Assembly (NCBI RefSeq): GCF_039904985.1
Contig: NZ_CP157005.1
Coordinates: 2,542,001-2,606,000, forward strand
DNA: 64,000 bases
Reading direction: 5' to 3'
Source of the DNA: Methylomonas sp. AM2-LC
GTDB taxonomy: Bacteria; Pseudomonadota; Gammaproteobacteria; Methylococcales; Methylomonadaceae
The position numbers and the translations under genes were made by a program. Below the pieces are notes generated by a model, which was not told the DNA's origin, did no database searches, and saw only the letters and a program-made list of their open reading frames with translations. Shown here in pieces: positions 1 to 64,000 of the stretch. How positions within the stretch are numbered: position 1 is the stretch's first letter; the number at the start of each line of letters is the position of its first letter.

Positions 1-140
1 TAGTGAGCAAATACACAGCTATCCAAAGGGTATATTATTCATTGTGACAGGCTTAATAACGGGTAGCCGCAAAACCCTTATAATAAGCTTAAGTGATTAA
101 TAATCTTGTATAACTTGCAACAAAAAGTAAAACCATAACT

Positions 141-422
141 ATGTTAATACGCCATGCAATGATAGGTATCAGTTTTATTAGTATAACGCTGCTGTGTGGC
201 GGCGCTTATGCTGAATCGGTGGATGAAACTCTAACAACTCCAAAATTTGAACGTCTGAGTAACGAATTACAATTGAGTGCAGAGCAAAAAGCAAAATTGG
301 CAGAAATTTATAATGAAAAACATGAAAAAATACGTGCCATCCGTGAAGAAACGCAGGAACGTATAGAAGAATTGTTAAATGATGAACAATTAACGAAATG
401 GGATACCTTAAAAAAGCATTGA
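141..422 (+). CDS. Small secreted helical protein, Spy/CpxP-like in composition
   Basis: This 93-residue protein starts with a clear signal peptide (hydrophobic core ISFISITLL, small residues before a likely cut after GGAYA near residue 24). The mature part is charged and helical, with a run rich in Lys, Glu and Arg (residues 48-85). Its motif LSAEQKAKLAEI recalls the LTxxQ segments of Spy/CpxP-type periplasmic proteins, but it is shorter and only one such motif is visible, so the family is uncertain. The last 33 codons lie inside the long repeat, and the second copy at 14637 carries a mutated version of the same 3' end. This suggests the complete gene here is the source copy. Confidence 0.6.
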   Translation: MLIRHAMIGISFISITLLCGGAYAESVDETLTTPKFERLSNELQLSAEQKAKLAEIYNEKHEKIRAIREETQERIEELLNDEQLTKWDTLKKH

Positions 423-434
423 TGATTGCATTTC

Positions 435-459
435 ATCTTTGCGCAAAGATCCGCTTTTT
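435..459 (+). terminator. Possible terminator hairpin after the small secreted-protein gene
   Basis: A perfect 16-base palindrome (ATCTTTGCGCAAAGAT) is followed by CCGCTTTTT, 13 bases after the stop codon. The loop would be very short, so this is a weak terminator candidate. The same structure is copied in the second long repeat. Confidence 0.35.
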
Positions 460-774
460 CTGATTAGCCAGTGATTTCTCCCCGAATTTAATCATCTTAT
501 GCCTAGATGATTAGCCGTTACGCCCATCAACCCAGTGCTGAGCAGAAAAGCTAACTAATTTTATTCATTAGCATACATTTATCGTCACAAGTTTTGGGTA
601 TACACAGTAAGGCTTGTATACCGAAACCCCAGAAAATTTGTCATGCTCAAAAAAGACCAGAGTTAAGACTGACAGCATTCTTAGATTATAATAGCGATAG
701 TTTGGCATGAATTGATATTTTAGCGATTCATGCGCTAAAAGTATTCGTAAACAAAAGTTGCCTACCATGCATCC

Positions 775-801
775 GGCGCAATACGCTTCGCTATTGACGC
801 C
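775..801. repeat. REP-like hairpin, copy 1
   Basis: The arms GGCGCAATA and TATTGACGCC pair around a short centre containing GCTTCGC. The same hairpin recurs at 2562-2585, 15089-15115 and 58240-58266. It looks like a REP sequence of the kind mobilised by RAYT transposases, one of which survives in broken form at 37.5 kb. Confidence 0.7.
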
Positions 802-1126
802 CTATGAGGCAACTGCTTTGATAATTGAGGCTTATGGCCTTGCGATGAATACCTGGCACTGTCGGAAACAGAACGTCAGCAGGACCGGACTTCATATCCA
901 AGTTAACGACTACCTAATTGTTCTTATGAATTCTAAGCTCATCATGCTGTGGCTAGGCAATGCCGGATATTTTAAGATGTGATGTTTAAACTGACCCCGT
1001 GTTTCGCTTAGTCAGTGTCATTCGGGATTGAGCTTAGAATCCAGTAATTAAAAACTGAAAATTAAGCACAGTCCATTAAATTGCCCTATAATTTGACCGT
1101 ATCAATGGGCAAGTATGGAGGCCATT

Positions 1127-1492
1127 ATGACTGATACCGGTTTTTTACATCAAGTGATTACTGACGAAGGTTTTGTTACAGCTAATGTTTTAGCCAAGAT
1201 ATTGCATATTACCCAAAATGATCTTGCTGATGTCACTGGGTTGTCCCGTGACTCTGTCTCTAAGAAAGACCGGTGCAAAAGCAGAACCACACAAGCACGA
1301 TTAAGAGATACGGTGGAAATCATCAATCGCGTGTCGGAATGGTCGGGTGGGGTAGGGCGTGCTTTTGCCTGGTTTCGTTCCCAACCATTGCCCTCATTTG
1401 GCGATAAAACCGCCGAGGATTTGGTAAAGGAAGGCCGTGCTGAAGCGGTCAAAGCGTATCTTGCTCGAATTGCTGATGGAGGCTACGCTTGA
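1127..1492 (+). CDS. Xre/MbcA/ParS-type antitoxin (DUF2384 C-terminal domain)
   Basis: This 121-residue protein should neutralise the RES toxin encoded directly downstream and repress the operon. The N-terminal half (residues 17-60) resembles an Xre-like helix-turn-helix (LAKILHITQNDLADVTGLSR). The C-terminal half (VGRAFAWFRSQPLPSFGDKT, then EAVKAYLARI) is the toxin-binding region typical of the MbcA/ParS/Xre family. I chose ATG 1127 because GGAGG lies five bases upstream, while the ATG at 1115 would place that ribosome site inside the gene. A TATAAT-like box lies at 1087-1092. The stop codon overlaps the toxin start, the usual antitoxin-first order for RES/Xre pairs. Confidence 0.85.
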   Translation: MTDTGFLHQVITDEGFVTANVLAKILHITQNDLADVTGLSRDSVSKKDRCKSRTTQARLRDTVEIINRVSEWSGGVGRAFAWFRSQPLPSFGDKTAEDLVKEGRAEAVKAYLARIADGGYA

Positions 1493-2028
1493 AGACACCC
1501 AGGCGAGGGTTTGCCGGAATTGTTTATCGGGCGCATCATCCTATGTGGGCTTACGATGCGTTGTCAGGGAATGGTGCCAAAAAATATGGCGGGCGGTTTA
1601 ATCGGCCGGGTTGTGCTGCGCTATATACGGCGATTGATCCGACTACCGCATGGATGGAAGCTCAGCAAGGCTTTTCATTCAAACCTCAACCCATGACCTT
1701 AGTGGCTTATGAGGCTATTTGTAAAGATATTGTCGATCTCAATGATGGGGACGTGTTAAAAAGCCTGGGCTGTTCAGCTCTGGATTTGGGCTGTCCTTGG
1801 GAATACATGGCCACTCAAAACCAAGAACCTTCCACTTGGCTATTGGTCGACAGATTGCTGCATCTTGGCATTGCTGGAATTTTAGTTCGCAGTTTTGCAC
1901 CGGGCTGCACGGCCAATAATCAGAACCTTGTGTTGTGGAAATGGACAGAAGCCGAATCCAATACTGTTCGGATTATCGATGATTTCGGTAGGCTTCCAAA
2001 AACAAGGGGATCTTGGCTTGGTGAATAG
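1489..2028 (+). CDS. RES-domain toxin of a RES/Xre toxin-antitoxin system
   Basis: The product is a 179-residue RES-domain protein. RES toxins of characterised systems degrade or ADP-ribosylate cellular targets using NAD; which activity applies here cannot be read from sequence. The diagnostic motif is visible: Y-R-A-H near residue 13, then GGRFNRPG (residues 35-42) and YTAIDPTTAWME, giving the conserved Arg and Glu. It starts with TTG at 1489, which overlaps the antitoxin stop as TTGA. An AGG ribosome site lies at 1480-1482, and an in-frame stop at 1474 excludes any earlier start. The length is normal for the family, so the locus looks intact. Confidence 0.88.
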   Translation: MKTPRRGFAGIVYRAHHPMWAYDALSGNGAKKYGGRFNRPGCAALYTAIDPTTAWMEAQQGFSFKPQPMTLVAYEAICKDIVDLNDGDVLKSLGCSALDLGCPWEYMATQNQEPSTWLLVDRLLHLGIAGILVRSFAPGCTANNQNLVLWKWTEAESNTVRIIDDFGRLPKTRGSWLGE

Positions 2029-2218
2029 CACTAAGTGCTTTTTGCTCTTAAGGTGATTTTACATTTCAAAGTCAGTGTCAACGAATTGTGGGTAAATTAA
2101 CCAGTTGTTAAGTTACATCAAATTGGACATTTCTAAATTGCTAAAACAGGACATTTGAACATTGCGCTAACATCTAGACTTTGCATGATCAAGATTATGA
2201 AAAATTTTTATATATTCC

Positions 2219-2632
2219 GTGATTATAGTAGCGATAGTCTGGCATGAATTGATATTTTAGCGATTCATGCGCTAAAAGTATTCCTAAACAAAAGACGCCT
2301 ACCATGCATCCGGCAATGGTATGGACTTCCCCTCTATAAGCACGGAAAGGCCTACAGGCATTGTATCTAACCTTTGGGTTACCTTTTACTATGAGGCAAT
2401 GCGGTTGTACCGCCCGGATTGGGCAGGTAAAACATACCCGCATATCTAAAACTGGCATTGGCACTGCCACTGCTGTCAACCTGGTTTCCATAGAGAACTG
2501 ACCCCGTTGCGCTTATTCGCCATCGAAAATAAATTGCTTGCAAAACAGTGGAGTCCATATACGCAATACGCTTCGCTATTGACGCCCTTTGAGGCAACCT
2601 ATTTGATAATTGAGGCTTATGGCCTTGATTAA
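2219..2632 (+). repeat. Interrupted copy of the dispersed repeat, including a REP hairpin
   Basis: Bases 2219-2307 match 686-775 and bases 2562-2632 match 778-844 of the long repeat. About 250 bases of unrelated DNA lie between the two halves. The REP hairpin sits at 2562-2585. Short reverse-strand reading frames here are only translations of the repeat. Apart from this copy I see no gene between 2029 and 3055. Confidence 0.75.
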
Positions 2633-3055
2633 AGCGGAACAGAGCGGATTTATCGGCGAGCTGCCCGAAGATCATCTTAGTCCAGAAACTTTCGACTAAT
2701 CTCTGGTTAATGAAATTGTTTAGTGGAAGGTTAATCGCTATGCCCAGTTGTCGTCAGAAACGTTATTCTGCCCATTTGGAGCGAAGCTACAATTTGACGA
2801 CACATAAGCAAAAGCTAATTTAGGTGACTGGCTGCTCTAACTTGATTCAACCCCTTGCAGCATTGCATTTATGCCTATTTTTATATTCCCTTTATCTGTT
2901 TTACAGATTTTATTACAACTTTTTTATGAGTAGTTCTGTACATTATTCACTTGGTCATCAAGGTGGATTGCCGAGTATACGAATGGATTTTTTTCAGATT
3001 ATTTATGCGGCCGGAATCTATTGATTACTGGTAGCAAAGTCCTTTAGGGGGCAAT

Positions 3056-3244
3056 ATGCACAATTCGAAAAATTTTTATAGAGATATCGTAACAGGACTT
3101 TGTTTTACATTCGGCATTTTTGGCTTTATGTCTGGTGAATTCATCCTATCCACTCTGCTGTTTGGGTTCACCAGCCTAGTCAGCAATCTCGATTTTAGCC
3201 CCTCTTTTTCGCACTTAAAATCTTTCCGTACTACTCGCTTGTAG
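3056..3244 (+). CDS. Hypothetical small membrane protein
   Basis: This is a 62-residue reading frame with a hydrophobic stretch at about residues 12-42 (LCFTFGIFGFMSGEFILSTLLFGF), which could form one long or two short membrane segments. A GGGGG stretch seven bases before the ATG could serve as a ribosome site. No family is recognised. It lies in a stretch full of gene remnants, so it may be a leftover rather than a working gene. Confidence 0.3.
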   Translation: MHNSKNFYRDIVTGLCFTFGIFGFMSGEFILSTLLFGFTSLVSNLDFSPSFSHLKSFRTTRL

Positions 3245-3315
3245 CAAACAGCCCCGCGCAGTTAAAAAACATAAATGCACAACATTTCGATATTGATTTG
3301 GGAAGTACTGTTTAG

Positions 3316-3519
3316 AGGTGTGAAAAATTACTATCGGCAGGACACTACGCTGCTATTATTGGCTTGACAGATAATAGCCCCATTGCTGTTTCGACAATCA
3401 CAGAAACTTACGCTCTCTATGCTGGCGGAAAGATAGGTGTAATTCAAGAGTTTTATGTTATTCCTACGTTTCGCTCTTCAGGTGTCGGAGCAATGCTGAT
3501 AGAGCAGGTCAAAGATTAG
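3316..3519 (+). pseudogene. GNAT acetyltransferase fragment
   Basis: No start codon is present, but the frame open from 3316 encodes a recognisable GNAT core. It has PIAVSTITET, then EFYVIPTFRSSGVG, which matches the acetyl-CoA-binding motif A (V-x-P-x-x-R-x-x-G-x-G) and is followed by AMLIEQV. The frame stops at a TAG right after EQVKD, where intact members continue through motif B. The N-terminal half of a normal ~150-residue GNAT is also missing. This is the remains of an acetyltransferase gene broken at both ends, with no inferred function today. Confidence 0.7.
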
Positions 3520-3595
3520 TATCCGTCCAGCCGTCCCATCTAGCTAAATAGAGTCAAAAATATCATCCTTAGTGTTTTTCTAAGGAGATTAAGCA

Positions 3596-3697
3596 ATGAG
3601 TTTACCCAGTAAGTGGATTAGTCATATTGAAAACTGGCAGCGCAGCGATGGTCGGACCAGTGCGTTTCCCGAGCTTGATATAAAGCTTGACTGCTAG
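3596..3697 (+). pseudogene. Insertion-sequence accessory protein remnant (IS66 TnpA-like N-terminus)
   Basis: A short 33-codon frame with a good ribosome site (TAAGGAGA) encodes MSLPSKWISHIENWQRSD and then loses similarity. The opening resembles the N-terminus of the small TnpA-type accessory proteins of IS66-like elements (a short helical lead with the W-x-x-S-G/D pattern). Downstream bases (3750-3790) look like decayed insertion-sequence DNA. Only a remnant is supported. Confidence 0.4.
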
Positions 3698-3839
3698 AAT
3701 GCGGTCTTCGTATGTGTACATGAACTACCTCCAAGTAGTCCAAGTTATTGTCCGCACCCCCGGGTGGTCAATTTTCAATTAGCGCCAACACTCTGATCTT
3801 GCAATATATTAAACTGGTGAAATGTCAGTCATTAGGCCC

Positions 3840-4382
3840 TTATTTAGGATAATTCGTATAAAGAAGTTTTGTTAATTCCTCTGCCAGTTTCATTGCATCA
3901 GGTCGTAAAGTTGGTATTTCAAAATGAAAGCTGCGAATTTCCCAATTATCTTTAATCTGAACAAAATAAATAACAATTAGAGCATCACTAATGTGCTTGG
4001 TTTTTACACGATAGACAGCCTGTATATTTTGATTCAATTCTGGATGTGAAGACCAATAAGGTACATCTCCACCACCTAAGCCAATCGCGATATAATTTTC
4101 AGCGGGAAACGGTGATTGATTGATCGTCTCAATTTCACCTATCTTTTCAAAAAGCAAACCTAGTTTGGTTGAAATTGCTGTTTGATCAGCCACAAGTTTA
4201 GTTGCATTGTAGTTTTCAGGATAGTGAAAAAACTGAGCTCCTTCTTTGTAATTATGATTTTTTAACAAGCTAATAAATTCATCTGCTCTCATTATTAGTG
4301 AATTGTCAGCACTAGCGACTTTCAATTGAAAAATCGCCATTATTATTAAAATAAACAAAAAGTAATTACGCATTGTATTCAT
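3840..4382 (-). CDS. Secreted protein of unknown function
   Basis: This 180-residue protein has a signal peptide (LFILIIMAIFQLKVASA, cut near residue 25). The mature domain is mixed alpha/beta with a glycine cluster (AIGLGGGDVPYW, about residues 98-109) and a C-terminal beta-rich half (ALIVIYFVQIKDNWEIRSF) that resembles NTF2-like or DUF3887-type folds in general pattern only. No catalytic motif is visible. It sits 17 bases downstream of the zinc-ribbon membrane protein on the same strand, so the two are probably co-transcribed. Confidence 0.6.
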   Translation of the reverse strand: MNTMRNYFLFILIIMAIFQLKVASADNSLIMRADEFISLLKNHNYKEGAQFFHYPENYNATKLVADQTAISTKLGLLFEKIGEIETINQSPFPAENYIAIGLGGGDVPYWSSHPELNQNIQAVYRVKTKHISDALIVIYFVQIKDNWEIRSFHFEIPTLRPDAMKLAEELTKLLYTNYPK

Positions 4383-4399
4383 TACTTATATACTTCGAC

Positions 4400-4705
4400 C
4401 TAATTACTAAGTTTATAATCGCAATGATAACAACGCAATTTGTCGAGGGATGTAAATAAAAGGCTTGCTCGAAGAGCCGGCTTCCCGCAACTTGGACAAC
4501 GTACCGCAGTTAATCTCAACAGAAGTACAAAATCAATGACAACCCAAAGAAAGTTAAGCGTGTTAAAAAACCATTTAGGGGGCACTCCGATAGTAAATTT
4601 ATATAACATAATTAGCGATAAACCTGCCATAGCACCAAATGGAACCCAAAGCCAATATGCTTTGCGGCGTTTACGAATTTGTTCTAAAGCATTATTTGTT
4701 GGCAT
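4400..4705 (-). CDS. Two-helix membrane protein with C-terminal zinc ribbon
   Basis: This 101-residue protein has two probable membrane helices (about residues 18-38 and 47-66). They are followed by a cytoplasmic zinc ribbon formed by CPSC (residues 71-74) and CYHC (residues 92-95). The function is unknown; small proteins of this kind often anchor metal or nucleic-acid binding at the membrane. It precedes the secreted protein gene by 17 bases in what looks like a two-gene operon. The first residues MPTNNALEQIRKRRK are basic and would stay in the cytoplasm. Confidence 0.55.
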   Translation of the reverse strand: MPTNNALEQIRKRRKAYWLWVPFGAMAGLSLIMLYKFTIGVPPKWFFNTLNFLWVVIDFVLLLRLTAVRCPSCGKPALRASLLFTSLDKLRCYHCDYKLSN

Positions 4706-4820
4706 TGCTAAATTTCCAAGAAATTATAAGATTCAAATTTATAGTTTTTAATAGGATTAATATATACATCCTATGCAAATAGACGATTATTGCCATTCAA
4801 TTTAAAAGAGGAGTTAACTC

Positions 4821-5590
4821 GGCTTTGTTGAATAAATCAGAAATTAGGCGAGTTTGACCGTCGGCGGCCCTAATTCAAATTTTAACAGACACAGGCATGC
4901 CTAAGCAGGTCATCCGATTGAGCGCAACGGCACTTGCCCAAGCCTCCGCTTTTTGTTGCGGCAGTTGACGCGCTTTCATCGTATTGCCAAAAATCCGCTT
5001 GTAGCGTTGCATGGCTAATTCAACATGACTGCGTAAACCATACTCGATTTTCTTCTGCCAGGCAATACGGCCGAGCTGTTCAATATCATGAATGTGCTGG
5101 TCGCGCTGTGTGTTGCTTGCGAGTGAACAAACAGCCGTTTTGTGCGGTGGAACGACCACTTTTGCTGCGGGTTGTTTGTCTAAAACAGCTCGCGATATGG
5201 GTTCGCCATCGTAGGCACCAACGCCCATGAACGTGTCGAAAGTGCTGTCAATTTGATCTAAAAGATCGGGAACCGCCGAGGTGTCGCCCACTTCTGGCGT
5301 AGTGAGTTCACAGGCCAGTACTTGATGGTTTTCATCAATAGCCAGATGCGGTTTACGCCAAGTGCGCCGGGCCGGTACATCGTGTTTTTCTTGATGCCAT
5401 TCGTCTTTACCATAGATCTTGAGCCCTGTAGAATCAACAATGACGAAACTACCAGGTTCCAACGCTTTGGTTAAGGCATGCCGAGGCAAAGCCACGCTAC
5501 GTTTGGAAATGCTACTGAAATCTGGAATGGTGATGTTCGCTTTCAGCACACGAGCCAGAGATATCATAAAGCCTTCCGCTTGGCGTAACG
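4821..5590 (-). mobile_element. Truncated IS5-family element, IS903 group
   Basis: The outer end at 4821-4838 reads GGCTTTGTTGAATAAATC, which is the terminal inverted repeat known from IS903-type members of the IS5 family. The transposase 5' part and the other inverted repeat are missing. IS homology begins abruptly at about 5590, where the broken vapC gene ends. The element can therefore no longer move by itself. Confidence 0.8.
4875..5567 (-). pseudogene. IS903-type DDE transposase, N-terminus missing
   Basis: The 230-residue frame holds the catalytic region of an IS5-family DDE transposase. The first Asp is in FVIVDSTGLKIYG, the second in MGVGAYDGEP, and the last acidic residue lies in the Y-(2)-R-(3)-E pattern around YGLRSHVELAMQRYKR. 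A complete protein is about 300 residues, so roughly 80-100 N-terminal residues are absent. The frame remains open upstream of the first ATG for nine codons (PLRQAEGF, part of the normal protein) and then hits a stop at the junction with vapC. It is a remnant. Confidence 0.8.
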
Positions 5591-5591
5591 G

Positions 5592-5894
5592 CTAGCGGCG
5601 ATCATCATGTCGAGTGATGCCAACCGACATGCAAGAAGCACGTAAATCGCCATAAACGGTGGAAACTTGATCGTCCCAGGGCAATGTCTCAACACGAAAA
5701 AGAAATTCACGGATAAGTTTTGCAAGGGTGGCCGGATGCCCCTTGCGGGCTAAGCCATATAAAAGTTCGCCTTGTGTGACTGCGGATATGGTAATACCGT
5801 CCATCGGTAGCGACTCCAGCCGGTTACGAATCTCCGGGGGATGGCTTTTGATAATATAACTGGCCATATTTGTATCCAGCATATAACGTATCAA
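5592..5894 (-). pseudogene. vapC: VapC-type PIN-domain toxin, frameshifted and truncated
   Basis: The N-terminal part is a normal VapC ribonuclease: MLDTN with the first acidic residue, SAVTQGELLYGL with the conserved Glu, and DDQVSTVYGDLR. After MSVGI the frame changes, and the expected SLDMMIAA motif is found in the next frame at about 5594-5618. VapC similarity then ends where the IS903-type transposase begins. The encoded 100 residues lack the third acidic site and the C-terminal helix of a ~130-residue VapC, so nuclease activity should be lost. The start overlaps the vapB stop as ATGA. Confidence 0.8.
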
Positions 5895-6130
5895 AACAAA
5901 TCCCTTTCTTGGTTCGGCAGGTCTTCGCGATCTGCCATGAAATCAGCCGGAATCTTTGTGCGGTCGGCAAGCTCGAAAAATTCCGCCCAGGATGCCAGTT
6001 TGGGCGACAGTATAACTTCGCCAGTCATGGGATCACGACGAATAAATACTTCCGCCCCTGGAAAACGGAATTCTTTCGGAAGCCGTAGTGCTTTCCGGCC
6101 TGTGATAAATAACTTCGCAGTCGTATGCAT
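5891..6130 (-). CDS. vapB: VapB-type AbrB/MazE-fold antitoxin
   Basis: This 79-residue antitoxin of the VapBC family has an N-terminal swapped-hairpin DNA-binding domain (AKLFITGRKALRLPKEF) and a C-terminal toxin-binding tail rich in acidic residues and ending ADREDLPNQERDLF. I chose ATG 6130 because an AGGGG site lies just upstream and family members start with M-x-T-A-K-L-F; the frame open to 6187 would add an unusual leader. It appears intact while its toxin partner is broken, so it may persist as an autonomous repressor. An inverted repeat at 6163-6183 is the likely operator. Confidence 0.82.
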   Translation of the reverse strand: MHTTAKLFITGRKALRLPKEFRFPGAEVFIRRDPMTGEVILSPKLASWAEFFELADRTKIPADFMADREDLPNQERDLF

Positions 6131-6162
6131 ACTAACCCCTATCATTAAATAGATATCAAGAG

Positions 6163-6183
6163 TATATAACGGGTTGGTATATA
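6163..6183. promoter_or_regulatory. Probable VapB operator (imperfect palindrome)
   Basis: The arms TATATAAC and GGTATATA are separated by five bases and pair with one mismatch. The site lies 33 bases upstream of the vapB start, where autoregulatory operators of vapBC operons are usually found. Confidence 0.45.
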
Positions 6184-6450
6184 TCAATGATATTTATCTG
6201 TTTGGTTCGATAAGGGTAACCCCCAAAAGTGTTAGTTCTGATCTAAGCCACTTTCCATCAGTACCGTTTTAAATATTTTTTCAAGTTCATACGGCTAATT
6301 TTAAATGTTTTTTTAACAGGCTAGATTTGAAACCTAATTTCTGAAAGTCTATAGGTTCGTCATGCTGGTTCAAAAAAACGAGGGTTTGGCTGGACTGATT
6401 TCCCTGTCAAAAAAAATCCGCATCTTACGCCAGTTTATGTAAGATAGGAT

Positions 6451-6686
6451 GACCGTAAGGATTGCACCGTAAATGGGCAATAGCGGCTATTCTCATGCGT
6501 ATATAGCTTCTAGATGGGGTATTCTTCCATATTTGACATCGTTTTGTGAATTTTATAAGTTATTTAAGCGAAAGATTTGGTATGCTAAAGCCAATTATTG
6601 GCAAAATATAGTGATTTTTACGTCAAATAATCCTAAATCACCTGATTTTGTTTACTATTACCCATTTACGGTGCAATCCTTACGGT
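6451..6686. mobile_element. 236 bp miniature inverted-repeat element
   Basis: The ends are inverted copies over 34 bases with one mismatch: GACCGTAAGGATTGC at 6451 and its complement ending at 6686. The interior is AT-rich and encodes no transposase. No clear target duplication was found. The frame that spans most of it (6473-6694) is a by-product of the repeat and is not counted as a gene. Confidence 0.75.
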
Positions 6687-6690
6687 CCCC

Positions 6691-6864
6691 CTAATAGACA
6701 ATGTAACGAATGGTTGGTTTTCTGGGACAACTAATGGATCCTCTAGTGCCGCCGGATCGAATAGTGTCGATGCTGCTGCTACAAATAGCGAAGCTGATGG
6801 AGGCTTTGTCCTTTATCCGAATATGTCAAATACTAATCAACTGCAAAGTGTTTATAGAAAATAA
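6691..6864 (+). pseudogene. C-terminal end of a larger secreted or surface protein
   Basis: Directly after the miniature element, a frame open without a start encodes 57 residues of convincing coding character (NGWFSGTTNGSSSAAGSN, VDAAATNSEADGG) ending LYPNMSNTNQLQSVYRK. It is rich in Ser, Thr, Gly and Asn, like the C-terminus of an exported protein. The 5' part of the gene is not found across the element. The last seven codons contain the 20 bp sequence that reappears at 7481-7500 before the next cassette gene. It may be the tail of the protein whose partners are encoded by the two cassettes downstream. Confidence 0.5.
6842..6861 (+). repeat. 20 bp cassette-boundary repeat, copy 1
   Basis: TGCAAAGTGTTTATAGAAAA is identical to 7481-7500. 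Here it lies in the last codons of the C-terminal fragment and eight bases before the first cassette gene. Confidence 0.8.
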
Positions 6865-6868
6865 TCTC

Positions 6869-7195
6869 ATGCAAATGATACTAAATATTATTCTAGTAAT
6901 AACTTTTTTAGTTTTGCTTATTTATTGCCTTGTTTATACTGCTCTATTTATTATTTCATTGGCTCAGTTTTTGTTCAATTTACCTAATAGTGAGCATGAA
7001 AGGCAAGTTAAGATTAATGGGATATTTTCATATTTCCCTCAATTTATTTTGTTTTCAGAATATTTAGATTCACCACATAAAGAAAATGCAAAATTGGTAG
7101 TAAGAAGATTTATTTTAATATTGATTTTATGGTCACTTTTTTTTATTTTAAAGTTTGTCATAGATAATGATTTTTTAATGTCTTTAAAAAAGTAA
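6869..7195 (+). CDS. Hypothetical membrane protein of cassette 1
   Basis: This small membrane protein (108 residues from ATG 6869) has a long hydrophobic stretch at residues 3-35 (IILVITFLVLLIYCLVYTALFI). A soluble loop follows (NLPNSEHERQVKINGIF, SEYLDSPHKENAKL), then a second membrane segment near the C-terminus (FILILILWSLFFILKFVI). A longer frame opens at 6710, but its first 53 codons run over the neighbouring C-terminal fragment in another frame, so I prefer the ATG five bases after that stop codon. The family is unknown. Its position directly behind a protein C-terminus, inside a repeated cassette, recalls immunity proteins of polymorphic toxins, but that is inference. Confidence 0.55.
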   Translation: MQMILNIILVITFLVLLIYCLVYTALFIISLAQFLFNLPNSEHERQVKINGIFSYFPQFILFSEYLDSPHKENAKLVVRRFILILILWSLFFILKFVIDNDFLMSLKK

Positions 7196-7393
7196 GAATA
7201 CAACCTATTTGGTGCTAACTTATCAAGAGAAAATGTAATTTTTAGGGCAACACTTTTGGGAGCACGGTTACTTTGTTTAGAGGGTTAGTACGGATGAGAC
7301 GATGATCAGAGAATACATTCATCAAGAGCTATAACATCGAAGAACTGAACAACACCTTTTAGGTGGCAATTAAATATCTTGGGAGAATAGGGG
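7196..7393. other. Non-coding tail of cassette 1
   Basis: No gene is seen here. The stretch lies between the membrane protein stop and the first cassette hairpin. Confidence 0.5.
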
Positions 7394-7463
7394 ACGTACC
7401 ACTAAATAAAAAACATGGTGGTACGTCTGTTAAAAGATGAAATTCAGCGTCCTAAAAAATAAG
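7394..7463 (+). repeat. Cassette-end hairpin repeat, copy 1
   Basis: This segment aligns with 8041-8110. The inverted core ACGTACCAC...GTGGTACGT is followed by the shared bases CTGTTAAA and GATGAAAT. It lies about 200 bases after the first cassette gene and may act as a terminator or a recombination site. Confidence 0.75.
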
Positions 7464-7480
7464 GGGTGTACCACTATAAA

Positions 7481-7500
7481 TGCAAAGTGTTTATAGAAAA
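7481..7500 (+). repeat. 20 bp cassette-boundary repeat, copy 2
   Basis: Identical to 6842-6861, 639 bases downstream. It lies 87 bases before the lipoprotein gene of cassette 2 and is not in a recognisable coding frame. Confidence 0.8.
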
Positions 7501-7587
7501 CTATAATAATTTTTGCATATTTTTAATATGGTCTATGAATAAGTGCATGGAAAAATTAATGATTGAACGAGGCTCGGATATTAATAT

Positions 7588-8025
7588 ATGCGCTTGTTAA
7601 AGTCTTTATTTATAAGGTTTACTTTATTTATTATTATTTTAGCAGTTATTGTTTTATTGACTGGATGCATTCCTGGACATTTAAAAGTTTCTATTAATAA
7701 CACTGAAGCAGTGCCAGTACTTAGTAGTAATGTTTTGCCAGTGTTTAATATTGATCAAGAAACTGGTCGTTGTGAAAAAAGTGATGATTCCGTTTTAATA
7801 GGTAGAGTTTCGGTTGATAAGATCAATTACGGTAAGCATAGGACAATGTGGTCCCTTTCGGCTGAGAAAGATGAAGTTCCACTTAATAAGCTTGAATATG
7901 GATATGTACCTAAAGGGTTTCATGAGTTAGAAAAAGCTGAGCCTCTTGCTCTTAGTGGAGAATATGTAATTGTAGTTTCTTCTGGGTATGGGTGTACTGG
8001 TCAACTTTATTTTTACATTAAGTAA
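7588..8025 (+). CDS. Lipoprotein of cassette 2, immunity-protein-like
   Basis: This 145-residue protein has a lipoprotein signal: basic start, hydrophobic core and lipobox LLTGC with Cys27. The mature part is a compact beta-rich domain with HLKVSINNTEAVP near the start, two or three further cysteines (ETGRCEKS, GYGCTG) and the strand SGEYVIVVSSGYGC near the end. This is reminiscent of the small periplasmic lipoproteins predicted as immunity factors for secretion-system toxins, where a short Ig-like domain follows the lipobox; I cannot confirm that family here. No cognate toxin is encoded next to it. Confidence 0.6.
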   Translation: MRLLKSLFIRFTLFIIILAVIVLLTGCIPGHLKVSINNTEAVPVLSSNVLPVFNIDQETGRCEKSDDSVLIGRVSVDKINYGKHRTMWSLSAEKDEVPLNKLEYGYVPKGFHELEKAEPLALSGEYVIVVSSGYGCTGQLYFYIK

Positions 8026-8040
8026 TAAAAACAATGGGAA

Positions 8041-8110
8041 ACGTACCACCATTAAATAATATGGTGGTACGTCTGTTAAATGATGAAATCCAGCATCGAA
8101 ACAAATAGGT
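8041..8110 (+). repeat. Cassette-end hairpin repeat, copy 2
   Basis: The arms ACGTACCACCAT and ATGGTGGTACGT (12 bp, perfect) flank TAAATAAT. The 3' side matches copy 1 through to AAATAGG. It lies 15 bases after the lipoprotein stop codon. Confidence 0.8.
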
Positions 8111-8218
8111 TGGTGAATCAAAGGCCAATTTGATTGATAAGTTGCCGATCAGGCTGACATGGTTTTAAGCAGGGAAATGAAACTAGAAACTCATATTTAG
8201 ATAATTTAAGGAACTCCT

Positions 8219-8479
8219 ATGAAAGTAAAAGTGTTATCAGCAGCTATTGCCACTGTGCTTATAGTTGACGTTTTTTATCAAAACCTACAAGCTGCTACGG
8301 CAACGACTGGGGTTACAGTCACCGTACCCACGGCTGCGGTCAGCATTAATCTGGCAGGTTCTTCCGAACAGGACAGATTGCTTCAATCTATTTTAAGTGG
8401 TGATATTTGTACCACCGGATCGTTGGTGATCTTTAAAGACAACGATGGCAGCACCGCTAATACCACATACTGGGGATAG
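8219..8479 (+). CDS. Small exported protein, possibly truncated
   Basis: This 86-residue frame has a signal peptide (VLSAAIATVLIVDVFYQ, cut after NLQA near residue 26) and a Thr/Val-rich mature part (TTGVTVTVPTAAVSINL). It ends abruptly with TTYWG after ICTTGSLVIFKDNDG. A ribosome site AAGGAA lies seven bases upstream. The short length and abrupt end suggest the front part of a once larger exported protein, but no continuation was found in another frame. No function is assigned. Confidence 0.45.
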   Translation: MKVKVLSAAIATVLIVDVFYQNLQAATATTGVTVTVPTAAVSINLAGSSEQDRLLQSILSGDICTTGSLVIFKDNDGSTANTTYWG

Positions 8480-8668
8480 TTACCACATAGCTGCCAAAAG
8501 TGCCATATTTCAATATTTTAATTATTAATCAATAACTTAAGACTTTTTCATGTTTTAACCAATGTTGCATTGCTAAACCACAAAATACCTAAAATCACTC
8601 TCAATAGGCTTGTTTTCTATTTATGATAGACTGCGTTTGGGATGCTTTAGGTTAAGTTTAACCAAGAT

Positions 8669-9132
8669 GGGGTTATTGAACCAAAAGAACGGTTTGTTCC
8701 AGGCACATCTTGAAACCCACGGTACTCGCGGCTTGCAGCCGAAATATTGATTTTAATGTCGTCCACGGTGTTACTAGTAACTTATTGTATTTTAATAACA
8801 TTTGTCGTATCACAACATTCATGCGTTCTATTAGTATTGCCTGTTATTTTACGGTAAATAGCATAATAATTGGGAAAATACCTTAAAATGAGCTTACAGA
8901 AATTTTTAAAAAGGTTGCGAAGCCTAGTCGCTATTCATAACTCATTGAAATATAAATAAAATAGCATAAACCAGTTTCATGAATCTCAGTATAAGGTAAA
9001 AATAGTTTATTTTCAATATGTTATGAAAATTTTCATAGACTGATTCAAGATCGATATTTCCGCTATAAGCTGCTAACAGCAATGGCTCCAGGGGTGTCGT
9101 GGGACAAACCGTTCTTTTGGTTCAATAACCCC
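8669..9132. mobile_element. 464 bp miniature element, copy 1
   Basis: It begins GGGGTTATTGAACC and ends with the inverted complement; the terminal repeats are perfect over 29 bases and extend to about 33 with one mismatch. It encodes no protein. Copy 2 at 9761-10224 is the same length and, as far as I can read, identical and in the same orientation. GGGG ends and long terminal repeats fit the miniature elements derived from Tn3-family transposons, but no 5 bp target duplication is visible. Its last base supplies part of the stop codon of the relaxase fragment. Confidence 0.85.
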
Positions 9133-9758
9133 TATTTGATTTCCTTGGCCCGTTGCTCGTGCCATTCTTGTAAAGCCTGGTCGTAGGGTGTTGGGTTTTC
9201 CCTGGGCGGGGCGGTGGTTTCATAGCGGGAGTCAGTCGTTAATTGCTGTATTTTTTGCAGCGGCGGCAGTTCGATAAAATCGCGGCTGAAGGCGGCGTCA
9301 CGCAGATTGATACCTTTGCCGTCTCCGCCGGCGTGGGGTTTTACCCAGAGGTATTCGTTGTCTTTTCCTGCGTTCCGGATTTTGACTTCGCCCTGTTCGG
9401 CCAACAGTTTTTTAAAGTCGTCGTAGTTGGTTATCTGCCGTTCCAGTAGCTCGGTCAGCAGGACGCTTTTAAAGGCCTTGTTGCCGCCTTTGAAGGTGTC
9501 GCCCTTATAGCGGCTGAGCATTTCCGAGTCGTCGGTGAATAAAGCCCGGCGGTTGTCCTTGGGGCTGGCTAGGCCGTAGCGGTTGTTGAGGGTTTCCTGG
9601 ATGGCTTCCAGGTATTTGACCTGCCGTTCGACCAGGCCGAACGGATTAAGGCTTTCGCCTGATAGCAGGTTGTATTTAGGGATGACGATATGGATGTGGG
9701 GTTTGCGTTCTACCCGTTCGCCGGTTTTGGCGTGGGTATAGCTTTTAATTCTCGGTAG
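9132..9758 (-). pseudogene. Relaxase/mobilisation nuclease fragment
   Basis: The reverse frame is open from the edge of miniature-element copy 2 to the edge of copy 1 and codes for 208 residues. Near its start it has KPHIHIVIPKYN, the H-x-H metal-binding motif of HUH relaxases. LNPFGLVERQVKYLEAIQ and a charged linker follow, then IELPPLQKIQQL. The catalytic Tyr region, normally N-terminal, is missing, as is the C-terminus. An internal ATG at 9521 is not the true start. The fragment is richer in G and C than its surroundings, which suggests it came from a plasmid or integrative element. Confidence 0.8.
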
Positions 9759-9760
9759 AT

Positions 9761-10224
9761 GGGGTTATTGAACCAAAAGAACGGTTTGTTCCAGGCACAT
9801 CTTGAAACCCACGGTACTCGCGGCTTGCAGCCGAAATATTGATTTTAATGTCGTCCACGGTGTTACTAGTAACTTATTGTATTTTAATAACATTTGTCGT
9901 ATCACAACATTCATGCGTTCTATTAGTATTGCCTGTTATTTTACGGTAAATAGCATAATAATTGGGAAAATACCTTAAAATGAGCTTACAGAAATTTTTA
10001 AAAAGGTTGCGAAGCCTAGTCGCTATTCATAACTCATTGAAATATAAATAAAATAGCATAAACCAGTTTCATGAATCTCAGTATAAGGTAAAAATAGTTT
10101 ATTTTCAATATGTTATGAAAATTTTCATAGACTGATTCAAGATCGATATTTCCGCTATAAGCTGCTAACAGCAATGGCTCCAGGGGTGTCGTGGGACAAA
10201 CCGTTCTTTTGGTTCAATAACCCC
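9761..10224. mobile_element. 464 bp miniature element, copy 2
   Basis: Same sequence, length and orientation as copy 1 (8669-9132). The outer flanks of the pair (AAGAT on the left, AATTT on the right) do not match, so simple insertion as a composite unit is not demonstrated. Confidence 0.85.
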
Positions 10225-10284
10225 AATTTAAATTCCCTAAAATTTCACGGTCAGAACGGGCTACTTTTGAGAAGCCTAAAAAAA

Positions 10285-10315
10285 GCTGAAGGTCTTATTG
10301 AATAAGGTATTCAGC
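10285..10315. repeat. Hairpin of unknown role
   Basis: GCTGAA and TTCAGC form the outer stem and CTTAT with ATAAG the inner stem, separated by a small internal loop. There is no T-run, so it is not an obvious terminator. No gene is seen between 10225 and 10491. Confidence 0.4.
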
Positions 10316-10390
10316 AAATTTCTATGGAACTTTAGAGCCTTTTGTTGATTAACACCCTATATTGATGTTGCGGTTGATGTTGAAAATACC

Positions 10391-10425
10391 TAACATACCA
10401 CTCAACCTGAGCGGGGTTATAATAC
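10391..10425 (+). repeat. 35 bp repeat flanking a small ORF, copy 1
   Basis: It shares TAACAT, CTCAACC, GAGCG and GGTTATAATAC with copy 2 at 10792-10826, with six differences in 35 bases. The spacing is 401 bases. Confidence 0.6.
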
Positions 10426-10491
10426 GGCTTTGTTTATTCAGCTTTCCGTACAGCGCTCGGATAGTTCTACATTGGCGGCTAATTCTGCTTT

Positions 10492-10794
10492 ATGAGATAC
10501 CAAAGTTTTAAATATAAATTACTGGAAGGAAGTCCTCTTCTAAGAGAAGCATATTGGAAAAGAACTACAAGGCGAGAGCTACACACTTTGATCATGCGAT
10601 TTGCACGTAGAGAATCATATAGTCGAAAAAAATGTTTACCACTATTTTTATGGAGGGTGAGGCGCCATAAGGCCATTTCAATATTCGAGCATCGATTTGG
10701 GCTGGTTCCCGAAATGTTTAAGCAATGGTCTATGCCGGTTCGGTGGAAAATATACACAAATGAAGGACGCCATGTTTGGCCATTCGCCGTCTAA
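10492..10794 (+). CDS. Hypothetical protein between two 35 bp repeats
   Basis: This 100-residue frame is rich in Arg, Lys and aromatic residues (YWKRTTRRELHTLIMRFARR) and matches no family I know. An overlapping reverse frame of similar length exists, so coding is not certain on either strand. The only argument in its favour is context: it fills the space between two related 35 bp sites, and its stop codon falls at the start of the second site, as in integron cassettes. Confidence 0.25.
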   Translation: MRYQSFKYKLLEGSPLLREAYWKRTTRRELHTLIMRFARRESYSRKKCLPLFLWRVRRHKAISIFEHRFGLVPEMFKQWSMPVRWKIYTNEGRHVWPFAV

Positions 10795-10826
10795 CATGGT
10801 GCTCAACCGGAGCGCGGTTATAATAC
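10792..10826 (+). repeat. 35 bp repeat flanking a small ORF, copy 2
   Basis: Counterpart of 10391-10425. It begins at the stop codon of the 100-residue frame (TCTAACAT...). The TCTAAC opening resembles the R'' box of integron attC sites, but the matching R' box was not found downstream. Confidence 0.6.
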
Positions 10827-10936
10827 ATTTTTTCAGCGTTTACTTACTTTGCGAATGACCGGTATCGGGAAGCTTAAAAACATATCTGTTTGACTGGTAT
10901 GGGTCGATTTTGCACTTTCAATCCCGACAGTGCAAG

Positions 10937-11120
10937 TACGGCCCAGACTGTGTGAAAACGTTTATTACAAAAATATGGTGGGGAGATAACCCGGTTTGTA
11001 GTCGATTATTACTCAATAAGTGGAATTATTTTATAGAAATAGCATCACTTATAAATATAAAGTGGATAATTATTCAAATTTATCATTTAAATTTTAAGTT
11101 TTCACACAGTCTGGGCCGTA
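10937..11120. mobile_element. 184 bp inverted-repeat element
   Basis: A perfect 23 bp inverted repeat (starting TACGGCCCAGACTGTG at 10937, complement at 11098-11120) encloses 138 bases of AT-rich DNA with no gene. It is a miniature element or a decayed insertion-sequence pair of ends. The stretch from 11121 to 11365 holds no gene and looks like decayed mobile DNA. Confidence 0.65.
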
Positions 11121-11365
11121 AGAAGCCGACCAGATCACCGTAATATGAAGAATGCTGGATTGCCTTGAGCTAGATTTCATTGCAATTAAAGTAAGCCCGC
11201 GAAAATGAATTGCAAGCTGACACGGATAAATGCAAGCAGATTTGCAGATAATGTGAGCCGGAATGCATTTTCATTTGTAATAAATTCGAGCCCAAAACAC
11301 CGCTGATTGCGAGCCCGACCGATTTCAAATGCGAGCCGTTACAGCTAAACTAAAAACTCTCTGTA

Positions 11366-11560
11366 TTATGTAAGCAGGCCTCGCTGAACTAAATATGCAC
11401 GCCCACCTTGAATAATCCCCCAACAAACCGGACTGCCGACCGCGTAATAATCTGAAATCATGTTGGTGTTTTTCAGCTCCTCAAGATGAAACGTAGCGAG
11501 TTGAGTACTAATGTACATGAAGCTAATCTCGCGTTGAGCAAAAATATCTGTTTTAAACAT
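11366..11560 (-). CDS. Hypothetical short ORF
   Basis: This 64-residue frame lies just downstream of the ParE-like toxin gene on the same strand. The product (MYISTQLATFHLEELKNTNM, VGSPVCWGIIQGG) is not recognised. It may be the remnant of a longer gene, since it has no clear ribosome site and ends abruptly. Confidence 0.25.
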   Translation of the reverse strand: MFKTDIFAQREISFMYISTQLATFHLEELKNTNMISDYYAVGSPVCWGIIQGGRAYLVQRGLLT

Positions 11561-11583
11561 ACTGGCTAAGCAAGTTAACTTAA

Positions 11584-11877
11584 TTAATAACCCGCTTTTT
11601 TTTGGTGTCGAAAAGCAAGAATGTAAACCGAATTGGTTTCTACATTATATTGATACAAAGCCACATAGCCGGCATCACCGAATTCAATGACCAGTTCGCG
11701 TAACTCAGGAATATCGTCGAATGGGCGACCAAGCTCTGGGTCTGACTCCAAAAATTCAAAGGTACGAGCGATTGTTTGACCGGCACGACGCGCTGCTTGT
11801 GGATTTTTTTCAGCCAAAAATTGCCGACAACGTTCTAATCCCTGTGCAGCACCTGCCGTAATAATTACTCGTGGCAC
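11584..11877 (-). CDS. ParE/RelE-superfamily toxin
   Basis: This 97-residue toxin is of normal length for the ParE/RelE superfamily. Visible family features are the N-terminal basic helix region (AAQGLERCRQFLAEKNPQAARR), the central LGRPFDDIPELRELVIEF, and the terminal strands YVALYQYN and VYILAFRHQKKAGY, which include the conserved Arg/His positions before the end. ParE-type members poison gyrase while RelE-type members cut mRNA; the missing catalytic signature prevents a choice. Its start overlaps the antitoxin gene by 13 bases, so translation is probably coupled. Confidence 0.85.
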   Translation of the reverse strand: MPRVIITAGAAQGLERCRQFLAEKNPQAARRAGQTIARTFEFLESDPELGRPFDDIPELRELVIEFGDAGYVALYQYNVETNSVYILAFRHQKKAGY

Positions 11878-12137
11878 TTAGGTATTTCCTTTTCTTGATC
11901 AGTACCCCATGTAGTTAGCCAGTCTCGAACTTCTTGGCCGGTTAGGTGTTGCCCTGTTTCCTGATAAGTTTTCCACGAAGTCAGAGCTTCCTGCTTGAAG
12001 TTTTCTCTCGCTTCTTCACGACTTACATAATCATTAATCGCTTCGCGCATGATCCAATGCGGCGAACGATTTCTCAAGTCAGCCAAATTCCGAATTCGAT
12101 TTTTTAATCCATCATCAAGCTTGATCGATGTTGCCAT
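11865..12137 (-). CDS. Ribbon-helix-helix antitoxin (CopG/ParD-like)
   Basis: This 90-residue antitoxin is the partner of the overlapping ParE-like toxin. Residues 1-45 form a ribbon-helix-helix: MATSIKLDDGLKNRIRNLA, then SPHWIMREAINDYVSREE. A charged C-terminal tail (residues 50-90) would wrap the toxin. It precedes the toxin gene, as usual for ParDE. An AGGACTTCG stretch before the ATG offers only a weak ribosome site. Confidence 0.82.
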   Translation of the reverse strand: MATSIKLDDGLKNRIRNLADLRNRSPHWIMREAINDYVSREEARENFKQEALTSWKTYQETGQHLTGQEVRDWLTTWGTDQEKEIPKCHE

Positions 12138-12263
12138 AGCGAAGTCCTCTTATTAAAAGGTAGTACCTTTGAATACTATAGCAGAACTAGCTTTTCATTG
12201 AAGACTAATGTTTGTCATTTAATCATTATTTTATAACCTTTGGATGCCATAATATATATTACG

Positions 12264-12336
12264 GGTTAAGTGACAGGTTTTAATGGCTAAGTTGTATTGC
12301 TAAAAAACTGTCACATAATCGTTCGTTTAAGTGACA
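12264..12336 (+). promoter_or_regulatory. Probable res site of the serine resolvase
   Basis: Three copies of the hexamer GTGACA/TGTCAC lie in a 73-base window just before the resolvase gene: GTGACA at 12270-12275, TGTCAC at 12309-12314 and GTGACA at 12331-12336. The last two are inverted, 16 bases apart. Resolvases usually bind clustered inverted 12-mers like these and also repress their own gene through them. Confidence 0.55.
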
Positions 12337-12346
12337 AGGGTATTTT

Positions 12347-12961
12347 ATGCTAATTGGCTACATGCGGATCTCAAAAGCGGATGGTTCTCAGGTCTGCCAT
12401 TTACAGCGCGATGCACTCGTTGCGGCTGGAGTTGATCCCATGCAAATTTATGAGGATCAGGCATCTGGTAAACGGGAAGATCGTCCTGGCTTAGCGGCTT
12501 GCATCAAGGCATTGCGTGATGGGGATACTCTTCTTGTGTGGAAACTGGATCGATTGGGTCGTGATCTACGTCATTTGATTAATACGGTGCATGATCTAAC
12601 GGGTCGAGGTGTTGGCTTAAAGGTTTTAACTGGCCAAGGTGCTGCTATTGATACCACTACTGCTGCTGGTAAATTGGTCTTTGGCATATTCGCTGCACTT
12701 TCCGAGTTTGAACGTGAACTTATTTCAGAGCGAACAGTTGCTGGATTGGCATCGGCTCGTGCTCGCGGTAGAAAAGGTGGGCGTCCATTTAAGATGACAG
12801 CTGCCAAACTTAGGCTTGCTATGGCGGCTATGGGGCATCCAGAAACAACAGTCGGTAATCTTTGTAAAGAATTGGGGATTACTCGGCAGACTTTGTACCG
12901 ACATGTTTCACCCAAAGGAGAGCTTCGTCAGGATGGTATGAAGTTACTATCTAGTGGCTAA
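12347..12961 (+). CDS. Serine recombinase, Tn3-resolvase/invertase type
   Basis: This 204-residue site-specific recombinase should resolve or invert DNA between res-like sites. The catalytic serine is Ser9 in IGYMRISKADG. The conserved core LLVWKLDRLGRDLRHL (residues 65-80), TTAAGKLVFGIFAALSEFERELISERT (about 104-130) and the C-terminal helix-turn-helix (TVGNLCKELGITRQTLYRHV) are all present, and the length is typical for Tn3-family TnpR. No Tn3 TnpA is in the window, so it is either a leftover of a lost transposon or a free-standing resolvase. It might act on the GGGG-ended miniature elements nearby, though this is speculative. Confidence 0.9.
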   Translation: MLIGYMRISKADGSQVCHLQRDALVAAGVDPMQIYEDQASGKREDRPGLAACIKALRDGDTLLVWKLDRLGRDLRHLINTVHDLTGRGVGLKVLTGQGAAIDTTTAAGKLVFGIFAALSEFERELISERTVAGLASARARGRKGGRPFKMTAAKLRLAMAAMGHPETTVGNLCKELGITRQTLYRHVSPKGELRQDGMKLLSSG

Positions 12962-13100
12962 AAATATAAGGCATTTCCACAAACACTAGGAACCATATCG
13001 CCTAGCCTAGCTACAATGTGATGTGGAGCGTTGGCAAAAGACCATTAATGTGATTTTGGTGTTTTATAATAAGCAATATTTTAAATTTTTTGGAGGCATT

Positions 13101-13469
13101 ATGATAATTTCACGCAATGGAACTTCTAAAGACTATGGCACATCCCGCATTGAAATTAAGCAGAAAACTATTTCATGGAATGAAATAGATAAATCTATCG
13201 AAATCATGGCTCAAAGTGTACAAGATTTTAATACTGAATCAAAACATACTTATAAAATAAGTATTCCTCTTTCAGACATTACAGAGATAGTTCGCATTCT
13301 CGGTCAAGACGCAGTTAAGAAATCAGCGAGTGATTTAGAATTAGCTTTAGGTGAGCAATCAAAAGCCCTCAACCGACTTGTATTTGCAGCATCTGGATTA
13401 GTTAACAATAATGTAAAAATTGAGCCATTTAAATTTAAATTGCCGAAACCCACATCAAAGGTCCAATAA
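13101..13469 (+). CDS. Hypothetical protein
   Basis: This 122-residue protein is of unknown function. I chose ATG 13101 because TTGGAGG lies five bases upstream; the open frame extends to 13023 but with a poor leader. It begins with a beta-rich part (MIISRNGTSKDYGTSRIEIKQ), continues through mixed helices (IDKSIEIMAQSVQDF, LSDITEIVRILG) and ends in a basic Pro-rich tail (FKFKLPKPTSKVQ). No membrane segment or signal peptide is seen. It lies between the resolvase and the higBA locus with no obvious partner. Confidence 0.5.
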   Translation: MIISRNGTSKDYGTSRIEIKQKTISWNEIDKSIEIMAQSVQDFNTESKHTYKISIPLSDITEIVRILGQDAVKKSASDLELALGEQSKALNRLVFAASGLVNNNVKIEPFKFKLPKPTSKVQ

Positions 13470-13726
13470 AATTGTTCCGAATCTTATAATTACTTTGCCG
13501 CGTAGTTAAACATTCATCATGCGAAAAATGCTAAAAATAGAATTTAAGCGATTTTGCGAATGGAATGATAACATTCCATTTTTGAATGGCATATCGAAAG
13601 GAGATGCCTTATGGGATTTTTAGATGCATTACAGAACAATGGGTGCTAATCAACAAAAGGGTCTAAAGTTTCATAGGCTTTATAAGTAATTGCAATTGTG
13701 AGTCACGTGGACAGACTAATGATACC

Positions 13727-13750
13727 AAATATGCTGTACACAGCATATTT
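13727..13750. promoter_or_regulatory. Perfect 24 bp palindrome upstream of higBA
   Basis: AAATATGCTG and CAGCATATTT flank TACA. It lies 71 bases before higB, far enough to cover a promoter, and may be an operator for HigA. Confidence 0.5.
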
Positions 13751-13792
13751 GAGGCGCTGGGCAAAAATAGCTTTTTAAAAACATCTGCAAAT

Positions 13793-13814
13793 AATACCAA
13801 TACGGTATATTATT
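13793..13814. promoter_or_regulatory. Imperfect palindrome directly before higB
   Basis: AATACC and GGTATATT face each other around AATAC, seven bases before the higB start. It could be a second operator half or a promoter element; the site also leaves little room for a ribosome-binding site. Confidence 0.35.
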
Positions 13815-13820
13815 ACCTTT

Positions 13821-14111
13821 ATGCACGTTATCGCAAAACCCATGCTTATCGAATTTTGGTCGAAACACCCTGCCGCTGAAAAGCTGCTGCAGGCGTGGTA
13901 TCGATTGATGGAAAGCGAAGTCTTTAGAGACTTTAACCATCTTAAAGCGACTTTTGCGAGTGCTGATTATGTGGACGGATTGACGGTGTTTGATATTGGC
14001 GGCAACAAGTTTCGCTTGATTGCGGCTATTCATTACAATTGGCACAAAGTCTATATTCGTGCGGTATTAACCCATGCAGAGTATGACACGAATGCCTGGA
14101 AAAAGAGGTGA
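13821..14111 (+). CDS. higB: HigB-type mRNA interferase toxin
   Basis: This 96-residue toxin of the HigB group (RelE superfamily) cleaves mRNA on the ribosome. Family features are LIEFWSKHPAAEKLLQAWY at the N-terminus, the central ADYVDGLTVFDIGGNKFRLI, and the C-terminal IHYNWHKVYIRAVLTHAEYD, which holds the conserved His and Tyr. The toxin gene comes first, the usual order for higBA. Its stop overlaps the antitoxin start. No start better than ATG 13821 exists, and the region before it is palindromic rather than a clear ribosome site. Confidence 0.9.
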   Translation: MHVIAKPMLIEFWSKHPAAEKLLQAWYRLMESEVFRDFNHLKATFASADYVDGLTVFDIGGNKFRLIAAIHYNWHKVYIRAVLTHAEYDTNAWKKR

Positions 14112-14542
14112 TAACGATGAGATACGCAACTAAATCCGTTCCCGAACCAAAAGCCATCTTACAAGCCTGGTTACCTTTCAAAGAATTAGTTGGCGTGACC
14201 GGCGTTCATAGTGAAGAAGACTATGCTCAAGCCTGTGCCACAATTGACGTTTTGTTGGATGAAGTGGGGGATGATGAAAACCACCCGCTGGCTGACGTGC
14301 TTGATTACTTGGCTGACCAAGTCAAATCTTATGAAGATGAAAACTTCGTCATTCCAGAAGCCGAACCCAATGAAGTCTTGAAATTCCTAATGGAACAGCG
14401 CGGCCTTAAACAAGACGATTTAGGCGATATCGCCCCCCAAGGTCGAATATCCGACATCCTGACCGGTAAGCGTTCCATTAGCAAAGAAATCGCTAAAAAA
14501 TTAGCTACTCGCTTTCACGTTCGAGCCGATGTATTCCTATAG
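14108..14542 (+). CDS. higA: HigA-type antitoxin
   Basis: The 144-residue product (GTG 14108; an ATG at 14117 is an alternative) has an N-terminal helical domain with an acidic middle (DEVGDDENHPLADVLDYL) and a C-terminal HTH (EVLKFLMEQRGLKQDDLGD, RISDILTGKRSISKEIAKKLATRF). This architecture is typical of the larger HigA proteins that pair with RelE-like HigB. It neutralises HigB and represses the operon through sites such as those before higB. The reading frame ends 24 bases before a chimeric hsdR remnant. Confidence 0.9.
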   Translation: MITMRYATKSVPEPKAILQAWLPFKELVGVTGVHSEEDYAQACATIDVLLDEVGDDENHPLADVLDYLADQVKSYEDENFVIPEAEPNEVLKFLMEQRGLKQDDLGDIAPQGRISDILTGKRSISKEIAKKLATRFHVRADVFL

Positions 14543-14566
14543 CCATTATCAACTAACCTTCTCATT

Positions 14567-14725
14567 ATGGATAAAAAACAATTAAGTGAACGGGACATCT
14601 GCAGGAAGTTTATTACCCCGTTGCGCCGTTGCGCTTATGAAAAAATACGTGCCATCCGTGAAGTAACGCAGGAACGTATAGAAGAATTGTTAAATGATGA
14701 ACAATTAACGAAATGGGATACCTGA
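14567..14725 (+). pseudogene. Chimeric ORF: hsdR N-terminal remnant fused to the long repeat
   Basis: The 52-residue frame starts MDKKQLSERDICRKFITP, which matches the start of HsdR encoded at 25.6 kb (MDKYQLSERDICTKFITP). At about residue 24 it enters copy 2 of the long repeat and continues in the same frame as the tail of the small secreted protein (EKIRAIREVTQERIEELL) until a TGA, where copy 1 has TTA. It is therefore a junction scar, not a working gene. It suggests that a second type I restriction locus once lay on the plus strand here. Confidence 0.8.
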
Positions 14726-15157
14726 AAAAAGCATTGATGATTGCATTTCATCTTTGCGCAAAGATCTGCTTTTTCTGATTAGCCAGTGATTTCTCCCCGA
14801 ATTTAATCATCTTATGCCTAGATGATTAGCCGTTACGCCCATCAACCCAGTGCTGAGCAGAAAAGCTAACTAATTTTATTCATTAGCATACATTTATCGT
14901 CACAAGTTTGGGTTTACACAGTAGGGGTTGTATACCGAAACCCCAGAAAATTTGTCATGCTCAAAAAAGACCAGAGTTAAGACTGACAGCATTCTTAGAT
15001 TATAATAGCGATAGTTTGGCATGAATTGATATTTTAGCGATTCCTGCGCTAAAAGTATTCGTAAACAAAAGATGCCTACCATGCCTCCGGCGCAATACGC
15101 TTCGCTATTGACGCCCTATGAGGGAACCGCTTTAATAATTGCGGCTTATGGCCTTGC
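14637..15157 (+). repeat. Long direct repeat, copy 2
   Basis: About 521 bases nearly identical to 322-844, in the same orientation, including the hairpin near 14807-14831 and the REP hairpin at 15089-15115. On the left it joins an hsdR remnant; on the right it truncates the sacsin-like ATPase gene, whose frame stops 26 bases inside the repeat. Confidence 0.9.
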
Positions 15158-15377
15158 ATAGTGCCTTCACATTCTCGGCAGTGAACCCAAGCTCATTGTT
15201 AATCACTATAAGACGATTACTGTCCAGCGTGAAGCATAGACTGGGCGTGACGCCGTCCTTGTAATGGTTATCGTCAGCGTTCTGAATAAGCTCCAGAATG
15301 AAATGCGATTCCTTGGAGTTCAGATCCTCAGCAATGGTCGCCAGGAGATTTTGATATCGGCGAATCATGTTGTCCAC
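15132..15377 (-). pseudogene. Sacsin-like ATP-binding protein, N-terminal fragment
   Basis: The start of this gene encodes MIRRYQNLLATIAEDLNS, then HFILELIQNADDN, the ATP-binding Asn/Asp motif of GHKL ATPases of the sacsin/NO VEIN type, and RLIVINNELGFTAENVKALC with the second ATP-site Gly. Full proteins exceed 1000 residues. Here only about 73 family residues remain before the sequence runs into the long repeat at 15157 and stops at 15132. Large ATPases of this type often occur in defence islands, which fits the operon upstream. The fragment itself cannot be functional. Confidence 0.75.
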
Positions 15378-15483
15378 AACAATTTGGCCATCTCCCTCAA
15401 GAAATGCGCCAATGCCGAATTCGTAGCGTCTAATGTCAACGATAAGATCTTTTGGGGAAATTGTAGATTATGGGGGGCAACAG

Positions 15484-16539
15484 TCATGAATGCCCCCCTT
15501 TAGGATCTTTGTCGTCACTTTCTAATAGCCGCAATTGCACGGATTTCCGTTCCCGCACCAGTTCCAGTCTAAGCTCTTCTTCCGTGGGTAAATAGGGTAG
15601 ATATTTGGCGGCAAATAATTGCTGGTTATCGGCCAGTACCGAGTATTTGGCAATCGTTTCGCTTTTTTGGCTACACAAAATCAACCCTATGGTCGGATTG
15701 TCGTCTTCGCCTTTTTTATTCTGGTCATAAATTCTGACGTAGGTATCCATCTGCCCAACGTCCTGATGGGTCAGCTTTCCAAGTTTTAGATCGAGCAACA
15801 GAAAACACTTAAGCTTGAAATTATAAAACACCAGATCAATGTAAAAATCTTGATCTTCGGTTGATATACGTTGTTGGCGGGAGACGAAGGCAAAGCCTTT
15901 ACCCAGTTCCAGCAAAAATTGCTGTAAATTATCAATCAAACCTTGTTCCAGTTCGCTTTCCAGATAAGTTTGCGATGGCAAGTTGAGAAAATCCAGGACA
16001 TAGGGATCACGAAGATAATCTTCCGGCCGATTTGATAATATGGATGTATGCGACCCTGCTTCCTGTTCAACTGCAGATCTATTTTGACTAGCCAGGAGCC
16101 GTTCGTAATACAGCACGCTGATTTGCCGTTCCATCGCCCGTGCACTCCAGTTTTGCTCGATGGCTTCCAGCATGTACCACTCGCGGGCTTTAGGATTTTC
16201 CAGTCTAATCAACACTCGATAATGCGTCCAACTCAATTCGGTACGCAGTGCGTTCCAATTTGGATAGGTCAAATAAAATGAACGCATGTTGCGAAGGTTT
16301 CGTGTATCGAAACCTTTGCCAAATTCCCGAGTAAGATTTCCCGACAAATTTTGCAATTGTTGTTTGCCATAAGCCGCACGTTGTTGTCCTTGCTGCTCAT
16401 CTTCAACGATTAAACGCCCAATATGCCAATAGGCGTGCACCATTTCAGTATTGATGGAATACTGGACTCGGGTACGGGCTTGTTCGATGACTTGCCGGAT
16501 ATCCGACAGTAACTGGTTATTTGTGGCTTCAGGCATCAT
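15484..16539 (-). CDS. DUF1016/YhcG-family PD-(D/E)xK nuclease-domain protein
   Basis: The product is 351 residues from ATG 16539, eight bases after the HU stop; a longer frame to 16623 would overlap HU in another frame. Residues 1-140 form the DUF1016 N-terminal domain (SDIRQVIEQARTRVQ, AYWHIGRLIVE, LRNMRSFYLTYP). Residues 200-320 form the nuclease-like domain with DFYIDLVFYN and LLLDLKLGKLTHQDVGQMDTY, where Asp and the D-x-K pair match the PD-(D/E)xK core. The family is frequent next to restriction systems; its exact role is unsettled. It is the last complete gene of the defence operon. Confidence 0.85.
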   Translation of the reverse strand: MMPEATNNQLLSDIRQVIEQARTRVQYSINTEMVHAYWHIGRLIVEDEQQGQQRAAYGKQQLQNLSGNLTREFGKGFDTRNLRNMRSFYLTYPNWNALRTELSWTHYRVLIRLENPKAREWYMLEAIEQNWSARAMERQISVLYYERLLASQNRSAVEQEAGSHTSILSNRPEDYLRDPYVLDFLNLPSQTYLESELEQGLIDNLQQFLLELGKGFAFVSRQQRISTEDQDFYIDLVFYNFKLKCFLLLDLKLGKLTHQDVGQMDTYVRIYDQNKKGEDDNPTIGLILCSQKSETIAKYSVLADNQQLFAAKYLPYLPTEEELRLELVRERKSVQLRLLESDDKDPKGGHS

Positions 16540-16546
16540 TGAAAGA

Positions 16547-16819
16547 TTATTGAACGGCGTCTTTAAGACCTTTGCCAGCTTTAAACGAAGGAACTTTTGC
16601 AGCTGCAATGGTAATGGACTCACCGGTTTGAGGGTTGCGCCCAGTACGTTCGGCTCTTTCCTTCACTTCAAAAGAGCCAAATCCAACTAATGCAATGGAA
16701 TCTCCCGATTTTAAGGTTGATTCTATGGTCTGTATTAGGGCATCCAGGGCTTTACCGGAGTCCGCTTTGGTTAATCCGGAATTTACGGCAATCTTATTAA
16801 TTAGTTCAGATTTATTCAT
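16547..16819 (-). CDS. hupB: DNA-binding protein HU (beta type)
   Basis: The 90-residue product shows the full HU/IHF pattern: [30 protein letters not shown], the core strand [25 protein letters not shown] and the C-terminal [12 protein letters not shown], including the DNA-contacting Arg-Asn-Pro turn. HU bends and compacts DNA. Unusually, this copy is embedded between a Septu-like nuclease gene (68 bases upstream) and a DUF1016 gene (8 bases downstream), so it is likely expressed with the defence genes rather than being the housekeeping copy. That last point is inference. Confidence 0.92.
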
Positions 16820-16887
16820 ACGTTCAGTTCCTTAAATATAAAGTAATAGTCAATCCAACATAAATAGCTGATGGTATACCTGTATTC

Positions 16888-17745
16888 TCATCCCACCAAT
16901 CTTGATAGTTGCGGATCATTGCGCAACAGCAAACACCAACGGGCAACGGCCGATAATTCGGCGGTCGAGTTTGTCATCTCACGTACACGTGCTCTCACTT
17001 CGATCAATTTCGCTTTAGCAGCCGGATTATTGCCCGTACCGCAGCGAGCTTTTGCTGTAGTGAAGTCATCGATTAACTTGTCAATTTGCTGCCATACTTT
17101 GCGGCGAGCCTCGGCAAGAGGGACGTGTTCGTTGAGTTTGAGACGCTTTACCGTTTCATTAACGCGCTCCTGTTCCCACGCTGAGATACCAGGCATCGGG
17201 ATGACCTTGCCTTCTTCATCGAAAGCAATCAGCGCAACATCGTCATCATCAATTGGGTCAAGCAGGTAGGGTGTTTCGGATTCCTCGCATGGCTGCGTGT
17301 GCGTTGAGCAAAGAGACCCATCCTTGAGCGGAAACCAGCCGCCTTTTTTGCGATTGCCCACATTCCCGCAAACGCGGAAATTCATGTAATCGAAGGCAAG
17401 CCACCAGTAACCATCTCGAACGCTGGCATCAAGTGCTTTAGCTTCTTTCTTAGGTCGAAAATGCTCAACGTCATAGTGAGAATAAAGCTCCCTTACCTCG
17501 GAAAACCAGCACTTACCAGCGGACAACGCCAGCAGCCACGTCTTTAGTGCTCCCCAGTGGATACTGTTGGCATCGATCAGTGCGTTGCGTTCATCACGTT
17601 TGCCCGCTGCATCCATTGCTGCCAATTCACCCACTAATTGACGTGATTTAGCCAGCCACGCATCCCATTGCGATTGAGTCCAAGGCGTCCAGCCCGGAAT
17701 ATTGGCGTCGGTTGGCAATTTATGCGCTAGATCAATCCAAATCAC
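16888..17745 (-). CDS. ptuB: HNH endonuclease, Septu PtuB-like
   Basis: This 285-residue nuclease is predicted to be the effector of a PtuA-PtuB (Septu) anti-phage pair. The HNH signature is visible: GKCWFSEVRELYSHYDVEHFRPKKEA (about residues 76-102), with Cys and the central Asp-x-Glu-His, then FDYMNFRVCGNVGNRKKG. A DPIDDDDV acidic stretch lies around 165 and a helical C-terminal part follows. Its start overlaps the ATPase gene by four bases (ATGA), the usual arrangement for ptuAB. No reverse transcriptase is nearby, so it is not part of a retron. The call is by motif and context; a search against PtuB families would settle it. Confidence 0.75.
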   Translation of the reverse strand: MIWIDLAHKLPTDANIPGWTPWTQSQWDAWLAKSRQLVGELAAMDAAGKRDERNALIDANSIHWGALKTWLLALSAGKCWFSEVRELYSHYDVEHFRPKKEAKALDASVRDGYWWLAFDYMNFRVCGNVGNRKKGGWFPLKDGSLCSTHTQPCEESETPYLLDPIDDDDVALIAFDEEGKVIPMPGISAWEQERVNETVKRLKLNEHVPLAEARRKVWQQIDKLIDDFTTAKARCGTGNNPAAKAKLIEVRARVREMTNSTAELSAVARWCLLLRNDPQLSRLVG

Positions 17746-19370
17746 CGTTCTTCCTCTTCCCGTAATATTTCATCGATAATGGAGTCGGCAATAGCATTTT
17801 GCTCGGCTTGTTCCTCTGGAGTCAAAACCGGTTTTCTGAAGCGCCGATGCTGCGCCATCTTGCGCACGAACAGTGCATAGTCAGGATCACGAAAATCAGC
17901 AGTCGAGAAGCCCAGATCGGCCAACTCGGCGGAAAGCCTTGAGAGCTCGGCATCCTCTTCCGGCGTGCGCGGGGCTTTTACAAATAATTCGTTGCGACGG
18001 AACAATCGTCGCTCGGTTTCAATGTCCAGCGTAGATGACAAGCCAAACAACTCACTCTTCAGTAAGCCGGTTACGCCCATGCCTTGCGGATGCTCATCCG
18101 GTACATCCACTATGGTGCGCTGGCCATCGCGACGTAGGATATGTACCTGCTCGCGTTTTAGACTGCCCACCATCATCGGGTCGTGCGTGGTGATCAGAAT
18201 TTGCGATTCGCCTTGCAATGTTGTTCCTTCGCGTGGACTCAGTACGTTTTCGATATCGTCGAAGTAGCGCAACTTCCAGATGGGATTCAGGTGAGTATCC
18301 GGCTCATCCAACAGGAACAGGCAATGGTCTTCACGGGTTATTCGCATCAGGCCCAATACGGTAAGCATTTGTAGCTCGCCTTCGGAGAGTTGCTTGAACT
18401 CCACGTCGCCGCCGTGTCCATTGCGCTTTTTCACGGTAATGCGCACTTCTTCCAACAGGTCGCCGATATAGGCCGCTTCGGCGTAGCGGAAGAAGCGCTC
18501 CGGTGTGCCGACCAGTTCACCCAGCTCTTTCAGTTTGTGCTGGTCTGGTACAAACAAGTATAGCAATTCCTGCTTTTCCGGCCTCCTGCGGAAATCAATA
18601 GCAACTTGTCGAGTTTCCTGTACTGGCGCCCAGGCAACCTGCCACAGTTTTTCGAGAAAGCCAGTCACCACGGTGCCGCGCCGGTACCAAAATCGCGGAT
18701 CGCCGAGTTCTATGTCTTGCTCGTCAAGGTCACGGGCGGCATAGGGCTTTTTCAGCACGAATAACGCGGACTCAATGGATTCGATATTCAGGTTGTCTAA
18801 TAGCTTTTTAAATACCGGATCATCTGACAGCAGGCAGGCCAGCAACACCAACTGGCTATGTCCACCCCGGCAGTAAAACAGGCGGCGCACCAAATCGTCA
18901 TTGTCTTGTCTCAGCAATTGTTTGTAACGGTCCTGATGGGTGCGGAACAAAGATTCGATGCGCTCGTTTTTGCCGGAGTAATAGGCAAAAATATGCGAAG
19001 GCAAATACTCACGGGCGTGTTTCACCAAATAGCCTTGCGATTCCTGTTTGCCGTCTAACCAGACAAAGGGCAGCTTCTGCCGTGTTGTATCTGCCTGAAT
19101 GCGTACCTGGTGACCGCGAATGCTGTATTCCAGTTCGTAATCGAACGGTGCTTGCGGTCTATCCAAATCCAGATCACGGAAGATGGTAATCAGCGCCTCA
19201 ATCAGGTTGGATTTGCCAGTGCCGTTCTGGCCAATCAAGGCATGGCTGCGAATCGATTTCGGCGGCGTATCCGCCAGCGCACCGGCAGCAGGGGGCAAGT
19301 GCGTTGCGAAGTCAATGTCCAAATCTCGTAAATTGCGAAAAGCCGGTAAACGAAAACGCAGCATCTGCAT
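17742..19370 (-). CDS. ptuA: AAA-type ATPase, Septu PtuA-like
   Basis: The product is an SMC/OLD-like ATPase of 542 residues from ATG 19370, which follows the hsdS stop as TGAGATG; an in-frame start at 19391 would overlap hsdS by 20 bases. Walker A is GQNGTGKSN near residue 46, the ABC-type signature LSEGELQML near 315, and Walker B LFLLDEPDTHLNP near 335, with the sensor His in ILITTHDP. This ATP-sensing protein would control the PtuB nuclease made from the next overlapping gene. Its place immediately behind hsdS, within the type I operon, is unusual and suggests capture into that transcript. Confidence 0.8.
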   Translation of the reverse strand: MQMLRFRLPAFRNLRDLDIDFATHLPPAAGALADTPPKSIRSHALIGQNGTGKSNLIEALITIFRDLDLDRPQAPFDYELEYSIRGHQVRIQADTTRQKLPFVWLDGKQESQGYLVKHAREYLPSHIFAYYSGKNERIESLFRTHQDRYKQLLRQDNDDLVRRLFYCRGGHSQLVLLACLLSDDPVFKKLLDNLNIESIESALFVLKKPYAARDLDEQDIELGDPRFWYRRGTVVTGFLEKLWQVAWAPVQETRQVAIDFRRRPEKQELLYLFVPDQHKLKELGELVGTPERFFRYAEAAYIGDLLEEVRITVKKRNGHGGDVEFKQLSEGELQMLTVLGLMRITREDHCLFLLDEPDTHLNPIWKLRYFDDIENVLSPREGTTLQGESQILITTHDPMMVGSLKREQVHILRRDGQRTIVDVPDEHPQGMGVTGLLKSELFGLSSTLDIETERRLFRRNELFVKAPRTPEEDAELSRLSAELADLGFSTADFRDPDYALFVRKMAQHRRFRKPVLTPEEQAEQNAIADSIIDEILREEEER

Positions 19371-19371
19371 C

Positions 19372-21360
19372 TCAGGCACCCACCGACTCAACGTGTTTTT
19401 CGCGCATTTCCGCTACTGCCGGTTCCAGAATCCAGCCGTGAGCGACTTCGGTTTTCAATTGTGCGTAAAAGGCGTCAATATCTCCGCCGAAACGTTGCCA
19501 CAAGTCCTTGGCCGGCATTTCGCCGTTGTGACGGGCAAGGATGGTAGCAAGCGGAGATTGGGCTTTGATGTCTGGGACTTTGCCCAAGCGAAGCGGGGCG
19601 ATTAATTCGGTTTGCGGGACTTTCATTGGTTCCTCGTTTTGTTCGGTGGCTATGCCTGTTATGCTTGCAACCGATGCAACGGCAAGCAATTTGCCAGTGT
19701 CTTGTGCCTTTGCACGTATGTCGACCAAACGATCACAGAGTGCGTTAATCTCATTGATTCTGGATAGAATGCGTTTAATCTCACATTTTGGGGGCACAGG
19801 GATCAGTACCGACTGGAGAATTTCGAGATTGATATTTTTTTGGGCTGTTGACGGTGCAAATGCAAGCAAACGCTCTCTTGCTGTCTTCATGAAAAGCAAG
19901 AAATATTCAACTTCTTCGCGTAGCTCAGACGCAGGTATAAATCCAACAACGCTATCCGGGAAGCACGCATCAAATCCCAGAATTGCTGCATCGGCAATAT
20001 TTGCAGCAATCGTTATACAAAGCGTCCCCTTAGGCCATAGCTTGCTTTGAGCCAACCCAATTTCGCTATATTTAGAATGATATTCATTAATTACGGTATT
20101 GGCACGGGCTACTTCTCCAGTTTGTACAAGCGGATAAATACCGGGAGAAAACAGTTTTGGATCATTACGTGGCCTGTGCTTTGACTTACCGCGTCCAAAC
20201 AATCCAACTTCAGGGAATCGAGCCCAAGCCCAGCCTCGTGGCAGCTCAAATGGCGCATCAGTTAAATCAATTTCCGACAGTGGCTTTGGCCGCTTCATTT
20301 CGCCATTCAAAACCATTTCTTTATGTTCAAGTGCAATTCGAGCAAGCAAATGAAATGCTGCTTCGTCTTCGTCGCATTGTTCTGTTAAAAGGCCGCGTAC
20401 CGCCAAGTCCATAGCAAGCTGACGAATATCTGCAACATCTTCTGGAGTATGAAACAGTCGCCCAAAGTTGTCAGCCAAGCGCGCCCAGCTGATTTGCAAT
20501 TCGTGCGGACTGCTGGCGGTGGCGACGGCTTGCAGGGTGGACTGGCGTAGGTTGTTTTGCAGCTTGCGGCGGTCTTTCTGCTGCGTTTCCAGTTTGTCGC
20601 ACAAGGCCATCAGTTCATCGACTTTGGCGACGATGCGGGATTGTTCGGCAGACGTTGGCAGAGGTAAGGCCCGGGTCGCAAAGTATTCTGTTGGCAATCG
20701 TTTCTGGCCTGCAGTCCCTGTCATGTTCTTCTCGCCTTCAGAAGCGAAATATGGCGATCTTAGGAACAGATAAATGTACTCCGGCAGTATGCCTGTGTGG
20801 ATCGGCCGGAATACGTGAAGCTCGGTCGTACCCGCTCCTATACTGTGCTCCAAACCTCCAATCACGGCAGCCTTGCCGTTCTCAAAACATGGAGTGATTT
20901 TAGCAACAACGACATCCCCGTTTCTGAAGTGGGTGAACCCCTTCTTTATCTTTCCCCACTTAGTCGCCTCAGGTGCCAGTTGTCCCATGTGGATTTCTGA
21001 GAAGCCGCTCATCGGGATAAAAGAAGCAGATGCCTCATCTGGAGCATCATTTTTCGGGCTAATTTCGCCAATATCAAGAAGGCGCGTCCAGCACCATGAG
21101 GCAGGAAGCTCAATAAATAAGGGAATATCAATCGCTTCGCTCTCTAGCTTTGGCAGACGTTTGTACGCTTTTTCGCGAATTAACCGATCTCTTAATGACG
21201 TGATGTTGGCCAGTAGTTGACGAGCATCACCATCGGTATCAAGTTGAGAGGTCAATGCACCTGTAATTGCCAACTGGTAAATCATTTCTCGTAGTAGCTG
21301 GATACCCCCCTTTGCATTAGCAATATGTCCGAATTCTGCCAAAAACTGCTGTGCATCCAT
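19372..21360 (-). CDS. hsdS: Type I restriction-modification specificity subunit HsdS, with C-terminal extension
   Basis: This 662-residue subunit recognises the DNA target for the HsdMR complex. Two target-recognition domains are visible. The first, at about residues 75-260, has PASWCWTRLLDIGEISP and ends LPTSAEQSRIVAKVDELMALCDKLETQ. The second, at about 365-560, has LPRGWAWARFPEVGLFGRGK and ends IPVPPKCEIKRILSRINEINALCDRL. Each is followed by the coiled spacer helix. Residues 580-662 form an extra C-terminal part (TILARHNGEMPAKDLWQRF) like a small winged helix, which makes it longer than most HsdS. The start codon shares a base with the hsdM stop (TGATG). Confidence 0.92.
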   Translation of the reverse strand: MDAQQFLAEFGHIANAKGGIQLLREMIYQLAITGALTSQLDTDGDARQLLANITSLRDRLIREKAYKRLPKLESEAIDIPLFIELPASWCWTRLLDIGEISPKNDAPDEASASFIPMSGFSEIHMGQLAPEATKWGKIKKGFTHFRNGDVVVAKITPCFENGKAAVIGGLEHSIGAGTTELHVFRPIHTGILPEYIYLFLRSPYFASEGEKNMTGTAGQKRLPTEYFATRALPLPTSAEQSRIVAKVDELMALCDKLETQQKDRRKLQNNLRQSTLQAVATASSPHELQISWARLADNFGRLFHTPEDVADIRQLAMDLAVRGLLTEQCDEDEAAFHLLARIALEHKEMVLNGEMKRPKPLSEIDLTDAPFELPRGWAWARFPEVGLFGRGKSKHRPRNDPKLFSPGIYPLVQTGEVARANTVINEYHSKYSEIGLAQSKLWPKGTLCITIAANIADAAILGFDACFPDSVVGFIPASELREEVEYFLLFMKTARERLLAFAPSTAQKNINLEILQSVLIPVPPKCEIKRILSRINEINALCDRLVDIRAKAQDTGKLLAVASVASITGIATEQNEEPMKVPQTELIAPLRLGKVPDIKAQSPLATILARHNGEMPAKDLWQRFGGDIDAFYAQLKTEVAHGWILEPAVAEMREKHVESVGA

Positions 21361-23135
21361 CAGGCTACCTCGGCCATGAAATGATGCGCCAGCGCGGCGG
21401 CCAGTTCGCTTTTCAGCAGGTTTTCAGTCTCCTCGATTTCTCCAATCAGCTTTTTGTATTTCTCCAGCAGCAGGTCGGGGTCGTGAGTTTCTTCTTCCGG
21501 CGCGTTGGGGTTCTTGATGTCGAGGTTGAAGATCGGCCAGTAAATGCGGTCGCCAGCGGCCTGCGCGTCGCGGGCTTGTAGGCGCAGCGGTTCGGCCTGG
21601 GTGCGTAGATCGGCAATTTGAGTCTCGATCTTTTCCCGATAGGCAGCATCGCTAGTCCCTACCAGGCTTTTGCGCAACTCACTGGCTTCGCCTTCCAGCT
21701 TGGCGGCGGCGTTGTTTAATTCCTCGGCGCGTTGCCAGTGTGGGGCGGCGGCAGCTTCGGCCTGTTCGCGCTTGGTTTTAAAATCCAGTTTCCAGGCAAA
21801 TTCGTTTTCAACGCGGTCGGCAAAATCGTTGCTATCATCGCCCCACCAATCCTGCTCAGGTTTAAACTCCTCGAAACGAATTGGCTTGGTTTTTGAGTAG
21901 CTCTTGTAACCCGTCGGATAGGGGTGCTCATAAAACCAGATGGTTTCAGTGTGGAAGTGCTCGCTACCGTCATCGATCACGCTACCCTTGGTGAAGAATA
22001 GCAAATTGGTTTTGATGGTTGTGTACGGCGCGAACACGCCCTTGGGCAGACGGATGATAGTATGCAGTTTGCAGTCGCGCAGCAGCAGTTTTTTCAATGT
22101 GCCTTTGATGCCGTCGCCAAATAAAAAGCCATCGGGCAGTACCACGGCAGCACGACCATTTTCCTTCAGTAGTTTTTTTATAATCAGCGCCATAAACATG
22201 TCGGCGGTTTCACGGGTGCGCAGATCGGCGGGATAGTCGCCGCCCACCGTGTCATCCTCGTAACCACCAAACGGCGGATTGGTGATCAGGCAATCGACCT
22301 TGTCGTTGGCACTCCATTCGTTCCAGCCTATGCCAAATGTATTACGGTGCTCAATCTGACTAGGCACGTCGATTTCGTGCAACAACATATTGGTAGTACA
22401 TAAAAGGTGTGGCAGCTGCTTTTTCTCGATGCCGCGTATCAGAGCTTCAATGGCGCGTTTGTCTTCGGGGCTGGATTTAGTGTCGAGCTGGTTACGGAAA
22501 TAATCAATGGCGGCTGTCAAGAAGCCGCCTGTGCCGCAAGCAGGGTCCAGCACTGTTTCCCGCCTGTCCAAACGCGGGTTGATGCGGTCCACCATAAATT
22601 GGGTGATGGCGCGCGGGGTGTAGAACTCACCAGCATTGCCGGCGCCTCGCAAGTCGTTGAGCATTTGTTCATAGACATCGCCCAGGCTGGCGCGGGTTTT
22701 AAAGTCATGGAAGTTAATGGCTTCTTCCAGCTTTTCAATCACCGCCAGTAACTGGGTGCCGGATTTCATGTAATTATTGGCATCCTCAAACACGCTGCGT
22801 ATCACTTTATGCTGTGGGCTGCGGTTGGCATCCAGCTCTTTCAGGGCTGGAAACAGCTCATTATTCACAAAGCCAATAATCTCGGATGGTGATTTTTGCG
22901 GGGCTTTTTTGCCGTCTGCACCCGCAATATAAGCCGCCCAATGACGCCAGCGCAATGCCTGCGGAAGTGGTGATTGGTATTTTGGGTTGTCGTCTTCCCA
23001 TTCCTCTTCTCGTTGGTCGAACACTTTAAGGAATAGCATCCATGTAAGCTGACCCAAACGTTGGGCATCGCCGTCGACGCCGTCGTCCTTACGCATCATG
23101 TCCTGGATGGATTTAATGGTACCGCTGAGATTCAT
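21360..23135 (-). CDS. hsdM: Type I restriction-modification DNA methyltransferase HsdM
   Basis: This 591-residue N6-adenine methyltransferase modifies the host target and is needed for restriction. The N-terminal HsdM bundle (LGQLTWMLFLKVFDQREEEWED) leads to the SAM-binding motif I VLDPACGTGGFL (about residues 193-204) and catalytic motif IV CLITNPPFGGYE (about 284-295). A coiled C-terminal part (KREQAEAAAAPHWQRAEELN, then RKSLVGTSDAAYREKIETQ) contacts HsdS. The gene lies 36 bases after hsdR and overlaps hsdS by one base. The length and motif order suggest an EcoAI-like (type IB) family member. Confidence 0.95.
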   Translation of the reverse strand: MNLSGTIKSIQDMMRKDDGVDGDAQRLGQLTWMLFLKVFDQREEEWEDDNPKYQSPLPQALRWRHWAAYIAGADGKKAPQKSPSEIIGFVNNELFPALKELDANRSPQHKVIRSVFEDANNYMKSGTQLLAVIEKLEEAINFHDFKTRASLGDVYEQMLNDLRGAGNAGEFYTPRAITQFMVDRINPRLDRRETVLDPACGTGGFLTAAIDYFRNQLDTKSSPEDKRAIEALIRGIEKKQLPHLLCTTNMLLHEIDVPSQIEHRNTFGIGWNEWSANDKVDCLITNPPFGGYEDDTVGGDYPADLRTRETADMFMALIIKKLLKENGRAAVVLPDGFLFGDGIKGTLKKLLLRDCKLHTIIRLPKGVFAPYTTIKTNLLFFTKGSVIDDGSEHFHTETIWFYEHPYPTGYKSYSKTKPIRFEEFKPEQDWWGDDSNDFADRVENEFAWKLDFKTKREQAEAAAAPHWQRAEELNNAAAKLEGEASELRKSLVGTSDAAYREKIETQIADLRTQAEPLRLQARDAQAAGDRIYWPIFNLDIKNPNAPEEETHDPDLLLEKYKKLIGEIEETENLLKSELAAALAHHFMAEVA

Positions 23136-23171
23136 TTTGTATTTCTCTTAGTTCGTAAGCTGGCGCATTGT

Positions 23172-25610
23172 TCAGGCCTGTTTTTGTAAAGCTGTGTCAT
23201 AGAGTGCTTGTTCGAGCTCGTGCACGGCTTGGCTGTATTGCTCCAAGCTGCCAAAGATGCCGCGACGGATTTGCGTTTTGCTGCCGAACTGGTCAAAAGG
23301 CGGTAGTTCCAGAACCTTGGCATCTTCAATGTCCTGCACACCGTGATCGGCAAATTTCTCAAGCAGAGCCTCCAGCACAGCTCGGGCTTGTTCTCCGTAT
23401 TTACCAAACACATCGCGTTTTTTCACTTGGTTGGCGCGTTCGCGGCGAGTTAGCGGTTTTTGATCAAAGGCAACATGGGCAACCAGGTCAAAAGCATCAA
23501 GCTCAGTGCCGTTTGCTACCGCCTGTTGCAGGATGTCCAGAGGAACGCCATGTTCAGCGAGTTCTTCCAGTACTGCCTGTTTGCGCTCTGCACTGTTCCA
23601 GCGGCGCAGGAAGTTTGTGAGGCTGCCGAATTCAGTCTGCAAAGTTTTCTTGATGTCGTCCTTGAGCAAGACCCGGTAGTCCTCGGTCATGAGTTTGCCG
23701 TCAGCATCGAGGTATTGAGAGCGCTCGACCGCTACTTGCACGTTCACGTCGTCGATAAAGTATTTGACTCGACCTTCGCCACCATCGCCTCCACCTGTGT
23801 CATCGCCGGGTTCGGTATCGTCTTCGCCTGTGGTGCCGGGGCCATAGGGCGGCGGTTCCGGCTCGCCAATTCCAGGTGGATCGGTGATGTCTGGCGGTAC
23901 GACGGGCTCATCGGGCTTGGGTTCGTAGATGACTACCGGCTCGCCATCGAAATCCGGGTCGGCGAAAAGGCGGGTCGCACCCTTAAAGTCCATAATGGTG
24001 AAGTAGAGCTTCTGGTAATCCTCTCGTAAACGGGTGCCACGGCCAATGATCTGCTTGAACTCAGTCATTGAGTTGATGGTCTGGTCCAGTACGATGAGCT
24101 TGCAGGTCTTGGCGTCTACACCCGTCGTCAGTAACTTTGAGGTGGTGGCTATAACGGGATAAGGTTCGTCATTATCTATGAAATACGAAAGCTGAGCTTT
24201 GCCTTCGTTGTCATCGCCAGTAATGCGCATAACGTAGCGGCGATTGCCGGCGGCAGCTGGAATGAGTTTGACCAGTTCCTGGCGCATGCGTTCTGCGTGA
24301 TCCTGGTCGTCGCAGAATACAATCGTCTTGGCCAACGGATCGGTTGCCTTGAGGTATTCCCAGACCTTGCCGGCGACCAACTGGGTACGTTTTTCCAGTA
24401 CCAGATTGCGGTCAAAGTCCTTGGTGTTGTATTGCCGTTGTTCCAAGGCTTGACCGTGTTTATCGATCTTACCCGTTTCCGGCGTGTAGCCCACGGCGTC
24501 TACATCGGTGGCTATACGGATAACCTTGTACGGGGCGAGAAAACCGTCTTCAATACCTTGCTTTAGCGAGTAGGTGTAAACCGGATCGCCAAAATAGGTG
24601 ATGTTGCTGACATCTTTAGTTTCTTTGGGTGTGGCGGTAAGGCCCAAATGCGTGGCACCACTGAAGTAGGCCAGCACTTCCCGCCAGGCGGAATCTTCTG
24701 CAGCGCTGCCCCTGTGGCATTCGTCTATGACCACTAACTCAAAGAAATCGGCCGGAAACTGGCGAAAGATCTGCTTCCATTCTTCTTTGCCGGTCACCGC
24801 TTGATAGAGAGCAAGATAGATTTCGTAGTTTTTTTTGACTTCACGGTTTGTGACCTTGTGCATCACCTCGCCAAACGGTGCGAAGTCTTGCTGCATGGTT
24901 TGGTCAACCAGGATATTACGGTCGGCCAGAAACAGGATGCGTTTTTTGGATTTAGCCTTCCAAAGTCGCCAAATAATTTGGAAAGCGGTGTAGGTCTTTC
25001 CGGTGCCTGTAGCCATAACCAGCAACACGCGTTGCTGACCCTTGGCAATTGCTTCTATGGCGCGGTTGATCGCCACGCGCTGGTAATAGCACGGTTCCTT
25101 GCCGCTGCCATCGGTATGGAAAGGCTGTTCAACAAGTTTGACGGCTTCAGGAGCATACAACCCTTTCCATTGCTGGTACAGTGGCCAAAGATCATCAAAC
25201 GAAGGGAACTCGCTAAGTTGCAGCTCGCGTTCCACTGGTTGAGTGAGACCAGTGCGGTCGTGCAGCAAAAAGCCATCGCCATTACTGCTGATGGCAAACG
25301 GCGCATCCAGCATTTCGGCGTAGGCCAAAGCCTGTTGCATGCCATGCCCAACAGAAAACTTGGCCTGTTTGGCTTCGACAACTGCGATAGGCACGTTCGG
25401 TCTTGCATAAAGCACGAAATCGGCACGCTTGGGACCGCCTTTGGCTTCTGGATTTTTGATGCGTGCAGCGAGTTTGCCTCGCACCATGACGCGGCCGTCT
25501 GTGAGTTTTACTTCTTCACGAAACTGATGCTGCTGCCAACCGGCCTGCATGATGGAAGGCGTAATGAACTTGGTGCAGATATCTCGCTCACTGAGTTGGT
25601 ACTTGTCCAT
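23172..25610 (-). CDS. hsdR: Type I restriction endonuclease subunit HsdR
   Basis: This 812-residue translocating endonuclease starts at ATG 25610 (MDKYQLSERD), chosen because GGAGAG lies nine bases upstream and the remnant at 14567 begins the same way. The N-terminal nuclease domain has AVVEAKQAKFSVGHGMQQA (E-x-K near residue 85). The SF2 motor follows: Walker A VMATGTGKT near 200, DECH box VVIDECHRG near 295, LTATPKE near 322 and QIIGRGTRLRED near 525. An acidic, Pro/Gly-rich linker (GEPEPPPYGPGTTGEDD) precedes the EcoEI_R_C-type C-terminal domain. It belongs to the operon that starts with the HTH gene. Confidence 0.94.
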   Translation of the reverse strand: MDKYQLSERDICTKFITPSIMQAGWQQHQFREEVKLTDGRVMVRGKLAARIKNPEAKGGPKRADFVLYARPNVPIAVVEAKQAKFSVGHGMQQALAYAEMLDAPFAISSNGDGFLLHDRTGLTQPVERELQLSEFPSFDDLWPLYQQWKGLYAPEAVKLVEQPFHTDGSGKEPCYYQRVAINRAIEAIAKGQQRVLLVMATGTGKTYTAFQIIWRLWKAKSKKRILFLADRNILVDQTMQQDFAPFGEVMHKVTNREVKKNYEIYLALYQAVTGKEEWKQIFRQFPADFFELVVIDECHRGSAAEDSAWREVLAYFSGATHLGLTATPKETKDVSNITYFGDPVYTYSLKQGIEDGFLAPYKVIRIATDVDAVGYTPETGKIDKHGQALEQRQYNTKDFDRNLVLEKRTQLVAGKVWEYLKATDPLAKTIVFCDDQDHAERMRQELVKLIPAAAGNRRYVMRITGDDNEGKAQLSYFIDNDEPYPVIATTSKLLTTGVDAKTCKLIVLDQTINSMTEFKQIIGRGTRLREDYQKLYFTIMDFKGATRLFADPDFDGEPVVIYEPKPDEPVVPPDITDPPGIGEPEPPPYGPGTTGEDDTEPGDDTGGGDGGEGRVKYFIDDVNVQVAVERSQYLDADGKLMTEDYRVLLKDDIKKTLQTEFGSLTNFLRRWNSAERKQAVLEELAEHGVPLDILQQAVANGTELDAFDLVAHVAFDQKPLTRRERANQVKKRDVFGKYGEQARAVLEALLEKFADHGVQDIEDAKVLELPPFDQFGSKTQIRRGIFGSLEQYSQAVHELEQALYDTALQKQA

Positions 25611-25627
25611 GGCCGCATGCTCTCCCA

Positions 25628-25822
25628 TTAATCGCGCTCTTGCTCTTCATTCGCACCGCCAGCACGCACCCATTCATCAACCTCGGACAACTGAAATTTC
25701 CACAGTCGCCCAATCTTGTGCGCTGGCAAACCCTTGTGCTCACGCCAGCGGTAGACGGTGTCTTTAACCACGCCCAGATGCTGGGCAACTTGTTCTGCGG
25801 TGACCCACGATTCAGCTTTCAT
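25628..25822 (-). CDS. Excisionase-family/MerR-like helix-turn-helix protein
   Basis: This 64-residue DNA-binding protein has one winged helix-turn-helix (WVTAEQVAQHLGVVKDTVYRWREHKGLPAHKIGRLWKFQLSEVDEWV), the pattern of the excisionase-family HTH_17 domain. It is the first gene of the restriction operon, ending 17 bases before the preferred hsdR start. Small proteins of this type commonly lead type I loci and probably regulate them. An ATP-independent role in excision of an island is possible but there is no integrase nearby. Confidence 0.85.
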   Translation of the reverse strand: MKAESWVTAEQVAQHLGVVKDTVYRWREHKGLPAHKIGRLWKFQLSEVDEWVRAGGANEEQERD

Positions 25823-26750
25823 GGAATTTGCACTCAGGCTTTGACCTTCATAGTAGTCTTAAATAGACTTAAGTCTAGCAGAATGCCAGCTTAATGGCTA
25901 TGAGAACCTAGTAGAGCACAGCTAATTTGGCTTATTGTTGCTACAGAGGGAAGAAAGCCGACGACAATGTACAAGTTGAGATGCTGTTAGTGAATCTCAT
26001 GTCAATTGTGTTTGATGTCTGTCGAGAAAAACGACTGATATGCAGAGTTAAAATCTAGCAAAAACAACAAAACGACACTAAAGTGTCATGGAATTTTGCT
26101 GAATGCCTTATCCTGCAAGGCTTTCAGTATTTTTTGACTTCCCAAAAATAACCCGTTCGGATCGTCAGTTTTTTAGTAATTTTATAATATCAGACTTTTC
26201 GTCTTGAGAATAAAAGTTTAATGGTGAATGTTTGCTGCTGCAAAGGCTCATAGGGCTGCTTTATCCAATAAGGAGACTCAATGGGCATCATTATTCGCCA
26301 ACGTGACTTCTAGTCGCGGCTGCTTATAAAATTTATGGGACTTTAGTGTCGTTTGTTTAAACTTATCCAACAAATTCACTACGATCCTGCTCAAAGATTT
26401 TTTTCGCCTGTTCAACTGCTTCACTGCTTGTCGTATGTTCGATAACGCACCGACTTAACGCACTGACCAACCTAGTATTGCTACAACCGATACCCTCTCT
26501 CAGGGACACCGCTCGTTTAACGGCGGTTTTCAAACTTTTTACCTGCCATTAAATTGGAATTATTGATTGGCTGGTTTTGGTCGCTATGGATAGTTACACA
26601 TAGCGGTTATTGCATAGAACCCACTATGTAGTAGCTCTCCATTTTGGACTGCTCCTCGTGAGCCGGAATACCTTATAAGGGGTAATGTGCATATTTGTAT
26701 CGGCGCCAACAAACTAACCTCATCCATTTTTTCAAATAAAAGAGCCTACT
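25823..26750. other. Intergenic region between the defence operon and the egt genes
   Basis: No convincing gene is seen in 928 bases between divergent operons. It holds the inverted-repeat element at 26066-26357 and a GC-rich hairpin (ACCGC and GCGGT with TTTT after it) near 26507-26533. Promoters for both divergent operons must lie here, but I cannot place them with confidence. Confidence 0.6.
26066..26357. mobile_element. About 290 bp inverted-repeat element
   Basis: ACGACACTAAAG at 26072-26083 is repeated in inverted form as CTTTAGTGTCGT at 26341-26352. Similarity continues inward on both sides (CAT..A.TTTT) and outward through an A-rich stretch. It carries no gene and looks like a miniature transposable element. 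Confidence 0.5.
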
Positions 26751-27041
26751 GTGCCAAGAGCCATCTGGAATGACCAAGTGATCGCCGAAGCGCCATTAAA
26801 CGAAATACAGCAGGTGGAAGGTAATATTTACTTTCCACCCTCGGCTGTAAATCCTGAATTTCTTCTACCTAGCACCACGCATACTATCTGCGCCTGGAAG
26901 GGTGTCGCCAGTTATTATCATCTTTCTGTCAATAACAAGTTAAATAAAGATGCAGCCTGGTTTTATCCTGAAACCAGCAGTAAGGCTAGTCATATTCAGA
27001 ATTTCATTGCATTTTGGCGTGGCGTCGAAGTCGTTGAATAA
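26751..27041 (+). CDS. DUF427-family protein
   Basis: This 96-residue DUF427 protein starts at GTG 26751. Diagnostic stretches are AIWNDQVIAEA, EGNIYFPPSAVN, STTHTICAWKGVASYY and AAWFYPET..., ending IAFWRGVEVVE, which cover the whole domain. Biochemical function is unknown; the domain is a small beta barrel. It ends 53 bases before egtB on the same strand, which suggests it is co-expressed with ergothioneine synthesis, but no role in that pathway is established. Confidence 0.85.
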   Translation: MPRAIWNDQVIAEAPLNEIQQVEGNIYFPPSAVNPEFLLPSTTHTICAWKGVASYYHLSVNNKLNKDAAWFYPETSSKASHIQNFIAFWRGVEVVE

Positions 27042-27094
27042 ACACTCTCAATGGTTTTGGCACAGAATTTTTAGTATTACTGGAGTCAAGAGTG

Positions 27095-28354
27095 ATGCAA
27101 CAGACAGACACCTGCAAACTGCTCTTAGGACGGTTTGTGCGAATTCGAGCAGTCAGCAAATCGCTTTGCGCAACCCTTGAAATCGAGGATTATTGTGTTC
27201 AAACCATGCAGAATGTCAGCCCGCCAAAGTGGCATTTGGCGCATACCACCTGGTTCTTCGAGCAGTTCATCCTGCTTCCCTATTTAACAGCTTATCAAGC
27301 GTATCATCCCGGCTTTGCGTATCTGTTCAACTCGTATTATGAAACCCTAGGCAGTTTTTTTCCCAGGCATGCCCGCGGTAGTCTGTCTCGCCCAACTGTG
27401 GTGGAAATTTACAATTATCGCCAACATGTTGAGTCTGCGCTGCAAGAACTAGTCTCTAATCCGCCGGAGCAATATGTTTTGGAAATATGCCAACGCTTGG
27501 CTTTGGGTATCGAACATGAGATTCAGCATCAAGAACTTTTACTAATGGATATTAAATACAATTTTTTCGTCAATCCGCTTAAACCGACTTATGCCAAGCA
27601 AACCAGCTTGTCGGAGATTTCATTTCTGATGGAGATGGGTTGGCAGGAATACGCGGTAGAAATTGTGGAAACCGGTCATCAGGGCGACAGTTTTTGCTTT
27701 GACAACGAGCGGCCCAAACATAAAAGCTTTTTGCAGGACTTTAAGCTGGCGAATAGATTGGTGACTAATACGGAATACCTGGCTTTTATCGATGATGCCG
27801 GTTATGAACGCGCTGCTTTATGGCTAGCCGATGGCTGGCAAACCATCAATACTCAAGCTTGGCATGCGCCGCTTTACTGGTTTAAAGAACAGGGTGACTG
27901 GTGGCAATTTACTCTCTCCGGCATACAATCTCTTGATCCCAATCAGCCTGTTGCCCACATCAGCTATTATGAGGCCGATGCCTATGCTCGCTGGCTCGGT
28001 AAGCGTTTGCCAACTGAGCAGGAATGGGAGTCTGTCGCCGTCAGCTTGCCAATCGAGGGCAATTTTCTTGAATCCGGCGTCCTGCATCCGCAAGCTGCAC
28101 AGTATTCCGGCATGACTCAGCTTTTTGGCGATTTATGGGAGTGGACCCAAAGCCCCTATACGGCTTATCCCGGCTTTAAGCCTTTGCCGGATTCGCTGGG
28201 TGAATACAACGCTAAGTTTATGAGCAATCAGATGGTTTTGCGCGGAGGCTGCTGTGCGACGGCATTAGAGCATATACGACCCAGTTACCGGAATTTTTAC
28301 CATCCGGATGACCGCTGGCTGTTTTCGGGGCTGCGGTTGGCGGAGGATGCATAA
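27095..28354 (+). CDS. egtB: Ergothioneine biosynthesis sulfoxide synthase EgtB
   Basis: This 419-residue non-haem iron enzyme joins a thiol to trimethylhistidine in ergothioneine synthesis. The N-terminal DinB-like domain carries the iron ligands: His in WHLAHTTWF (near residue 50) and the H-x-x-x-H of IEHEIQHQELL (near 141 and 145). The C-terminal formylglycine-generating-enzyme-like domain includes RLVTNTEYLAFIDDAGYE, RLPTEQEWE, LFGDLWEWTQSPY and VLRGGCCAT, ending FSGLRLAED. I chose ATG 27095, nine bases after GGAG; GTG at 27092 is also possible. Its stop shares a base with egtD (TAATG). Confidence 0.95.
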   Translation: MQQTDTCKLLLGRFVRIRAVSKSLCATLEIEDYCVQTMQNVSPPKWHLAHTTWFFEQFILLPYLTAYQAYHPGFAYLFNSYYETLGSFFPRHARGSLSRPTVVEIYNYRQHVESALQELVSNPPEQYVLEICQRLALGIEHEIQHQELLLMDIKYNFFVNPLKPTYAKQTSLSEISFLMEMGWQEYAVEIVETGHQGDSFCFDNERPKHKSFLQDFKLANRLVTNTEYLAFIDDAGYERAALWLADGWQTINTQAWHAPLYWFKEQGDWWQFTLSGIQSLDPNQPVAHISYYEADAYARWLGKRLPTEQEWESVAVSLPIEGNFLESGVLHPQAAQYSGMTQLFGDLWEWTQSPYTAYPGFKPLPDSLGEYNAKFMSNQMVLRGGCCATALEHIRPSYRNFYHPDDRWLFSGLRLAEDA

Positions 28355-29316
28355 TGCTCATTAAAGAATTAGTAAAGCAGGTGGCAAAAACAGAAGATGA
28401 TTTCTTGGCGGCCGTCCAGTTCGGACTGCGATGCCGGCAACGCGCCATCCCCCCTAAGTTTTTTTATGATTTGCGTGGCTCGCAACTCTTTGAAAAAATC
28501 TGCGAAACGCCGGAATATTATCCAACTCGCATCGAAACTTGGATATTCAAGCAATACGGTGCAGAAATGGCAGAAATGCTAGGCCTGTCCTGTTTACTAA
28601 TCGAGCTTGGCAGTGGCAGCGCCATTAAGACACCCTTGCTCCTACAGCATTTTGCGGACGATGCCGTATACATGCCAATCGATATATGCGAACCGCATTT
28701 ATTGCAAAGTACGCAACGACTCAAATTTATATTTCCGGCGATACAGATGCATCCGTTGTGCGCTGACTATATGCATATTCACAGTTTGGGGTTGGATGAA
28801 TTTAACCAGCGACGGCGGGTTATTTTCTTTCCTGGTTCGACCATAGGCAATTGTTTGCCGAGCGAAGCCATTCAATTACTTAAACAGGCAGCTCAGTTGG
28901 CGGGTGCTGACGGTGGTTTACTGATAGGCGTTGACTGTAAAAAATCGAGCAGGTTATTGAATGCTGCCTATAATGACGCCAACGGCTATACAGCCGCTTT
29001 CAATCTCAATTTACTGCTGCGCATACAAAATGAACTAGGCGCGGAATTAGATGTGCATGGTTTTGCCCACCTCGCTTATTACAATAGTTCTGCAGGCCGC
29101 ATCGAAATGCATTTGGTCAGTCGCCGCCCGCAATTGATTAGATTGGAAAACGAAACCTTTGAATTTTCCGAAGGTGAAACCATTCATACTGAAAACTCGT
29201 ATAAATATACGGATCAAGAGTTTAATAAACTAGCCATTCAGGCTGGATGGCAGGCAAAAATGTGCTGGGCAGACCCTGATGGCTTGTTCAACGTACATTA
29301 TTTTGTGGGTGCATAG
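28354..29316 (+). CDS. egtD: L-histidine N-alpha-methyltransferase EgtD
   Basis: This 320-residue SAM-dependent enzyme trimethylates histidine to hercynine, the first step of ergothioneine synthesis. Visible features are PPKFFYDLRGSQLFEKIC, the Tyr-rich PEYYPTRIE, the SAM loop LIELGSGSAIKTPLLL (near residue 80), VIFFPGSTIGN (near 156) and GLLIGVDCKKSSR; the end IQAGWQAKMCWADPDGLFNVHYF is typical. It overlaps egtB by one base, so EgtB and EgtD are made together. Genes for EgtC and EgtE are not present, as in many bacteria with the short pathway. Confidence 0.95.
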   Translation: MLIKELVKQVAKTEDDFLAAVQFGLRCRQRAIPPKFFYDLRGSQLFEKICETPEYYPTRIETWIFKQYGAEMAEMLGLSCLLIELGSGSAIKTPLLLQHFADDAVYMPIDICEPHLLQSTQRLKFIFPAIQMHPLCADYMHIHSLGLDEFNQRRRVIFFPGSTIGNCLPSEAIQLLKQAAQLAGADGGLLIGVDCKKSSRLLNAAYNDANGYTAAFNLNLLLRIQNELGAELDVHGFAHLAYYNSSAGRIEMHLVSRRPQLIRLENETFEFSEGETIHTENSYKYTDQEFNKLAIQAGWQAKMCWADPDGLFNVHYFVGA

Positions 29317-29443
29317 TAGAGCCGTAGTCAGGGCGGGTTGGGTGCGCGCATAATATTATATATAATTTTTGAATGAAATGGGGGTGATAGGGTTTTATGT
29401 TAGACTAAACCCTAGTCAAAATGAAAACATTCAAATTGTAAGC

Positions 29444-30736
29444 ATGCAAAATCAGTTTTTACCAAAACGCTTGCGGTATATTTGCAGCGGTTGCATTGGC
29501 AACCTAGTCGAATATTTCGACTGGGCAATCTATGCCACTTTTAGCTTGTACTTTGCACCAGTGTTCTTCCCCGCAGGGGATCAAACTGCGCAACTGCTTA
29601 ATAACGCCGCCGTGTTTGCCGTGGGCTTCATTTTTCGTCCATTGGGTGGCTGGTTACTCGGCGGTCTGGCCGACCGTAAAGGACGCAAGGCCTCGCTGCT
29701 GCTTTCGGTCAGCCTGATGTGTTTTGGTTCACTTTTAATTGCCTGCTTACCCGGTTACGCTACAATCGGCAACTGGGCTCCAGCCTTACTGGTTTTCGCC
29801 CGGATGGTGCAGGGGTTCAGCTTAGGTGGTGAATACGGTAGTTCGGCTACCTATCTTAGTGAAATGTCCACATCAGACCGGCGCGGTTTTTATTCCAGCT
29901 TCCAGTACGTTACTATTGTCTTGGGTCAGTTGCTGGCCTTGGGCTTGTTAGTCCTATTGCAAAAAGTCATGCTAAGTAGCGAACAACTCCACGCATGGGG
30001 ATGGCGGATTCCTTTTGTCGTCGGTGCTGCTCTTGCAATCATCGCACTCTGGTTGCGTAGCCATATGGCAGAGACCGCTGATTTTGTCGAACACCAATCA
30101 TACTCAAGCAGTCATGCCCATCTACGGGAGTTACTTCGCTACCCTGGTGCAATAGTCACTGTTATCGCCCTGACGGCGGGGGGAACGGTTTCCTTTTACA
30201 CTTTTACCGTCTATATGCAGAAATACTTGGTTAACACCACAGGGTTTAGCAAAGACGATGCGACATTGGTTTCTTCCCTCGCGCTGCTTTTTTTTATGTT
30301 TATTCAGCCGATTTTCGGCCTTATATCGGACTATATTGGACGACGTGCCATGCTAATTGCTTTTGGTGTCTGCGCCACGGCGTTTACTGTGCCTTTATTT
30401 GACTTGTTATCAAGACCACAAAGTATGGCATCAGCTCTCATGTGGTACAGTTGTGCCTTGTTGATAACATCTGGTTATACATCAGTTAATGCCATAGTCA
30501 AAGCTGAATTATTCCCGGTGCATATTCGTGCCTTGGGGGTTGGCTTCCCTTACGCAATCACGGTCTCACTGCTTGGTGGCACCGCCGAATACTTGGCTTT
30601 ATGGGTCAAAAGTCTCGGCCACCCGGAGTGGTTTTATTATTACGTCAGCGGCTGCGCCGTCTGCTCCTTAATGGTAGCCTTAATTATGAAAGAATCCAAA
30701 GACCATTCGGCAATCGACATGGAATCAAGTCACTGA
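29444..30736 (+). CDS. MFS transporter, metabolite:proton symporter (MHS) family
   Basis: This 430-residue, 12-helix permease shows MHS features: IGNLVEYFDWAIYATFS in helix 1, the loop FIFRPLGGWLLGGLADRKGRK, and RMVQGFSLGGEYGSSATYLSE in helix 4. Known relatives carry proline/betaine, alpha-ketoglutarate, shikimate or citrate; the substrate cannot be read here. I chose ATG 29444 because the protein then starts at the usual place. It lies 127 bases after egtD in the same direction. Because hercynine and ergothioneine are betaines, import of a related betaine is conceivable; that is inference from position only. Confidence 0.85.
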   Translation: MQNQFLPKRLRYICSGCIGNLVEYFDWAIYATFSLYFAPVFFPAGDQTAQLLNNAAVFAVGFIFRPLGGWLLGGLADRKGRKASLLLSVSLMCFGSLLIACLPGYATIGNWAPALLVFARMVQGFSLGGEYGSSATYLSEMSTSDRRGFYSSFQYVTIVLGQLLALGLLVLLQKVMLSSEQLHAWGWRIPFVVGAALAIIALWLRSHMAETADFVEHQSYSSSHAHLRELLRYPGAIVTVIALTAGGTVSFYTFTVYMQKYLVNTTGFSKDDATLVSSLALLFFMFIQPIFGLISDYIGRRAMLIAFGVCATAFTVPLFDLLSRPQSMASALMWYSCALLITSGYTSVNAIVKAELFPVHIRALGVGFPYAITVSLLGGTAEYLALWVKSLGHPEWFYYYVSGCAVCSLMVALIMKESKDHSAIDMESSH

Positions 30737-31571
30737 CTGTCAGTGTTTAGTTTACCTTATGAATTAAGCATACAAAGCCTAACTGGGGTGCTGTGGAACA
30801 AGCCCCAAAAGTCTACCCTGTGCTGAGCCTAAAAACCAGCTAATCCTAGTCATTAGTATACGTTTATCGTTACAAGTTTTGGGTTTAGACAGTAGGTATC
30901 TACTCTAAGACTTACCCCAAAATAGTGACAAAACTTCAGTATAACAGCTCCGAATATTGTGCGCGCGTACGTCGTTTTGCGTTACCTCCATCTTGTTTGG
31001 TCCACTAAAAACGATTTTTGATGGGTACAGTCACAATAATTTTGTCAGTTAGCCTTGTATAAAAAACAAATACAAGCTACGCTTAAAGTCATTCTTCTTT
31101 TATAATTGTTTTTAATTTACAATACCTTACAATTTATAAGTGAAATAGGGCGTATTCAGAATGTTTGATTGTAGACGAGAGTAACATGTAGCGCTTGATG
31201 CTGAAGGGAACTTCGATAAACCACCCTTCGATACAGCTCAGGAGAAGCCTGTCGAAGCATAAAAACCAGGTTTTTCGAAGATCCCTGAAGATAATGATCG
31301 TAGTTGCTCACTGTGCCTGAATACTGTTGAAGCAATCTAGGGGCGAAAGGGTAGAGACAGAGCGAAGGGGCGCAGTTTTGATATCGTTACTGAACTACAA
31401 AATGCCTGTTATGGAAGGCGGGGTGGCCGAAAAACTAATTTGGTCACTGCATACACAGGCCAGAATTGCCGTTTTTAAAGGCAAACGTCCAATAATTGGT
31501 GCAAAATTTAGCCATTCAGCTAAAGATTGATTTTATCTCCAAAACCATTACCGAAATGAAGATTAAACGCT
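30737..31571. other. Intergenic region with repeat remnants
   Basis: Bases 30824-30910 are a diverged copy of the dispersed repeat (matching 533-620: TGCTGAGC, CATTAG, TTTATCG.TACAAGTTTTGGG). A REP-like palindrome (CCCTTCGATACAGCTC...GAGAAGCCTGTCGAAG) lies at about 31221-31258. A 67-residue frame at 31327-31530 contains NYKMPVMEGG, faintly like a response-regulator phosphorylation loop, but has no other support. Confidence 0.55.
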
Positions 31572-32198
31572 ATGTCAGATAATCATGAATTTAGTAATGC
31601 CGTTTTTCTTGACGCCGTCACAGAAATATTAAATATAGGTATTGGTTCTGCAGGCAGTGTACTCAGTGAAATGGTTAACGATGACGTTAAACTGACTGTA
31701 CCTGGGGTTATGTTTATCTCCCAGCCCGACGCTTTACAGATATTGGAACAAAATACCCAGCAGGCAGTCAGTGGTGTCAGTCAGCATTTTTCCGGGATGA
31801 TGACGGGCGATGTATTGTTGCTGTTTCCCGAAGCAAATTGCCTAAAGTTGGTTAGAACAATATTACAACAGGATATATCGCTAGATGATCTGACCGAGAT
31901 GGAGCAGGAAGCCATGACAGAAATTGGTAACGTTATTTTAAATAGCTGTTTGTGCAGTATTGCCGATAGATTTAAACAACAAATTACCAGTGGTATTCCA
32001 GAGTTCTTAAAAAGTTCGTTAAGCAATATTCTTTTTAATGCAAATTTAATTAACAAAGTAGAAGCCTGTGTTTTACTGTTGAACGTGGAGTTTTCCATTG
32101 CTACAAACCAGATAGACGGTTATGTGTCTGTAGTAATGGATATAGAGTCAATGGCATTTTTTAAGCAAAACATAGAGCAATACTATCTGCAAATATAG
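31572..32198 (+). CDS. cheC: CheC/CheX-family CheY-P phosphatase
   Basis: This 208-residue protein is of the CheC family, which removes phosphate from CheY-like receivers. Two copies of the active-site pattern are visible: AVTEILNIGIGSAGSVLSE (near residues 15-33), with Glu and Asn three apart, and EQEAMTEIGNVILNSC (near 113-128). Two active sites are typical of CheC rather than CheX. It is seven bases before the hybrid kinase gene, so its target may be one of the receivers in the two proteins encoded next rather than a flagellar CheY. Confidence 0.85.
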   Translation: MSDNHEFSNAVFLDAVTEILNIGIGSAGSVLSEMVNDDVKLTVPGVMFISQPDALQILEQNTQQAVSGVSQHFSGMMTGDVLLLFPEANCLKLVRTILQQDISLDDLTEMEQEAMTEIGNVILNSCLCSIADRFKQQITSGIPEFLKSSLSNILFNANLINKVEACVLLLNVEFSIATNQIDGYVSVVMDIESMAFFKQNIEQYYLQI

Positions 32199-32204
32199 GT
32201 TTTT

Positions 32205-35204
32205 GTGATGACAGGCATTCAAGCATACGAAGCTGAATTTCAAGAAATGTATCAAACCGTGTTTGATAACTGTCATTTTGGTTTAATTATTGTTGATCAT
32301 AATGGAAAAATTATTTCCTGGAACCCGTGGTTAACCAAACATAGCCTGCTAAATAGGGCAGATGTGCAAGGTAAAACCATGCTCGAAGTATTTCCGCTAC
32401 TCACCTCGGGCAACTTACTCAGGGCTATTAATCTGACTCTTAGTCACGGTATGTCTTCGATTGTCTCACATGCCTTAAACACTAAACCTTTGCCGTTGTT
32501 TACTTTGGACGGGCAAAAACTGCATCAGCAAGTGATCGTCAAACCACTAAAAATAAAAAATAGTCATCACTTTTGTTTAATCCAGATAAACGATATTACT
32601 GCCGCTGTAAAACGAGAAAAACAACTACTGGAAAGTATTGCAGAATTTACGTATCAAAAATTCGCTTTGGATCAACATGCCATAGTGGCAGTGACCGATG
32701 TGCGTGGCACCATTACTTATGTCAACGATCAGTTTTGTCGAATAAGCCAGTATTCCAAAGAAGAGTTAATGGGACAAAATCATCGTTTGCTTAATTCTGG
32801 CACACATCCTAAAGAGTTTTTTACCAGCATGTATCGCGCTATAACGCGTGGGGAAGTCTGGCAGGGGGATATTTGTAATCGGGCTAAAGATAACAGCTTA
32901 TATTGGGTGGCAACCACCATTGTGCCTTATATGAATGATAAGGGAAAACCTACCCGCTATATAGCTATACGTGCTGACATTACAGAGCGCAAACGCGCCG
33001 AAGAAGAAGCAAAGGCGGCCACATTAGCCAAATCGCAATTTCTGGCCAATATGAGTCATGAAATTCGCACCCCCATGAACGCCATTATTGGTTTAACCAG
33101 TCAAGTAATGGAGTCGGAGCTTAATTCGGAACAGCGTGATCAACTCAACAAGGTAAAAAATTCAGGTAAAGCGTTAGTACGCATTATCAATGATATTTTG
33201 GATTTTTCGAAAATCGAGTCGGATAAAATGACTTTAGAGCGGGTGCCTATTCGCTTAGAATCGCTTTTGCTTGAAGCAGTCGATTTGTTTGGCGCGCAGG
33301 TGGAAGAGAAAGGTCTGGAGATGTTTGTCGAAATTAATCCTGATACACCGCTTTATTTCTTGGGTGATCCGCTGCGGCTGAGTCAGGTGCTTACTAATTT
33401 AATTGGCAATGCGGTCAAGTTTACCCAACGAGGTGAGATTCATGTGGCTGTCAAGCTGTTGACCCTTAACGATATCAGCATGGTTTTAGAGTTTAGTGTA
33501 CGGGATACGGGGCTAGGTATTAATACTGAACAAATCGATCTTCTTTTCAAACCGTTTACTCAAGCCGACAGTTCCACTACTCGCAAGTTTGGCGGTAGTG
33601 GTTTAGGTTTAAGCATAGCCAAAAAATTGGTTGAACTAATGGGCGGACAAATCTGGATAGAAACGCCTCTCCCAGTAGGAACTTGTATTAAATTTACGGT
33701 AAAGATGGCCAATGTACCCAGCGAAATTGGCAACCTTACCGATTTTAGTAAAGATTTACATGACATGCAGGGAAAATCTGTACTGGTTGTTGACGATCAG
33801 GCAACTTCAAGGAGTATTTTATCCCGTTTATTGGAAGCATGGGGTTTGATAGCCATAGAAGCGGAAACAGGACATGAAGCCTTAGCAATTTTAACTGAGG
33901 CCAGTCAAAAAGGTGATAGTTTTTACGCGGTATTGTTAGATTGGCGCATGCCCGATATTGATGGTATTCAGGTAGCCACCCAGCTAAAAAATCTGATCAA
34001 TGAAAAAATTGTTAATCCGCCTGTGCGTGTATTAATGGTCACGGCCTATGAAAAACTACTATTGTTGGAATATCCGCATGCACGTATTGTTGATCAGATA
34101 CTCACCAAACCCGTTGCACCCTCAAACCTATTTAATGCGCTACGCTCTGGGGATAATAGTGACAATTCCCTAAATAGGATACGCACGGATTTATCTATCC
34201 GCCAAAATTTCGCTGGTATACAGGTGTTGTTGGTAGAAGATCATGATATTAACCAAGAGGTTGCTGCCAACTTTCTGAAGAAATGTGGTGTTACTGTTAC
34301 GGTAGCCTGGCACGGTGCTGAAGCGGTCGATTTGGTTAAAAATAGACATTTTCATTTAGTTTTAATGGATTTGCATATGCCTATTATGGGCGGTATAGAA
34401 GCGACACGTCTCATCAGAGCATTAGCGAATACCCAGCATCTGCCCATAGTTGCCATGACAGCTGCGGTTATGCATGAAGATCGTAAGCAGTGTATGGATG
34501 TGGGTATGAATGATTTTATATCTAAACCCATAGAACCCGAAGAGTTAATCAGGGTGCTTAAACAGCATGTACAGCTAAAGTTACATGAGGTTTTGCAACC
34601 GGAACAACAAAGCAGCCAAGGTTTATTGGATTTGACCAGTGGTTTACGTCGTTTAGATGGTGATAGTCATTTGCAACAACGATTATTATTGAGTTTTATA
34701 GAACGTAATACTGACTTTTTGTTACGCCTGAATAAATTATTGCAGGAAAACAATATAGATCAAGCACTTGATCTGGTGCATGCTCTAAAAGGTATTGCTG
34801 CCAATTTAGGCGCTGTGGGGCTTACTGATGCTTGTCGGCGTATTACAGAAGAATTACGCTTAAGCAACACGCTAACATCACTCGCGTATTTTGAACAAGT
34901 TATTTTAGAAACCATGAAACAAATTCAACGCTATTTGGTTTCAACTAAAGGCGTAATTAGCGATCAGGCATCCGGCTTTCAAACGCTATCATTAGCGGAA
35001 CTGCTGCTAGCCGTGGAGCCTTTTATTGTAGGGCAGGAAATACCTTCCGATGAGATAATTTTTAACCTTAATCAGTTAACAAACAGTCATTTACCTTGCT
35101 TGCCATTGCTAAATAAATTGTTATACCATTTGGAAAACTTTGAGTATAAAGCCGCTCTGGATACCTTTAAAACTTTAAAAGCTTTAGTCGTGTCACCGCA
35201 ATGA
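32205..35204 (+). CDS. Hybrid sensor histidine kinase (PAS-PAS-HisKA-HATPase-REC-REC-HPt)
   Basis: This 999-residue cytoplasmic kinase has no membrane segment. PAS 1 covers about residues 10-130 (LIIVDHNGKIISWNPW) and PAS 2 about 150-265 (ITYVNDQFCRISQYSKEELMG). The HisKA phospho-acceptor is His285 in NMSHEIRTPMN. The HATPase domain has NLIGNAVKFTQRG near 400 and GSGLGLSIAKKL. Receiver 1 starts at about 525 (VLVVDDQ; Asp in LLDWRMPD), receiver 2 at about 675 (VLLVEDHDIN; Asp in LMDLHMPIM), and the HPt His is residue 859 in VHALKGIAANLG. It overlaps the next gene by four bases (ATGA), forming a unit with CheC and the GGDEF-EAL protein. Confidence 0.94.
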   Translation: MMTGIQAYEAEFQEMYQTVFDNCHFGLIIVDHNGKIISWNPWLTKHSLLNRADVQGKTMLEVFPLLTSGNLLRAINLTLSHGMSSIVSHALNTKPLPLFTLDGQKLHQQVIVKPLKIKNSHHFCLIQINDITAAVKREKQLLESIAEFTYQKFALDQHAIVAVTDVRGTITYVNDQFCRISQYSKEELMGQNHRLLNSGTHPKEFFTSMYRAITRGEVWQGDICNRAKDNSLYWVATTIVPYMNDKGKPTRYIAIRADITERKRAEEEAKAATLAKSQFLANMSHEIRTPMNAIIGLTSQVMESELNSEQRDQLNKVKNSGKALVRIINDILDFSKIESDKMTLERVPIRLESLLLEAVDLFGAQVEEKGLEMFVEINPDTPLYFLGDPLRLSQVLTNLIGNAVKFTQRGEIHVAVKLLTLNDISMVLEFSVRDTGLGINTEQIDLLFKPFTQADSSTTRKFGGSGLGLSIAKKLVELMGGQIWIETPLPVGTCIKFTVKMANVPSEIGNLTDFSKDLHDMQGKSVLVVDDQATSRSILSRLLEAWGLIAIEAETGHEALAILTEASQKGDSFYAVLLDWRMPDIDGIQVATQLKNLINEKIVNPPVRVLMVTAYEKLLLLEYPHARIVDQILTKPVAPSNLFNALRSGDNSDNSLNRIRTDLSIRQNFAGIQVLLVEDHDINQEVAANFLKKCGVTVTVAWHGAEAVDLVKNRHFHLVLMDLHMPIMGGIEATRLIRALANTQHLPIVAMTAAVMHEDRKQCMDVGMNDFISKPIEPEELIRVLKQHVQLKLHEVLQPEQQSSQGLLDLTSGLRRLDGDSHLQQRLLLSFIERNTDFLLRLNKLLQENNIDQALDLVHALKGIAANLGAVGLTDACRRITEELRLSNTLTSLAYFEQVILETMKQIQRYLVSTKGVISDQASGFQTLSLAELLLAVEPFIVGQEIPSDEIIFNLNQLTNSHLPCLPLLNKLLYHLENFEYKAALDTFKTLKALVVSPQ

Positions 35205-37315
35205 GCACTTTGTTTCCGGACATTATTGAAAAGCATTTGGTCCTCCTGGTGGATGACTTGCCAGCCAACTTGCATGTGCTGGTTGCTGGTATAAAAAAAT
35301 ATTTCCGGATTAAAGCAGCCAACAATGGTTACGATGCCTTAGCTTTACTTGAGCAAACTACCGATCAACCAAAATTAGCTGTCATCGATGTAAAGATGCC
35401 TAATATGAGTGGTATTGAACTGTTACGACGTATACGTAGTACGCCACACTGTTGTAATATTCCAGTGATTTTGATGAGTGCCGATGTCTCAGAACAAAAT
35501 GAATTAGCCGCTTTGCAACTGGGCGCAGACGATTATCTGGTTAAGCCTGTGTCGCCCAATGTATTGGTGGTTAGGGCAAATAATTTGATTCAGCGCAATG
35601 CTGATCGGATTAAACTGCAATTGGCGGCACATGTTTTCGATTTTAGTGGCGAAGCAATTATGATTACGGATCGTAATAATCATATAGTGGATGTTAATTC
35701 TGCATTTACCACCTTAACAGGCTATGCAAAAGAAGATGTATTGGGCTACGATCCAAAAATTCTCTCTTCTGGACGGACTTCTCCGGAAGAATACAAACTG
35801 ATGTGGCAATCCATACTAAACGATGGCTTTTGGCAAGGGGAGTTTTGGGATAGGCGTAAGGATGGCAGTGTTTATCCCAAAATGATTACCATCACCGTCG
35901 TGCGTAACCCGATTGGCGATATTATTTTCTATCTGGCTAATTTTGTCGATGTGAGTCATTACAAAGAAGTTGAGCGGCGATTTGAATATATAGCCAATCA
36001 TGATCCCTTAACGGGCTTGCCAAATCGACTGCATTTACAGGTGTTCCTTGAACAATGTACATTGATATCTAAGCGAACCACAGAACAGATAGCCATACTT
36101 TTTCTGGATTTGGATCGTTTCAAAAGTATTAATGATACGTTGGGTCATTATATCGGTGATCAGATGCTGATACAGGTAGCGGATCGCTTGAAGTCGTGCA
36201 TACGCGAGTACGATATGGTGGCGCGTATAGGGGGCGATGAATTTGTAGTGGTACTGCGCGGCTATCAACTAAATACGGTATCCTCTGCGGTTGCGGAAAA
36301 GATTCGTCATCATTTGTGCACTCCTTTTCATGTCAATAATCAGTTATTACATACCTCGCCGAGTATTGGTATCGCCATATTTCCAGATAATGCGGAAAAC
36401 ATCCACGATCTGATGAAACATGCAGATACTGCTATGTACTTTACAAAGTCCGAGGGCGGTAACGGTTTTCATTTTTTTGCTACAGAAATGAATAAACATG
36501 CCCATGAAAAACTGGAGCTGGAAAATCAACTGCATAGAGCGATAGACAATCAGCAATTTGAACTTTATTACCAACCACAACTGTCATTACCCGAGCGTAA
36601 GGTGGTCGGCGCAGAAGTCTTGTTACGTTGGCTACACCCGGAAAAAGGCTATATTTCGCCTGCATTGTTCATACCTTTGGCTGAGGATAGTAACCAAATA
36701 GGTAAAATCACTGAATGGGTGTTGGAAAATGCCTGTCAACAAGCCAGCGAGTGGTTAGTGAATGGCTTGCCCTTGCAACGTATCAGTGTCAATATTTCTG
36801 CTAAGCAGTTTCAAAATATGGATATTTTAGGGCAAGTTAAACGGTTATTAGTTAAACACAATTTACCCGCTCATATGCTAGAACTGGAAATTACCGAAAC
36901 GGCATTAATTGCTTCTGCGGATGTTGCTAAAGCCTTAATTCAGTCTTTAAGAGAGTTAGGTATCAAAGTGGCACTGGATGACTTTGGGCAGGGGTATTCT
37001 TCGCTAGCGCAATTAAAAAACTTACCGTTGGATCGGATAAAAATAGACGCAGCCTTTGTGCAAGATATTCAAACCTATCCGGCTGAAAACACCGGCATTA
37101 TTGCCGCTGCCACCATAGGTTTGGGTCATTCTTTTGGCTTTGAAGTGATCGCCGAAGGGGTGGAATCTGAAATCCAATTGGCCTTTCTAGAAGCCCATGG
37201 GTGTGACGAAATACAAGGTTATTTATTCTCTAAACCATTACCTAAACATGAGTTTGAAAGTTATTTGCAACGGCATATGCAAAGTGTAGCTTTGTTTGAG
37301 CGTCGTATCGATTAA
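35201..37315 (+). CDS. Response regulator with PAS, GGDEF and EAL domains
   Basis: This 704-residue protein links phosphorelay to c-di-GMP. The receiver covers about residues 10-125 (VLLVDDLPANLH; Asp in AVIDVKMPNMSG; Lys in DYLVKPVSP), PAS 140-255 (GYAKEDVLGYDPKILSSG), GGDEF 265-425 with the intact signature IGGDEF, and EAL 440-690. The EAL signature reads EVLLRW rather than EALLRW, with the catalytic Glu kept. DFGQGYSSLAQLKNLP and other phosphodiesterase residues are present, so both cyclase and phosphodiesterase activity are possible. It is likely phosphorylated by the kinase encoded just upstream. Confidence 0.94.
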   Translation: MSTLFPDIIEKHLVLLVDDLPANLHVLVAGIKKYFRIKAANNGYDALALLEQTTDQPKLAVIDVKMPNMSGIELLRRIRSTPHCCNIPVILMSADVSEQNELAALQLGADDYLVKPVSPNVLVVRANNLIQRNADRIKLQLAAHVFDFSGEAIMITDRNNHIVDVNSAFTTLTGYAKEDVLGYDPKILSSGRTSPEEYKLMWQSILNDGFWQGEFWDRRKDGSVYPKMITITVVRNPIGDIIFYLANFVDVSHYKEVERRFEYIANHDPLTGLPNRLHLQVFLEQCTLISKRTTEQIAILFLDLDRFKSINDTLGHYIGDQMLIQVADRLKSCIREYDMVARIGGDEFVVVLRGYQLNTVSSAVAEKIRHHLCTPFHVNNQLLHTSPSIGIAIFPDNAENIHDLMKHADTAMYFTKSEGGNGFHFFATEMNKHAHEKLELENQLHRAIDNQQFELYYQPQLSLPERKVVGAEVLLRWLHPEKGYISPALFIPLAEDSNQIGKITEWVLENACQQASEWLVNGLPLQRISVNISAKQFQNMDILGQVKRLLVKHNLPAHMLELEITETALIASADVAKALIQSLRELGIKVALDDFGQGYSSLAQLKNLPLDRIKIDAAFVQDIQTYPAENTGIIAAATIGLGHSFGFEVIAEGVESEIQLAFLEAHGCDEIQGYLFSKPLPKHEFESYLQRHMQSVALFERRID

Positions 37316-37478
37316 ATTGTGAAAGTCAGTGTTAAATCTGACAATTTAGAAACCTAGTTGCTATCTAATTATGTAACGAAAGACGAAGTTTGACCCTTTG
37401 CAGTCATTGGGTTTTAGAATTGAATGTCGGGTTTAGTTCGTGTTCCGATCATTGATGATACAAAAAGGTTAAAGTGTA

Positions 37479-37943
37479 GGATGTGCCAACCAACGGGCGG
37501 CGCATCAATTGGAAGTTAATCTATCTTTATGTCAGAATGCCGTAGACATTGCATTCCGGGTGCCACATGGTTTTTTATCGTTAATCTTGCCGAACCGATT
37601 ATTGGCCGATAATATAGATATATTACGGGAAGTCTTTGCAGAGATCCAAAAACAGCATCTTTTTCGCATGGATGCTGTTGTCGTTTTGCCTGATCATCTT
37701 CATTGTATTTGGACATTACCTGAAGACGATGCCAATTTATCAATACACTGGAATATGCTTAAAGGCGTATTCTCCAAAAAAATTGAAAAAAGGCGAAAGA
37801 ATTTCAGTCAGCCGGAAGTGTAGACGGGAAAGAGGTATTTGGCAGCGCCAATTTTGGGAGCATTGTAGACGCTATTAGCTGGATTATAAGGATATTGATG
37901 GTATTGAACTCGACAGATGCGCCGCCCGTTGGTTGGCACATCC
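37479..37943. mobile_element. REP-bounded element carrying a decayed RAYT
   Basis: A perfect 28 bp inverted repeat (starting GGATGTGCCAACCAACGG at 37479, complement at 37916-37943) encloses a broken RAYT gene. Such ends resemble the REP palindromes recognised by these transposases. The bases between 37316 and 37478 hold no gene. Confidence 0.75.
37509..37878 (+). pseudogene. REP-associated tyrosine transposase (RAYT), frameshifted
   Basis: The first frame encodes FRMDAVVVLPDHLHCIWTLP, the H-x-H motif of the Y1/HUH fold in RAYT enzymes, and stops after NFSQPEV at 37823. The next conserved part, RRERGIWQRQFWEH, lies in a different frame ending at 37878, and the following region with the catalytic Tyr context (HYNPVKHG in relatives) is missing. 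At least one frameshift and a 3' deletion have therefore inactivated it. The HUH pair is present, but a working enzyme is ruled out unless recoding occurs. Confidence 0.8.
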
Positions 37944-37956
37944 GGTCCTGCTAATT

Positions 37957-38871
37957 TTAACCAGCTCCACCTTCGTCATCAATAGGCTGTGGCGCATTGA
38001 CACCCGCTTCAATTTTATCCAATAAGTCTTTTGCCGCACTTCTAACGGATTCACTATTATCGTTTAAGGCACCGGTAGCCTCTTTTTTAAGTTCGTCCAG
38101 CGACACACCCGGTAAGGCGGCTATGGATAACAACGCTGCTTCGCGGATTTTATCGGACTCGTCGCTAGTTAACATTTTTTCTAATACATCTCGTGGTAAG
38201 CTTAAGCCGCTATGTTGAAACTGTGTCAACACTTGCAGGCGCACATTCGGGTTGTTACTGTGTAAAGCATTTATGGTTTTTTCGGCGACGGGTTGTATAG
38301 GTGCGTCGCTCTGTTCCGTGAAACTGGTTTTTGCTGGTGTCAATTCAGTTAAACGATTAGATTTAGTCTCACTGGCTGAGAGAGAGGCTGGAGACAGGGT
38401 ATCTGCTTCACCGGCGGGATAAATCCATACTTTGCTTAAGCGGGCAGGGGAGCTATTACTACTGGTAAACTGATAAAATGTGTCTAAACCATTAAATAAG
38501 GTATGTAAGCCAGCTTCCAGGTGCGCACCTTTAAGATTGATCAAGATTATTTTATTGGCAGTTTGCGCTGACAGGATAAAATGTATTCCGTTTTGTATTT
38601 CTACATCACGTAAAATATCACCTAAAGCACGATGTTCTGTTTCGACCAGTATTTTATCATTTGATGTGATAGTTGATACTTGCATTGCAATCGGGTCATT
38701 CTTAGCGGCTGCCTGAATCATGTTATTTTGATCAACACTACTTAGCGTGGTTAACTGTTTGTCAGATTGTAGTTTGGGTGTGGCCGATACACTGTTTAAA
38801 TTATGCAAGCCCATATAGCCGGCACTAAGCGCAATGGCAGTCAATGCATAATAATACGTATTATGTTTCAT
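37957..38871 (-). CDS. Exported HEAT-repeat protein with STN-like domain
   Basis: This 304-residue protein has an N-terminal signal or anchor (YYALTAIALSAGYMGLHNL). Residues 75-140 resemble a secretin/TonB short N-terminal domain (HRALGDILRDVEIQNGIHFILS, LEAGLHTLFNGLDTFYQF). After a Ser/Thr-rich linker, residues 200-290 form HEAT-like helical repeats (NPNVRLQVLTQFQHSGL, DKIREAALLSIAALPG, SESVRSAAKDLLDKI). It may be a scaffold in the periplasm. No partner genes are adjacent. Confidence 0.65.
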   Translation of the reverse strand: MKHNTYYYALTAIALSAGYMGLHNLNSVSATPKLQSDKQLTTLSSVDQNNMIQAAAKNDPIAMQVSTITSNDKILVETEHRALGDILRDVEIQNGIHFILSAQTANKIILINLKGAHLEAGLHTLFNGLDTFYQFTSSNSSPARLSKVWIYPAGEADTLSPASLSASETKSNRLTELTPAKTSFTEQSDAPIQPVAEKTINALHSNNPNVRLQVLTQFQHSGLSLPRDVLEKMLTSDESDKIREAALLSIAALPGVSLDELKKEATGALNDNSESVRSAAKDLLDKIEAGVNAPQPIDDEGGAG

Positions 38872-39009
38872 AAATTATATTCCCCGGTCCATAAAGTGAT
38901 AACTCTAATCAACGGGTGTACTGTTGACTGTATAGTTATTGCGGTTAGGCATCGCGCAAATGCCAACATGGATTATGCGGTGCTTCCTTGCACCGTAAAT
39001 TCCTTGATT

Positions 39010-39486
39010 TTAAATAGCTGTAAATGAGCCAATGATGCCACCCGATTCTAAAGAGCAGCGTACAATTAGAGGACTCCAATCCCATACATAAATGCTACTG
39101 GTATTTAATGTTTGCCAGGTTTTAGGACCCGATAGGGTATAAGTTACAGGACCCAGGTTAGAACCATTGCCGACACCGTTGGTGCTGAGAAATTGGCAGT
39201 TGCTGTTGTTACCATAAATGGATACCGATGTACTATGCCAGCCAGTCGCTACTTGTAAAGAACCCACTACCAAAACTGGATAGCCACAAGTATTTGTCAC
39301 ACCGGCATAGCTACTGGTGGTTATGCAATTTGCGGTACTGGGGTAAGCCGCATGTAAAGCGTTACCAGGGCCGTTTGATTGTGCAAAAGCTGGGTTGGCT
39401 AAAAGCAGGGATGAAAAAAGTAAGCCTGTAAACGCAATAGCGCGACCTGACAAATTAGGCAGATTTATATTTTTTATGTTTTTCAT
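39010..39486 (-). CDS. Secreted small protein with conserved cysteines
   Basis: This 158-residue protein starts at ATG 39486, which has GGAG seven bases upstream; the frame extends further but without a good ribosome site. The signal peptide (IAFTGLLFSSLLLANPAFA) is cut near residue 35. The mature part is beta-rich with four cysteines (TANCITT, NTCGYPV, SNCQFLS, VRCSLES) that could form two disulfides. No family is recognised. A carbohydrate-binding or fimbrial-like role would be guesswork. Confidence 0.6.
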   Translation of the reverse strand: MKNIKNINLPNLSGRAIAFTGLLFSSLLLANPAFAQSNGPGNALHAAYPSTANCITTSSYAGVTNTCGYPVLVVGSLQVATGWHSTSVSIYGNNSNCQFLSTNGVGNGSNLGPVTYTLSGPKTWQTLNTSSIYVWDWSPLIVRCSLESGGIIGSFTAI

Positions 39487-40214
39487 GATAAAACTCCAAA
39501 AACTTTTCATAGTTAAGTAATGGACACTCCCCTTAAGTAGAGCCAATGTGGGGTCGTGTACATGTAAGCAGTAAAAATTAAGAGAAGATGGTTTTTACTG
39601 TGGGTAAACTATATTGTTATTGACTAAGGTTATCTGTTAATGTTTTTACGGTCATTATGTAATTAATATCACTGTTATATTTAGCTTAGAGATTAAGCAA
39701 AAGGGTGGGTATTTGGCTTGTAAATTCCATCTGTATACAGAATTAATGCTAGTGAGTGTGTTTTAAATAAAACCCAGCAGTTAAGTGGATCATTAGGGGC
39801 TTTCTATGACACATATAAGTATTAATTAGTGGTTTAATGCGTCATTGTTTTCTGTGTATTCATGGTGCGGTTCGTAAACTCACCACACCCTACGAGGTGG
39901 TCGTTAAATCAATTTAATGGTCCATTCATTTCGGCATAATTAATGGTAAAAAACAGGTATTGATAGCCAGCTAAAGCCAATACAAACTAACGTCATGATA
40001 ACGCAACAAAAGCTTCACAATTATGCAATACATTAATGACATGATGTAAGGTGAGAGAAAAAGCCAATTAGTCTACCTTATGTTCTGATTGGAAAGTCTT
40101 GGGATGATTTAATTAAGCATTGCCGGATTGCCTCTTTAACTATATTTCCTCTGGCTCAATCGCTAAAGGGACAAATATTTAACTACACTTTTCGTTAATT
40201 TAGGCAAGACTAAA
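39487..40214. other. Intergenic region with a REP-like hairpin
   Basis: No gene is seen in 728 bases. A REP-like palindrome lies at 39864-39893 (GGTGCGG...CACCACACC, followed by CTACGAGG). The rest is AT-rich, and promoters for the two divergent genes must be located in it. Confidence 0.6.
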
Positions 40215-41081
40215 ATGAAGATTATATCGATACTGGCTCTGTCAGTGGCATCATTATCTGTAGCTCAGGCTTCAACCATCACCGCTTGGAATTTCCAAAA
40301 TAACAGCGTTGCTGTTAATAATAATCCGGCTGCGTCTACAGGTACTGGCACGGCAAGCTCGTTAAACATGGGGACTTATTTAACACCAGCGGCAGGAGTG
40401 ACTACTGACGATGTTTTAGTGGGTAAGAGCGCTGATACGGGTGCTAATGGATTGGCTGATACTAGCAATGTTTGGCGTGTGCGTGGACAAAACAGCAGCA
40501 ATCCTGTTACCGCAAATGGTTGGTCAAGTCTGGCTCCTATCGGTACTCAAGGTGCAGAGTTTACGACCAGTACAGTAGGCTACCAAGCGATTAACGTTAG
40601 CTTCGACTGGTATACAACCACACAAGGTGAAGCAAACTTGCAGTTGGAATATACCACAGATGGTGGGGCCACTTGGATTAATACCCCTATTAGTATTGGC
40701 GCTAACGCTTCGCTGGGTCTGGCTGCGTTAACCAATAGTACATCTGCCAATACCGTTAATGGTGCTTATATTAGCGATAATCTTTTAACTAACGGTGCTA
40801 AGGCCGGTCAGGATTGGTTTACTGGTTTAACTGCAACCATTAATGACCCATCTGCAGCAAACAATCCTAATTTTGCTATTGAATTGGTAAACGCTTCAAC
40901 AGGTAAAGACAATATCAGTACCCAAGGCACTGCCTTAAATAACACGTCTGGCAACTGGCGTTTTGATAATGTTGTTATATCTGGCAGCGCAGTGACGGCT
41001 GTGCCTGTACCTGCCAGTGTTTGGCTGTTTGGTTCAGTTGTGGCGGGTTTTATGTGTTTAAATCGTCGCAAGTCTGCATAA
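40215..41081 (+). CDS. PEP-CTERM-sorted surface protein
   Basis: This 288-residue exported protein starts with a signal peptide (IISILALSVASLSVAQA). The mature domain is Ser/Thr/Asn/Gly-rich and beta-sandwich-like (VGYQAINVSFDWYTTTQGEANLQLEY resembles carbohydrate-binding folds). It ends with a sorting signal VPVPASVWLFGS, a membrane helix (VVAGFMCLN) and the basic tail RRKSA, the VPxPASxWLF type of PEP-CTERM recognised by exosortase. The exosortase gene is not in this window. A strong terminator follows at 41140-41177. Confidence 0.85.
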   Translation: MKIISILALSVASLSVAQASTITAWNFQNNSVAVNNNPAASTGTGTASSLNMGTYLTPAAGVTTDDVLVGKSADTGANGLADTSNVWRVRGQNSSNPVTANGWSSLAPIGTQGAEFTTSTVGYQAINVSFDWYTTTQGEANLQLEYTTDGGATWINTPISIGANASLGLAALTNSTSANTVNGAYISDNLLTNGAKAGQDWFTGLTATINDPSAANNPNFAIELVNASTGKDNISTQGTALNNTSGNWRFDNVVISGSAVTAVPVPASVWLFGSVVAGFMCLNRRKSA

Positions 41082-41139
41082 AGCGACCTGAATAGGCTGT
41101 TTATTCAAAAGGTAGACGCTTTCAGTTTGCTGTAGCAGG

Positions 41140-41177
41140 AATAAGGTCGTTTTCAATCGATTGAAAATGACCTTATT
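41140..41177. terminator. Strong intrinsic terminator, possibly bidirectional
   Basis: The arms AATAAGGTC.TTTTCAA and TTGAAAA.GACCTTATT pair around TCGA with one mismatch, giving a 17 bp stem, followed by TTTAT. It lies 58 bases after the PEP-CTERM gene and between convergent genes. Confidence 0.85.
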
Positions 41178-41272
41178 TTATGAGGTTAAGTATCGGCTCT
41201 GTTTGTCTGTTAGTGTCAATCCAGTCAAATTTTGGGTATTTAGAACATCATTCTGGTTTAGACTGCCAGACC

Positions 41273-42844
41273 TTAAAATCTAAACAGGCTTTGTACATAG
41301 AAATAGTCCACATCTCCACCACTAGGGGCGTTTTGGGCGGTTTTGGCAAACTGTCCTTTAAATAAACGGTACCAGCCTGTTTCTAGATTCCAGCTGCTGT
41401 TAAAGTCGTAGCGGGCGGTAAAGCCCAGTAAATCGCCAACATAGCTGCCACTTTTTGCGCTGGGATTCAAATTGAGTTGCGCACCGGAGCAGCTGGCGGC
41501 TCCCCAGCAATCGCTGGACGATGCAAGCCAAACTAAACGTTGCTGAACTGATAATAGTAAGTCTGAACGCGGCGAAACAGAAAATCGATAGCTTGGGCTG
41601 TTGATATTGCTGCGTGAGATTGGGGCAAAAATACCCGAGGGGCCAAAGTCTACCGGTGACACACCGAATAAGGGGTCAAAACGTTCATCGCTGGGGCCAT
41701 TCTTGTTTTTGCTTCCAGTAGCATAGTCATACTCCATGGAAAAGCGCGGTGTCCAGGCCATGTCCAAGGTATAACCTGCTTCTAGATGTGAGGAATAGGC
41801 TTCATGCCGTAGATCGGTTGTAGAGGTTGTGGTGGCTCTAACCGTGCCGTACTGGGCCATACCTTCTGCTTGAAAATCGAAGTTGCCTTTGCTCGGTTTG
41901 ATGTAGAAACGCAGGCCAGGGGTAAAATAACGGCGTTTTCGGGTTGGGTTGTTAAAACTATCTCCTTCATCCAGATTGTATAAATACAGTTCCGCATTGA
42001 CTTTTGTGGTTGCCAGATTATAGGCTTCAAGAATGCCACCTGAAAAAAAAGTACGGGTCGCTTCCTGATCAAATTGCTGTACGTGTTGACTAATGCTGTC
42101 ATTAATGCCGCCTGCGGCACTGGGCCAACGATTCACTGGCAGGGTGAAAAAGCTGTTTAACTGCCATTTGGCGTTATCCAGTACCCGCAATCGAATACCG
42201 GTAAAGCTGTTATAGGCGTTCCGATAATAAGGTCTGGCTATTAAGCGGCGACTACCCAAGTCCAGTGTTTGTCTCCCCACTTTAATTTCGGCACCCAGAT
42301 GACTGGATAACACATTCTTATCAGCCCAGGCCACATAAGCTTGCACGAAATCCAGCGTATCTATCGCATTGTTATTTAGATTGTTCAGGTTGTTACCGGG
42401 ACCGTAACTGCCGCCAATACCGCGCGAATCCATAAATTCCGTAGCGAATGTAAATTTGCCCAGATGCGCGGCTAGCCAAAGATCAGTTTGTAAGGCAATT
42501 TGTTGATCGCCTCCCAATGCGCTGGCTTTGAATTGATTATTCATATCTTCATAACGGGTACGCTGGTCTACGTTTAGTTCCAACCAGTCTGGTAAATCTA
42601 AAAAATTGTGCAGATTCCATACTGGTGCTTCGTATTTTTTATTGCCGAGTAAGGCATCATTCATTTGGCTGCCCCAGGTAGTCATAGGCAATCTGCTGTA
42701 TGCCGGGGGCGGGGTGGGTTGCGGATTTATCGGTGTGTTGCCCTCTGCAAAAGTTGTGCTACTGATACACGAGAATAACCCCATGTAAACGCTAAAAACG
42801 ACTAATGGGCAGATATTAGTTTTGTTCAATAGTTTATTGGGCAT
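41273..42844 (-). CDS. Alginate-export-family outer-membrane porin
   Basis: This 523-residue protein starts with a signal peptide ending near TTFAEG (residue 34). The mature part is a beta-barrel with alternating aromatic strands: LELNVDQRTRYEDMNNQF, DFVQAYVAWADKNVLSSHLGAEIKVGRQTLDLGSRRLIARPYYRNAYNSF, RFYIKPSKGNFDFQAEG and LLGFTARYDFNSSWNLETGWYRLFKG. It ends with a C-terminal Phe (SLFRF), as outer-membrane barrel proteins do. Known members of the family export alginate or take up other solutes; the substrate here is unknown. Confidence 0.85.
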   Translation of the reverse strand: MPNKLLNKTNICPLVVFSVYMGLFSCISSTTFAEGNTPINPQPTPPPAYSRLPMTTWGSQMNDALLGNKKYEAPVWNLHNFLDLPDWLELNVDQRTRYEDMNNQFKASALGGDQQIALQTDLWLAAHLGKFTFATEFMDSRGIGGSYGPGNNLNNLNNNAIDTLDFVQAYVAWADKNVLSSHLGAEIKVGRQTLDLGSRRLIARPYYRNAYNSFTGIRLRVLDNAKWQLNSFFTLPVNRWPSAAGGINDSISQHVQQFDQEATRTFFSGGILEAYNLATTKVNAELYLYNLDEGDSFNNPTRKRRYFTPGLRFYIKPSKGNFDFQAEGMAQYGTVRATTTSTTDLRHEAYSSHLEAGYTLDMAWTPRFSMEYDYATGSKNKNGPSDERFDPLFGVSPVDFGPSGIFAPISRSNINSPSYRFSVSPRSDLLLSVQQRLVWLASSSDCWGAASCSGAQLNLNPSAKSGSYVGDLLGFTARYDFNSSWNLETGWYRLFKGQFAKTAQNAPSGGDVDYFYVQSLFRF

Positions 42845-43127
42845 GGTTAAAACCTGTCATAGCTTGGTAATGAAGGTGAATGGTAGATTGATGTTGAGTA
42901 TAGATATTCTTTCAACTTCCGTTGCCATGCACTCTCTAGGTTTTAAAGTCATTTTTATAGATGCGAGACCTAAATATCGGCACTGCTATTGTGACGGTCA
43001 GATGCCTGAAAGCCCTTGTTAATAGCGGGGTTAATAGAGTTTGAGTTGCATAATTAATGCACATGCCGACAGAAAAAATGTTGTAGATCTTTACGAAAAA
43101 TAATTATTAGAACAAAACTGATTTTTT

Positions 43128-43189
43128 GATAAGCGTCACAAATACTATATCGCTTAACATCATTCATTTATTTTTACACTATCTTTATG
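43128..43189 (+). promoter_or_regulatory. Conserved upstream block of receptor gene mcp-1
   Basis: Bases 43128-43189 align with 50665-50725 upstream of mcp-3. They share GATA.GC.TCACAAATAC, ATATCG.TTA and a T-rich tract with TTTTTAC. The match is about 80% and non-coding, and is likely part of a shared promoter or transcript leader. A second shared motif, AGTAAGGAGGCGCT, lies at 43241-43254. Confidence 0.6.
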
Positions 43190-43402
43190 GCAAACATTTA
43201 TGTTCGTATAAATAGGAGAGGTTTTACTCCGTTATGTAACAGTAAGGAGGCGCTATAACCTTGATGTATCGAAATTGTAGGTTTTAATTCGTTAAAACAT
43301 GCAATACACATAGCTTCCAACAAGCAATCGTCGTATTCAATATTAGTCGTGATTTGGTCGTAGTTAGGCAGTTTTCATTTTATTTTATTTTAGGAACACA
43401 AT

Positions 43403-45592
43403 ATGTTTAGTAATGTAAAACTTGTTGTAAAACTGGGTCTCAGCTTTACGTTGCTGTTGATCCTGATGGGTATCAACGTTTATATCGGTATCAACAATAT
43501 GTCCACCTTGTCCGATAAAACAAAATTCATCATCGATGACCGCTACGCTAAAACCAAAATTTTAAATAATATTGCTAAAAGAACGCTTGATAACGGTCGG
43601 TTGTTACGCAATTTGGTGTTGGTTGAAGATCCTGCAAAACTGGATGAATACAAAGCGGCTATCGACAAAAACCGTAACGAAAACAAAGCGGATATGGAGT
43701 ACCTTGATCCCATCATTAAACATCCTAAGGGCCGCGAATTATTCAACGCTGTTAAAGAACAAAGTGCTTTACTTAATACCAAATACGATTTTTTATTTAA
43801 GCAGTATACCGATAAGACTATTAGCCGACGTACGGTAATCGATTATTTATTAAATGAATTTGCACCAATTAATGTTGCCTATGTTAAAACCTTGAACGTT
43901 GAGATCGATTTTCAGGATGAATTGATGAACGACACTGCCAATGAATCATTGCAACTTTACAATTCGGGGCGTTCGCTACTGTTGACTGTTACCTTGCTTG
44001 CTTTGGGCTTGGGTATAACAATTGCCTGGCTGGTGACACGCAATCTGATGCGTCAGTTAGGTGGGGAGCCCGGCGATGTTGCAGGTTTGGCCAATAATAT
44101 TGCTGCCGGTGATCTCAGTGCGGAAATTGTTCTCAAGTCCGGCGATACTAGCAGTGTGATGTCTGCAATGAAACATATGAGCGATACCATCAAAACGCTA
44201 TTGGTGGAAATGGACAATATGGCCGTAGAGCATACCAAAGGGAATATTGATGTGGTGGTTGACTGTCACAAATTCCAAGGCAGTTTTCAAACCATGGCGC
44301 AAGGGGTTAACGACATGGTGACAGCGCATATTGATGTGAAAAGAAAAGCTATTGCGTGTGTGGAACAGTTTGGACTCGGTAATCTTGCTGCGGATATTGA
44401 ACCTCTGCCGGGTAAAAAAGCCTTTATTAACGAGGCAATTAACCAAATTCGTACTAATATACAAGCGGTTTTAACCGATACCAACCTCCTGATAGAAGCA
44501 GCAAGCAATGGGTTGCTAGACACGCGTGCTGATGCGGTTAAACATCACGGCGATTTCCGTGTACTTGTACAAAGTATTAATCAAATTCTTGATGGTATTA
44601 CCCTGCCCATTAACGAAGCTGTAGAGGTGCTGGCATTGGTCGAACAGGGTGATTTGACTCGCACTGTAAAAGGTGATTACAAAGGCCAGTTAGGTGACTT
44701 TAAAGACACTGTCAACAACACCATTTCCAAACTTTCGCAAACCATTGAAGAAGTAGTCAGTGCTGCTCAGCAATTGAATAATGCTTCCGAACAGATCAGC
44801 GCAACCTCGCAATCTTTGTCGCAAGCGTCTAGTGAGCAGGCAGCCAGTGTTGAAGAAACAAGCGCTAGTATTGAAGAAATGGCAGCCAGTATTAACCTGA
44901 ATGCCGAAAATGCTAAAGTGACTGATGGCATGGCCGGTAAAGCGTCAAAAGAAGCCAGCGATGGTGGCGAGGCTGTTAAACAAACGGTAGAAGCCATGAA
45001 AAGCATCGCTGGCAAAATTGGCATCATCGACGATATTGCCTACCAAACCAATATGCTGGCGCTGAATGCTGCCATCGAAGCGGCGCGTGCTGGTGATCAT
45101 GGTAAAGGTTTTGCGGTGGTGGCAGCTGAAGTACGTAAACTGGCGGAACGCAGTCAAACGGCCGCCCAGGAAATCGGTATTCTGGCTGAATCCAGCGTCA
45201 AAACGGCCGAAACTGCCGGCAAATTATTGGACGAAATTGTTCCCAGTATTGCCAAAACATCAGACTTGGTACAGGAAATCGCTGCCGCGTCCCACGAGCA
45301 ATCGGCGGGTGCTAGCCAGATTAATACGGCTATGAATCAGATGAATCAGATTACCCAGCAAAACGCCTCGGCCAGCGAAGAACTGGCTGCGACTGCCGAA
45401 GAAATGACCGAACAAGTGGAACAATTGCAAAACCTGATGAGTTTTTTCAAAGTAAACGCTAGTACGAATACAGCGATTGGCTATAGCGCAAGCAAAACTT
45501 CTACTAAACCGGAAAAGGTAAAACCAAGTGTGCACTTTGTGAGTAATAAAACCAATTCTGAATTCAATTTAAGTAAGTTCGATCACTTTTAG
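43403..45592 (+). CDS. Methyl-accepting chemotaxis protein (mcp-1)
   Basis: This 729-residue receptor has TM1 at about residues 8-30, a four-helix periplasmic sensor domain ([20 protein letters not shown]) and TM2 at about 195-215. HAMP-like segments follow ([19 protein letters not shown], then repeats at 290-450). The signalling domain runs from about 455 to 690, with the hairpin tip [25 protein letters not shown] and E-rich adaptation helices. The extra HAMP units make it longer than mcp-2 and mcp-3. It precedes cheA by 254 bases, which contain no convincing gene. Confidence 0.93.
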
Positions 45593-45846
45593 GTGTTGAT
45601 TACGATCAGCCATTAAAGATTAAAGTAAACAGGGATGCATGACAAACATTAAAGATGTTTATGTCATGCAGTTTGCTAACCGTGATTTACACAATTTGTT
45701 TATGCTCAACTATGAATCTGCCCGTATAGGCAGCGCTTTTAACTTCGTCATGTATAGCAATGTGGTGTTGAATAACATGGAATTTTTTAAGTTCATTACG
45801 GCTTTTGGCGATCAATTCATATTATCCCTGACTAGGAGCCCATGTT

Positions 45847-48048
45847 ATGAGTTTTGATGATGAAATGCGCGAAGCCTTGGTGACATTCACCATAGAAAGT
45901 TTGGAATTGTTGCAAGACATGGAAGAAGGGCTGTTGACTATTGAAACGGCTGAAGAGCCTGCTGAACACATTAACGCCATCTTCCGCACTGCACATACCA
46001 TTAAAGGCTCGGCAGGTTTATTTGGGCTTGATCACATTGTGGCTTTTACGCATGTGGTTGAAAGTGTACTGGACTCATTAAGAGACGGTAAACTAGACAT
46101 TTCCAGCGACCTTATCGCGGCTCTGTTGCCTTGTACGGATCATATTGTGTTGCTGATACGCGGTGTCAGTGATGGTCAAATGCAGGCAGACCCGGCCTTA
46201 ACGGCCAGCGGTCAAGCCTTGCTGGATAAACTTCAGCCTTATCTACAGGGTGATACTCAACATAGCGTAGCCACAACAGCAGAAAAACCTGATCATATTG
46301 AATCACTGGGTAGTCCTGCGCAAGTTACTGGTAACTGGCATCTTTCTTTGCGTTTTGGCATAGATTCGTTTCGCGAAGGCATGGACCCTCTGGCATTTAT
46401 TAGTTACCTAAAAACGCTGGGCGATATTGTCCACCTAACTACCATCTCTCAAGGCATACCAGAAGCCGAGTTAATGGATGCTGAAAGCAGTTATTTGGGC
46501 TTTGAAATAGAATTAAAAAGTGAAGCGCATAAAACAGACATAGAAAATGTGTTTGAGTTTGTTAGAGATAGCAGCATTATCCGCATTCTCCCCGCCGATA
46601 GTGAAATCGGTGATTACATACAACTGATTAAAGAATTACCTGAAGATGAGAAGTTTCTGGGTGAATTACTCATTAATAGTGGTGCTGTAACGCAGCGTGA
46701 ACTTGAGGCTGCGCTGCAAAGTCAGAGTAAGCGTGAAGTAAGCACTGCCAATTCCGTTCAAATTAGTCAGCCTATCGGCGAAATTTTGATCGAACAGCAA
46801 GCGGTGCAACAACCTATTGTTGCTGCCGCTCTGGAAAAACAAAAACAAATTAAAGATAAGAAAAATACAGAAAACCAAAGTATCCGGGTAGATGCCGATC
46901 GTCTGGACAAATTGATTGATCTGATTGGTGAGCTGGTCATCTCCAGTGCTGGCGTTAATTTGCGCTCACAACTCTCAGACGACACTATCCTGAAGGAAAT
47001 GACGGGTAATGTCATGCGCCTTATTGAAGAAGTTAGGGGAACGACTCTGCAATTGCGTATGGTGCCCATCGGCGCTACCTTTGCCCGTTTTCAGCGTATT
47101 GTTCGTGATGTCAGTAAAGAATTGGGTAAAGATATTGAATTGTCCATCAGCGGCGGCGATACTGAAGTGGACAAATCGGTGGTGGAAAAAATCGGTGATC
47201 CGTTGATGCATTTGGTACGTAATTCGATGGATCACGGTATCGAACCCGCAGACGTACGTCTGCAAAATGGCAAACCGGCTAAAGGTACGCTGAGGCTTAA
47301 CGCCTATCACGCGTCGGGTAGCATTGTTATCGAAGTGGGTGACGATGGCGGCGGCTTAAATCGGGAGCGGATACTGCAAAAAGCAGTGGAACGCGGTATG
47401 GTATCCGCTAATGCTAATTTATCCGACCAGGAAATCTATGCCTTGATATTCGAACCGGGTTTTTCAACCGCGCAACAGTTATCCAACCTGTCGGGGCGTG
47501 GCGTGGGTATGGATGTCGTGAAAAGTAATGTCACCGCCTTACGTGGAAGTATAGAAGTTGACAGCGAATCGGGTAAGGGCGCCACCATGCGCATTTATTT
47601 ACCGCTTACTTTGGCGATTATCGATGGCTTTATGGTTAGTATCGAACAATCCACCTTTGTTATACCGTTAGATAAAATTCATGAATGCGTGGCTTTACCT
47701 ACGGATAATGCTCAGCGCGAATTTATGGATTTGCGCGGTCAAGTGCTGCCGTTAATCCGCTTACGCAATGTATTCAACTTGGGTGGTACACCACCTGCTC
47801 AGGAAAATGTGGTGGTGGTGGAATATGCAGGCAACAAAATGGGGCTTATTGTTGACCAGTTGTTAGGCGAATTTCAAACCGTCATCAAACCGTTAGGCAG
47901 TCTGTTTGCTCATATCAAAGGGGTGGCGGGTTCAACCATACTGGGCACGGGTAAGGTGGCGTTGATTTTGGATGTTCCCTCCTTAATTGAGTGGGTAGAT
48001 CGCAAAAATTTAGTTTTGCAGCAAAGCGATGTAAGGGAGGAGGCCTGA
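45847..48048 (+). CDS. cheA: Chemotaxis histidine kinase CheA
   Basis: This 733-residue kinase phosphorylates CheY-type regulators in response to the receptors. The P1 domain carries phospho-acceptor His50 in RTAHTIKGSAGLF. A middle part (about 260-335, GELLINSGAVTQRELEAAL then IGEILIEQQAVQQPIVAAAL) resembles the MshEN/GspE N-domain repeat, which is uncommon in CheA. Then come the dimerisation domain (RLDKLIDLIGELVI), the ATPase domain (HLVRNSMDHGIE, DDGGGLNRERIL, GRGVGMDVVKSNV) and a C-terminal CheW-like domain (LPLIRLRNVFN). It stands between mcp-1 and mcp-2. Confidence 0.95.
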   Translation: MSFDDEMREALVTFTIESLELLQDMEEGLLTIETAEEPAEHINAIFRTAHTIKGSAGLFGLDHIVAFTHVVESVLDSLRDGKLDISSDLIAALLPCTDHIVLLIRGVSDGQMQADPALTASGQALLDKLQPYLQGDTQHSVATTAEKPDHIESLGSPAQVTGNWHLSLRFGIDSFREGMDPLAFISYLKTLGDIVHLTTISQGIPEAELMDAESSYLGFEIELKSEAHKTDIENVFEFVRDSSIIRILPADSEIGDYIQLIKELPEDEKFLGELLINSGAVTQRELEAALQSQSKREVSTANSVQISQPIGEILIEQQAVQQPIVAAALEKQKQIKDKKNTENQSIRVDADRLDKLIDLIGELVISSAGVNLRSQLSDDTILKEMTGNVMRLIEEVRGTTLQLRMVPIGATFARFQRIVRDVSKELGKDIELSISGGDTEVDKSVVEKIGDPLMHLVRNSMDHGIEPADVRLQNGKPAKGTLRLNAYHASGSIVIEVGDDGGGLNRERILQKAVERGMVSANANLSDQEIYALIFEPGFSTAQQLSNLSGRGVGMDVVKSNVTALRGSIEVDSESGKGATMRIYLPLTLAIIDGFMVSIEQSTFVIPLDKIHECVALPTDNAQREFMDLRGQVLPLIRLRNVFNLGGTPPAQENVVVVEYAGNKMGLIVDQLLGEFQTVIKPLGSLFAHIKGVAGSTILGTGKVALILDVPSLIEWVDRKNLVLQQSDVREEA

Positions 48049-48227
48049 TACATGAGTAAAGTATGACAATATTAAATTTGTGTTGATGGGCAAATTGCAC
48101 CTTTTCACGTTGGACGTCAGTTCAATCAAGTTGCGATGGGCGTTGACGCAGTCATTCAGTTTTAATTCGCCAATAAATATACCTGATAGTTACGCAATCG
48201 ATTCAATCAATGTAAAAGGAAAAACAC

Positions 48228-49880
48228 ATGTCACTTTATAAAAGACTTTCCATACTGACCTATTCAGTGATTTTGGCGCTTTTAGCGCTATCCGGCTCTG
48301 GTTATTACCAAACAGACAAGGTGTTTGAGGCTGCAAGTTACGCATCCGTTAATACGGTACCCACTTTTCAGTCTTTTTTTAAAATTCGTGAGAGCTTTGC
48401 CGACTTGCGCGAACTTTCTTTATTTCATGTAATCATTACCGATGATGCTGGCATGAGAGCTCTCGAACCCAAAATCAACGAAACCCGTAAAAAATTGGAT
48501 GACAGCTTAAAAGACTATACCAGCATAGCCTGTGGCGGTAAAACTTGCATGTCTGATGATAAAGAACAAAAAATGTTTGATGAGGTTATCTTATTATTAG
48601 CCAATTACGATGCGCAAAGGCTTAAAGTTTTTGAACTTTCTAAACAAAGTAGAACCAAGGAGGCAGAAACCGCAACCCGAGATTTGTTGATACCGGCAGT
48701 ACAGAAATTGCAAGTAGCCGTTAATACAGAATTAGATTACAACGCCGAGTTGGCCCAAAAAGGCTATAACGATGGCGTTGCAGTAAAACAAACCTCTACG
48801 TATGTATCTATTCTCATCTCTCTCGTTGCCATTTTGTCGATTGGTTGGCTATTATTTAGGTTAAATAGAACTTTAGCGCAGCAACTTGGCGGTGAACCCT
48901 CTGATGTAGCAATACTGGCGGGAAAAATTGCTACTGGTGATCTGACTGGTCAGATTATGTTGAAAGCCGGTGATACCGATAGCGTAATGGCCGCCATGAA
49001 AAATATGAGTCAGAACCTTGAACAAACCATAACCGAAGTGATTTCAGCCGCAGATCAATTGAGTAATGCCTCTGAGCAGATTAGCGCCACTGCACAATCT
49101 TTGTCACAAGCCACTAGTGAACAAGCGGCCAGCGTTGAGGAAACCAGCGCCAGTATCGAGGAAATGTCGGCCAGTATTAACCAGAATGCAGACAATGCCA
49201 AAGTGACCGATGGTATGGCTGGTAAAGCGTCCAAATAAGCGACAGAAGGCGGTACAGCTGTTAAGCAAACGGTGGACGCCATGAAACAAATTGCCAATCG
49301 AATTGGCATTATTGACGATATTGCGTATCAAACCAATATGTTGGCACTGAATGCTGCCATTGAAGCGGCACGGGCTGGCGATCATGGCAAAGGCTTTGCG
49401 GTAGTGGCGGCCGAAGTGCGTAAACTGGCAGAACGCAGCCAAATAGCGGCACAGGAAATTGGTCAATTAGCGGAAAGCAGTGTTAAAACAGCGGAAACGG
49501 CTGGACATTTGTTGGATGAAATTGTGCCCAGTATCACTAAAACCTCTGATTTGGTGCAAGAAATTGCGGCAGCCTCGCAAGAGCAATCGGTGGGTGTCAG
49601 TCAGATTAATTTAACCATGAATCAGATGAACCAAGTGACTCAACAAAACGCCTCCGCCAGCGAAGAGCTGTCAGCAACAGCGGAAGAGATGGCTAGTCAA
49701 GTTGAAGCCCTGCAAGATTTGATGAGTATATTTAAAATTAATCAAAGCGGGGTAGGGGGTAACCGTAATGTTACGAAAGGCTCTCATAATTCTGACAAAT
49801 TTAAAACGCATGCCAATCGGCAAGTCACTCGCAGTCGAAGTGATAGTGATGTCAACGTCGATAAATTCAACAGCTTCTAG
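48228..49880 (+). pseudogene. Methyl-accepting chemotaxis protein (mcp-2), interrupted by an in-frame stop
   Basis: The frame would encode 550 residues but is cut by TAA at 49236-49238, where mcp-3 has GAA in the same context (KASK then EATEGG). The first 336 residues include TM1, a periplasmic four-helix domain, TM2 and the HAMP segment (LAQQLGGEPSDVAIL). After the stop, 49239-49880 continues in the same frame with the hairpin tip ([20 protein letters not shown]) and the C-terminal helix. The truncated product would lack the kinase-controlling tip. A single base change (G to T) or a sequencing error explains it. Confidence 0.88.
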
Positions 49881-49890
49881 AGGAATAGTC

Positions 49891-50433
49891 ATGTCAGCCC
49901 TTACCAAAACCAATGAACAGATGCCTGCTAAAGTAAGCGCAAAGCAAACCGCCAGCGCCGGGCAGTATCTCACTTTTGTACTGGGTGGTGAAGTTTATGC
50001 CATTGGCATACTCAATACCAAAGAAATTATAGATTACGGCTACCTCACCGAAGTACCAATGATGCCTTCCTTTGTGCGTGGTGTTATTAATTTGCGCGGT
50101 AGCGTGGTACCTGTGATAGACCTGCAAGCACGTTTTGGTAAAGGCAATACGGCAGTAGACAAACGTACCGGTATCATTATTGTGGAAACGCATAGGGACA
50201 CTGAAGAGGGTGATCAGCAAGATATTGGTATTATTGTTGATGCAGTGAATGAAGTGGTGGATATTAATCAGAGTGATATTGAACCGGCACCTAGCTTTGG
50301 CGCGGGTATCCCGTCGGACTTTATTAATGCCATGGCCAAACGCGATGATAGATTTGTAATATTGCTGAATGTTAACCGGGTTTTATCTATCGATGAAATG
50401 GCGGCCTTAAGTCATAGCGTCGAATATGCTTAA
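49891..50433 (+). CDS. cheW: Chemotaxis coupling protein CheW (copy 1)
   Basis: This 180-residue adaptor links receptors to CheA. Family landmarks are QYLTFVLGGEVYAIGILNTKEII, VPMMPSFVRGVINLRGSVVPVIDLQARFG (about residues 64-92) and IGIIVDAVNEVVDI. I chose ATG 49891, ten bases after the receptor frame, since the longer frame starts inside the receptor gene. It is nearly identical in its core to the second cheW at 52713. An N-terminal extension of about 35 residues (ALTKTNEQMPAKVSAKQ) precedes the CheW fold. Confidence 0.93.
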   Translation: MSALTKTNEQMPAKVSAKQTASAGQYLTFVLGGEVYAIGILNTKEIIDYGYLTEVPMMPSFVRGVINLRGSVVPVIDLQARFGKGNTAVDKRTGIIIVETHRDTEEGDQQDIGIIVDAVNEVVDINQSDIEPAPSFGAGIPSDFINAMAKRDDRFVILLNVNRVLSIDEMAALSHSVEYA

Positions 50434-50664
50434 CTGGCTAGTCTACTGGCTAAATAGGGTAGAACTATTTTAATTGTATCTGTTTTACATCTGCCGTATG
50501 CCTTACCTGATGAGTCTTGTCGAATCATGAAAGGTATACGGTAAACCATAACGCCCCATCCCTAGAGTTGTTTTCACACAATACTAGACGGTTCAATTCT
50601 TCTGTATGCCCTTGTTTGCATTTTAAAAATGCTACAATTTACATATAATATATAGTGTTTTTAT

Positions 50665-50725
50665 GATAGGCATCACAAATACAATATCGTTTATCCTCAT
50701 TCTTTTTTTTTACGTTATATTTATA
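50665..50725 (+). promoter_or_regulatory. Conserved upstream block of receptor gene mcp-3
   Basis: Aligns with 43128-43189; see that entry for the shared bases. It lies about 330 bases before the mcp-3 start, further away than in mcp-1, because a REP-like hairpin lies in between. Confidence 0.6.
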
Positions 50726-50876
50726 TTAAGTAATTAAAGTTTACTGCCATTAGCTTTTAAACAGGTTAAAAATGTTGATTGGTATTCTTTATGACGATTA
50801 ATTAATAAATTTTATCTGATTAATCAAATGTTTAGCTAACCAATCATAGCAACCCATGGTATGTGTAAGCTTCGAA

Positions 50877-50903
50877 GCTGGGTTTCATTTTATTCAACCC
50901 AGC
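50877..50903. repeat. REP-like hairpin
   Basis: The arms GCTGGGTT and AACCCAGC enclose an 11-base loop, with CTACG just after, as in the other REP-like sequences of this window read on the opposite strand (GTAGGCTGGGTT). Confidence 0.55.
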
Positions 50904-51052
50904 CTACGTCCTACATGCCACTGGCCTCGCTACAGGTAAGGAGGCGCTGATTTTCGTTGTTTGTGTGGGTAGCTTGCAAAAGTCTGTTATTTTTCGAACC
51001 CTGGTCCGGGTCAAGGCCTGATGTATGTTAAAAAAATTTTAAGGAGTCAGAT

Positions 51053-52702
51053 ATGACTGTTGTCCAACGTATGTTGTTGCTAGTCGGTGCCGCCATTACC
51101 GGTTTGTTGTTTTTATCCATAGTCGGGTATGTGCAGATTAATCGGGTGTATACATCAGCTAATTACTCAACTGAAAATATAGTACCTTCGCTAGTGTTGG
51201 TTGATGATCTTAGAAAAAATGTACTAAGAATTAGACTGGGAATCAATCGGCATGTACTCAATACCGATCCCAGCAAAATGGGCGAAATAGAGGACATTCT
51301 TAAAGGCAACATCGATGGCTCAAGGGACGCCATCAAAAAATACGAATTTAATGGTTGTTTGGGGGTCAGTTGCATTTCCAATGACAAAGACCGGGAATTA
51401 CTGGAACAGGAAAAAAATCTATTGCGGCTGATGGAAGCCGATGTTCAACCTATAGTGGCCGAATCGCGCCAAAATCATAATGACAAGGCTCGAGAAATGT
51501 TGACTAAAAACATTCCACTTGCTGAAAAACTGGCTGCAACGATTAACGATCATATGGACTTAAATGTCGAGTTGGCAAAAAAAGCGGGTGATGATGCGGC
51601 TGCGGTTAAAGTTTCTGCCGTTACTCAATCGATAGTGATTACTATTATATCGTTGTTAATTATCTGTGTATTAGCCTGGTTGATCGTGCGCAACTTACTT
51701 CGTCAATTGGGCGGTGAACCGGAAGCGGTAGTTAAGCTAGCCAATCAAATTGCAGGTGGCGATCTGACTGGTGTGATTGTGTTGAAAAGCGGTGATACAG
51801 ATAGTGTGATGGCCGCCATGAAAAACATGAGCCATAATTTGGAAGAAACCATTAGCGAAGTGATTTCAGCGGCCGATCAATTGAGTAATGCTTCCGAACA
51901 GATTAGTGCCACTGCGCAATCCTTATCGCAGGCTACCAGTGAACAAGCGGCCAGTGTTGAGGAAACCAGCGCCAGTATCGAGGAAATGTCGGCCAGTATT
52001 AACCAGAATGCAGACAATGCCAAAGTGACCGATGGTATGGCTGGCAAAGCCTCCAAAGAAGCGACAGAAGGCGGTACAGCTGTTAAGCAAACGGTGGATG
52101 CCATGAAACAAATTGCCAATAGGATTGGCATTATTGACGATATTGCTTATCAAACCAATATGTTGGCACTGAATGCCGCCATCGAAGCAGCGCGGGCTGG
52201 TGATCATGGCAAAGGTTTTGCTGTGGTGGCAGCCGAAGTGCGTAAATTGGCAGAACGCAGCCAGGTAGCGGCACATGAAATTGGCCAATTGGCGGAAAGC
52301 AGTGTTAAAACAGCGGAAACGGCTGGGCATTTGTTGGATGAAATTGTACCTAGTATTACTAAAACCTCGGATTTGGTACAAGAAATTGCCGCAGCCTCAC
52401 AAGAGCAATCGGTTGGTGTCAGTCAGATTAATTTAACCATGAATCAGATGAACCAAGTGACTCAGCAAAACGCCTCCGCCAGCGAAGAGCTGTCAGCAAC
52501 GGCGGAAGAAATGACTAGTCAAGCTGAAGCCCTGCAAGAATTAATGAGTATATTTAAAATTAATCAAAGCGGGATAGTGGGTAGCAGGAATGTTGCGAAA
52601 GGCTCACATAATTTTGACAAATCCAAAGCGCATGTCAGTCAACAATTCACTCGCAGTCGAGTTGAGAGTGATGTTAACTTAGATAAATTTAAACACTTCT
52701 AG
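51053..52702 (+). CDS. Methyl-accepting chemotaxis protein (mcp-3)
   Basis: This 549-residue receptor is the intact paralogue of mcp-2. It has TM1 at about residues 7-28 ([19 protein letters not shown]), a four-helix periplasmic domain with a Cys pair ([14 protein letters not shown], also seen as CGGKTC in mcp-2), TM2 at about 190-212 and a HAMP segment ([17 protein letters not shown]). The signalling domain from about 260 onward carries the tip [20 protein letters not shown]. From HAMP onward it matches mcp-2 closely while the sensor domains differ, so the two sense different signals. It is ten bases before the second cheW. Confidence 0.94.
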
Positions 52703-52712
52703 AGAAATAGCC

Positions 52713-53255
52713 ATGACCGCTGTTGCCAAAACCACTGAACATTTGCCTGCTAAAGTTAGCACAAAGCATACCGCCAGCGCCGGCCAGTATCTCACTTTCA
52801 TTTTAGGCGGAGAGAGCTATGCCATAGGCATACTACATACTAAAGAAATTATAGATTACGGTTACCTCACCGAGGTACCCATGATGCCATCCTTTGTACG
52901 TGGTGTGATTAATCTGCGCGGTAGCGCGGTACCTGTGATAGACCTGCAAGCGCGTTTTGGCAAAGGCAATACGCTAATAGATAAACGTACCAGCATTATT
53001 ATTGTAGAAACCCTTCGGGATACTGAAGAGGGCGAGCCGCAAGATATCGGTATTATTGTCGATGCCGTGAATGAAGTGGTGGAAATTAATCAGAATGATA
53101 TTGAACCGGCGCCTAGCTTTGGCGCCAGTGTCCCTTCGAACTTTATTAATGCCATGGCCAAACGCGATGATAGCTTTGTAATATTGCTGAATGTTAACCG
53201 GGTTTTATCCATTGAAGAAATGGCGGCAGTCAGCCGCGGTGTCGAAAACGCTTAA
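52713..53255 (+). CDS. cheW: Chemotaxis coupling protein CheW (copy 2)
   Basis: This 180-residue CheW is closely related to the copy at 49891, with the same QYLTFILGGESYAIGIL, VPMMPSFVRGVINLRGSAV and IGIIVDAVNEVVEIN. Differences are mostly conservative (for example NTKEII to HTKEII). It probably connects mcp-3 to the CheA encoded upstream. The gene pair shows the same ten-base spacing as in the first pair, which supports duplication of mcp and cheW as one unit. Confidence 0.94.
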   Translation: MTAVAKTTEHLPAKVSTKHTASAGQYLTFILGGESYAIGILHTKEIIDYGYLTEVPMMPSFVRGVINLRGSAVPVIDLQARFGKGNTLIDKRTSIIIVETLRDTEEGEPQDIGIIVDAVNEVVEINQNDIEPAPSFGASVPSNFINAMAKRDDSFVILLNVNRVLSIEEMAAVSRGVENA

Positions 53256-53390
53256 CATTACCTGATTACTCATAAGCTTCTGCAACACCGACACTTTGTA
53301 ATCAGATAAAAGCCCTGTAGCAAAATCTGAATGCTATGTTTACTTGTGCTGATGCTTATGGGGAATCAGGAAAAATTTTAATTCAAGGTT

Positions 53391-53954
53391 TTAGCGACCC
53401 AAACCTGTTTTACGGCGAACTACCCAGCCAATCATGGGTAAGCCTAATAGCATCATTACCCACTCTGCTGATTCAGGAACAGGTGAAGTCACATCTGTAA
53501 CGCTCCAATTCTCGGGAGCGGTGTTGTTAAAGTGCAGGTTATCTCTTGGAAAAGCAATTAAGTTGTAGGTATTTTTAGCGGTGCCATCGTTTCCACCGGA
53601 TAATTCATTGGTCCAGGTACTATAATAATCTTTATCCAAAAACACGAAATTATTGCCAAAACCATTGATGGTGACGACTGCGCCACCTAGTGTCGGTGCC
53701 GTGGTTGTTGGTGAGGTACTTTGAAACGAATACGCCAGTAAATTACCGTTTCCATTAAACGCTACCCCATTATCAAACACACTGATGTTAGATAGGTTAG
53801 TGATGCTGTTGCCGTCAGTGGTTGTTCCGGTAAAGCTGCCGGTAATTGTCGCACCTGAAATGGTTTCCGAAAAGTGATAGGTATCTGCATTTGCATTGTT
53901 TGCCAGAATTAACCCCATGGCTAACATGACTGTTTTGCTAAATTTAAAATCCAT
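53391..53954 (-). CDS. PEP-CTERM-sorted exported protein
   Basis: This 187-residue protein starts with a signal peptide (KTVMLAMGLILANNANA). The mature part is Ser/Thr/Asn-rich and beta-like (SGATITGSFTGTTTDGN, VVTINGFGNNFVFLDKDYYSTW). It ends VTSPVPESAEWVMMLLGLPMIGWVVRRKTGLGR: a PEP-type motif (PVPESAEW), a membrane helix and a basic tail. The sorting enzyme is not in the window. It is transcribed away from the chemotaxis cluster. Confidence 0.8.
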   Translation of the reverse strand: MDFKFSKTVMLAMGLILANNANADTYHFSETISGATITGSFTGTTTDGNSITNLSNISVFDNGVAFNGNGNLLAYSFQSTSPTTTAPTLGGAVVTINGFGNNFVFLDKDYYSTWTNELSGGNDGTAKNTYNLIAFPRDNLHFNNTAPENWSVTDVTSPVPESAEWVMMLLGLPMIGWVVRRKTGLGR

Positions 53955-54696
53955 GAATAAAACCTCTTTGATTAGTTAATGGGGGGAGCGGTATTAATTG
54001 CAAAGAGGAAGTCCGGCTATCTTTTTCCACAAAGCCAGAGATTTTCTTTCCAATGCCTAACAGATACTGTTTAGCGTTTTTCGTAGCTTCTCACCTTGGT
54101 TAAATAGCCTGAATCGGTAGGGGTGGGTTGCACCCGTCTAGGAACTGAGAATTTACAAAGGTCTTTGGTTAAGTGCTTTGGACTACGCAGTTTATGGGGC
54201 GTACAAAGTACGAACTTACGAACGGTCAAGCCTGATAATTTGGGAGTTGCTTTTTTTCTTATTAGCGTTTTTATCAGAAATATTGGTTTTTTTCAAACGT
54301 AATCAAACTAAAGTAGGTGTATGTGTGGTAGGTTATTGATTATTAAATGATTAAATATTTTGATAGTAACCTGGGTTTTTGTATTAAAACGTTAATGTAA
54401 TCGTACGTAGCGTAATGCTAACGTGATTGAAGCTTGGCGGATTTTGTTGAGTATCTGGATAGTATCAGCCAATGCACAGGCATAGCAAGCGCTAACCAAA
54501 AAATCTGATTGGCAAATTGTTATGGGAAAAATGGTGTTATATTAATCTATTTGGGTAATCAAATTTCAGCTTGCCGCATAAAAAGTAAATCATATTAATA
54601 CCGAGAATGTTTTATGATGAATGGCGTGATTATTTATCAGTAGTAAATTTATGAGATTAATGCAGTTTTTTTCTTAAAAATTCATAGGTGATTACA
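53955..54696. other. Intergenic region with a REP-like hairpin
   Basis: No gene is seen in 742 bases between divergent PEP-CTERM genes. A short REP-like hairpin (GGGTG...CACCC) lies at 54121-54135, preceded by GTAG. The remainder is AT-rich and should hold the promoters of both genes. Confidence 0.6.
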
Positions 54697-55353
54697 ATGC
54701 GTAAAAAGTTGTTTTATATTGGTATTATGGGAGTAGTCGTTTTTATGCGGAATGTTCAGGCCGACACGTTCACTAGCGACATCCCGCAACCGTTTCCGCA
54801 GTTCAATCAGCCCGGAAATCCTAGTTATCATAGCGCCGATATCGTTTATCCTGGAACTGCAACCATCAAGGCTGGCGATTTTCAATTTACTCCAACTAGC
54901 GTATCGTCTATTCAAGGCAATGAAGTAGATACGCTCAGTACGCATTTTGTTGGGTTTCTGGATGCTTTTGGAAGCAATACCGCATTTAGCCTGGATGGCA
55001 TTACACAAGTTACTGTAATGGGGAGATCCAGTGCTTCTCCATTGGGTAGTTTTTTGACCCAAATAACGTCAATGGATCTGACCGGGGTAGCCGGCGGTCA
55101 CACCATCGAACTGAAGCTGGATCCGACAGCCAGTTCGACAGGTATTAGCACTATTTCGCCAAACGGAACGGGTCAGTTCAATATAAGCAGTTTCTTCGAT
55201 GTAGTTATCGATCTTTCCATTGACGGCGCTCCTTTGACGCCTCCATCAAGTGGAACAAATACTAATTTGGCGACAGCCGTACCGGAGCCTTCGACATTTA
55301 TTTTGATGGGAATGGGATTTTTAGGCCTAATTCGCAGCCGTAATAATGCTTAA
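54697..55353 (+). CDS. PEP-CTERM-sorted exported protein
   Basis: The 218-residue product starts at ATG 54697, eight bases after AGGTG; a GTG at 54688 is less likely. The signal peptide (LFYIGIMGVVVFMRNVQA) is followed by a beta-rich mature domain (TIKAGDFQFTPTSVSSI, TIELKLDPTASSTGIST, FFDVVIDLSIDGAPLTPP). The end VPEPSTFILMGMGFLGLIRSRNNA is a textbook PEP-CTERM signal (V-P-E-P-S-T, helix, basic tail). The function of the mature domain is unknown. Confidence 0.85.
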   Translation: MRKKLFYIGIMGVVVFMRNVQADTFTSDIPQPFPQFNQPGNPSYHSADIVYPGTATIKAGDFQFTPTSVSSIQGNEVDTLSTHFVGFLDAFGSNTAFSLDGITQVTVMGRSSASPLGSFLTQITSMDLTGVAGGHTIELKLDPTASSTGISTISPNGTGQFNISSFFDVVIDLSIDGAPLTPPSSGTNTNLATAVPEPSTFILMGMGFLGLIRSRNNA

Positions 55354-55506
55354 TGGCAAATGTAGTCTTAAAAGCCTATGGCTTGTAGCGGGTACAGCAA
55401 AAACTGATTTAAAGTTTATCAGCTACTTCTATCTAGTGATAAGGGATCGGTGTTGCTGACGCTTATAGGTAATTAGGCAACAGGATATGAACACCTTCAA
55501 GACACT

Positions 55507-55543
55507 AGCCTTCGATAAAGCTTTTCTGAGTTTATCGAAGGCT
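55507..55543. repeat. 13 bp stem hairpin, REP-like
   Basis: The arms AGCCTTCGATAAA and TTTATCGAAGGCT are perfect and enclose 11 bases. A related TTCGA-type palindrome lies at about 31221-31258. It sits between convergent genes, so it could also aid termination. Confidence 0.6.
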
Positions 55544-55580
55544 GCAGAACGAATAGTGAGAAAAGGAATGGTTTCTAAGG

Positions 55581-56201
55581 CTATGCAAACGCTGTTTGGA
55601 TGCCTGGTTTTTGTTTACGGCTAACGACAAAACCTATTAAGCTGGTTGCAAACAAGTAAAATGCATTGGGTAACGGAACGCTAGCCACCGTATAAGTAGC
55701 TACTTGCCCAAAATCAGTTTGACCTGTGGCATTGCCAAATTGATCTAGGCCTAAAAATGCGGGTCCACTAACGCCATCTCCACCCGTAAATGTCAGTTGA
55801 ATTAACTGCCCATTCAAATCGCCGCTAAATTGGTAAGTCAAGTCACTGGGCGTGAGTCCTGAATTAGCATAAGTGCCTGCGAATGCAGATTGAAAAGCTT
55901 GTGTGCCGTTGAAGTAATTGACCGATTGTTGGTTAGCAGCTATATCGGCAACTGACCATGGTGAACTCGTCCAACCATATTCAACACTGCTGGTATCAGT
56001 CGCGCCTGCAGCAGTAGCGGTGAACTGGATATTGGTTAAATCGTAGCCAGTATTATCCTGAATTTCAAAATAGGTGTTGTTAGTGGTCGCATTATAACCA
56101 GCAAAAATATCTAGCGTGTCCGCTTGTGCAGTTGATGCCGAAATCAATAGTATGACTAGTGGCAAACATGGGTTGAGACGATTGACAGTATTTGGTTTCA
56201 T
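55581..56201 (-). CDS. PEP-CTERM-like exported protein
   Basis: The 206-residue product starts at ATG 56201, eight bases after AAGGA; the longer frame to 56327 has no ribosome site. The signal peptide (CLPLVILLISASTAQA) precedes a mature domain rich in Thr, Asn and Tyr (GYNATTNNTYFEIQDNTGYDLTNIQF). It ends VASVPLPNAFYLFATSLIGFVVSRKQKPG, a VPLPxAxYLF variant of the sorting motif with helix and basic tail, like the protein at 40215. The last residues IQTAFA after the basic stretch are unusual. Confidence 0.78.
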   Translation of the reverse strand: MKPNTVNRLNPCLPLVILLISASTAQADTLDIFAGYNATTNNTYFEIQDNTGYDLTNIQFTATAAGATDTSSVEYGWTSSPWSVADIAANQQSVNYFNGTQAFQSAFAGTYANSGLTPSDLTYQFSGDLNGQLIQLTFTGGDGVSGPAFLGLDQFGNATGQTDFGQVATYTVASVPLPNAFYLFATSLIGFVVSRKQKPGIQTAFA

Positions 56202-56372
56202 AACCATTATCCTTAAAAGTATGTTGTATCTAGCTAAATGAAGAAGCAATAAGTTTTCTATCAGAAATAATACGTATGTGCAGTCAAGGAGATAGGCGAT
56301 GCTATTAACAGATCGGCCTACCTCCATGCTTTGTTCCTATTAATGATTGATTGCGTTTAACACTTATCTGAC

Positions 56373-57974
56373 TTAAAGACCAAAGAACCCAGAATTAGCA
56401 GAGTCATTGACTAAAATTCTATGCAAATTGATGCCGTTAGCCACGCTGTTATTGCCTTTAAAGATTCTCAAACCGTGCGCTGCTGGATCCAATTGTGCAT
56501 TGATAATCTGATCTGCGATTGATAAGCCCAGCGTTTGTCCTTGAAAATTGTCATTACCGAAGTGTACGCCCAAATAAAGTCGGCTTTGACCGTTTTCTAG
56601 CTGTATTTGGCTAAAACTGGAAACGTTACGCGTAGTTGAGTCCTGTCCATTAATGGCGGTTGCCAATTGACCTGTGCCGTTATTGGTGCCTATCAGCCAG
56701 GGAATACTGGTAAGGGTAACGGGTGAGTTATTGGGGAGTATGCTATCGGAATTGAAAAATGCGCGCAGTATCTCTGCACCTGCTGCTACAGTTGCACTAT
56801 GTCCGGCTGGGCTGGATGGGTGAGCCGGGGTTACACCGAGTGGTTTCCAGTTGTAACTGGCAACATTACCGTTTGCATCTGCATTGATTGCGGTGATAGG
56901 ACGCCAGAAATCCAGATCGTATTTTGCTTGCCAAGTGGCAATACGTGAATCAGCAAGTGCGTTGTCCAAGGCTGCAAACAGTTTGGCGTTTTGATTTAGA
57001 CCTAAATTGTGTGCTGCTGAGGCTAATCTTGCCGCTTCATTAATGTGTAATTCCGCATCCTGTTTGTAATATAGGGCTTGTAACAATTGATCATTGCTGC
57101 GGCTGCCTGGATTTGAGGAATCCTCACCATGATTTTGTACAAATGACACTTCCTGAGTATATTCCGCGCTACCCACTTGTAGGGCGGCGGGTACTGCGGC
57201 GACTAACTTCTGTTTTTCGAATGTGCTTATGCTAAACGGTGTTACATTTTTCCAGTTAAAGTCTATGGCGGCAGCTGCTTGGATGTTGCCAGTTGCGTCG
57301 AAACCGGTTGGCGCACCTGTTATTGGATCTATCACGCCTGCTGCGCCGTTGCTTGGGCGCCATAAACCGACTCCAGGGTTACCCGTAGCATTGGCTACGA
57401 CGGCATTGGCAGCATTAACTGACAGATTGCTAGAAGGAGTATAGGTGGTTCTTACTTTGGAATAATCTGCTGATCTTGCCGCTAATGCAGCGGCGGCCGC
57501 TGCTTGACCGACAGCAATACCGGCATCGCTGGAACTAGCGCCTAAGGCGGTTAGATCACTGGCTAACTGCGTATCTAACCAAGTTAAGGTGGCAGGCCAT
57601 GTGCCTGTGGTTGGCAGGGAAGCTTTTAGTACGTCATGTGCCGCTTGAGCCGCTGCAACCGAGGCGGAAATGGAGGTTAATCCGCTTAAGGTGCTGGTGT
57701 TTGTATAATAGTAACTGTCATTACTGAAATGATTGATTGCATTCACTGCATCGTAAACCGCACGCGCTTCAATAGCTTCAATTCGGGTAGCTACGTTAGA
57801 GTTTAGCGCATTACCCGCATTGCCTGTCGTTAGTGAGGTCGCGGCTTTTGTGGCCAGAACGCTATAATAATTCCAATTGGTTACCTCATCCGCAAAAACC
57901 GGTGTGGCAGATAGGCAAATGGCGACAGATAAAGTGATTTTGGTGGGGAGAAAAGCGTGCTTTAAATTTTTCAT
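56373..57974 (-). CDS. Vanadium-dependent haloperoxidase-like protein (PAP2 superfamily)
   Basis: This 533-residue exported protein has a signal peptide ending PVFADE (residue 28). All three metal/phosphate-site motifs of vanadium haloperoxidases are visible: KYDLDFWRPITAI (about residues 347-359, Lys and Arg seven apart), HPSSPAGHS (about 384-392, catalytic His), and SRLYLGVHFGND (about 461-472, Arg and the vanadate-ligand His six apart). Members either oxidise halides with peroxide or act as acid phosphatases; sequence alone does not decide. Together with the nearby PEP-CTERM proteins it suggests an extracellular surface function. Confidence 0.88.
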   Translation of the reverse strand: MKNLKHAFLPTKITLSVAICLSATPVFADEVTNWNYYSVLATKAATSLTTGNAGNALNSNVATRIEAIEARAVYDAVNAINHFSNDSYYYTNTSTLSGLTSISASVAAAQAAHDVLKASLPTTGTWPATLTWLDTQLASDLTALGASSSDAGIAVGQAAAAAALAARSADYSKVRTTYTPSSNLSVNAANAVVANATGNPGVGLWRPSNGAAGVIDPITGAPTGFDATGNIQAAAAIDFNWKNVTPFSISTFEKQKLVAAVPAALQVGSAEYTQEVSFVQNHGEDSSNPGSRSNDQLLQALYYKQDAELHINEAARLASAAHNLGLNQNAKLFAALDNALADSRIATWQAKYDLDFWRPITAINADANGNVASYNWKPLGVTPAHPSSPAGHSATVAAGAEILRAFFNSDSILPNNSPVTLTSIPWLIGTNNGTGQLATAINGQDSTTRNVSSFSQIQLENGQSRLYLGVHFGNDNFQGQTLGLSIADQIINAQLDPAAHGLRIFKGNNSVANGINLHRILVNDSANSGFFGL

Positions 57975-58296
57975 ATAAACCTCAATGTCATTAAAAAATT
58001 AAACAGTTATAACCATCATTGTATAAACTGCTAATTCGGTAAAAGCATTATCAATGCCAATTTATATGTTATTGAAATGTAATGTTAATTTGTTTTTATG
58101 GATAGTGTGGTGATGCTTGGTCATCAACGGTTGTTGATTGGCTGTCTGTCGGGTAACAGTGTTGCCTATAGTGCCGAATTATCAAAGAGAGGGTTGTTTA
58201 GGGAGCATTAGGCTTCAAGAAAGTTGTTTGATTGCAACCGGCGCAATACGCTGCGCTATTGACGTCCTATGGAGTGATCGCTTTGACGATTGTGGG
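57975..58296. other. Intergenic region with REP hairpin
   Basis: No gene is seen. The REP hairpin at 58240-58266 and flanking bases up to 58306 match the repeat at 775-844, and the stop codon of the large kinase lies within this match. Confidence 0.65.
58240..58266. repeat. REP-like hairpin, copy near the large kinase
   Basis: Same palindrome as 775-801 with GCTGCGC in place of GCTTCGC in the loop region and one change in the right arm. The match extends about 40 bases further into the 3' end of the kinase gene. Confidence 0.7.
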
Positions 58297-61200
58297 TTAT
58301 GGGCTTACAGTTTGGGCTACCTGTAAACTTTTTTGAAAATCGGGAAATTCTCGAAGTAGGGTGGTAATACCATCAATATCGAAATGACCTATACAGTCCT
58401 GTAAATTATTGGCGTAGTCCTGGAGCGGTGTAAAATCATATTCATCGGCAATTTTTAGTAAATTAGCGGCGAAGCGTTTCATGGCCGAAATATTATTACT
58501 GTCTTGTATTGTCTTCCAGTTATCTTGTTGCTGATGCAGTTGCTGTAAAACCATGGGTAACACCAGCAGTTCTGCCTCTGTTAAGCTCACATTCTTATTT
58601 TGCAAAGGTTCAGGTTCGTTAACTTGGTGCGGAAGAAATTGGCTTAAGCAAGCGACTAACTCCTGACGCAGGATGGGTTTTTTTAAGTAGGCATCAAAAT
58701 GATCGCTCTGGATACGTTCGAAGTCATCTTGCATGACTGAAGCGGTTAAAGCAATAATGGGAACTTGTTTAAAGGCTTTAATGGCTTTTGCCGCTTGATA
58801 ACCATCCATCACCGGCATTCTGATGTCCATTAAAATCAAGTGTATATCCTGTAATTCGGCTACTGCGATGGCCTCAAGCCCATTTTCGGCTTCTAGTAAG
58901 CTTACTTGACTGCCGATAAAGTTTTCCCTAATCAGACGGCGGTTATTTTCTATGTCGTCTACCACCAGTACTGTGGCTGGTCGAAATAGGATTTCTGCGG
59001 GTGTTGAGTGGTTAAAACGGGAGCTGGGCGTTACTTTAATGGCAGCCACATCCACTTGATTCAAGCGTACCGTAAAAGTAGAACCGTGGCCGGGTTGACT
59101 TTTAATGGATATACTCCCGCCCATTAGTTCTACCAGACGTCGACTGATCGATAAGCCTAAACCTGTACCGGATTGTTGGTCGGGACTATCCAGTTGCGTA
59201 AACTCTGAAAATACCGATTCCTGTTCATTGCCTGGAATACCGATACCGGTGTCCTCGATTTCGATTAATAAATCCAGGTGGCTGCGTATTGGGTTTTCGT
59301 TTGCGGTTTTGGCTCTAACACGGATATAACCTTGCTCGGTAAATTTTACGGCATTGCCAATCAGATTGAAGAGTACCTGACGTAAACGGGTAAGATCCAG
59401 CATCAGGCTGTCTGGAATATTGGCATCGATTTCCAATATCAAATCCAGGTTTTTCTTACGCAGGGCCATCATAAATATATGGCCCAGTTCGGTAAACATC
59501 TCGTGAGGATTAACCGCCGTTTTTTGGATACTCATTTTACCGGCTTCAATTTTGCTTAAATCCAGTATGTCGTTAATCAAGGTTAATAAGGTGTATCCTG
59601 CGTTATGGATGGTTTTTACATAAGACTTAAGGTGTGGGTCCTGTATGCGTTCATTCAATAATTCGGTGAAACCCAGGATGGCATTCATGGGGGTACGAAT
59701 TTCATGGCTCATATTTGCCAGAAAGGCTGATTTAGCATGGTTGGCCCGTTCGGCCTGATTTTTGGCCTCCGCCAAGTCCTGCTCCATTTTGATGCGTGCA
59801 GTTAAATTAATGATTACCGCCAACCAGGCATGTTGCTCCTTATAATGGATAGGCATAATCGATAGTAGGCAATCTATGGTTTCATCGGCGGAAATTTTAT
59901 AACGGACTTGACGTTGTGTGATGCTGCCCTGAGTGTGCAAAATGTCTAATATTTTGCCTTTTTCTAGTGGGTCTGCATAAAATTCGGAGGTATTGCGGCC
60001 TATGATGCTGGTGTGATCGGCTATCTCGCGTTTTGCTTGTGGATTATCCAATAATATAAGCCCATTATTGTCGGCAATTAAAACGGTTAGCGGCAAGCCG
60101 TCTATAATGGCTTTAAATTGCGCATCCGCTTGTTTACGTTCGGTAATATCCCAATTTACGCCAAACACCTTAATATGGCCACTGCTTTCATCCACTACTC
60201 GGGTAGAACCGGCATAAATATAGCGAATCTGACCATCGGCCCGCAGTATGCGAAACTCTAAATGTTGCTGATCAGCCAGATGGGGTAGGTTTTCGATTAA
60301 GTGGCGGTCGTCTGGGTGAATTTTACTGATCCATTCCGTGAAAGACACGCGTGCTTGAGGGGGGATCTGATACATTTCGAACATGCGTTCATCAAACACA
60401 AAGCTATTGCTGGCACTATAATCCCATTGCCATACGCCTAAGGAGACCAGTTCGGTTGCCAAGGCAAATCGTTCGTTCAGTAGCCTGACTTCACATTCAC
60501 TCGCCAGACGTTTTTGCACTTCATTCTTTAATTTGCGATTCCAATAAAAAAATATCGCATTCAGTAATATCAGCGCGCCAGCAATTTTTGCCAGCAAGGA
60601 ATAATCGGTCAGTACGGTGACTGCCTGCTTACCTGTCCAGATATTATGAATTTTTTGTTTTTCCGCAGGCGTTATATCGTTGAGCGCTCTGTTTAGTAGT
60701 GGGATTAACGGTAAGTAATTTTCACTCACTGCTAATACAAGGGGGGCGTTAAATTCGGTTTTTCCAACAATGCGAATATTATGAATGCCTAGTTCGGTAA
60801 TTTGATAACTGACGGGGGCCACGGCCTCTAAAAATGCGTCGATTTTACCGCTGGATACCAGACTTAAGCCTTCTTGTATGCTAGTGACTGCATAAAAGTC
60901 GATATTGGGGTATTGGCGGGTAATAGTATTTACATAGTCGTAATCTTTAATCACGCCTATTTTTTTATGCTGTATTTGTGCTAAGTTTTCAATAAACTTT
61001 TCGTCGTCGCGCATGACGATTACGACTGGACTGGATAAATAGGTTTGCGTATATTTTAAGGTGGATAACGCCGAAGAATCAAGGGTTTGCGACAATAGAT
61101 CAATGTGTCCATTTTTAAATTTTTGCAGCGATTCCTGCCAGGTTTTGCTTTTTTCAATCTGGATAGTGATACCCAGTCTTTGTTGAATTAACCTTAAATA

Positions 61201-62958
61201 ATCCGACACCATACCGGCGTATTCGGCTTTATCGGTAAAGGCTTCATAGGGTAGTCGATTGGGATTGCCGGTAAAATGAATAAGCTTATGCGCATCCAGC
61301 CAGGCACGTTCGGTTGCGCTTAAATTCAAACCTTGCTGATCGGGGCTGACACCCAACCATTTTCTGCGGATTGTCAGCATTTCATCTGCGGAGATGGATT
61401 CCAGGGCTTTGTTTATAATTTCTGGCAATAGCGGCCAATCTTTGCGTATCCCAAAACACAAATCGCCCTTATCAAAGCTTGAAGCGTGATTGATTCTTAA
61501 GTTAGTGTAAGCATTTTGCTCAATGATCCAGTTGGCAACGCCCTGGTTACCAATATAGGCATCGGCTTTTGCAAACGATAGGGCTTTTAAAGCCTCTGTA
61601 GTGGTATCAACTACTAATAGTTGGATGGCTGGATAGTCTTTGGCGATACGCTCGTGCAAGTAATAGGCATTTTCGACTACAACGATTTTGCCGTTTAAAT
61701 CGTCAAGTCGGGAAATATCGGCGACATCTTTGCGCGTATAGACTACGCTGGGTGGTGAGACAAAAGGCATGGAAAAATTCAGAAACTGTTCACGATCAGG
61801 GGTTTTAACCACACTGCTGACCATATCAATTTCGTGATTTTTGACTTTGGCTAAGGTGGTTGACCACGGATAGCGGCTTGTTATTTCAAAATGTATGCCT
61901 AGACGTTGTTCTAATAAATGGATGACATCTGCGCTTAAACCTTGAAACTTTCCGGTTTGATCTACAAATTCATAGGGTGGCCATTCTGCTTCGCTACCCA
62001 GTTTGATCAGCGGATGTTTGCTTAGCCAGGTTTGCTGTTCGGAGCTTAAGTTTAAGTTTTGTTTCTCAACTGGGGCTTCAAAACCGATCCAGCGGTTATA
62101 AATGGTCTGTTTTTCTTGTGCTGAAATGGAGTTTAAGGCTTTTTGCAGTATAGCTGCCAATTCTGGCTGATCATTGCGGCTGATCATATGTATGGGGTGG
62201 CTGTCCAGCTCTCTAGCCGATTTGAAGGGAATAATAGTGTTTACCCCTTCTTTTTTGAGTGCATAACTAATGCTGGCATAGGTGTCGTATAACATATCGG
62301 CGCGGTTTTCCAATACGGCATCAATGGCTGCGGTAAAGGTATCGACATTGACAATGATTACTTTTGGAAACGCTAGTCTTAGATGTTCTGCATAAACATA
62401 GTTCTTGGGTATGGCCACTCTTTTGCCATCAAGATCGTCCAGGGACTTGATATCGAGATCACTGCGGATAAAAAAATAGTCTAAGGCTTGGAAATAGGCG
62501 CTAGTAAAATTGACATAGCTTGCGCGTTCTTTGCTATAGAAGGCTGCGGGTAAAATATCGATTTGCCGATTGCGGATTTTGTCTAGTAAATCGTTCCAGA
62601 TACCGAGTTTAATCTCAAATTTTAAGCCGGTTTTTTCGGCAATCAAGCTTAAATAATCGTAAGCTACGCCATTATATTGGCCTTCGGCGTTAACAAAATC
62701 GAACGGTGCCCAGTCATGTTCTGCACCTACGATCAGTTTAGGATGTTGTTTGATCCATTTTTTTTCTTTGGCGGTTAAGGTCTGGTTAATGGCTTTGGCT
62801 TTGCCAGTAATTAATGCCTGTGGCTGGTTATCAATTGCAGGCTGTTCAAACGAAGTAATGGCTGCTGCGCTTGCGGGTATGATGATTAAAAATAGCAGTA
62901 AAATATAGATGGAAGCAGCAGTACTTAGGAATTTAGCCAACCTGCCCAAGAACATCAC
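58297..62958 (-). CDS. BvgS-like hybrid histidine kinase with three solute-binding domains
   Basis: This 1553-residue membrane sensor has a signal/anchor at 10-35 and three tandem periplasmic bacterial solute-binding (SBP type 3) domains at about 50-290, 305-545 and 550-790. These are marked by repeats such as WIKQHPKLIVGAEHDWAPFD, WLSKHPLIKLGSEAEWPPYE and WLDAHKLIHFTGNPNRLPYE. A membrane helix follows at about 800-818, then two PAS domains (840-1075). The HisKA phospho-acceptor is His1085 (NMSHEIRTPMN), followed by HATPase (NLIGNAVKFTEQG, GTGLGLSISRRL) and a receiver with Asp near 1374 (LILMDIRMPVMDG). The last 100 residues are helical, like an HPt domain, but no phospho-accepting His motif is clear. 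It starts three bases after the HD-GYP gene. Confidence 0.93.
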   Translation of the reverse strand: MMFLGRLAKFLSTAASIYILLLFLIIIPASAAAITSFEQPAIDNQPQALITGKAKAINQTLTAKEKKWIKQHPKLIVGAEHDWAPFDFVNAEGQYNGVAYDYLSLIAEKTGLKFEIKLGIWNDLLDKIRNRQIDILPAAFYSKERASYVNFTSAYFQALDYFFIRSDLDIKSLDDLDGKRVAIPKNYVYAEHLRLAFPKVIIVNVDTFTAAIDAVLENRADMLYDTYASISYALKKEGVNTIIPFKSARELDSHPIHMISRNDQPELAAILQKALNSISAQEKQTIYNRWIGFEAPVEKQNLNLSSEQQTWLSKHPLIKLGSEAEWPPYEFVDQTGKFQGLSADVIHLLEQRLGIHFEITSRYPWSTTLAKVKNHEIDMVSSVVKTPDREQFLNFSMPFVSPPSVVYTRKDVADISRLDDLNGKIVVVENAYYLHERIAKDYPAIQLLVVDTTTEALKALSFAKADAYIGNQGVANWIIEQNAYTNLRINHASSFDKGDLCFGIRKDWPLLPEIINKALESISADEMLTIRRKWLGVSPDQQGLNLSATERAWLDAHKLIHFTGNPNRLPYEAFTDKAEYAGMVSDYLRLIQQRLGITIQIEKSKTWQESLQKFKNGHIDLLSQTLDSSALSTLKYTQTYLSSPVVIVMRDDEKFIENLAQIQHKKIGVIKDYDYVNTITRQYPNIDFYAVTSIQEGLSLVSSGKIDAFLEAVAPVSYQITELGIHNIRIVGKTEFNAPLVLAVSENYLPLIPLLNRALNDITPAEKQKIHNIWTGKQAVTVLTDYSLLAKIAGALILLNAIFFYWNRKLKNEVQKRLASECEVRLLNERFALATELVSLGVWQWDYSASNSFVFDERMFEMYQIPPQARVSFTEWISKIHPDDRHLIENLPHLADQQHLEFRILRADGQIRYIYAGSTRVVDESSGHIKVFGVNWDITERKQADAQFKAIIDGLPLTVLIADNNGLILLDNPQAKREIADHTSIIGRNTSEFYADPLEKGKILDILHTQGSITQRQVRYKISADETIDCLLSIMPIHYKEQHAWLAVIINLTARIKMEQDLAEAKNQAERANHAKSAFLANMSHEIRTPMNAILGFTELLNERIQDPHLKSYVKTIHNAGYTLLTLINDILDLSKIEAGKMSIQKTAVNPHEMFTELGHIFMMALRKKNLDLILEIDANIPDSLMLDLTRLRQVLFNLIGNAVKFTEQGYIRVRAKTANENPIRSHLDLLIEIEDTGIGIPGNEQESVFSEFTQLDSPDQQSGTGLGLSISRRLVELMGGSISIKSQPGHGSTFTVRLNQVDVAAIKVTPSSRFNHSTPAEILFRPATVLVVDDIENNRRLIRENFIGSQVSLLEAENGLEAIAVAELQDIHLILMDIRMPVMDGYQAAKAIKAFKQVPIIALTASVMQDDFERIQSDHFDAYLKKPILRQELVACLSQFLPHQVNEPEPLQNKNVSLTEAELLVLPMVLQQLHQQQDNWKTIQDSNNISAMKRFAANLLKIADEYDFTPLQDYANNLQDCIGHFDIDGITTLLREFPDFQKSLQVAQTVSP

Positions 62959-62961
62959 TAT

Positions 62962-64000
62962 TTATTCTATTGCAGCTATGGCGATAAATTCATCAATATG
63001 CTGTATAAAAATATCGACTAACTCAGGATCGAAATGGCTGCCGCTTAGCGATTTAATGTAGTCAACGGCTTCGGTAATGGACCAGGCATTTTTATAGCGT
63101 CTAGAGTGGGTTAGGGCATCAAAGACATCGGCCAAGGCGACAATGCGGCCGTAAATGTGAATATCGGCACCTTTTAAGCCGCGCGGATAACCGGAACCAT
63201 CCCATTTCTCATGATGTTCATGGGCAATAATGGCGGCCGCTTTCATCAGTTTGCGTGGTGAACGGCTGAGTAGCTGATAAGCCAAGCCACTGTGTTGCTT
63301 CATGACCTCAAATTCGGCATCGGTGTAACGTCCGGGTTTGTGCAAAATTTCTGCCGGAATCATAATTTTGCCGATATCGTGCATGGGGGCCGCATTAAAA
63401 ATGGTGTCTATATCTTCGTCATTTAAACTGGGATAGAGTTTAGCCAGTAAGCGGGATAACTCGGCCATGCGTTTAATGTGTTTGCCGGTTTCATCTGAAG
63501 TGGATTCCATCACTTCTGTTAAGATGTAAATCATTTCCTTTTGATTTTGTTCCAGTTCAGTTAATAAACGCAGGCGCTCGACCTGAGATTTTATTTCGAG
63601 CTTAACATTCTGTGTTTTAAGGATTTTTTTGGCGCCGTAGAGTTCAAGATGGGTGCGTACTCTGGCCAGTAACTCGCTGGCATGAAAAGGTTTGCTGATG
63701 TAATCGACACCTTTGCATTCAAAACCTTTGGTGATGGAATCTACATCCGTTTTAGCCGATAAAAAAATGACCGGCACGTCCTGACAGTTGGGTAATGATT
63801 TTATCTCCTTGCATATCTGGAAACCATCTTTGCCAGGCATCATAATATCCAGCAAGATTAAATCGAAAACGACATTATTTTCATTAATCAGCGTAATTGC
63901 TTTTTCGCCGCTATCCGCAAACGAAAATTCATAATCATCTTCTTGTAAAATATTCATGGCTAATTGAATATTTTCAGCAACATCATCAACAATTAAAATA
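62962..64000 (-). CDS. Response regulator with HD-GYP c-di-GMP phosphodiesterase domain (5' end outside window)
   Basis: The start of this gene lies beyond the window edge: codons for ILIVDDVAENIQLAMNIL precede the first internal ATG at 63957, so the receiver begins further out. Visible parts are the receiver (Asp in LILLDIMMPGKDG; Lys in DYISKPFHAS), a coiled linker, and the HD-GYP domain with MHDIGKIMIP, IIAHEHHEKWDGSGYPRGLKG and ALADVFDALTHSRRYK. These residues are those of active phosphodiesterases that open c-di-GMP. Its stop is three bases before the large sensor kinase, which probably phosphorylates it. Confidence 0.93.
   Translation of the reverse strand, partial: ILIVDDVAENIQLAMNILQEDDYEFSFADSGEKAITLINENNVVFDLILLDIMMPGKDGFQICKEIKSLPNCQDVPVIFLSAKTDVDSITKGFECKGVDYISKPFHASELLARVRTHLELYGAKKILKTQNVKLEIKSQVERLRLLTELEQNQKEMIYILTEVMESTSDETGKHIKRMAELSRLLAKLYPSLNDEDIDTIFNAAPMHDIGKIMIPAEILHKPGRYTDAEFEVMKQHSGLAYQLLSRSPRKLMKAAAIIAHEHHEKWDGSGYPRGLKGADIHIYGRIVALADVFDALTHSRRYKNAWSITEAVDYIKSLSGSHFDPELVDIFIQHIDEFIAIAAIE

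Follow-up and report, generated by a model that had tools for sequence, protein, structure and literature searches.

Between positions 6446 and 8479 of the window (the whole stretch of 64,000 nucleotides analysed here) lie the 3' remnant of a toxin gene, two small genes, two hairpin repeats and the start of a further gene (Table 1). The host, whose family is placed in Methylococcales, is probably a methanotroph. At the left edge of this relic stands a 247-bp inverted-repeat element at which the front of the toxin module has been lost; a second copy of the element, 97% identical, was found on contig C2 of the same genome (L010:10645-10891). To the right of the relic, a 480-bp element with inverted ends occurs twice (8665-9144 and 9757-10236, 99.4% identity). 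Toxin-antitoxin genes are dense at 1115-2028, 5592-6187, 11584-12137 and 13821-14542 of the window, and Pfam searches revealed Xre/MbcA with RES, a PIN-domain gene with a neighbour lacking a Pfam match, ParE with a ribbon-helix-helix protein, and HigB with a helix-turn-helix protein. A resolvase (12347-12961) and a DDE transposase (4875-5567) were recognized in the same way.

Table 1. Features of the relic and its left edge (window coordinates).
Feature	Position	Strand	Support
MITE-like element, 39-bp terminal inverted repeats	6446..6692		inverted repeat 6445-6483/6655-6693
Orphan rhs-CT (toxin) gene, 3' remnant including stop	6692..6864	+	protein match, E 1.1e-26
Conserved C-terminal tail codons (ADGGFVLYPNMSNTNQLQSVYRK)	6793..6861	+	pattern, profile, alignment
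Small membrane protein, immunity-type by position	6869..7195	+	82.5% identity to C2 gene behind orphan toxin
Hairpin repeat, copy 1	7394..7463		repeat; fold test against shuffles
Scar, 3' end of second tail, toxin gone	7473..7500	+	90% match to 6832-6861
Lipoprotein gene, 145 aa, orphan immunity-type by position	7588..8025	+	LTGC after hydrophobic start
Hairpin repeat, copy 2	8041..8110		8029-8141 is an 83% match to L010:15033-15144 (3' flank of C2 array); fold z -4.6
Gene after C2 array (538 aa there), first 86 codons	8219..8479	+	96.5% identity; homology stops at 8475

A sequence-only reading of this region had reported a 20-mer, TGCAAAGTGTTTATAGAAAA, at 6842-6861 and again at 7481-7500, 639 bases apart, and both copies are present as described. 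The hairpin repeat it reported also exists at the spacing given, as an inexact repeat with copies about 84% identical. Both small genes are open frames, and the first of them (6869..7195) encodes three hydrophobic segments on a simple scale. The first boundary had been placed in the last codons of a gene lacking its front, which is correct, and a relative on C2 identifies these codons as the 3' end of an Rhs toxin gene. Since the window contains 1012 repeated 20-mers, against a mean of 0.05 in twenty order-2 Markov simulations of it, the rarity of the 20-mer proves little by itself. The proposed search of the rest of the genome was carried out and yielded a third exact copy, at C2:262630-262649, and with three mismatches allowed four more places, two of them at other tails. 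The 20-mer is the 3' end of the tail in the window and codes for its last residues, LQSVYRK. As for the hairpins, none of 200 shuffles folds better than either copy (z -4.3 and -4.6); identity with a known RNA was rejected, as Rfam gave no match.

Contig C2 (289 kb) carries a less decayed relative of the relic, in which an Rhs core with its toxin, tail and immunity-type gene is followed by an orphan toxin, again with tail and immunity-type gene, and then by a hairpin. The first gene is an Rhs gene truncated to 663 aa (Rhs_assc_core 78 bits, cut-off 32.5), which ends in ADGGFVIYPNKSNTNQIRSVYSK and is followed by a membrane protein of 114 aa. The orphan toxin of 246 aa (L010:13913-14653) starts within the core junction, NPVNGSDPSGLD (core match E 4e-4, below the family cut-off), ends in TDGGFVLYPNMSNTNQLQSVYRK, and is followed by a small membrane protein and the hairpin. 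Beyond the hairpin lie a 538-aa protein with a signal-like start, the exosortase XrtM and a membrane partner. Window positions 6692-7189 are 92% identical to the end of this orphan plus its membrane gene (498 bp, L010:14481-14978), the toxin remnant being part of the match, and positions 8151-8475 (325 bp) are 94% identical to the start of the 538-aa gene. These two matches, to an Rhs array and its flank, already contradict the idea that the window repeats are mere local duplications among mobile elements with no link to toxins; repeated elements do flank the region on both sides, but we regard that explanation as extremely improbable.

By comparison with C2, the relic in the window is an array cut short: it retains two immunity-type genes but not a single complete toxin. 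The C2 orphan combines a toxin bearing a piece of the core with an immunity-type gene, as expected of an orphan rhs-CT/immunity module; the window copy has lost the core piece. The Rhs class markers, YD repeats and the Rhs-associated core domain (TIGR03696 and PF05593), are above cut-off in the C2 and C1 proteins of this genome, and the window remnant has no core. An additional unit of the window, absent from C2, consists of a hairpin copy, the 20-bp tail scar and the lipoprotein gene. No relatives of the lipoprotein were found in the other 236 of the 237 family genomes, in the plasmid collection or elsewhere in the collected loci, so that no homologue of it stands next to a toxin in the material searched, which speaks against its being an immunity gene left by a lost toxin.

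A profile search revealed seven tail places in this genome. Besides the one in the window, C2 carries two and C3 an identical pair; a further tail closes a 1599-aa Rhs protein, and the last closes a 300-aa frame that showed no Rhs core. Five of the eight Rhs core matches in the genome are tailed, and the other three have no tail place behind them. The two C3 copies (L025 and L026, at C3:75371 and C3:95529 of a 134-kb contig, about 20 kb apart) each comprise a tailed Rhs end and the same immunity-type gene, and by eye lie near transposase-like frames.

The tail comprises 23 residues at the C-terminus of Rhs polymorphic toxins, with the consensus A-x-GGF[VL][LI]YPNK-x-NTN-MMQSVYSK-stop; the form YPNKPNTN occurs in loci. 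A degenerate DNA pattern for it retrieved 41 stretches of the species-genome collection, representing 31 genomes besides our own (the other ten stretches come from the same record series as one of these genomes). Together with seven of our own genome these stretches gave 63 pattern matches; in 58 of them the Lys is immediately followed by the stop, and in five the stop comes one codon later. The pattern fixes residues, so that conservation at those residues is partly built in, and the free columns were therefore examined separately. Among 59 non-redundant tails the Gly before GF is present in all 59, the Ala two positions before that in 56, the Asn in 49 and the Lys in 46. A profile search unbound by the pattern detected 36 tail places in 18 tail genomes, two of which are fragments. 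It should be mentioned that in one locus (L113:5705-5911) the tail passes without a gap into a core junction (GGFVLYPNKQNNPINFNDLDGK), which looks like the scar of a fusion between two modules.

In even genome samples the tail is rare. It was detected in four of 274 genomes of the class sample, including our own (one of the four, G051, has no stop after the match and was judged false), in four of 151 genomes of the family sample, again including our own (one at E 0.008), and in three of 398 genomes of the phylum sample, where only our own genome is convincing. The weak matches in G369, G492 and G756 (E 0.006-0.008) were judged false or ambiguous. The DNA pattern retrieved no stretches from viral contigs, the 59 tails by themselves matched no Pfam family, and the search among solved structures gave chance matches only (E 1.1 and 1.5). 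Three tail searches of a large protein database, with a prefilter that requires shared exact words, returned 2, 1 and 1 proteins from 4, 8 and 12 candidates; P0002 is the only new one, the rest matching our own queries at 100%.

To what kind of Rhs protein does the tail belong? The 18 tail genomes contain 93 Rhs core matches, with a tail 400-655 bp downstream in 32 and none in 61, some of the latter being broken copies. A tree was built from 30 tailed cores and 24 tailless ones, the latter from mostly the same genomes, on columns that exclude the tail. A branch supported at 100/100 separates the tailed cores from the tailless; only with a root on the opposite side would the tailed set be a clade. 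At the level of sequence, this confines the tail to one group of Rhs cores. Broken copies in tail loci and rows shorter than 150 aa were left out. For the tailless set, 50 of the 61 regions were listed (short matches left out) and 40 taken, and two tailless cores of our own genome were added, one of them too short for the tree. Fifty of the 54 core junctions in tail loci have an in-frame tail (redundant copies counted); by coordinates, two of the other four have the tail directly behind in another frame.

The regions between core junction and tail are diverse. Fifty toxin regions form 22 sequence clusters at E<1e-3 and 33 at 1e-10. Ten of them lack a recognized junction and were represented by their last 250 residues or fewer; these may include core residues that link them, so the cluster count can only be lowered by this. 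In an alignment of the 50, the invariant and near-invariant columns lie at the core junction and in the tail. Pfam detected VanY in two members and Tox-REase-7, Ntox44 (23.5, below the cut-off of 24) and Chlorophyllase in one each, and at E 0.001 at least 45 of the 50 regions have no match. The eight residues ahead of the tail have the character of a linker, with 76% Gly, Ser, Asn, Thr, Ala and Pro, compared with 51-55% further upstream. A pretoxin segment (WDxxNVGLG...PFLPAGASAG) is common to tailed (L085, L099, L107) and tailless (L172, L173, L184) loci.

These data bear on the possibility that the toxin fold itself ends with the tail, which would then be common because the toxins are distant homologues. 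In its favour, single linkage unites 14 of the 50 regions, and some have the pretoxin segment in common; but the number of clusters at either threshold, the linker that precedes the tail, and three tailless Rhs proteins with the same pretoxin segment whose ends are free of the tail all speak against this explanation, which we consider unlikely.

Candidate immunity genes follow many of the tails. An ATG frame of at least 80 aa starts -16 to +65 nt from the tail stop in 44 of 58 cases, compared with 257 of 1160 random places on the same strand; under a looser rule (ATG, GTG or TTG; 55 aa) and the same distances, a frame lies behind 53 of 59 tails but also behind 585 of 1180 random places, which weakens the evidence. 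By eye and on a simple scale, the first-listed frames behind the tails are of soluble, lipoprotein-like and membrane types. Thus, as in other Rhs toxins, a variable region after the DPxG junction is followed by a candidate immunity gene, with the difference that the toxin region is not at the extreme C-terminus, the 23-residue tail coming after it.

Is the shared unit the peptide or the DNA? Within eleven groups of tails from one genome, mean identity over 60 nt is 58-80%, and 6.7 to 15 of the 20 third codon positions differ; per pair of tails, 4 to 11 codons are silently different and 1.3 to 7.3 change the residue. With so many silent differences within genomes, these comparisons demonstrate, at the level of sequence, that selection acts on the tail peptide and not on its DNA. 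The alternative is that the shared ends are DNA recombination sites at which immunity or toxin cassettes are exchanged. It draws on the identical 20-mers of the window and C2, on the unit inserted in the window relative to C2, and on our own genome and a Nitrospinia array, in which tails are more alike than core junctions; however, junction DNA is the more alike of the two in 12 of 20 pairs, the silent divergence is as extensive as described, and a crossover in the tail, which lies between toxin and immunity gene, would part the pair. We therefore give recombination at these sites little credence. DNA exchange at the 20-mer itself was rejected on the silent divergence, the comparison of junctions with tails being mixed. 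As the additional window unit starts behind the membrane gene and stops at the second hairpin, the hairpin region is a likelier joint than the 20-mer.

The sequence-only reading was right to see here a locus of polymorphic toxins, with C-terminal modules that have been displaced and genes of immunity type, while its proposal that the 20-bp ends recombine is not supported, given the silent tail differences and the position of the tail between toxin and immunity gene. Nor can the novelty it suggested lie in the recombination arrangement; the undescribed part is the conserved protein tail together with the operon around it.

Related arrangements are known. In Enterobacteriaceae, orphan rhs-CT/rhsI modules lie downstream of the main rhs gene and are displaced toxin pieces that keep some core, each with its immunity gene (Koskiniemi 2014; PMC3967940), and the loci described here are similar. 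In the available part of that paper Rhs-CT is said to start at DPxGL and no common end is mentioned, whereas here a constant tail stands behind each toxin; the window, moreover, retains only ends and immunity-type genes. Polymorphic toxins are described as having an exchangeable toxin domain at their end, and the RHS toxins of the Sec/T2SS type possess a signal peptide, a transglutaminase domain without the full catalytic triad, RHS repeats and a variable toxin (Zhang 2012; PMC3482391). The available text of that paper places the toxin at the extreme C-terminus and does not mention a tail, while here 23 residues follow the toxin and the transglutaminase is often a separate gene.

Four long tailed proteins that were scanned contain DUF6531 and RHS repeats and, by eye, have signal-like starts; these Pfam scans revealed no PAAR domain. 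Six long forms (L071, L072, L222, L223, L225, L227), which measure 2383-3865 aa, begin with a fused transglutaminase-like domain, confirmed by Pfam in L071 and recognized by similarity in the other five. Alternatively, the transglutaminase-like protein (about 900 aa) has its own gene immediately upstream of the tailed Rhs gene. PF01841 is above cut-off in one fused protein and in six encoded by separate upstream genes; a further two from upstream, truncated by the end of the locus, have no Pfam match. By eye, none of the ten domains inspected has a Cys at the position indicated by what we take to be the transglutaminase motif, and hand alignment places an Asp there. Judged by their sequences, the tailed loci thus appear to have the feature of the Sec-exported RHS class, a transglutaminase domain that lacks the catalytic Cys and lies at the N-terminus or close to it.

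Solved shells of T6SS Rhs effectors and of Tc C subunits offer a further comparison. The core matches solved Rhs proteins in sequence, 7q97 being the best (E 2.3e-52), but in the 27 listed sequences the best-scoring stretches end at or before query residue 974, and the tail occupies residues 1128-1150. An AlphaFold model of the last 1150 residues of the Denitromonas protein, built with 29 rows, is mostly a confident beta shell. Residues 901-1150, that is, toxin and tail, have a pLDDT of 20-35 and the tail is unplaced, so the model speaks neither for nor against docking of the tail.

With moderate confidence, we interpret the relic in the window as the decayed end of a Sec-exported Rhs polymorphic-toxin array and the tail as the constant C-terminal handle of a delivery chassis. 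The original module would have consisted of the end of an Rhs core, a variable toxin, the 23-residue tail and an immunity gene, and the two small genes of the window would be the immunity-type genes remaining once the toxins were cut away. The Rhs protein would be exported by Sec. Self-cleavage at the DPxG site occurs in other Rhs proteins, and here, too, the toxin may be freed from the shell at this site, the small genes presumably conferring immunity. As a handle of the chassis, tied to the toxin through the Gly/Ser-rich linker, the tail could allow any toxin placed between it and the core to be handled alike, whether held, exported or threaded.

The tail strings were not found in the literature searched, nor did we find a description of toxins sharing one short tail, a trait pointing to an unrecognised part of toxin handling. 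Because one tail is common to many toxins, it can serve as a marker for toxin domains of unknown family and for their immunity genes. Being only 23 codons long, it also makes the way in which Sec-exported Rhs proteins leave and enter cells experimentally approachable.

Other proteins may take part in building the chassis in some lineages, namely an exosortase dedicated to it, a surface protein of toroid/LRR type, a small exported protein and a transglutaminase-like protein that is inactive. Five loci (L215-L219) have one and the same order: exosortase, partner, toroid protein, small exported protein, transglutaminase-like protein without the Cys, and tailed Rhs. They belong to Aquabacterium commune (twice), A. 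soli, Denitromonas iodatirespirans and one unclassified bin; five of the 15 regions were picked for a nearby exosortase, so this count is not a frequency. Six further regions (L220, L222-L225, L227) contain the toroid protein and transglutaminase with the exosortase absent from the stretch, and L221, L226, L228 and L229 contain neither set, L226 and L228 being whole short contigs. In our own genome the order in L027 is toroid protein, transglutaminase, tailed Rhs, two small genes, XrtM and partner, and on the Methylomonas koyamae plasmid pLM6 the tailed Rhs gene is followed by an immunity-type gene, xrtM and partner. On the same plasmid (L204, NZ_CP023670.1) a tailless and the tailed Rhs gene adjoin, each with a small gene behind it, and xrtM and conjugation genes follow.

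The C2 exosortase scored 183.9 bits against the XrtM model (TIGR04300, cut-off 125). Three exosortases of the five loci scored 67-73 bits, below the XrtM cut-off and above the general exosortase signature TIGR04178. Among 32 tail-bearing genomes or records, the XrtM model was above cut-off in four and without any match in 16. Conversely, no tailed Rhs was present in the stretches examined around XrtM in G091, G036 and two loci of our own genome, in one of which a tailless Rhs frame lies about 6 kb from XrtM. An exosortase is thus found beside a minority of tailed loci only, and XrtM occurs also without a nearby tailed Rhs. XrtM as a general partner of the tail had been dropped on account of such XrtM loci and was later partly restored by the pLM6 data, the XrtM matches among tail-bearing genomes and the five-locus data.

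The signal of exosortase substrates is a tripartite C-terminus, with a motif, a membrane segment and a basic cluster. Inspection of the tail alignment by eye shows none of these parts, neither a membrane segment nor a basic end being present, and a better substrate is at hand in the same operon: by eye, the toroid proteins encoded in six loci (L215-L219, L224) have a C-terminus made up of P[LI]PLWAL followed by a hydrophobic stretch and then basic residues, which we take to resemble the known signals. Hence, although exosortase genes lie near tailed Rhs in two loci of our own genome, on pLM6 and in five further loci, it is improbable that the tail is the substrate signal of the neighbouring exosortase, the more so as half of the tail-bearing genomes or records examined lack any XrtM match. 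Our preferred reading of the tail as a handle can tentatively be extended: it is possible, though we would not yet favour it, that the tailed loci represent an Rhs delivery system in its own right, thinly spread over Pseudomonadota, Nitrospinota and Desulfobacterota (phyla according to the sequence records). In such a system the conserved shell on one side and the conserved C-terminal tail on the other would clamp the exchangeable toxins, the tail serving all of them as a universal handle for export or delivery; in some lineages the chassis would be assembled at the surface together with an exosortase dedicated to it, a protein of toroid/LRR type and a transglutaminase that is inactive.

If true, the exosortase link would give exosortases a role in bacterial conflict, which we did not find described in the literature searched; nor was a paper found that treats XrtM together with exosortase. 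The word "exosortase" is absent from the searched text of Zhang 2012 (PMC3482391); in the searched text of PMC8416519 it occurs once, in a reference, and that of PMC12645872 contains an expression table in which exosortase and Rhs genes are listed separately. It should also be mentioned that about 14 kb beyond the window (L075, C1:2612000-2630000) XrtM stands beside a protein ending in VPALSEFG and a hydrophobic stretch; no Rhs frame was seen in this locus, and XrtM seems to have further partners in our genome.
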